Source of the DNA: a virus
Reading direction: 5' to 3' (one strand)
DNA length: 22,926 nt
IMG/VR virus record: IMGVR_UViG_3300017991_004506
Span: 1 to 22,926 of that record
Part shown: in pieces, positions 1 to 22,926 of the stretch
How positions within the stretch are numbered: the stretch's first letter is position 1
Layout: the number at the start of each line of letters is the position of its first letter
The notes under the pieces: model-generated
What the model was told of the DNA's origin: nothing
The model's database searches: none
Seen by the model: the letters and a program-made list of their open reading frames with translations, nothing else
Program-made: the position numbers and the translations under genes

Positions 1-1
1 T

Positions 2-667
2 AAATTAACACCTGGTTGGATTTATAGATGTGAGTATCTTGAAAAGCCCCATCATAACATCTTAACTTATGATAGAGTTCCTAAGCATCATTTGATTATC
101 TTTGATATAGAAAAGGGAGATCAAGATTTTCTTAATTGGAATGATAGAATAACCATAGCTGAAGGTCTTGGGTTGGAATCCGTTTCTGTTTTTTCTTATG
201 GTAAACTTGATAGTTATGAAGGAATGAAAAGCTATCTTGAAAAGATAAGTTGTTTGGGTGGGGAACAGATAGAAGGCCTTGTGTTCAAGAATCATCACAG
301 ATTTGGGATAGATGGTAAGGTTCTTATAGGTAAACATGTTAGAGAATTTTATAGGGAACAACATCAAAGAGAATTCAAAGTTCAAGGTAAGCATGTTGTA
401 CAAAAAATAGGAGAAAGTCTGTGTACTGAAGCTCGTTGGTTTAAGGCTATTCAACATTTGAAAGAACAGAATAAAATAACAAATTCACCTAAGGACATTG
501 GGCCACTTCTTAGGGAGATAAGTACGGACATTTTTGAAGAGTGTGGAGATGATATAAAAGAAGCTTTGTTTAAGGCCTATTGGAAGATGATTTCTAAGTT
601 TGCTACAAAAGGATTTTCAAAATTTTACAAAAATTTACTTGCCAGAAGAGCTTTTGGTAATGAATAA
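2..667 (+). CDS. RNA ligase-type nucleotidyltransferase, C-terminal part (5' end outside window)
   Basis: The reading frame is open from the first bases, so the gene starts before the window. The visible part holds late motifs of the covalent nucleotidyltransferase (RNA/DNA ligase) fold. A motif III-like stretch has an 'IYRCEYLEKP' segment followed by 'LIIFDIE' at about 83-109. Motif IV 'EGLVFKN' lies at about 272-292, and a motif V-like 'DGKVLIGK' follows. The motif I lysine (KxDG) that would be adenylylated must lie upstream and cannot be checked. About 100 helical residues follow the catalytic core and would be a family-specific C-terminal domain. Phage members seal nicked RNA or repair cleaved tRNAs; a DNA substrate is possible. 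An internal TTG at 92 is not the real start because conserved sequence precedes it. Family call fairly sure, substrate unknown. Confidence 0.72.
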   Translation, partial: KLTPGWIYRCEYLEKPHHNILTYDRVPKHHLIIFDIEKGDQDFLNWNDRITIAEGLGLESVSVFSYGKLDSYEGMKSYLEKISCLGGEQIEGLVFKNHHRFGIDGKVLIGKHVREFYREQHQREFKVQGKHVVQKIGESLCTEARWFKAIQHLKEQNKITNSPKDIGPLLREISTDIFEECGDDIKEALFKAYWKMISKFATKGFSKFYKNLLARRAFGNE

Positions 668-724
668 GAAATATTATGATCATCTTTGTGCTTGTTTGGA
701 CAGAATTTTTTAAGAGAATCGGGA

Positions 725-1645
725 ATGACCAAACAAAAGATTGCTAACATACTGAGAGAATTGAAAATTCCTTGCTGGACTGAAGGGAAGAATGTCTCTG
801 TAGATAGTGTGAATGTTAGGTGTCCTTTCTGTGATGACCACTCAAATCATTGTGGAATTTTCACTAACACAGTAAGATTCCATTGTTGGAGATGCCATAC
901 AACAGGTTCTTTTGGATATCTACTTTCAAGATTGACTACTTTCTCTGAAGATGAATGTGAGAGAATTGTCCGAGATTTTGACACAACATTTGGAGAAAGC
1001 ACTGTTGATCAGATAAGAAATATCTTTGATAGGGAGGAGGAAGCTAAGGAGCAAACCAAAATTGCAGAGATTGATTTACCTAGATATTTTGAAAAGATTA
1101 CCCCCGATATTGATTTTCCACTTCTATACAGATACTTGGAGAGGAGAAGGGTATCTCTTGAAACTATTATTGGGGCTAAATGTGGAATTTGTCGTGTTGG
1201 AAAATACATGAATCGTATGATAATTCCAGTTTTCTTTGAAGAAAAGGTGGTTGCTTTTCAAGCTGCTGATTTGACAGGAACTGCTGAAATTAAGTATCAA
1301 ACATCAAATGCTAAAATAAATAGTTTTCTTTACAACTATGATAATATTGAGAGAAGGGCTATCATTGTTGAAGGAATTCTAGATGCTTGGAGAGTTGGTA
1401 AGGAAGCTGTGGCATCATTTGGAACTCATCTTACTGAACGGCAGAAGCAGTTGATACTAGATAAAGAATTAGATGAGTTGGTTATGTGTTGGGATGGGGC
1501 AGCTTACTGGTATTCTAGGGAAGTAATTAAGTTTTTTGAACCTTTCATTTCTGTTGTAAAAGTGATAAAAATCCCTGATGGTGAAGATCCAGATAGTTTT
1601 GGGCGGGATAGGATTTTCAAATTTATTAATCAAGAAACAGTATAA
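725..1645 (+). CDS. DNA primase, DnaG-like (CHC2 zinc finger + TOPRIM)
   Basis: This 306-residue primase would make RNA primers for the polymerase at 9464. An N-terminal zinc-binding domain has C33-P-F-C36 and H53-C54-W-R-C57, as in CHC2 fingers. A TOPRIM domain follows, with E216-G-I-L-D220 as its first acidic motif, an 'SFGT' turn and a typical 'PDGEDPDSF' segment. The second TOPRIM motif reads C-W-D257-G-A instead of the usual DxD, so one metal-binding acid seems to be missing. It is shorter than bacterial DnaG (about 580 residues) and has no helicase-binding C-terminal domain, as is common in phages. I chose ATG 725; a TTG at 686 would add 13 unconvincing residues. It follows the ligase gene and precedes the queE cassette. 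Confidence 0.85.
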   Translation: MTKQKIANILRELKIPCWTEGKNVSVDSVNVRCPFCDDHSNHCGIFTNTVRFHCWRCHTTGSFGYLLSRLTTFSEDECERIVRDFDTTFGESTVDQIRNIFDREEEAKEQTKIAEIDLPRYFEKITPDIDFPLLYRYLERRRVSLETIIGAKCGICRVGKYMNRMIIPVFFEEKVVAFQAADLTGTAEIKYQTSNAKINSFLYNYDNIERRAIIVEGILDAWRVGKEAVASFGTHLTERQKQLILDKELDELVMCWDGAAYWYSREVIKFFEPFISVVKVIKIPDGEDPDSFGRDRIFKFINQETV

Positions 1646-1665
1646 TGATTATTTAGAGATTGACA

Positions 1666-2361
1666 ATGGATAGACTTAATGTACAAGCAATATTTAAGAG
1701 TATAGATGGAGAGGTGAATGGTTTTAGAGGAGCTGGTGAATTAACAACTTTCATACGTTTGAAAGGCTGTAATTTGCAGTGTCACTTCTGTGATACTCCT
1801 TATGCTCAAGATTCTAAACCTGAGAATTGGATGACGGTAGATGAAATTCTTGAGAAGGTGGATGTTGGTACCAAAGTTACTATATCCGGTGGTGAGCCAC
1901 TTTGTCAAGATATAGGTCCTCTTCTCGTAAGATTGCTAGAACAGAGCAGGTTCATTTCAGTTGAGACGAATGGATCTCTCTTAGACCGCTCTTCGCTTAC
2001 TGCTGTGCGTACTTCTAAGCGTACACGGAATTGGGAGAATGTTCGTTGGATAGTAGATTATAAGCTTCCTTCATCAGGGATGGAGAGGTTCATGGTTTTT
2101 GCAGCATTTAATGCTCTTCAGAAGATTGATGTCATAAAGTTTGTTATTGCAAATGAAATAGATTACCAGCGTGCTTTAGAAATTAGGAGATTATTTCCAA
2201 GTTGGAGAGCTAGAAAAGTATTTAGCCCAGTGATAAGTAAGTTGGACACTAATTGGCCCACTGAATTAGCTGAGATGATGATACGGGATAATTTGTATGA
2301 TGTGCAGTATTCTCTTCAAATACATAAAGTGATTTGGCCTAATGCTAGACAGGAGAGGTGA
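1666..2361 (+). CDS. queE: 7-carboxy-7-deazaguanine synthase QueE (radical SAM)
   Basis: QueE converts 6-carboxytetrahydropterin to 7-carboxy-7-deazaguanine, the ring-contraction step of preQ0 synthesis. The N-terminus has the family's 'QAIFKSIDGEVNG' opening. The [4Fe-4S] radical SAM cluster is C35-x3-C39-x2-C42, the spacing typical of radical SAM enzymes, followed by D-T-P-Y-A. The SAM-binding motif GGEP is at 75-78, 'VETNGS' follows, and a 'DYKLPSSG' segment matches the substrate-binding region. Length (231 aa) is normal. I use ATG 1666 rather than TTG 1660 because an AGAG ribosome-binding site lies just upstream and family similarity begins here. Its product would go to QueC (4370), and its substrate would come from QueD (22577). 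Confidence 0.93.
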   Translation: MDRLNVQAIFKSIDGEVNGFRGAGELTTFIRLKGCNLQCHFCDTPYAQDSKPENWMTVDEILEKVDVGTKVTISGGEPLCQDIGPLLVRLLEQSRFISVETNGSLLDRSSLTAVRTSKRTRNWENVRWIVDYKLPSSGMERFMVFAAFNALQKIDVIKFVIANEIDYQRALEIRRLFPSWRARKVFSPVISKLDTNWPTELAEMMIRDNLYDVQYSLQIHKVIWPNARQER

Positions 2362-2362
2362 A

Positions 2363-2668
2363 ATGGGGATGTATAAAGGAGCAAAAATGACAGGTTCTTG
2401 TCAAGTTGATTTATTGGATGAGTATCAGGTAATTAGATATTTTAGAGATCTTCTTAATCTATCTGATCTTCTTGACAAAGGTTTGGATTATGAGATGTTG
2501 AAGTTTATTAAACAACTGAAAGCTGTAGGTTATGATGATAAACACGTCTCTGAATTCATAACACTTGCTGGATATGGAACAAGATATGAACAACTTATTC
2601 CTAGACTCATTCCAAGTAATGGAGATTATGGGGAATTTCAAAGAAGTAAATCAAGATGTAAGAAATAA
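2363..2668 (+). CDS. Unknown small protein between queE and the radical SAM gene
   Basis: This 101-residue protein is not recognised. It is acidic to neutral and mostly helical, with no transmembrane segment and no cysteine cluster. ATG 2363 follows the queE stop by one base, with a strong GGAGAGG ribosome-binding site at 2352-2358 that lies inside the end of queE. Translation is therefore probably coupled to queE. ATGs at 2369 and 2387 are alternatives. Its position inside the modification cassette makes an accessory role in base synthesis or partner binding plausible, but the sequence does not show one. Confidence 0.7.
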   Translation: MGMYKGAKMTGSCQVDLLDEYQVIRYFRDLLNLSDLLDKGLDYEMLKFIKQLKAVGYDDKHVSEFITLAGYGTRYEQLIPRLIPSNGDYGEFQRSKSRCKK

Positions 2669-2680
2669 TGAGGAGAACTC

Positions 2681-3697
2681 ATGAAACAAGATTATCTTTT
2701 GAGTTGTATTTATCTAACTAGAGAATGCCCAATGCACTGTGAATATTGTGCTATTAGGAACTCAAAACTGTCCCAACGAGAATTGACAGCCTCAGAATGG
2801 AAGAGGGCCTTTAATATACTTAAGGATTTAAACTGTGAATTTAATCTAATTCTTGGTAATGAAACAATGATGTTGGAGGGTGGCCTTGTTGAGATTGTCA
2901 AACATTTATATGAACAGAAGATTGATTATGCTCTTTATAGTACTTCCCCAACTGAACTATATAGTAAGTTAAAAGAACCATTAATTGAGGCAGGATTAAA
3001 AAATCTATCCTCTGGTTTTGATACTTTGAAAAGAAATGACAGTATTGGGGTGAAAAGTAGGAGAGGTCTTGAGGGTATGATTGAGATGAAGAAAAGAATT
3101 GAGACTTTAGATACCCAAGGGACAATAACTCTTTCAAGTATAAATTTGGATGAGGTGGTGGATCTGCTGAGAATATTGACAAAACACAACATTTGGGGGG
3201 CGGTGAATTCTTTACACTGGGACATTGACGGAGGATATGATTTCTTCCCTTCGAAGGAGCATTTGGGAGATCTAGTAATTACTGATGAAAAGAAGTTTCA
3301 GGCATTGTGTAAGAAGCTAAAGGAACTAACCACTAATGGAGAAATAATGGTTCAGAATCCCCCAGAGTATTTTGATGCTTTGGCAAAGTATGGTTTGAAT
3401 ATGGGCTGGCATTGTACTCAACCTTATATTGTCACTATCGATGCTGATGGAAGTTTGAGATTATGCGCTTATCGTAGAGGGAATAAGATTACAGAATTTT
3501 CCATATTTGATTTGGTAGATGAAAAGAAATTTGAGGAGTACAAAAAGATTTGGAGAGAAGAAAGTCGTGAGTGTCCGGGCTGTTTTTGGAGTTATTGGTG
3601 GATGGCAGAAAACTTTATCTTTACCAACCAGAGGGAGTATGGAACTAAAGTTCTGCAGAGTCATTTTTCAAAGTATTATAGAGAGGAGAAACTATGA
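2681..3697 (+). CDS. Radical SAM/SPASM-domain enzyme of the modification cassette
   Basis: This 338-residue enzyme has the radical SAM cluster motif C16-x3-C20-x2-C23 near the N-terminus and a C-terminal auxiliary-cluster region. C245, C262 (in 'LRLCAY') and C298-x2-C301 ('CPGCFW') match a SPASM or twitch-type domain. Such enzymes use a 5'-deoxyadenosyl radical and an extra Fe-S cluster for difficult C-H chemistry, often on peptides, and sometimes on sugars or cofactors. It is not a second QueE because the core and length differ. GAGGAGA lies just upstream of ATG 2681. Its stop overlaps the SDR start by 4 bases (ATGA at 3694), which couples the two. No peptide substrate gene is evident nearby, so a base or sugar substrate is my inference. 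Confidence 0.85.
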   Translation: MKQDYLLSCIYLTRECPMHCEYCAIRNSKLSQRELTASEWKRAFNILKDLNCEFNLILGNETMMLEGGLVEIVKHLYEQKIDYALYSTSPTELYSKLKEPLIEAGLKNLSSGFDTLKRNDSIGVKSRRGLEGMIEMKKRIETLDTQGTITLSSINLDEVVDLLRILTKHNIWGAVNSLHWDIDGGYDFFPSKEHLGDLVITDEKKFQALCKKLKELTTNGEIMVQNPPEYFDALAKYGLNMGWHCTQPYIVTIDADGSLRLCAYRRGNKITEFSIFDLVDEKKFEEYKKIWREESRECPGCFWSYWWMAENFIFTNQREYGTKVLQSHFSKYYREEKL

Positions 3698-4353
3698 GCA
3701 CAATAGCTTTAACTGGAACTACATCAGGAATAGGCAAAGCAATCGTGGAGAAATTTCGTGAAGAGGAGTGGGAGGTTATTTCCTTAACTAGAAGCATTCT
3801 TGATGTTAGGGATGTGGAGAAGATTGCAGCCTTGGATCTTCCCAAGTTAGATGTCTTTATCAACAATGCTGGGATTATGCTTCTTAGGGACTTTCCCGAT
3901 ACTTCATTGGAGGATTGGGAAAATACAATAAATACTAATTTGCGAGGGGTGTTTTTCCTATGTCAGAGGGTGATTCCATTGATAAAGAATGGGGGTCATT
4001 TGATTAACATTAGCAGCATTGCAGGTACCTTCCCAGAAAGAGAATTCGTGGCTTACAATGTTTCTAAGGCTGGGGTAACAATGTTGACACAATGTTTGTC
4101 AAAAAGATATGGTGATAAAATCTTTGTAAATTCTATTTCCCCGGGATTCGTCAACACAAACTTGACTACAGAGGTTCCTGGGGTACCTTCTGAACCCACT
4201 CCGCAGCATCTGATTGATGATATACCAATGCAGCGACAGGCTGAACCAGAAGAAGTGGCAAATCTCGTGTGGTATGTGGTACATGATAAGTATTTCAATG
4301 GATCTGACATCAAGTATGATGGTGGCTTGTCAACAAAGTATTTTGGTCCGTAA
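3694..4353 (+). CDS. Short-chain dehydrogenase/reductase (SDR)
   Basis: This is a complete classical SDR of 219 residues with an NAD(P)-binding Rossmann fold. TGTTSGIG at 7-14 binds the nucleotide and NNAG lies at 57-60. N82, S108, Y121 and K125 form the catalytic tetrad with normal spacing. A 'SPGFVNT' segment follows the active site and the end resembles the usual 'G.di.vDGG' terminus. It is therefore probably an active alcohol dehydrogenase or ketoreductase. Its start overlaps the radical SAM gene by 4 bases, suggesting the two act in sequence. SDRs are uncommon in phage genomes; here it most likely oxidises or reduces an intermediate of the modified base or its sugar. The substrate cannot be read from sequence. 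Confidence 0.9.
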   Translation: MSTIALTGTTSGIGKAIVEKFREEEWEVISLTRSILDVRDVEKIAALDLPKLDVFINNAGIMLLRDFPDTSLEDWENTINTNLRGVFFLCQRVIPLIKNGGHLINISSIAGTFPEREFVAYNVSKAGVTMLTQCLSKRYGDKIFVNSISPGFVNTNLTTEVPGVPSEPTPQHLIDDIPMQRQAEPEEVANLVWYVVHDKYFNGSDIKYDGGLSTKYFGP

Positions 4354-4369
4354 GAGTGGGAGGTTAAAG

Positions 4370-4960
4370 ATGTTATCAGGTTTGGTTTTGTTAAGTGGTG
4401 GGATGGACAGTTCGACTTTGTTGTATTATGTCATAGAAACTTTGAAATATGATAAGGTGGAAGCTATTGTATTTGATTACGGTCAGCGACATAGAATAGA
4501 AATATCCTATGCTCAAACAATAGCTGAGAGATTAGGAATATCTTATGAAATAGTTAAGGTTGATATAGCTCAATTTGGTGGCAGTTCTTTGATTTCCGAG
4601 GATAGAAATCTTTCTGTGGTGGTGCCGGGAAGAAATGCCATTTTTCTAAGTCTCGCAGCCGCTTATGCAAAGACACGAGAATTAGAGGATGTTTTCTTTG
4701 GCCCAACTTTAGAAGACTATAGCGGTTTTCCGGACTGTCGGGATAGTTTTGTTAGATTGATGAATCGAGCATTAGCAATAGGAATTGGTATTAGAGGAAT
4801 TCATGCTCCTTTTATCCATTTAGGAAAAAAGGAAGTTGTTGCTCTAGGTAAGGAACTGGGTGTACCATATGATCTTACCTGGAGTTGTTATTTCCCAACG
4901 GATAACAATAAACCATGTGGTCGATGCCACGCGTGTATGGAAAGGGAACTGGTACTATGA
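4370..4960 (+). CDS. queC: 7-cyano-7-deazaguanine synthase QueC
   Basis: QueC uses ATP and ammonia to turn 7-carboxy-7-deazaguanine into the nitrile preQ0. The PP-loop ATP-binding motif SGGMDS is at 9-14, and 'FDYGQRHRIE' matches the family. A structural zinc site is formed by C173, C183, C186 and C189 at the C-terminus. At 196 residues it is slightly shorter than bacterial QueC (about 220-230). It lacks the glutamine amidotransferase domain of the Gat-QueC fusions found in archaeosine-type phages. ATG 4370 has a GGGAGG ribosome-binding site upstream; an in-frame open stretch from 4214 overlaps the SDR gene and is not used. The next gene begins within its stop codon (ATGA). Confidence 0.93.
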   Translation: MLSGLVLLSGGMDSSTLLYYVIETLKYDKVEAIVFDYGQRHRIEISYAQTIAERLGISYEIVKVDIAQFGGSSLISEDRNLSVVVPGRNAIFLSLAAAYAKTRELEDVFFGPTLEDYSGFPDCRDSFVRLMNRALAIGIGIRGIHAPFIHLGKKEVVALGKELGVPYDLTWSCYFPTDNNKPCGRCHACMERELVL

Positions 4961-5325
4961 GTAAATCAAATGAACCAAATACAAGATTAGTAGGAAAAGA
5001 GTACTCTCCATTGATTATCAGAAGATATAGTATGCCTGTGCTTCATTTTGTTGCTTTGATTACAGATGATAACTTGGATGATTTAGATGATACTGTGAAT
5101 GGATTTTTTGGAGAAAATCCAATACCAAATAGCATTCAAGGAGTAAGAAATTCAGCTGGAGCATTGTCAGAGACTCTTTTTAGAAAGTATTCAAAGACAG
5201 AGGGTGTAGCTGTTATCATTCAAGCAGACAAAATGACAATCAGTTCACTTGCTGGGGATTTTATGAATCATGTTTCTTGCCGTATTGAACTTTACAATCT
5301 GCTAACTTTTGCAACGGGGGTGTAG
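4957..5325 (+). CDS. Unknown cassette protein translationally coupled to queC
   Basis: This 122-residue protein is not recognised. ATG 4957 overlaps the queC stop by 4 bases and its own stop abuts the next ATG, so it is embedded in the modification operon. It has no membrane segment and only one cysteine, near the C-terminus in 'NHVSC'. A stretch 'EGVAVIIQADKM' at about 80-91 faintly resembles the C-terminal core of GTP cyclohydrolase I (FolE). FolE is the one preQ0 enzyme missing here, but the catalytic CxxH zinc site is absent, so I do not call it FolE. It may be a tunnelling-fold relative, a partner of QueC, or something new. Confidence 0.75.
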   Translation: MSKSNEPNTRLVGKEYSPLIIRRYSMPVLHFVALITDDNLDDLDDTVNGFFGENPIPNSIQGVRNSAGALSETLFRKYSKTEGVAVIIQADKMTISSLAGDFMNHVSCRIELYNLLTFATGV

Positions 5326-5817
5326 ATGAATATAATTATAGCTCCACATCCAGATGATGAACTAATTGGGATGTATTCTCTGATTAGGGGGAGAGAAATT
5401 AATAGTGTTATCTACATTGATCCTGCCCCTGGAAGATTTGAACGAAGTCAATTAGTAGGTAAACATTTTGGCTTTCGTCCATATATATTGAACTTTGGAG
5501 AACTCCAAAACTGTTTAAAGAAAGCTAGAGAACGATTATCTAGCAGCACTATTTATGTACCGGATTCTTTTGATAAGCATCCTTTACATAAAGCAGTTAA
5601 TCTTATAGGACGAATGAGTGGCTGTAGATTGGGTTATTATACTACAGATATGAACACTGGATATGTTAGAGAATTAAGTGAGAAGGAGAAGAAAGAAAAG
5701 AAAGAGGCTCTTGATAAATTCTATCCCGATCAATCTTCTCTCTGGGGGAATAATTGGAAATACTTTTTATTTGAAGGAGTTGTTTATGATACATATACTC
5801 CCTCAATTACCGTGTAA
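5326..5817 (+). CDS. PIG-L/LmbE-type N-deacetylase
   Basis: This 163-residue protein belongs to the PIG-L/LmbE family of zinc-dependent enzymes that remove the N-acetyl group from GlcNAc-containing molecules (for example BshB and MshB). The defining motif P-H8-P-D-D11-E12 opens the protein, and a second H85-P-L-H88 motif stands where the family has HPDH. H8, D11 and H88 would bind zinc and D10 would be the base. It is shorter than typical members (about 200-280), lacking part of the C-terminal half. It starts directly after the stop of the upstream gene, and its 3' end overlaps the glycosyltransferase gene by 32 bases. That pairing suggests a sugar is transferred and then deacetylated. Confidence 0.85.
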   Translation: MNIIIAPHPDDELIGMYSLIRGREINSVIYIDPAPGRFERSQLVGKHFGFRPYILNFGELQNCLKKARERLSSSTIYVPDSFDKHPLHKAVNLIGRMSGCRLGYYTTDMNTGYVRELSEKEKKEKKEALDKFYPDQSSLWGNNWKYFLFEGVVYDTYTPSITV

Positions 5818-6733
5818 AAATAGATACACTGAGGATTGGATTACTATATGGTCTCGAGAGTTAAGGAACTTAGATGTACAATTTAAGGTGTTAGGTGGCA
5901 AAAAACCTGTCGTCGTAACAAAATATTTTACTGATCCCTTGAAGGCATTGGGTTATGAAAGTGAGCAAATCAGTGTTCTTGCCGAAGCTAATCCTGAAAG
6001 GATATTCTGCCTGGATATTGAGTTTCCAGGATTGATATCTTCCGCGATCCAGGCTTTAAGGTTGGTGAATCCGGATTTGAAAGCCCACGGTTATCTACAT
6101 GCGGGTTGCTGGTGCAATGGGGACATATGGGGCGAGACGAAAGGTAGGCAACATTTAGATAGGATGATATTTGATACTTTTGATAAGATTTTCGTTGCTA
6201 CTAACTATCACAAGAAAAAAATTGAGAAGTACTTTAATCAAGTGTTTGATAATATAGAAGTAGTCGGTTTTCCTTTCTACAAAAAAGATGTATTGACGTA
6301 TGCCAAACCCTTGCCGTTTGAAAAGAAAGATTCAATACTTATCAGTGGAAGGATGGAACAAAGTAATCAGGATTTTGTTTCGAAAATTAAGGAAAATTTC
6401 AAAGATGAAAAGGTTATTGCTGTCAACACTAATAGTAGAAGGGAGTATTATGAACTTCTCAATCGAGGAAGAGTTGTCATATCCTTGAAGACTGAGGAAA
6501 CATTTGGAATAGGGCAGTTAGAGGCATATGTTTTGGGAGGAATTCCTTTGTGTCCATGCGCTTATGCTTATCCAGAAGTGATAGGGGATGAACGTTTGTT
6601 ATATTCGAGTGAGAAGGATTTGTTAGAGAAATTAGGATACCTGGTTGAGCTAAAGGAGAATCTTTTTCAGATAGATGTAGAAAAGTATGAAGAAACCATT
6701 CCAGTTTGTTTGTATTCTTGTTTTGAGGAATAG
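5786..6733 (+). CDS. GT4-like (GT-B fold) glycosyltransferase
   Basis: This 315-residue protein has the two-domain GT-B layout. The N-terminal half is variable, with 'GYLHAGCWCNGD' at about 102-113 and 'DKIFVATNYHKKKIEKYF' leading into the domain linker. 'VVGFPF' at 159-164 and the nucleotide-sugar half follow, with 'ILISGRMEQSNQDF' and the GT4 EX7E motif (E238-x7-E246 in 'EETFGIGQLEAYVLGG'). 'AYPEVIG' follows. It should transfer a sugar from a nucleotide donor with retention of configuration. ATG 5786 has a GAAGGAGT site at about 5772-5779 inside the PIG-L gene. It lies between the deacetylase and DpdA, so the acceptor is probably the deazaguanine or the modified DNA. Host surface glycan modification is an alternative. 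Confidence 0.82.
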   Translation: MIHILPQLPCKNRYTEDWITIWSRELRNLDVQFKVLGGKKPVVVTKYFTDPLKALGYESEQISVLAEANPERIFCLDIEFPGLISSAIQALRLVNPDLKAHGYLHAGCWCNGDIWGETKGRQHLDRMIFDTFDKIFVATNYHKKKIEKYFNQVFDNIEVVGFPFYKKDVLTYAKPLPFEKKDSILISGRMEQSNQDFVSKIKENFKDEKVIAVNTNSRREYYELLNRGRVVISLKTEETFGIGQLEAYVLGGIPLCPCAYAYPEVIGDERLLYSSEKDLLEKLGYLVELKENLFQIDVEKYEETIPVCLYSCFEE

Positions 6734-6735
6734 AG

Positions 6736-7671
6736 ATGTCATTAGAACGAATGTACTTAGCTAGATTTCTTACTGCTTCAAAGAATCACCATGCTGATGA
6801 TCTTCTTGAGATTGGTCGAGAAGGTAGAATTCTTGCTTTGGAATCATTTTGGACCAAGAATGATTTGGTCAAAATCTTGAAGGATTACCCAGAAATTAAG
6901 ATCTTCTTAGATTCAGGTGCTTACACTCTGGAGAGTCAAGAAGTTGAGGATACTCAAAAGTATTTGGATGATTACATTGATTTCATTCTTGAATATGAGG
7001 ATAGACTATTGGTGTATGCTAATCTTGATAATATTCGTAATGTTGAGAATAGTTGGCAAAACCAGAAGTATATGGAAGAAAGAGGAACTAAACCCATGCC
7101 GGTGTATCACTATGAAGAAGATTTTAAATGGTTAGAAAAATGTGTTAATGAATATGAATATGTAGGTGTGGGGGGAATAGCAAAGGGGGCATCCATAGAA
7201 AGTGATAGAGTATTGTTTGATAGGATTTTTGATTACATTTATAAGAGAAATCTATCTGTTAAGATCCACGCTTTCGGTATGGCAAAGGTTAGATTCTTAG
7301 TTAGATATCCTTGGTACAGTGTTGATTCAACCACTTGGTTACAACATGCAAACTATGGAAGAATTATGATTCCCAGCTATAATGCAATGAAACAAAAATT
7401 TGAGTATTCGTATACTCCTTTTGTAATATCAGTATCCAATATTTCATTGGTTAAAACAGGCACCAGTCATTCACACTACACACTTGTTTTCCCTCCTCGG
7501 ATAGTTGAAAGAATTGAGGAATACTTTGCGATGATAGGTATTGATTCTGAGAAACTTAAAACAGAGCAGTCAGAAAGACTGAGAGCTAATGCTTATTACT
7601 ATGAAGAATTTTTGAAGAATAAGAGTATTTGTCAATCTACAGAATACAAAGGAAATAAATTATTCTTTTAG
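6736..7671 (+). CDS. dpdA: Phage DpdA: 7-deazaguanine DNA transglycosylase (TGT-like)
   Basis: DpdA exchanges guanine in DNA for a 7-deazaguanine base, as tRNA-guanine transglycosylase does in tRNA. The 311 residues keep TGT active-site landmarks: L-D59-S-G-A-Y (TGT: DSGGF), 'YANLDN' with D98, 'GVGGIAKG' where TGT has its GG loop, and H178-A-F-G. S-V-D197-S-T-T-W places D197 where TGT has its nucleophilic aspartate. The CxCxxC zinc cluster of tRNA-acting TGTs is not seen. Three bases separate it from the glycosyltransferase gene. With QueD, QueE and QueC present, DNA containing a preQ0-derived base is the expected result. Family assignment is firm; the exact base inserted is unknown. Confidence 0.9.
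   Translation: MSLERMYLARFLTASKNHHADDLLEIGREGRILALESFWTKNDLVKILKDYPEIKIFLDSGAYTLESQEVEDTQKYLDDYIDFILEYEDRLLVYANLDNIRNVENSWQNQKYMEERGTKPMPVYHYEEDFKWLEKCVNEYEYVGVGGIAKGASIESDRVLFDRIFDYIYKRNLSVKIHAFGMAKVRFLVRYPWYSVDSTTWLQHANYGRIMIPSYNAMKQKFEYSYTPFVISVSNISLVKTGTSHSHYTLVFPPRIVERIEEYFAMIGIDSEKLKTEQSERLRANAYYYEEFLKNKSICQSTEYKGNKLFF
7648..7661 (+). promoter_or_regulatory. Ribosome-binding site and likely AUU start of the methyltransferase
   Basis: AAAGGAAA at 7648-7655 lies about 5 bases before ATT 7659, the first codon of the open methyltransferase frame after TAA 7656-7658. No ATG, GTG, TTG or CTG occurs in this frame before ATG 7710, yet the codons between encode the conserved 'NRIIHGDAVEEM' lead-in typical of these enzymes. 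The GAGGAG directly touching ATG 7710 is too close to serve it. An AUU start, as in infC, is inferred; ATT 7662 is equally possible. Confidence 0.5.
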
Positions 7672-8399
7672 AAACGAATAGAATTATACACGGCGATGCA
7701 GTCGAGGAGATGGGAAAGTTTCTAGGAGGAAGTGTTTCGCTTATTCTTACAGATCCTCCATATTTCACAGCCTGCAGGGAGCTTCTTCCTGATAAGGTGC
7801 AAACGCTGGATGAGTATATGTATTGGTATGAAGAATGGTTGAAAGAAGCATCTCGTGTTCTTACAGAGAGTGGAAGTATTTATGTATTCATTCCTCCTCT
7901 TGAATTTGCAGAGATACATTTACTTATTAAGAAGTATTTTTATCAGAAACAAATAATTTCATGGGTGAAACCAAATGTAATGATTCGTCAACCAACAGCT
8001 AGAAATTATCTTCCAAAGGTGGAGTTCATCGGATTTTACGTTAAGAATGAAAAGAAATATATTTGGAATAGGCTTGCTAAAAAGTATGGATTGCAAAAAT
8101 CCTGCAACTTTGATATTGAAGCTACAATATATAGACACACAAGAGAAGGAACAGATCATTCTACACAGAAGCCATTGAGATTAGTAGGAAAATTTGTGTA
8201 TGCTTCATCCAATGAAGGAGATGTAGTTTTAGATCCTTTCTGTGGATCTGGAACTACGTGTGTTGCAGCTAAAGCATTGAGTAGAAGATTCATAGGAGTA
8301 GATATAGATTCTAAGTATTGTAGAATATCTAATTCTAGAATTGGAAATGTTACTTGTAGGGACATATTTGAAAGTAAACCTAAGGATGCTCTTTTTTGA
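7659..8399 (+). CDS. DNA methyltransferase (beta-class, N6-adenine or N4-cytosine)
   Basis: This SAM-dependent amino-methyltransferase targets DNA. Catalytic motif IV D-P-P-Y comes first (D32 counting from ATT 7659). Motif I D-P-F-C-G-S-G-T-T is near the C-terminus, with 'HSTQKP' between. That order (IV before I) marks the beta class. The length is 246 residues from 7659, or 229 from ATG 7710. The family's lead-in 'NRIIHGD' is encoded upstream of 7710, so I use the upstream ATT start, which overlaps the dpdA end by 13 bases. No restriction endonuclease is next to it, so it probably protects phage DNA or regulates. A DPPY tetrad alone does not settle adenine versus cytosine. Confidence 0.85.
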   Translation: MILLETNRIIHGDAVEEMGKFLGGSVSLILTDPPYFTACRELLPDKVQTLDEYMYWYEEWLKEASRVLTESGSIYVFIPPLEFAEIHLLIKKYFYQKQIISWVKPNVMIRQPTARNYLPKVEFIGFYVKNEKKYIWNRLAKKYGLQKSCNFDIEATIYRHTREGTDHSTQKPLRLVGKFVYASSNEGDVVLDPFCGSGTTCVAAKALSRRFIGVDIDSKYCRISNSRIGNVTCRDIFESKPKDALF

Positions 8400-8411
8400 A
8401 AGGTGAAAGTT

Positions 8412-9452
8412 ATGAGGATTAATAGAGAACAATTAGTTAATGTATTGGAGAAAGTAGCTCCAGCTCTTGGTTCTAATGTGCTTGTTCCAGAGTTTCAATA
8501 TTTTCAAATTGATGGAGATAGAATTCAAGCTACAGATGGGACTATGATAATTGATGCAACCCTACTAGAAAATACAGGGCTTAAGTGTGCTGTTATGGGA
8601 AGATCATTTCTTGATCTTTTGAAAGGTTTGGACAAGGAAGAGATTGAATTGATTCATAAAGAGAGTAAAGTTAAGGTTAAGACAGATAAGATTGAGGGTA
8701 CTTTTGCTGTATTAGATGAGGTGAAAATGGAGAATATTAGTTTTCCATCAGTTAGATATGAAGAAGTGCCATTAGAAATTTCTTCTGACTTAATTAAGGG
8801 TATTCGTTTCTGTAGATGGGGGGTTTCCAAGGATGAAGCTTCTGGAGCTCTTCGTGGTGTAAAGATTAAGGATAATCTAGTTCTTAGTACAGATAGATAC
8901 AGGATTACCAAATATGAGTTAAGTAATCATCTGCCGTTTGATTGTTCTTTACCATCTAAGTTTATTGATGTTTTGTTAAGGAATGAAGATGAAGTTTCAG
9001 AAATGAAATATATTCTCGGCGAAAAGTTTGTTGTAAGATTCCAGGATGGGACTATAATTGTTACCGCTGTCTTAATTGGAGAATATCCTGATGTATTGCA
9101 GTACTTTCCTACTACTCCTAGTGAAGAAGTAAAATTCATGGGTGGGCAGGAGTTAGCTATTGAAAGACATATTAGTTTTCTTAGAAATGTTGATTATTTG
9201 GATAAGAATATTCAAGTTAGCATTCAAGGAAATAAATGTATTCTTACATCAAAAGATAGAGAGTTAGGTGAATTGGTGGAAGAGTTAGAAGTATCTATAG
9301 AGCGGGATTGTGTGGATATAAAGTTTGATGTTAATCCTATCTTCTTAAGGGATATTATAGACCTATGTTCAGGTTTCAAGTATTATTCTGTAGAAGGTTT
9401 AGTCCTGTTTGAAGCAGGTAAGTTGAAATATCTTGTCCAAACGAGGAGATAG
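8412..9452 (+). CDS. dnaN: DNA polymerase sliding clamp, DnaN (beta) type
   Basis: This 346-residue protein has the three-domain beta-clamp pattern. 'MRINREQLVNVLEKV' opens domain 1. 'STDRYRITKYEL' and 'GEYPDVLQYFP' are beta-clamp hallmarks of the middle domain, and the end ('YLVQTRR') resembles the DnaN C-terminus, where the peptide-binding pocket lies. It would ring DNA and tether the polymerase at 9464, loaded by the ATPase at 12902. I start at ATG 8412, 5-6 bases after an AAGGTGA site; GTG 8403 would add three residues. Many phages use a T4-type gp45 clamp instead, so a bacterial-type clamp is somewhat distinctive. Confidence 0.9.
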   Translation: MRINREQLVNVLEKVAPALGSNVLVPEFQYFQIDGDRIQATDGTMIIDATLLENTGLKCAVMGRSFLDLLKGLDKEEIELIHKESKVKVKTDKIEGTFAVLDEVKMENISFPSVRYEEVPLEISSDLIKGIRFCRWGVSKDEASGALRGVKIKDNLVLSTDRYRITKYELSNHLPFDCSLPSKFIDVLLRNEDEVSEMKYILGEKFVVRFQDGTIIVTAVLIGEYPDVLQYFPTTPSEEVKFMGGQELAIERHISFLRNVDYLDKNIQVSIQGNKCILTSKDRELGELVEELEVSIERDCVDIKFDVNPIFLRDIIDLCSGFKYYSVEGLVLFEAGKLKYLVQTRR

Positions 9453-9463
9453 GATACTATAAA

Positions 9464-12010
9464 ATGAGCAAACAACAAGTATTTTTCTTGGATAAATGGG
9501 AAATTTTTCAAAAGGAGCATCCAGAGAAATTCTCTAAAAAAGGATCTTCTAGAAAAAAATCTCCCCCTAAAGTGTATAATTGTGAAACTTGTGGATTAAA
9601 AGAAAGGTGCAGATCTCCTCATATTAAGAAATATGGGAAAGGGAAGAAAGGGATTCTTTTCGTGGGCCAATGTCCAGGATATGCAGAGGATAAAGTTGGG
9701 ATTCCATTTGTAGGAGCTGCTGGCGGTCTTCTTAAAAGAACATGTAATCTTTTAGATATTAATCTTGACGAAGACTGTGTAAGAACTAATATTGTTTCCT
9801 GCTACCCTGGAAAAGATGGTGGTGGCAAGGATAAAGATCCTGCTGACCATCAAATTAAGTGTTGTTCTTCAAATCTTGAGAAGGATATTCAAGAAGTTCA
9901 ACCTAAACTGATAGTTTGTTTTGGAACTCTGGCCATAAAAGCTGTTTTGCAAACAAGAAGCTCTATTGAATTTTCAGCTAGTATGGTTCATGGAAAGGTT
10001 TTTCCTTATCATAAATACAATTGCTGGGTAGGTTGTTCATACCATCCAGCTTTCTTTTTACACAGAAAAAATTCAGATCAACATCCTGATGATGAAGCGA
10101 TCTTGGCTTATGATCTTGCTAATGTGTTGAGTCGTTTGGATGATCCTCTTCCTCAGCCTCTCACCGCAGAAGGGAATGAATGCATTACAGATCCTGATGA
10201 GGTTATCAGTATGTTGGAGGATTTTTGTGATTCCGAAAAGCCAGTAGCTTTTGATTATGAAACTAATCATATGGTCTCACCATACCCTGAGGGGGCTAGG
10301 ATTAAAACAGTTGCTCTTACTAATGATGTGGATTCAGCAATATTTATTCCTTTAGATCTCAAAGATCAAACTACAAATGAAAAGATTTTCAATTTAGAAG
10401 AGCAAGCAATGATTGTGGTAGCTCTTAGGAAGTTTCTTCAAAGTGATGCTCCTAAGGTTGTACAAAACTATAACATGGAGGAATTGTGGGGAAGGAATCT
10501 TCTCCTTCAGCCGATGAATAATTTTATTCATGACACTATGGTTACTGCTCATGTTCTAGATTGCCATCCAAGAATGACGGGTCTAGGATTTCAAGCCTTT
10601 GAGATGACGGGACATGATTATAAGGGAATGGTTGATCTAGAGGATATAGATAGTAGACCTCTCAAGGATGTATGTAATTATAATAGTTGGGATGCTCGGT
10701 ATACTTTGATGTCTTACTATAGACAGAAATCTAGATTAGAAGGAAATTTGATAAAGTTTAATGATTTTTTTACTTCATCTATTCCAGTTCTTGCAAATCT
10801 TACAGACAGAGGAATAAAGATAGATTTAAATGAATTGGATAATCTTAATACTATGTTTAGCTCTGAGATGGAAGAGTGTAAGAATCAGATTCTTAGTACT
10901 GAAGCTGCTAAGAAGTTTGAAGAAGAGAAAGGAAAGGAACTAGAAATCACTTCGCCGACTCAGTTAGGGCAAGTAATCTATGATATTTGCAAAGTGGAGA
11001 AAACTAGAAAGAGATTGACTCCTACCAGGAAGGGGGCTACGAATGAATTAGTGTTTCAAGAGATACTGAATACTACAGAAGATCCTGAGGTGAAAAAAAT
11101 CATTTCATCTCTCTTCACCTACCGAAAAAATACAAAAGTAATTGAGAGAGTTGCTGAATATAGAAGATTAGTAGACTCTGAAGGATTCATTCATCCTACA
11201 TATAATCTTAATATAGCCACTTCTTTTAGATCTTCCTCTGATGGTCCTAATATACAGAATGTTTTCATACATGATGAAGAACAGAAGAAATTTAGAAGAT
11301 GTATTGTTCCTCGCCCTGGGCATATTTTTCTTGAGCCCGATTATGATGCTCTTGAGGTTCGTGTTATGGCAATGGCTTCAAGAGATCCAGTATTGACCCA
11401 ACAAATCATTGATGGAGTTGATCCTCACAGAATATGGGCAAGTAGAATCTTTCAGGTACCTCAAGATCAGATAACTACTTCACAAAGATACAAAGGAAAG
11501 AATGGATTTGTTTTCCCACGTTTCTACGGATCTGTAGAAGAATCTATCATTAGATATTTCCCAGAGGTGCCAAAAGATCATATGTTGAAGGTCTGCCGAG
11601 AATTTTGGGAGGAATATCATTATGTCAAAGAATGGCAACTTCGTACTATCAGTGAGTATAGAAAGAAAGGTTATGTAGAGCTAATGACTGGAGCAAGACG
11701 CCCTGGCCCTCTCTCTATAAACAAACTTTATAATACTCCAATTCAAGGGCCAGCATATCATCTGCTTCAAGATGCCCTTAATAAGAATGAAGAAGCCTTA
11801 CTAAAATCTAAAACTATAACTTGTCAAGTGGCAGAAATACATGATGATATTCTTCTAGATACTCATCCAGATGAGGCAGAAGAAGTTATTGAGTTGGTAG
11901 AAAAGATAATGTGTTCGAAACGATTTGATTGGCAAAGAAATGTTCCTTTGTCTGTTTCGTGGGATGTTGGAATAAGAAATTGGTATGAGATGGAGCCATT
12001 GAAAGTATAG
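9464..12010 (+). CDS. Uracil-DNA glycosylase / family A DNA polymerase fusion with 3'-5' exonuclease
   Basis: This is the replicative polymerase (848 aa). Residues about 36-215 are a family 4-like uracil-DNA glycosylase domain. C40-x2-C43 and C134-x17-C152 are likely Fe-S ligands, motif 1 is G68-Q-C-P-G72, and H194-P-A-F is the second motif. The usual Glu of motif 1 (GEAPG) is Gln. Residues about 255-430 are a DnaQ-like proofreading exonuclease with D264-Y-E266 and Y406-x3-D410. The ExoII Asp position is E339. Residues about 450-848 are a Pol I palm/fingers/thumb: motif A D626-Y-D, motif B R675-x3-K679-N and motif C H793-D794-D795. There is no 5'-3' exonuclease. UDG-like domains on phage polymerases are known in some large phages. 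Confidence 0.92.
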   Translation: MSKQQVFFLDKWEIFQKEHPEKFSKKGSSRKKSPPKVYNCETCGLKERCRSPHIKKYGKGKKGILFVGQCPGYAEDKVGIPFVGAAGGLLKRTCNLLDINLDEDCVRTNIVSCYPGKDGGGKDKDPADHQIKCCSSNLEKDIQEVQPKLIVCFGTLAIKAVLQTRSSIEFSASMVHGKVFPYHKYNCWVGCSYHPAFFLHRKNSDQHPDDEAILAYDLANVLSRLDDPLPQPLTAEGNECITDPDEVISMLEDFCDSEKPVAFDYETNHMVSPYPEGARIKTVALTNDVDSAIFIPLDLKDQTTNEKIFNLEEQAMIVVALRKFLQSDAPKVVQNYNMEELWGRNLLLQPMNNFIHDTMVTAHVLDCHPRMTGLGFQAFEMTGHDYKGMVDLEDIDSRPLKDVCNYNSWDARYTLMSYYRQKSRLEGNLIKFNDFFTSSIPVLANLTDRGIKIDLNELDNLNTMFSSEMEECKNQILSTEAAKKFEEEKGKELEITSPTQLGQVIYDICKVEKTRKRLTPTRKGATNELVFQEILNTTEDPEVKKIISSLFTYRKNTKVIERVAEYRRLVDSEGFIHPTYNLNIATSFRSSSDGPNIQNVFIHDEEQKKFRRCIVPRPGHIFLEPDYDALEVRVMAMASRDPVLTQQIIDGVDPHRIWASRIFQVPQDQITTSQRYKGKNGFVFPRFYGSVEESIIRYFPEVPKDHMLKVCREFWEEYHYVKEWQLRTISEYRKKGYVELMTGARRPGPLSINKLYNTPIQGPAYHLLQDALNKNEEALLKSKTITCQVAEIHDDILLDTHPDEAEEVIELVEKIMCSKRFDWQRNVPLSVSWDVGIRNWYEMEPLKV

Positions 12011-12011
12011 A

Positions 12012-12788
12012 GTGTTTGATTTCAACACACATTTAAATACTATTATACAGTGTGATAGTAGAAATCTGCTGCCAGAAATTCCAACTGAATCAGTTGATTT
12101 GATTGTTGCAGACCCTCCTTATGGAATAGATTACAAAGAGTGGGACAGGTTTAATAATTTCCATGAGTTCTGTGAATGCTGGGTAAGTGAGTGCTTTAGA
12201 ATACTGAAGTCTAATGGTTCATTCTATTCTTTTATGGGATGGTCAAATGTTGCTTTGTTTAAGTTATTGTTAGATAAGTACGGATACATTAGAAATTGGA
12301 TAACTTGGGAAAGAACTAAGGGGCGGGGTTCTTCAATGAATTTCAAATCAATGAAAGAGGAGATATTATACTATACTAAATCTAAGAAAGATTTTGTATT
12401 CAATGAGCAAAAAATGTTGAAGAAACATGTAATTCCATATACAAAGAATGGAAAGCCTCGTGGATGGTTTACAAATGAAGAAGGAGTTAAGTGTAGATGG
12501 ACTGGGGTGGGTAATGTTTGGCATTATATTGTTCCTTTTTTTGCAATGAAGGAATGGATAGGTCATCCTTCTCAGAAGCCGGAGATGATGATAGAGAGAA
12601 TTATTCTTACATCAAGCAACAAAGGGGATATCGTGTTAGATCCTTTTAGTGGTTCAGGCACCACAGCGGTTGTAAGTCGGAGATTAAACAGAAGATTCTT
12701 ATGTATTGAGAAAAATAAAGAGTACTATGATAAATCTGTGGAACGTTTGAATAAGGAGACTCAAAGTCAAAAAGATAGGATTTTTTGA
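12012..12788 (+). CDS. Second DNA methyltransferase (beta-class)
   Basis: This 258-residue SAM-dependent DNA amino-methyltransferase has motif IV D34-P-P-Y followed by G-I-D-Y, 'HPSQKP' at about 190-195, and motif I D210-P-F-S-G-S-G-T-T. 'NTIIQCDSRNLLPEIP' is the canonical lead-in. Its low similarity to the protein at 7659 suggests a different recognition sequence. The start is GTG 12012, one base after the polymerase stop, without a good Shine-Dalgarno, so coupling to the polymerase gene is likely. No cognate nuclease is present. N6-adenine specificity is more likely than N4-cytosine but is not proven. Confidence 0.88.
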   Translation: MFDFNTHLNTIIQCDSRNLLPEIPTESVDLIVADPPYGIDYKEWDRFNNFHEFCECWVSECFRILKSNGSFYSFMGWSNVALFKLLLDKYGYIRNWITWERTKGRGSSMNFKSMKEEILYYTKSKKDFVFNEQKMLKKHVIPYTKNGKPRGWFTNEEGVKCRWTGVGNVWHYIVPFFAMKEWIGHPSQKPEMMIERIILTSSNKGDIVLDPFSGSGTTAVVSRRLNRRFLCIEKNKEYYDKSVERLNKETQSQKDRIF

Positions 12789-12901
12789 AGAAAAAGTTAC
12801 GAAAACAAGTATAATTATAATGGTGGAGCTATAGAATTTATAAAGGTTAACATTGCGTACTTATCTACTTTAGCTGAATTAGGAAGGAGATTGGAGGAAT
12901 A
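12789..12901 (+). other. Gap with an unexplained open frame after the methyltransferase stop
   Basis: This is the longest stretch without an assigned gene (113 bases). The methyltransferase frame stays open after its TGA for 37 codons and ends at TAA 12900-12902, overlapping the clamp-loader ATG (TAATG). The peptide (beginning RKSYENKYNYN, ending LAELGRRLEE) looks protein-like but has no ATG, GTG, TTG or CTG start. The purine-rich TTGGAGGAAT before 12902 is the clamp-loader ribosome-binding site. No promoter or hairpin is seen. Confidence 0.4.
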
Positions 12902-13843
12902 ATGCTATATCAAATTGTTCGACCCAAGAAACTTGATGATGTCATAGGAAATTCAGCCACTGTAGGAGCTTTAAGGAGGTTAGTTAAACAAACTCCAGAT
13001 AAACATTCTCATACCATCATGCTTCGTGGTCCAAGTGGTTGTGGTAAAACAACCCTGGCTCGAATACTTGCAACTAGTTTTGGTTCAGGTGAACAAGGGA
13101 CTATTGAATTAAATGCTGCTAACACTCGAGGGATAGAGACTATTAGGGATATTGCTACTAATTCATACTTACCTAGTTTAGGAAGTTCAGCGAAGACTTA
13201 CATTTTAGATGAATCCCATCAACTAACTAAAGCAGCTCAGGAAGCTCTCTTGAAAATCATAGAGGATAACCCACCTCATTGTTATTTCATTTTGTGTACT
13301 ACAGAGCCAGAAAACATTATTAAGACAGTCCGCAATAGGTGTTCAGAGTATGAAGTAGGTTTGCTAACTTCTAAAGAAATACTTGTTTTGCTTAATGGAG
13401 TTTTGAAGAAATTAGAGATATCTTCCAAGGGAGAGATATTGGAAGGAATTTCTTATACTTGTGGGGGTTGTCCAAGAACAGCACTAGTTCAACTAGAACA
13501 AGTTATTGATATAAAAGATGTGAATGAAGCTCTTGGGATATTGGTTAAGGGGACTGAGAGAGATGCTAATGTAATAGATTTGTGTAAGTTGTTGATGATG
13601 GCTCCAGAAATAAGACGGAAGAGATGGCAACAAATCATAGAAAAATTTTCATTACTTGATGAGGAACCTGAGAAGATTCGAAGAGCCGTCCTGACGTTCT
13701 TGTTTAATAGGTTGAGGAAGATTGAACTCATCGAGGATGCTGAGGATATAACTCATTTACTTACTATCTTTTCTCAGAATGTATATTATGGGGGAAAATC
13801 ACAACTTGGTGCTCTTATTGCAAGGGCTTGTTTTGAAAAGTAG
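12902..13843 (+). CDS. Clamp-loader AAA+ ATPase (DnaX/RFC-like)
   Basis: This 313-residue AAA+ protein resembles the N-terminal two-thirds of DnaX and RFC small subunits. 'YQIVRPKKLDDVIG' is the classic opening (compare 'RPxxFxDVxGQ'). Walker A is G43-P-S-G-C-G-K49-T50. Walker B L-D103-E104-S-H has Ser where DnaX has Ala. Sensor 1 'LCTTEPENI' and an arginine-finger 'RNRC' motif follow, with a helical lid and collar region after residue 160. The zinc module of bacterial DnaX is missing. It would open the DnaN-type clamp and load it for the polymerase. No second clamp-loader subunit is seen in the window, so it may act as a homo-oligomer or with a host subunit. Confidence 0.88.
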   Translation: MLYQIVRPKKLDDVIGNSATVGALRRLVKQTPDKHSHTIMLRGPSGCGKTTLARILATSFGSGEQGTIELNAANTRGIETIRDIATNSYLPSLGSSAKTYILDESHQLTKAAQEALLKIIEDNPPHCYFILCTTEPENIIKTVRNRCSEYEVGLLTSKEILVLLNGVLKKLEISSKGEILEGISYTCGGCPRTALVQLEQVIDIKDVNEALGILVKGTERDANVIDLCKLLMMAPEIRRKRWQQIIEKFSLLDEEPEKIRRAVLTFLFNRLRKIELIEDAEDITHLLTIFSQNVYYGGKSQLGALIARACFEK

Positions 13844-13874
13844 ATTCAACTAGTGGTAAAGAAAGGAAAGAATT

Positions 13875-14069
13875 ATGAACGATAAGATGTGTGAAACAAT
13901 CGTACAGTCAGTCCAACAAGGAGGAACAACAGCTATCTGGTTATATGCAATCTATATTCTTGGGGGAGTAACTAAATTTCTTATAGGATTTGGATGTGTT
14001 GGTTTTGCCGTGGTAAAGTTTTGTAAGACCTGGAGGTGCATTAATGAATACTTTAAAAAAGAAGATTAG
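13875..14069 (+). CDS. Small membrane protein (64 aa)
   Basis: The function is not recognised. ATG 13875 follows a good AAAGGAAAG ribosome-binding site. A polar N-terminus is followed by a glycine-rich hydrophobic region at about 19-49 and a charged tail (EYFKKED), so one long or two short membrane segments are likely. The gene end overlaps the next small gene by 26 bases. It sits between the clamp loader and the single-strand binding protein, an unusual place for a membrane protein. A holin-like or membrane-anchoring role for the replisome are both only guesses. Confidence 0.65.
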   Translation: MNDKMCETIVQSVQQGGTTAIWLYAIYILGGVTKFLIGFGCVGFAVVKFCKTWRCINEYFKKED

Positions 14070-14196
14070 ATATCATTACATGACGGGAGCGGCGTCCTTG
14101 ATTTTTGGAATTTCTGTCATTGATTTGCACATAGGACTATGTGTAGGAATAGCTACATTTTGGTTGCTGCTATTCTTGGTAATATTTACTAACTGA
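14044..14196 (+). CDS. Small membrane protein (50 aa), overlapping its upstream neighbour
   Basis: ATG 14044 has an excellent GGAGGTG ribosome-binding site at 14032-14038, five bases upstream and inside the preceding gene. The peptide starts with a basic stretch (LKKKIRYHY) followed by about 36 mostly hydrophobic residues broken by D27 and H29, ending in 'LLLFLVIFTN'. This suggests a helical hairpin with the N-terminus in the cytoplasm. Function unknown. The 26-base overlap and similar size to the upstream gene suggest the two products may work together. Confidence 0.62.
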   Translation: MNTLKKKIRYHYMTGAASLIFGISVIDLHIGLCVGIATFWLLLFLVIFTN

Positions 14197-14213
14197 TTAA
14201 GGGGGTATTAGAA

Positions 14214-15086
14214 ATGGATAGTACAAGAAAGAAAGCTATTGAGGATGACATAACACAGTCATCTAGAAAGGGTGGTTTATTTTTCTACGTGGATACTGCT
14301 AAGTTAGAGAGATTAGGTATAGAACAGTATAAGCCTTCTCTTGGAGCTAATTTCATTAGAATTATAGCGCCACAATCAACTGGTTTCTTTAGAAGAAAAG
14401 TATGGATACATACAAATGCTGATGTGAATAACCGAACTGTTCTTTGTTTAAGAAAGACGTATGAGGAGCCTTGTCCCATTTGTGAATACAGGGAAGATTT
14501 GAAGAATAAGAATCCAGAGGATGAAAGGATTTCTGAACTTTATCCTGGTAGGAGATATCTTCTTTTCGTATATGATGTTGAGTCTAAAGAGACTGAAGAG
14601 AAAGGTCTTAGATGGTTTGATTGTCCGCCTTCACTCTTTGAGGAGATTGTTAAGCTATCTAAGGATAAACGTACTGGTGAAATTATTGATGTGTCTGATC
14701 CTCGGGATGGTAGGGATATTGAATTTGTGCAGGCTAAGGTGGCAGATAGAATAAGTTATGAATCAATTAAATTGGTTAGTGTACAGGAGACTCCTAAAGA
14801 ATGGCACCAGGATGTTCCAGAGTATGACACTGTTCTTCTAAAGACCTTTTATGACAAAATGAAAGAAGGCATAACTGGTATTACAGCTAGAACGTCAGAA
14901 ACTTCAAGCAAGTCGGATACTGAGGAACCCAGGGAAGCTGAAGCTACTAGGGAATCTTCTTCAGAGCGGAAGTCTAGGGGGGAATCTAGGAATCGAAGTA
15001 GATCAGAGGAACAATCTGTTCCAGTGGATCTGAGTGTTAAGGATAGGATAGATGAGATTCGAAACAGACGAGAAAGAGAGGAATAA
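14214..15086 (+). CDS. Single-stranded DNA-binding protein, T4 gp32-like
   Basis: This 290-residue protein coats single-stranded DNA in replication and recombination. The core carries a zinc site H66-x11-C78-x8-C87-x2-C90, almost the same positions and spacing as in T4 gp32 (H64, C77, C87, C90). This sits within an OB-fold-like region with many aromatic and basic residues. The tail (about 225-290) is low-complexity, rich in Ser, Arg and Glu, and ends EREE. It likely replaces the acidic gp32 tail that binds partner proteins. AAGGGGGT lies before ATG 14214. It sits next to the recombinase gene, as expected for a UvsX/gp32 partnership. Confidence 0.85.
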   Translation: MDSTRKKAIEDDITQSSRKGGLFFYVDTAKLERLGIEQYKPSLGANFIRIIAPQSTGFFRRKVWIHTNADVNNRTVLCLRKTYEEPCPICEYREDLKNKNPEDERISELYPGRRYLLFVYDVESKETEEKGLRWFDCPPSLFEEIVKLSKDKRTGEIIDVSDPRDGRDIEFVQAKVADRISYESIKLVSVQETPKEWHQDVPEYDTVLLKTFYDKMKEGITGITARTSETSSKSDTEEPREAEATRESSSERKSRGESRNRSRSEEQSVPVDLSVKDRIDEIRNRREREE

Positions 15087-15087
15087 G

Positions 15088-15621
15088 ATGAGTCCTGATG
15101 AGAAAGAAATTCTTGATGAGTTGAAAAGTAAACTTGCAGTAGATCCGTTCAATCTTGAGGATGAATGTAAGAATCAATCTATACTTCTTGAGGAAGTTGG
15201 TGAGATAGTTGCTGAGATTAAAAGGAAGTCTAGAGCAGCGAAAGAGCGTCTTGAATATATTAAGGCAAGTTTATCCACCGATATTCGAAAAGAGCCAGAG
15301 AAGTTTGGAATAGTGGGTAAAGCCACTGTGGATTCTGTAGCTTCTACTGTTCTTCTTCAGTCGGAATATGCTGAGGCATTTGAAGAAATGTTAGAAGCTA
15401 TGGAAAAGGCAGATGCTTTTTCCACTCTTCTGGTAGCAGTAGAACAACGTAAATCCTTAATCAGGGATGCTGTTTCGTTGTATATTCACCAGTACTATTC
15501 ATCTCAGAATCTAACTAGTGAACAAGGCCGCCTTGGGAAAGTTACAGAAGAACAGATAATCCAACGGCGACTTGAGAATTCTAGAAGAAAAGAGCAAGAT
15601 GAGGAAGTTAGCGATATTTAG
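15088..15621 (+). CDS. Unknown helical protein between SSB and recombinase genes
   Basis: This 177-residue protein has no recognised domain. It is highly charged and predicted almost entirely helical, with a heptad-like stretch at about 20-65 and a basic and acidic C-terminus. There are no membrane segments, and the only cysteine is near residue 24. ATG 15088 follows the SSB stop by one base, with AGAGAGGAA just upstream inside the SSB gene. Its position between SSB and RecA/UvsX genes makes a mediator or structural role in recombination possible. This is context only. Confidence 0.68.
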   Translation: MSPDEKEILDELKSKLAVDPFNLEDECKNQSILLEEVGEIVAEIKRKSRAAKERLEYIKASLSTDIRKEPEKFGIVGKATVDSVASTVLLQSEYAEAFEEMLEAMEKADAFSTLLVAVEQRKSLIRDAVSLYIHQYYSSQNLTSEQGRLGKVTEEQIIQRRLENSRRKEQDEEVSDI

Positions 15622-15705
15622 TAAGGAAGTTTTCATGAATTCCAAAAACAAATAGGTGTTGGATAAGAGAAGATCTTGGTATTCTAGGGTAAAGGATAGT
15701 CTATA

Positions 15706-16725
15706 ATGGTTGTTAGAGGTGTGGAGGAAGTTTCAGAAAGTTGTAGAATGAAGAATCTTCCGGCTGTTCAAAGTTGGTGTTCTACAGGTTGTACGGTTCT
15801 TGATTTAGCTATTGCAAATAAACTTCCTGGTGGAGTACCTATTGGCAGGATAATCCATTGTTATGGGGGGACGAGCACTTGTAAAACGGTTCTTGCAACA
15901 ACCATTCTGGGGTTTGCACAACGAAATAAAATGTTAGCTTATTATGATGATATAGAACAAACTCTTGATCCTGCTTTTGCAGAGCTGCATGGGTTGGATT
16001 GTAGTGACGGAAAGACAGTTACTCTTTTGCAATCAACTTCATTGGAGGAACTTTTTGACACGAATATAAAGAAGATTGTTTTTGATAAGAAACTTGTCAA
16101 TACTCAAAAAGTAATGGCTATTGATAGCATTACTGCTCTTCCATCTGAAGTAGAGATTAAGGCAAAGATGAAAGATGGGACTTATGGGACTTCTCGAGCT
16201 AAACAGATAGGTGTAGGGCTGCGAAAGTATAATCATCCGCTGGCTAACAATAAGATGACACTTTTCTGCATAGACCAGACTAGGGATAATATTTCAGGAT
16301 GGGGTGAGAAGGAGGTTACTTCAGGAGGTAGGGGTTTAGAATTCTATTCTTCTGTAAGAATATACTTGAAGAGTGATGGTAGAATAGTAAATACCTCTGA
16401 AAAATCTATAGGAATATGGGTCAAGTTTGCTATCAAGAAAAACAAGGTTGGTATTCCTTTAAGAGAGGGAAGATTTAAAATCTTGTTTGACTATGGCTTA
16501 GATGATATAGCTTCTAATCTTTATTTTTTAAGTGAATATCAAAATGGCCCCCAAGCTGCAAAGAATAAAACTACAATGATCAAATATCTAGGCCAAGAGA
16601 GTAAAATGTCTACTGCGATTAAGTATATAGAGAATAAGAATTTAGAATTAGATCTTCAGAAAGAAGTTTGGGAAGTTTGGAAAAAGGTTTATGAAACCGA
16701 GAAACGCAAAACTAGAAAATGGTGA
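15706..16725 (+). CDS. RecA/UvsX-like recombinase
   Basis: This 339-residue RecA-fold ATPase probably drives strand invasion in recombination-dependent replication. 'STGCTVLDLAIANKLPGGVPIGRI' is the RecA/RadA-type start of the core. The P-loop is G54-G-T-S-T-C59-K60-T61, with Cys in place of the usual Gly before Lys. Y-Y-D-D-I-E then stands where RecA has its catalytic glutamate region, and Walker B 'VMAIDSITAL' lies further on. T4 UvsX also departs from the standard P-loop, so activity is plausible. ATG 15706 has an AAAGGA site nine bases upstream; M15 (15748) is an alternative start. It lies with SSB, RuvC-like and Rad50/Mre11 genes, forming a recombination block. Confidence 0.85.
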   Translation: MVVRGVEEVSESCRMKNLPAVQSWCSTGCTVLDLAIANKLPGGVPIGRIIHCYGGTSTCKTVLATTILGFAQRNKMLAYYDDIEQTLDPAFAELHGLDCSDGKTVTLLQSTSLEELFDTNIKKIVFDKKLVNTQKVMAIDSITALPSEVEIKAKMKDGTYGTSRAKQIGVGLRKYNHPLANNKMTLFCIDQTRDNISGWGEKEVTSGGRGLEFYSSVRIYLKSDGRIVNTSEKSIGIWVKFAIKKNKVGIPLREGRFKILFDYGLDDIASNLYFLSEYQNGPQAAKNKTTMIKYLGQESKMSTAIKYIENKNLELDLQKEVWEVWKKVYETEKRKTRKW

Positions 16726-16736
16726 AAGGACTAGAA

Positions 16737-16793
16737 ATGAAAGTGTGTTATCTTAATGATAATTTATCTTTTACAAATGAGGAGACGGTATGA
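16737..16793 (+). CDS. Micro-ORF (18 aa) coupled to the resolvase gene
   Basis: ATG 16737 is preceded by AAAGGA at 16725-16730 with six-base spacing. It encodes 18 residues (MKVCYLNDNLSFTNEETV), and its TGA overlaps the ATG of the RuvC-like gene by 4 bases (ATGA at 16790). It may be a translated leader that delivers ribosomes to the resolvase start, or a tiny protein. It fills an otherwise empty 64-base gap. There is no sequence-level evidence of function beyond the start signals. Confidence 0.4.
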   Translation: MKVCYLNDNLSFTNEETV

Positions 16794-17293
16794 TAATTGG
16801 GATTGACCTGGGGCTTCAAGGAGCTATTGCTACAATAACCAATGAAGGAAGATTTCAAGAAATGTTTGATATGCCTATCATTAATATCAAAGTTGGAAAG
16901 AGAAGTAAAAACAAGTATGACATAAAGGCTCTTAGTAAAGATATGTATGATGTTTGCACTAATGATGATTTTGTTTTTATTGAAGACACTCAGCCTATGG
17001 TAGGAGTTAGAGTACAAGCTTCATATGGTCTTGGATATTGTAAAGGATTGTTGGTGGGAATGCTCTCAATGAGGAATGTTTCTTATGAGCTAGTTCGACC
17101 TAGACAGTGGCAGAAGCATTTTGGTATTACAGGGGCAAAAGGAGATACAAAGAAGCAGAGTTATTTAATTGCTTCTCAGTTGTTTCCTACCGCTGAACTT
17201 ACTACACCAAGAGGGAGGAAATTAGATGGAAGATGTGATGCCTTACTTATTGCTGAATGGGGTAGAAGACATTTACAAGGAGAAATGAAATGA
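16790..17293 (+). CDS. RuvC-like Holliday junction resolvase
   Basis: This 167-residue protein has the RuvC/RNase H fold. The acidic catalytic set is G-I-D6-L-G, F-I-E65-D, and D146-x3-D150 in 'LDGRCDALLIAEW', in the order seen in RuvC. 'YELVRPRQWQKHFG' and 'GAKGDTKKQS' match the DNA-contact segment of phage members. It would cut four-way junctions formed by the recombinase or branched replication intermediates before packaging. The next gene overlaps its stop by 4 bases. Confidence 0.88.
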   Translation: MIIGIDLGLQGAIATITNEGRFQEMFDMPIINIKVGKRSKNKYDIKALSKDMYDVCTNDDFVFIEDTQPMVGVRVQASYGLGYCKGLLVGMLSMRNVSYELVRPRQWQKHFGITGAKGDTKKQSYLIASQLFPTAELTTPRGRKLDGRCDALLIAEWGRRHLQGEMK

Positions 17294-17526
17294 GATTTTT
17301 GAAAGTTAAACTAATTGGTAAAGATGGCAACCCTGGAGGGTTTTTCTGGGTTAATCCAAGGAAGGTTGTGGGTGTAATGGACGCTAAAGTTCCTGGACAA
17401 CTTTCAGGTCCTGCTGGAGAGCCCATAGCTGAACACAAAGCAGCTCTTGATCTTGGTGATAAGATAATTGTTGTAGATGCGTTGCCCAGAGAATTGGTTG
17501 AAATGTTAGAGTTGGGGCTTTTGTGA
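17290..17526 (+). CDS. Small unknown protein (78 aa), FlbD-like pattern
   Basis: The 78 residues alternate strands and glycines: a 'FLKVKLIGKDG' start, 'FFWVNPRKVVGVMD', then 'GDKIIVVDALPRELVEML'. This resembles the short beta-barrel FlbD-type proteins that phages often carry, but the match is only a pattern. There is no membrane segment and no cysteine. ATG 17290 lies inside the RuvC-like stop (ATGA), so expression is coupled. Function unknown. Confidence 0.65.
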   Translation: MRFLKVKLIGKDGNPGGFFWVNPRKVVGVMDAKVPGQLSGPAGEPIAEHKAALDLGDKIIVVDALPRELVEMLELGLL

Positions 17527-17576
17527 TAATTCCACTGAAGGCAAATGGGTGGTGGTCGTGGCAAAATTGGGTATGA
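17523..17576 (+). CDS. Tryptophan-rich micro-ORF (17 aa)
   Basis: GTG 17523 overlaps the stop of the preceding gene (GTGA), and the frame runs 17 codons to TGA. The peptide contains G-W-W-S-W-Q-N-W, four tryptophans in seven residues, the density seen in attenuator leader peptides. It fills most of the 62 bases before the Rad50-like gene. No obvious attenuator hairpin follows. It may be a chance frame or a translated spacer that reaches the next start. Confidence 0.3.
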   Translation: MIIPLKANGWWSWQNWV

Positions 17577-17588
17577 AAAGGTGGATGA

Positions 17589-18692
17589 ATGATTAAGAGT
17601 TTAATTCTAACTAACTTTAGGTCTCATAAGAATACCACACTTGAATTCTCTCCTCGTGTGAATATTATTGTAGGTCCGTCGGATAATGGTAAATCAAACA
17701 TTGTGAGGAGTTTGAATTGGATTATATTTAATAGACCTTTAGGAGGGAATATCATACGTACAGGGGAGGATGAAGCCCAGTCCCAAGTGGTTATAGAAAG
17801 AGATGGATCTCAAGTTGGGGTTGCTCGAGGAAAAGGTAAATCTGTCAATAAATATGTTCTTAATATGTCAGGGAAGAGTGTTGTTTTTTCATCTTTTGGG
17901 GCATCCCCTCCAGAACCAGTTTTAGAAGCTTTAAATTTATCTGACATAAATATTCAGAGGCAGAATGAGCCATATTTTTTAGTCTTTGATTCACCTGGGC
18001 AGGTTGCTACTTACATACGATCTATTACCAAATTAGATGAAGTAGATCAGGTTGTTAGACTGCTTGTAAGTAAGATTCATACGGAAAGAGGGAAGGTGGC
18101 TAATTATCAAGATGCTCTTCATGAAATAACAAAAGAATTGACTGAACTTTCTAAGATAGATCTTGATGGGCTTGATAAGAGAATAAAGAGAACTCACTCT
18201 CTTGTTGGAGATAATAAAAAGTTGGAGTTACAATATCAAGAATTATCCACAATTCTTTCTGAATTAGAGACAGTTGAGGCAAGTATAATAAATCTACCAG
18301 AAAACGTGGATCAAATTCTACAAGATTGTGTGAATGTAATTGGATTTTATCTAGAAATTTATGATAAGAGGAGGGCGCTTACCCAGTTACTGGATGAGTT
18401 AGAATTAGTAGAACAACAGAAGATTATTCTTCCAGAAAATTTAGAAATTCTTGATATTAATATTGTCATTCAAAAGTATAATAACATATGTAGGAGGAGA
18501 AATGAGCTGTTTGATTTATTAGAGAGGTTAGAGAATATTGAAGTGAGATGTGGTGAAGTTAGTAGCCAATATGCCATGCTTGTGGAAAAAGAAAAGCTAC
18601 TTATGAGTCAACTGGATACTTGCCCATTTTGTAATTCTGATTTGAATGAGAAATCAAAGAAAATTCTAGTTCAAGGGCAGTTGAGGGGGTGA
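17589..18692 (+). CDS. Rad50/SbcC-like ATPase, N-terminal half ending in a zinc hook
   Basis: This 367-residue protein matches the N-terminal half of Rad50/SbcC/gp46. 'LILTNFRSHKNTTLEF' is the standard opening and Walker A is G29-P-S-D-N-G-K35-S36-N. The first ATPase lobe runs to about 165 and is followed by helices with coiled-coil character to about 340. C345-P-F-C348 then forms the CxxC zinc hook that dimerises Rad50 at its coil tip. The chain stops 19 residues later, so the descending coil, signature motif and Walker B are missing. They are encoded separately at 21309. With the Mre11-like nuclease at 19005 this makes an end-processing complex. AAGGTGGATGA precedes ATG 17589. Confidence 0.85.
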   Translation: MIKSLILTNFRSHKNTTLEFSPRVNIIVGPSDNGKSNIVRSLNWIIFNRPLGGNIIRTGEDEAQSQVVIERDGSQVGVARGKGKSVNKYVLNMSGKSVVFSSFGASPPEPVLEALNLSDINIQRQNEPYFLVFDSPGQVATYIRSITKLDEVDQVVRLLVSKIHTERGKVANYQDALHEITKELTELSKIDLDGLDKRIKRTHSLVGDNKKLELQYQELSTILSELETVEASIINLPENVDQILQDCVNVIGFYLEIYDKRRALTQLLDELELVEQQKIILPENLEILDINIVIQKYNNICRRRNELFDLLERLENIEVRCGEVSSQYAMLVEKEKLLMSQLDTCPFCNSDLNEKSKKILVQGQLRG

Positions 18693-18693
18693 A

Positions 18694-19008
18694 ATGATGG
18701 AGAGCAGCAAAATTACATCTGATCTTACATTTGAGGCAATCAACGAGGATTATGCGGGTTGTTTTCTAGGTTTAAGAAAATGTGGATATACTGCTGTGGA
18801 ATCTCTGATGTTAGCTTTTGGTGATTTTTTAATAACTTTTAATTCTCTTGAGATAGAAGAATTGATGAAATCTATTTGGAATAATGAACAGAAGATTCAT
18901 GATAGTAGGGATTCTTTGGAAGTTCAGATCTTCAAGGTAGATTTGGATTTGTCGGTTTGCTTGCTTAGAAATGCTATAAATCAATTTCTGGGAGAGAAGC
19001 AATTATGA
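18694..19008 (+). CDS. Unknown small protein between the Rad50-N and Mre11 genes
   Basis: This 104-residue protein is acidic and mainly helical, and I recognise no family. ATG 18694 follows the Rad50-N stop by one base, with GAGGGGGTGA upstream; ATG 18697 is an alternative. Its stop overlaps the Mre11-like start by 4 bases (ATGA). Lying between the two complex members, it may assist the Mre11-Rad50 assembly, but no motif supports this. Confidence 0.7.
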   Translation: MMESSKITSDLTFEAINEDYAGCFLGLRKCGYTAVESLMLAFGDFLITFNSLEIEELMKSIWNNEQKIHDSRDSLEVQIFKVDLDLSVCLLRNAINQFLGEKQL

Positions 19009-19931
19009 AGATAGGAATTCTAGGTGATACACACTTTACTAATAGAAGTCCAGAACGTCGAATAGACAATTATTGGGAAACTCTCGAAGATAAATTAACT
19101 CAAGCATTAACTATATTTGTGAGTAATGATTGTGATTGCATTATACAACCAGGAGATTTTTTTGATAGTTCAACAACAGCGGATCGGGTAAAAGCAGTTT
19201 TGATTCAACTTTTTAAAAGGTATAGATTAGGGGTATATTGTGTTGCTGGTCAGCATGATATCACGGGGCACAGTATGTATACACTTGCTAATAGCCCTTT
19301 AGCAGTTCTGCAATCTGCGGGTGTTGTTAAGGTGGTTAATGGCGATTGTTGTTCTCTTGGAGCACTCAATAAAGATAGTAATGTACAAATATATGGAGCC
19401 CCATTTGGTGAAGAAGTTCCTAAACCTTTTGATTATGGTTACAATATTCTTATAATTCATAAGATGATTGGAAATAGACCTTTATATCCTGGACAGGACT
19501 TAACAGATCCTAGGAGATTTCTTAGACAGCATCCTGGTTATAACCTTGTTGTTTGTGGTGATTATCATTACAGATTTATTGAAACTCATGATGGAAGAAC
19601 TATTTTGAATCCTGGAGCAATGGTTAGAAAAACTATATCAAAGTTTGATTTACAACATAAACCTGCTGTTATTATATTTGATACAGAAACTAATGAAACT
19701 GAAGTTGTAAAGTTGAATGTTAAGCTTCCAGAAGAGGTATTTGATCTTACCAAAACTACGAAGAAAGACAATTTAGTTTTGCTTCAGTTCATTGAAAGAT
19801 TGAAGAATCAAACTGGAAAAATGATTGAATGGAAACGAATTCTTCTTGAAGTGCTTAAGGAGAGAAATGCAAATCGGAGGGTCAAGAATATCATTGATGA
19901 GACATTAGAACTTGTAAGGATGAATGCTTGA
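19005..19931 (+). CDS. Mre11/SbcD-like nuclease (T4 gp47-type)
   Basis: This 308-residue calcineurin-like phosphoesterase is of the Mre11 type. Metal-binding motifs are G-D8-T-H10, P-G-D51-F-F-D, A-G-Q83-H84-D85, an 'IIHK' histidine, and G-D-Y-H-Y. The third motif has Gln where Mre11 has Asn (GNHD). I believe I have seen GQHD in other phage relatives, but have not checked this. The C-terminal 60 residues are basic and helical and could form the Rad50-binding region. With the split Rad50 ATPase it would trim DNA ends and produce 3' tails for the recombinase. It is coupled to the upstream gene by ATGA. Confidence 0.85.
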   Translation: MKIGILGDTHFTNRSPERRIDNYWETLEDKLTQALTIFVSNDCDCIIQPGDFFDSSTTADRVKAVLIQLFKRYRLGVYCVAGQHDITGHSMYTLANSPLAVLQSAGVVKVVNGDCCSLGALNKDSNVQIYGAPFGEEVPKPFDYGYNILIIHKMIGNRPLYPGQDLTDPRRFLRQHPGYNLVVCGDYHYRFIETHDGRTILNPGAMVRKTISKFDLQHKPAVIIFDTETNETEVVKLNVKLPEEVFDLTKTTKKDNLVLLQFIERLKNQTGKMIEWKRILLEVLKERNANRRVKNIIDETLELVRMNA

Positions 19932-20027
19932 TAGTAGATAGGGCACTTTAACACAGAATTCATATTTCTTGGACCTGGATTAAGTATTGTTTCAATATTA
20001 GAAGGTTTTGAAGTTAAGGGGGAAAAG

Positions 20028-20291
20028 ATGAGTGATATTCTTAAAGAACTAAAACAAAAACAAGAGAAGATTGTAAATTTTCAAAGGACAAAGGCAAGAC
20101 AAGAGGGTCAAAGAGACCAAATTCTGCAACAATTGAAAGAGAAGTTTGGTGTAGACTCCCTTGACGACGGCAAGAAAAAACTTAAAAAGATGGATAATGA
20201 GATTCGAGAAAATGAGGTGCATATTGAAGAACTTGATGAGGAAATGGAAAGGATCATTTCTGCGGCGGAAGTTAAAGAAACAGAAGACTAG
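20028..20291 (+). CDS. Small coiled-coil protein (87 aa)
   Basis: The protein is almost entirely a charged coiled coil: 'ELKQKQEKIVNFQRTKARQ' in the first helix, a short turn at 'FGVDSLDDGKKK', then 'MDNEIRENEVHIEELDEEME'. It resembles a two-helix hairpin such as the descending arm of an SMC or Rad50 coil. AGGGGG lies before ATG 20028. It sits between the Mre11 gene and the Rad50 C-terminal half, so it may bind the split complex. The 96 bases before it contain an in-frame open stretch without a start codon. Confidence 0.68.
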   Translation: MSDILKELKQKQEKIVNFQRTKARQEGQRDQILQQLKEKFGVDSLDDGKKKLKKMDNEIRENEVHIEELDEEMERIISAAEVKETED

Positions 20292-20463
20292 GGTTGGTTT
20301 TGCTGTTTTACAGAAAGATAGAATAACAGGTTTGGGTCGTTGGCATACCTGGGATGAAAACGGAGAGGATAAAGCCCTCTTTGATCCAGGTTTACCTTTG
20401 GAGCTAATCCCAGACCAACTACAAGAGGGAACCTTCATTGAGATCTATGCAAGGAATAATTAG
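20236..20463 (+). CDS. Small unknown protein (about 75 aa), overlapping start
   Basis: The conserved-looking part begins at 'KKQKTRVGFAVLQKDR' and continues through 'GLGRWHTWDENGED' to 'LQEGTFIEIYARNN', a small mostly beta protein of unknown function. The start is uncertain. ATG 20236 gives 75 residues and overlaps the preceding gene by 56 bases with a weak GAAGA site. CTG 20260 has a better AAAGGA site six bases upstream and gives 67 residues. Earlier ATG/TTG codons at 20161-20212 give a basic stretch that looks like the shadow of the neighbour's frame. Confidence 0.58.
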   Translation: MRKWKGSFLRRKLKKQKTRVGFAVLQKDRITGLGRWHTWDENGEDKALFDPGLPLELIPDQLQEGTFIEIYARNN

Positions 20464-20577
20464 ATGAACTTACAAGTATACATAGATATATTCCTTTTTG
20501 TATTGGCATTCATTATTGCGATAAGCACTCCTCTTGTATTTTACTTATTGGCTAAAGCTATTTGGAGATGTAGATGA
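20464..20577 (+). CDS. Single-span membrane peptide (37 aa)
   Basis: ATG 20464 follows AAGGA at 20451-20455, right after the preceding stop. A short polar N-terminus (MNLQVY) precedes a hydrophobic helix at about 7-31 and a basic C-terminus (KAIWRCR). The expected topology is a single span with its C-terminus inside. Its TGA overlaps the next ATG by 4 bases. Function unknown. Confidence 0.55.
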   Translation: MNLQVYIDIFLFVLAFIIAISTPLVFYLLAKAIWRCR

Positions 20578-21158
20578 GTAGACAAACATGGTTGATAGGT
20601 GATACTCATTTTTATCATGGGAGACTGACCGAGTATTGTGGTCGCCCCAAGAATTTTACGGATGAAATTCTTGGTAGATGGCAAGAGGCAGTTTCTCAAG
20701 ATGATTTAATATATCATCTTGGTGATGTTATTTTCAAGCACGATGGAGATTTAGAAAGTGTTCTAGAGATTCTTCCGGGGATTAAGGTTCTTATTAAAGG
20801 AAATCATGATAAAAAACCCTATCAGTGGTATTTAGAAAGAGGGTTTGCTGCTGTCTGTGATTATATTGTGGTGGATTGTAGAACAAGGATGAGAGGCACA
20901 TTCATGAAGTACAGAAAAATACTTCTATCACACAAACCAATGAATATCCCAGAAGGAGTGGATGTCAATATACACGGACATTTTCATAATAGTCTACTTG
21001 AAAGATGGGAGAAAGAGTTGGTTGCAAACCTGACTGAGAATCATTATTTGTTTGCTTTGGAAAATGTTGGTTATAGACCTATATTGCTTAGCAGGGCTAT
21101 AGAGGATAATTTAGTTTTGAAGAGTATCAAAAATGAAGGAAAAAAAGGTTCACTATAG
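20574..21158 (+). CDS. Calcineurin-like metallophosphoesterase
   Basis: This 194-residue protein has all five metal-site blocks of the family: G-D-T-H-F-Y-H, H-L-G-D-V, G-N-H-D, L-S-H-K-P and H-G-H-F-H. It is closer to the small YfcE or phosphatase-type phage enzymes than to Mre11, since there is no Rad50-binding extension. It may hydrolyse a phosphodiester, nucleotide or 2',3'-cyclic phosphate; the substrate is not shown. The start overlaps the membrane peptide gene by 4 bases, and the 3' end overlaps the next small gene by 26 bases. Confidence 0.85.
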   Translation: MSRQTWLIGDTHFYHGRLTEYCGRPKNFTDEILGRWQEAVSQDDLIYHLGDVIFKHDGDLESVLEILPGIKVLIKGNHDKKPYQWYLERGFAAVCDYIVVDCRTRMRGTFMKYRKILLSHKPMNIPEGVDVNIHGHFHNSLLERWEKELVANLTENHYLFALENVGYRPILLSRAIEDNLVLKSIKNEGKKGSL

Positions 21159-21312
21159 TTGTAGGTATGTTGGTGATTTAGCTTGTGGAATCTCCTTCTT
21201 TTTTCATGACCTTCTTGGAGATAGTTTTCGTAAAGTAACATTCAATGAAAAAAGAGCTACTTGTAGAAATTGTATTAGAGTGCTTAAATCTCGTAGGGAG
21301 AAGAAAACGTGA
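21133..21312 (+). CDS. Small cysteine-rich, zinc-ribbon-like protein (59 aa)
   Basis: ATG 21133 overlaps the phosphoesterase end, and TGA overlaps the next GTG by 4 bases (GTGA at 21309). The protein has C10 with C18 and H25 in its first half and C44-R-N-C47 near the end. This fits a small zinc ribbon of the kind common in phages as '(V/A)TCxxC'. The ends are basic. Function unknown; DNA or protein binding is likely. Confidence 0.6.
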   Translation: MKEKKVHYSCRYVGDLACGISFFFHDLLGDSFRKVTFNEKRATCRNCIRVLKSRREKKT

Positions 21313-21923
21313 ACTTAGATGTGTATGAAAAATTTCTGACTTCTAAAAGAACTACTCAAGAGCTGTTGGCTGAGAAGAAGAAAAAGATTGAAGCGGCAGT
21401 TAAGGATCTAGAGACTAACCTACTTGATTTAGAAGAAGCTCATGAGGTGATGAATACTGTTGGGGTACTTTCCCAAAGAGAATCTAAGGAAATCTTTGAG
21501 GAACTTGTTACAAAAGCATTACAGTATGTGTTTGATGAAAGTTATTCTTTTGAAATGGTTAGTACTGTATCTAGAAATCAACCTGAAGTTTACCTATATG
21601 AAAAAGAAGGTGATAAGAGACATTTACTAAAAGATGATGAAATTGGTTATGGTGTTTTGGATATAATCTCTCTTGCTTTACGAATTGTTTGTTGGGCTAT
21701 TTACTATCATAAAACTGATGGTGTTTTCGTACTTGATGAGCCTTTCAAGAATCTTGATGATGGAAGATTTGAATTGGTTGATCACATGTTGCATCAGTTT
21801 TCGGAAATGTTAGGTATTCAATTTATCATGATAACCCAAAGGCATAAATTAGCAGAGATTGGGGATGTCTCATTCTTGGTTGAAAAGTCTAGAGAGATTA
21901 GTAATGTTAAGAAGATATTTTAG
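21309..21923 (+). CDS. Rad50/SbcC-like ATPase, C-terminal half
   Basis: This 204-residue protein carries what the protein at 17589 lacks. A short charged coil at 1-48 leads into the second ATPase lobe. The signature-like 'GYGVLDIISLAL' at 113-124 stands where Rad50 has 'LSGGE...SLALRLAL'. Walker B is V-F-V-L-D143-E144-P, then a D-loop-like 'NLDD', and H179 in 'ITQRHK' is the switch histidine. There is no Walker A of its own, so it should form the composite ATP site with the other half. It starts at GTG with AGGGAG at 21295-21300. Its coil is much shorter than the one on the N-terminal half. Confidence 0.82.
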   Translation: MNLDVYEKFLTSKRTTQELLAEKKKKIEAAVKDLETNLLDLEEAHEVMNTVGVLSQRESKEIFEELVTKALQYVFDESYSFEMVSTVSRNQPEVYLYEKEGDKRHLLKDDEIGYGVLDIISLALRIVCWAIYYHKTDGVFVLDEPFKNLDDGRFELVDHMLHQFSEMLGIQFIMITQRHKLAEIGDVSFLVEKSREISNVKKIF

Positions 21924-21946
21924 AAAAATTCTTTGTGGGGTTGGGT

Positions 21947-22489
21947 ATGGAATTTCATAGAATTCTTAATGGAAGATATGTACACTCTTACATAATTAAC
22001 ATGGCTGTACAGATAAAGAATTTCAAGCAGGAACTTCTAACTTTTGTTGTCATTCTAAATGGTGGAATTTATACTGCTTATTCTATCTTGAAGATGTTCA
22101 ATGATAAGGAGTTGGATTTGATAATAAAACATCTTGGTTTATCTTCTTATGATAACAGAATTGATTTTGGCGACGAAAGAGTCATAATAACTTCTCCGCT
22201 TACTGATTCATTTCGTGATGTAGAGGATAGGGATGTATGGATTATAGATGATACAGTTGACACTGGTGCTACTCTTAAGGCAGCACGGCAGATTGTTGAA
22301 GGCGGCAACCCAAAATCAATTCATACTGCAGTGTTAGTGGATAAGATAAAAAGCAGATTAGAGCATAAACAACCTAAACCAGATGTGGTTGGGTATACTT
22401 ATGAAGGGGATGGATTTTTAGTAGGTTGCGGGATGGGCCATGGTGAACGGTTTCGTCAACTAGATTGCTTGTATGAATTAGAGGTGTAG
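21947..22489 (+). CDS. Phosphoribosyltransferase (type I, hypoxanthine/guanine-like)
   Basis: This 180-residue protein has the PRPP-binding loop V97-W-I-I-D-D-T-V-D-T-G-A-T109, diagnostic of type I phosphoribosyltransferases, and 'VVILNGGIYTA' at about 34-44, as in HPRT-like enzymes ('GGxxxA'). It would join a base to PRPP to give a nucleotide. Purine salvage is the usual role. Being two genes upstream of queD, it could instead act on a deazapurine base. ATG 21947 is preferred (TGGGG six bases upstream); GTG 21935 would add four residues. Confidence 0.82.
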   Translation: MEFHRILNGRYVHSYIINMAVQIKNFKQELLTFVVILNGGIYTAYSILKMFNDKELDLIIKHLGLSSYDNRIDFGDERVIITSPLTDSFRDVEDRDVWIIDDTVDTGATLKAARQIVEGGNPKSIHTAVLVDKIKSRLEHKQPKPDVVGYTYEGDGFLVGCGMGHGERFRQLDCLYELEV

Positions 22490-22491
22490 AA

Positions 22492-22566
22492 ATGAAAGAT
22501 AGAGAATTGTGGATAGGAATAGTCATTATTGTGAGCCTGTTGTTATTAGATATCTCTTGTGGATAG
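22492..22566 (+). CDS. Very short membrane or lipopeptide-like ORF (24 aa)
   Basis: ATG 22492 has GAGGTG at about 22481-22486. A charged start (MKDRE) precedes a hydrophobic stretch WIGIVIIVSLLLL ending D-I-S-C-G, similar to but not matching a lipobox because the -3 residue is Asp. It may be a membrane peptide, a minimal lipopeptide or only a spacer ORF. It fills the space between the phosphoribosyltransferase and queD genes. Confidence 0.4.
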   Translation: MKDRELWIGIVIIVSLLLLDISCG

Positions 22567-22576
22567 GAGAAGAAAA

Positions 22577-22926
22577 ATGTTCAAGATTAAGAAAACGTTT
22601 GAAATATCGGCAGAGCACTCACTTAGATTACCCTATCCAAGCAAGTGTTCTCGAAATCACGGCCATAATTTCTTACTAACTATCTATTGTGCTTCTGATG
22701 GGCTTGATGAGAATGGAATGGTTGTAGATTTTACAGAGATAAAAAAGAAAATTTTAGATATACTTGACCATAGAAACTTGAATGCTATTGAGGGGCTTGG
22801 CTTTGTTGGATCTGTGCCATGCTTGTTTTCTAAGGCTGTTAGAAGGAACCCAACTGCTGAACGCATTGCTTATTGGATCTATGAGCGAATAGAAAAGTGT
22901 TATCGAGTTGATGTTCAGGAGTCAGA
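22577..22926 (+). CDS. queD: 6-carboxytetrahydropterin synthase QueD (3' end outside window)
   Basis: QueD turns dihydroneopterin triphosphate into 6-carboxytetrahydropterin, the substrate of QueE. Zinc ligands H14 ('SAEHS'), H28 and H30 ('NHGH') are present. The catalytic C24 ('SKCSRNHGH') and the D64-H65 pair ('LDHRNLN') are also there, and the C-terminal 'NPTAERIAYWIYERI' and 'VDVQES' fit the family. 116 codons are visible and the frame is open to the window end; only a few residues should be missing. AGGAGA at 22565-22570 precedes ATG 22577. It is 15 kb from queE, queC and dpdA. Confidence 0.92.
   Translation, partial: MFKIKKTFEISAEHSLRLPYPSKCSRNHGHNFLLTIYCASDGLDENGMVVDFTEIKKKILDILDHRNLNAIEGLGFVGSVPCLFSKAVRRNPTAERIAYWIYERIEKCYRVDVQES

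Follow-up and report, generated by a model that had tools for sequence, protein, structure and literature searches.

A glycosyltransferase and deacetylase pair in viral deazaguanine cassettes suggests a sugar-decorated guanine in DNA

Why would a virus place a glycosyltransferase and a PIG-L-type deacetylase side by side among genes for a modified guanine? In bacillithiol and mycothiol synthesis, a GT4 enzyme adds GlcNAc and a PIG-L enzyme deacetylates it, and an earlier sequence-only reading of this DNA proposed that a similar pair here installs glucosamine on a deazaguanine. We followed this up with gene calls and profile searches on the ORFs of a 22,926-nt IMG/VR virus fragment, IMGVR_UViG_3300017991_004506 (the window, meaning the whole stretch that was analysed). 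Its relevant features are the following.

1660..2361, + strand: QueE, 7-carboxy-7-deazaguanine synthase (TIGR03963, E = 3.5e-46; phrog_2076, QueE-like)
2681..3697, + strand: second radical SAM enzyme, MoaA/PqqE-like (PF04055, E = 1.6e-9; same position in most relatives)
3694..4353, + strand: short-chain dehydrogenase, SDR (PF13561, E = 1.6e-41; optional, present in some relatives and absent from others)
4370..4960, + strand: QueC, 7-cyano-7-deazaguanine synthase (TIGR00364, E = 7.9e-56, above cut-off; C-terminal zinc cysteines intact)
4957..5325, + strand: GTP cyclohydrolase I-related T-fold protein lacking the catalytic zinc site (structure model and profile comparison)
5326..5817, + strand: PIG-L-type metal-dependent de-N-acetylase, short form, 163 aa (PF02585, E = 3.5e-6)
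5773..5779, + strand: GAAGGAG, ribosome-binding sequence of the glycosyltransferase (GT), inside the PIG-L gene (sequence)
5786..5817, + strand: 32-base overlap of the PIG-L and GT genes (ORF coordinates)
5786..6733, + strand: GT-B, GT4-like glycosyltransferase, 315 aa (AF2 model; phrog_4356, E = 4.8e-7; EX7E motif at E238/E246)
6736..7671, + strand: DpdA-type DNA guanine transglycosylase (phrog_887, queuine tRNA-ribosyltransferase, E = 1.7e-50; tblastn to 203 phage records)
22559..22924, + strand: QueD, 6-carboxytetrahydropterin synthase, truncated by the window end (TIGR03367, E = 9.2e-22)

The gene order is thus QueE, an unknown ORF, radical SAM, SDR, QueC, T-fold protein, PIG-L, GT and DpdA, followed 3' by a DNA methyltransferase, a sliding clamp and a DNA polymerase, with QueD far downstream. 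FolE is absent from the 22.9-kb fragment; it is found in most relatives' cassettes. The best phage homologues of the window DpdA are annotated as queuine tRNA-ribosyltransferase. The 32-base overlap between the deacetylase and GT ORFs (5326-5817 and 5786-6733) is exactly as the sequence-only reading gave it. The same reading placed the pair between QueC and DpdA, which is right as to position but passes over the gene at 4957-5325 that separates QueC from PIG-L. The GT begins with ATG, and the ribosome-binding sequence ahead of it is encoded by a conserved FEG motif at the C-terminal end of PIG-L. This motif is retained in four loci where the GT lies farther off (L023, L026, L027 and L031), and it is therefore conserved for the PIG-L protein itself.

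Several neighboring genes have features of their own. The radical SAM protein at 2681-3697 has extra C-terminal cysteines and is a constant member of the cassette; in L028 and L033 a methyltransferase gene has been added after it. Two N6/N4-type DNA methyltransferases (7677-8399 and 12012-12788) flank the clamp and polymerase genes near the cassette. The DNA polymerase A protein (9464-12010) seems, by reading, to carry an N-terminal uracil-DNA-glycosylase-like domain, and in relatives similar genes follow the clamp.

We measured how closely the pair is tied to deazaguanine genes by scanning with PIG-L or GT as query, never with the que or dpdA genes. The single window PIG-L sequence gave no matches as a query, so that an alignment was required, and a 20-row GT alignment that was too divergent for scanning was replaced by two sub-alignments, one for each of two clades. 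For DpdA, phrog_887 was more sensitive than a diverse DpdA alignment (A3). The PIG-L-only scan of viral contigs found 16 loci, all 16 with a GT nearby (from overlapping to 2.1 kb away); phrog_887 DpdA was present in 14 of these records and QueC in 12, the exceptions being the short or edge-cut L002, L023 and L031, plus the X1-type L026. In the GT-only scans, que, FolE or dpdA genes lay no more than about 7 kb away in 34 of 35 loci of the first clade and in 79 of 80 loci of the second, for which the best 80 of 318 matching loci were used, near-copies included, and where the sole failure is a 1.8-kb scrap. Both clades together give 113 of 115 loci (the second clade again being the best 80 of 318), a count whose members are not independent because the loci share ancestry. 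By comparison, generic bacterial PIG-L loci, our control, had any que-type match in 2 of 38. GT identities as low as about 21-25%, combined with differing gene orders, show that the linkage has been maintained, and because the arrangement is conserved at 21-30% protein identity, chance is excluded as an explanation for the placement of the pair. The sequence-only reading had said that it would fail if homologues mostly occurred without dpdA or que genes, or if the enzymes served cell-wall or lipid glycans; the 113 of 115 GT loci (second clade the best 80 of 318) and the 14 of 16 PIG-L records contradict this. We regard it as nearly certain that the PIG-L/GT pair belongs to the deazaguanine pathway.

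Cultured phages show the association in several arrangements. In Xanthomonas phage X1 the genes for PIG-L, GT, DpdA2 and QueE are consecutive, and in Acidovorax phage ACP17 and Pseudomonas phage PA5oct the GT gene is immediately 3' of a DpdA gene. Phage Phosso has its GT near QueD-like, FolE and QueE genes, with DpdA located elsewhere. Synechococcus phage BUCT-ZZ01 (L008, 4007-8164) carries two different GT-B genes, one on either side of DpdA2, a pairing that might build a disaccharide. In PhiXhv a distant PIG-L/GT pair lies 3' of a fusion of a glutamine amidotransferase with QueC; the full row in Xanthomonas phage PhiXhv-15 (L009, 406-8833) is a large GNAT-domain protein, the amidotransferase-QueC fusion, PIG-L, GT and a GFO/IDH oxidoreductase, which may point to an acylated form of the sugar. 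The que cluster of Ps15, a relative of Menderavirus IME-SM1, includes a gene for myo-inositol phosphate synthase (PMC9025141); a search for PIG-L in the IME-SM1 genome found none. A PIG-L scan of 84,980 prokaryote genomes returned 41 loci. Among these the GT adjoins only the full-length family members, of which there are three; their MAGs bear the labels Thermoplasmatales, Halanaerobiales and Woesearchaeota, and one of the three, L035, contains the entire cassette. At one more locus, L044, the GT match is weak (E = 2e-6). The loci L034, L035 and L052, from archaeal and Halanaerobiales genome bins, look viral (polymerase plus cassette genes), and their bin placement may be a hint of the host or a binning error.

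The PIG-L protein, which begins MNIIIAPHPDDELIG, scores 28.0 bits against Pfam PF02585, with a gathering cut-off of 28.2 (E = 3.5e-6), and the same model matches 6 of its 16 relatives at E <= 0.01. The description of an HPDDE-type deacetylase nevertheless holds: the HxDD motif and the second zinc-binding histidine are present, and in the alignment H8, D10, D11, H85 and H88 show no variation among the 16 relatives. A profile of these 16 members matches diacetylchitobiose deacetylases (E = 5.6e-5) with both metal motifs aligned, so that its nearest solved relatives are enzymes that deacetylate GlcNAc-containing sugars.

The GT falls below the cut-off of Pfam Glycos_transf_1 (E = 2.7e-4), a model that matches 10 of 20 GT relatives (best E = 7.8e-13), and PHROG assigns it to the glycosyltransferases (phrog_4356, E = 4.8e-7). 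Its alignment-based AlphaFold model (pLDDT 90.7) matches GT-B/GT4 structures over its full length with Z of 20-22.7. BshA is the best PDB match (Z 22.7, 293 residues, rmsd 3.2), followed within about 2 Z units by sucrose-phosphate synthase, a tetrahydrobiopterin glucosyltransferase (Z 21.2), PimA (Z 21.1) and MshA (Z 20.6); Foldseek likewise ranks MshA and BshA near the top. The EX7E motif noticed earlier is present as E238 and E246, its second glutamate being aspartate in about half of the relatives in the alignment. A lysine near R189 that other GT members keep is missing from the window's clade, a placement that depends on the alignment. The earlier likening of the GT to BshA was correct in that BshA comes first by structure, but it is a near-tie with other GT4 enzymes, and membership is unsupported by curated models. 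Because the near-tie includes glucosyltransferases, the modelled fold would also allow another donor sugar.

We rejected direct membership in BshA/BshB or MshA/MshB, the curated models having no match to either window protein. At E <= 10 the NCBIfam BshA and MshA models do not match the window GT, nor do the BshB and MshB models match the window PIG-L; one GT relative matches BshA at E = 0.063, far under that model's cut-off. It is thus reasonable to say that the pair works like these enzymes, and unsupported to say that it is a member of their families.

The reading that we favor, with modest confidence, is that the pair is a tailoring module of phage 7-deazaguanine DNA modification, which places an (N-acetyl)hexosamine on deazaguanine in DNA that PIG-L then de-acetylates. 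The enzyme families, the catalytic residues, the operon and the near-obligatory linkage of GT to que/dpdA across very divergent viruses support it. From these we infer a donor sugar, an acceptor atom, an order of steps, a location in DNA and a biological effect, as follows. QueD, QueE and QueC, with FolE as in relatives, would make the deazaguanine base, and DpdA would exchange guanine in DNA for it, before or after tailoring. The GT-B enzyme would attach an N-acetylhexosamine, most likely from UDP-GlcNAc, to the C7 substituent, where the handle would probably derive from a carboxy, amide or nitrile carbon that the additional radical SAM and T-fold proteins activate. Deacetylation by PIG-L would then yield a hexosamine whose amine is free and normally protonated. 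Such a base, bulky and with the positive charge this amine may give its sugar, could shield the DNA against restriction enzymes and Cas nucleases. In T4-like phages, sugar-bearing DNA bases protect from nucleases, and the C7 groups of the phage deazaguanines known so far are small (nitrile, amide, amidine, aminomethyl). Protection by the proposed base is extrapolated from these sugar-bearing bases and from phage deazaguanines generally (PMC6884629). Individual steps have precedents: phage DpdA inserts preQ0 into DNA (PMC6884629), HuiG attaches GlcNAc to a base derived from preQ0 (PMC7439116), and tRNA queuosine carries mannose or galactose (PMC12518689).

The distribution of PIG-L among the GT clades fits this order of action. 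The window's clade in a tree built from 84 GT proteins comprises 34 rows (support 100/99), of which two lack PIG-L, both from contigs that begin at the GT. The large ACP17/PA5oct clade has PIG-L in 0 of 80 loci (the best 80 of 318), and none was found in its complete phage genomes. A small clade apart from these, made up of X1 and L026, does have PIG-L. PIG-L is therefore optional across the GT family, and deacetylation a variant rather than a core step. With the GT as the common element and deacetylation as an add-on, the pattern fits PIG-L acting on the product of the GT.

PIG-L also travels with the QueC family. PF06508 matched in 21 of 25 PIG-L-bearing records, and 0 of 11 GT-only records gave a full-length match over the cut-off (Fisher p = 2e-6, for samples that are not independent); the 11 GT-only records keep FolE/QueD/QueE genes. 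The GT-only group as a whole (L005, L006, L007, L008, L013 and L110-L189, the last range being the best 80 of 318) has FolE, QueD-like, QueE and DpdA genes and lacks both QueC and PIG-L. Since this clade is without QueC, the inserted base there may be 7-carboxy-7-deazaguanine, or host preQ0 may be used. QueC itself varies at its C-terminus. The window protein has the tail CYFPTDNNKPCGRCHAC with its zinc cysteines intact, and the cysteine cluster is also kept in L001, L020, L024 and L106. In most relatives QueC ends in ...SGYG and the zinc cysteine cluster is lost (L021, L022, L025, L027-L030, L032, L033, L079, L092, L101 and L107); the comparison covers 26 entries, including contigs counted twice, with L086 assigned to neither group. 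To judge from these tails, the loss suggests an altered chemistry.

These observations make one alternative serious, although we consider it unlikely: GT and PIG-L could build a free amino-sugar whose amine a QueC-family ligase links through an amide bond to the carboxylate of 7-carboxy-7-deazaguanine, with insertion of the conjugate by DpdA as the last step. The co-occurrence of PIG-L with the QueC family would be expected, as would the missing zinc tail in most relatives and the joining of PIG-L and GT to the amidotransferase-QueC fusion in PhiXhv, and Cap9/QatC, relatives of QueC, are described as ligating deazaguanine to protein amines (PMC13329287). However, in the window itself QueC keeps its zinc tail and scores above the cut-off of the canonical model, X1 has PIG-L but no clear QueC, and cells have free glucosamine phosphate available without any GT.

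What the sugar would be attached to depends on the remaining cassette proteins. A QueF profile run over the cassettes found no convincing QueF: matches were sub-threshold, those that could be placed coincide with related FolE genes, and a single match just over the cut-off lies in a Woesearchaeota genome bin. We accordingly rejected preQ1 made by QueF as the acceptor. No amidotransferase was seen, and neither ArcS nor a Gat domain was found in the window cassette. With QueC present and QueF absent, plain preQ0, a nitrile, offers a sugar no nucleophile, and a further step or a base other than preQ0 is thus needed.

A candidate for that step is the protein at 4957-5325, which is a FolE-derived T-fold without the zinc site. 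Its AF2 model (pLDDT 83.4) matches GTP cyclohydrolase I with Z 13.0 over 97 residues (rmsd 2.0) and the QueF-like archaeosine synthase with Z 9.8, and hhalign relates its family to the cassette FolE (E = 5.8e-7, 92%). The zinc motif CEHH of GTP cyclohydrolase I is found in 0 of 23 family members; of the H.C...RG motif, present in 71 of 72 FolE proteins, a single one of these 23 members has the RGV core. The protein is conserved in 13 aligned cassettes, is among the best conserved of the window's clade, and adjoins PIG-L in nearly every compact cassette of that clade (L020-L033, L035 and L052). It could be the missing enzyme, or a partner that prepares the base. A fuller version of the favored reading, which we put forward tentatively as somewhat short of an even chance, is an amino-sugar-bearing 7-deazaguanine in DNA in which the zinc-less T-fold, the radical SAM enzyme and the remodelled QueC make the attachment, possibly an amide, instead of a route through QueF; phages with the GT alone would then carry an acetylated or plain hexose form.

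PIG-L superfamily enzymes act on varied substrates. The deacetylase might take an N-acyl group from a site other than a sugar, such as a formyl or acetyl on the deazaguanine side chain, while the GT adds a plain hexose. That the window PIG-L is short and matches no specific family would agree with this, as would a GT fold equally near glucosyltransferases. But PIG-L stays near the GT even in dispersed cassettes and occurs in certain GT clades only, as one would expect of an enzyme whose substrate is the GT product, and the nearest solved relatives of its profile deacetylate GlcNAc-containing sugars, so that we judge this slightly less probable again than a QueC-family ligase.

We think it quite improbable that the cassette yields a modified tRNA or a free glycosylated nucleoside rather than modified DNA. 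TGT-type enzymes classically act on tRNA, and the antimetabolite huimycin is a GlcNAc-bearing preQ0 nucleoside (PMC7439116); here, however, the exchange enzyme falls in the phage DpdA family, whose tested members act on DNA (PMC6884629), and sliding clamp and DNA polymerase genes directly follow the cassette. Modification of cell-envelope glycans (for superinfection exclusion or O-antigen change) by a pair that sits in the cassette by chance is hardly credible and was rejected: phage GT4 enzymes often act on surface glycans, and in phage DLP3 a PIG-L, sugar-nucleotide enzymes and a BshA-like GT were interpreted as glycan modification (PMC7326821), but que, FolE or dpdA genes accompany 113 of 115 GT loci (second clade the best 80 of 318) and 14 of 16 PIG-L records, and dpdA is adjacent in different gene orders.

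The presence of this pair in the cassettes of a large group of uncultivated viruses suggests a sugar-decorated guanine in DNA. If this is true, deazaguanines with a sugar or amino-sugar would make up a chemical class new among DNA bases, likely a strong shield against restriction and CRISPR, and their enzymes would be new tools for DNA labelling. Since cultured phages (X1, ACP17, PA5oct relatives, Phosso and BUCT-ZZ01) also carry GTs of this family, the idea can be tested by mass spectrometry: we predict a shift of +203 or +162 in GT-only phages and of +161 in phages with GT and PIG-L. The pairing of PIG-L with the QueC family and the zinc-less relative of FolE represent further unexplained enzymology.

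To our knowledge, no glycosylated purine-type base has been known in any DNA. A search of the open-access literature, which covers the key papers incompletely, found no report of a glycosylated deazaguanine in DNA, and novelty is to that extent not fully established. New here are the zinc-less FolE-derived T-fold in the cassette, the loss of the zinc tail in most relatives' QueC, and the co-occurrence of PIG-L with the QueC family.

Among known systems, the window most resembles the phage 7-deazaguanine modifications of 9g, CAjan and nt-1 (DpdA with FolE, QueD, QueE and QueC), with which it shares QueD, QueE and QueC alongside a DpdA homologue within a single phage cassette; it differs in adding the GT4-like GT, PIG-L, a second radical SAM enzyme and the zinc-less T-fold protein. 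With the bacillithiol and mycothiol pairs BshA/BshB and MshA/MshB it has in common a GT4-fold enzyme followed by a PIG-L deacetylase; unlike them it has a short PIG-L, no thiol-pathway genes and a location in a deazaguanine cassette. The huimycin cluster also encodes a GT, HuiG, with FolE, QueD, QueE and QueC (PMC7439116), but huimycin, compared here by function, is a free nucleoside antibiotic of an actinomycete, and its cluster lacks the DpdA and the deacetylase that the window has. Animal queuosine likewise bears a sugar on a 7-deazaguanine side chain (PMC12518689), though in tRNA and on a cyclopentene diol, whereas DNA is proposed here. Finally, the glucosylated 5-hydroxymethylcytosine of T4 is, like the base proposed here, a sugar-bearing DNA base made by phage GTs, but on a pyrimidine with a hydroxymethyl handle, whereas the window would act on a purine analogue and has a deacetylase.
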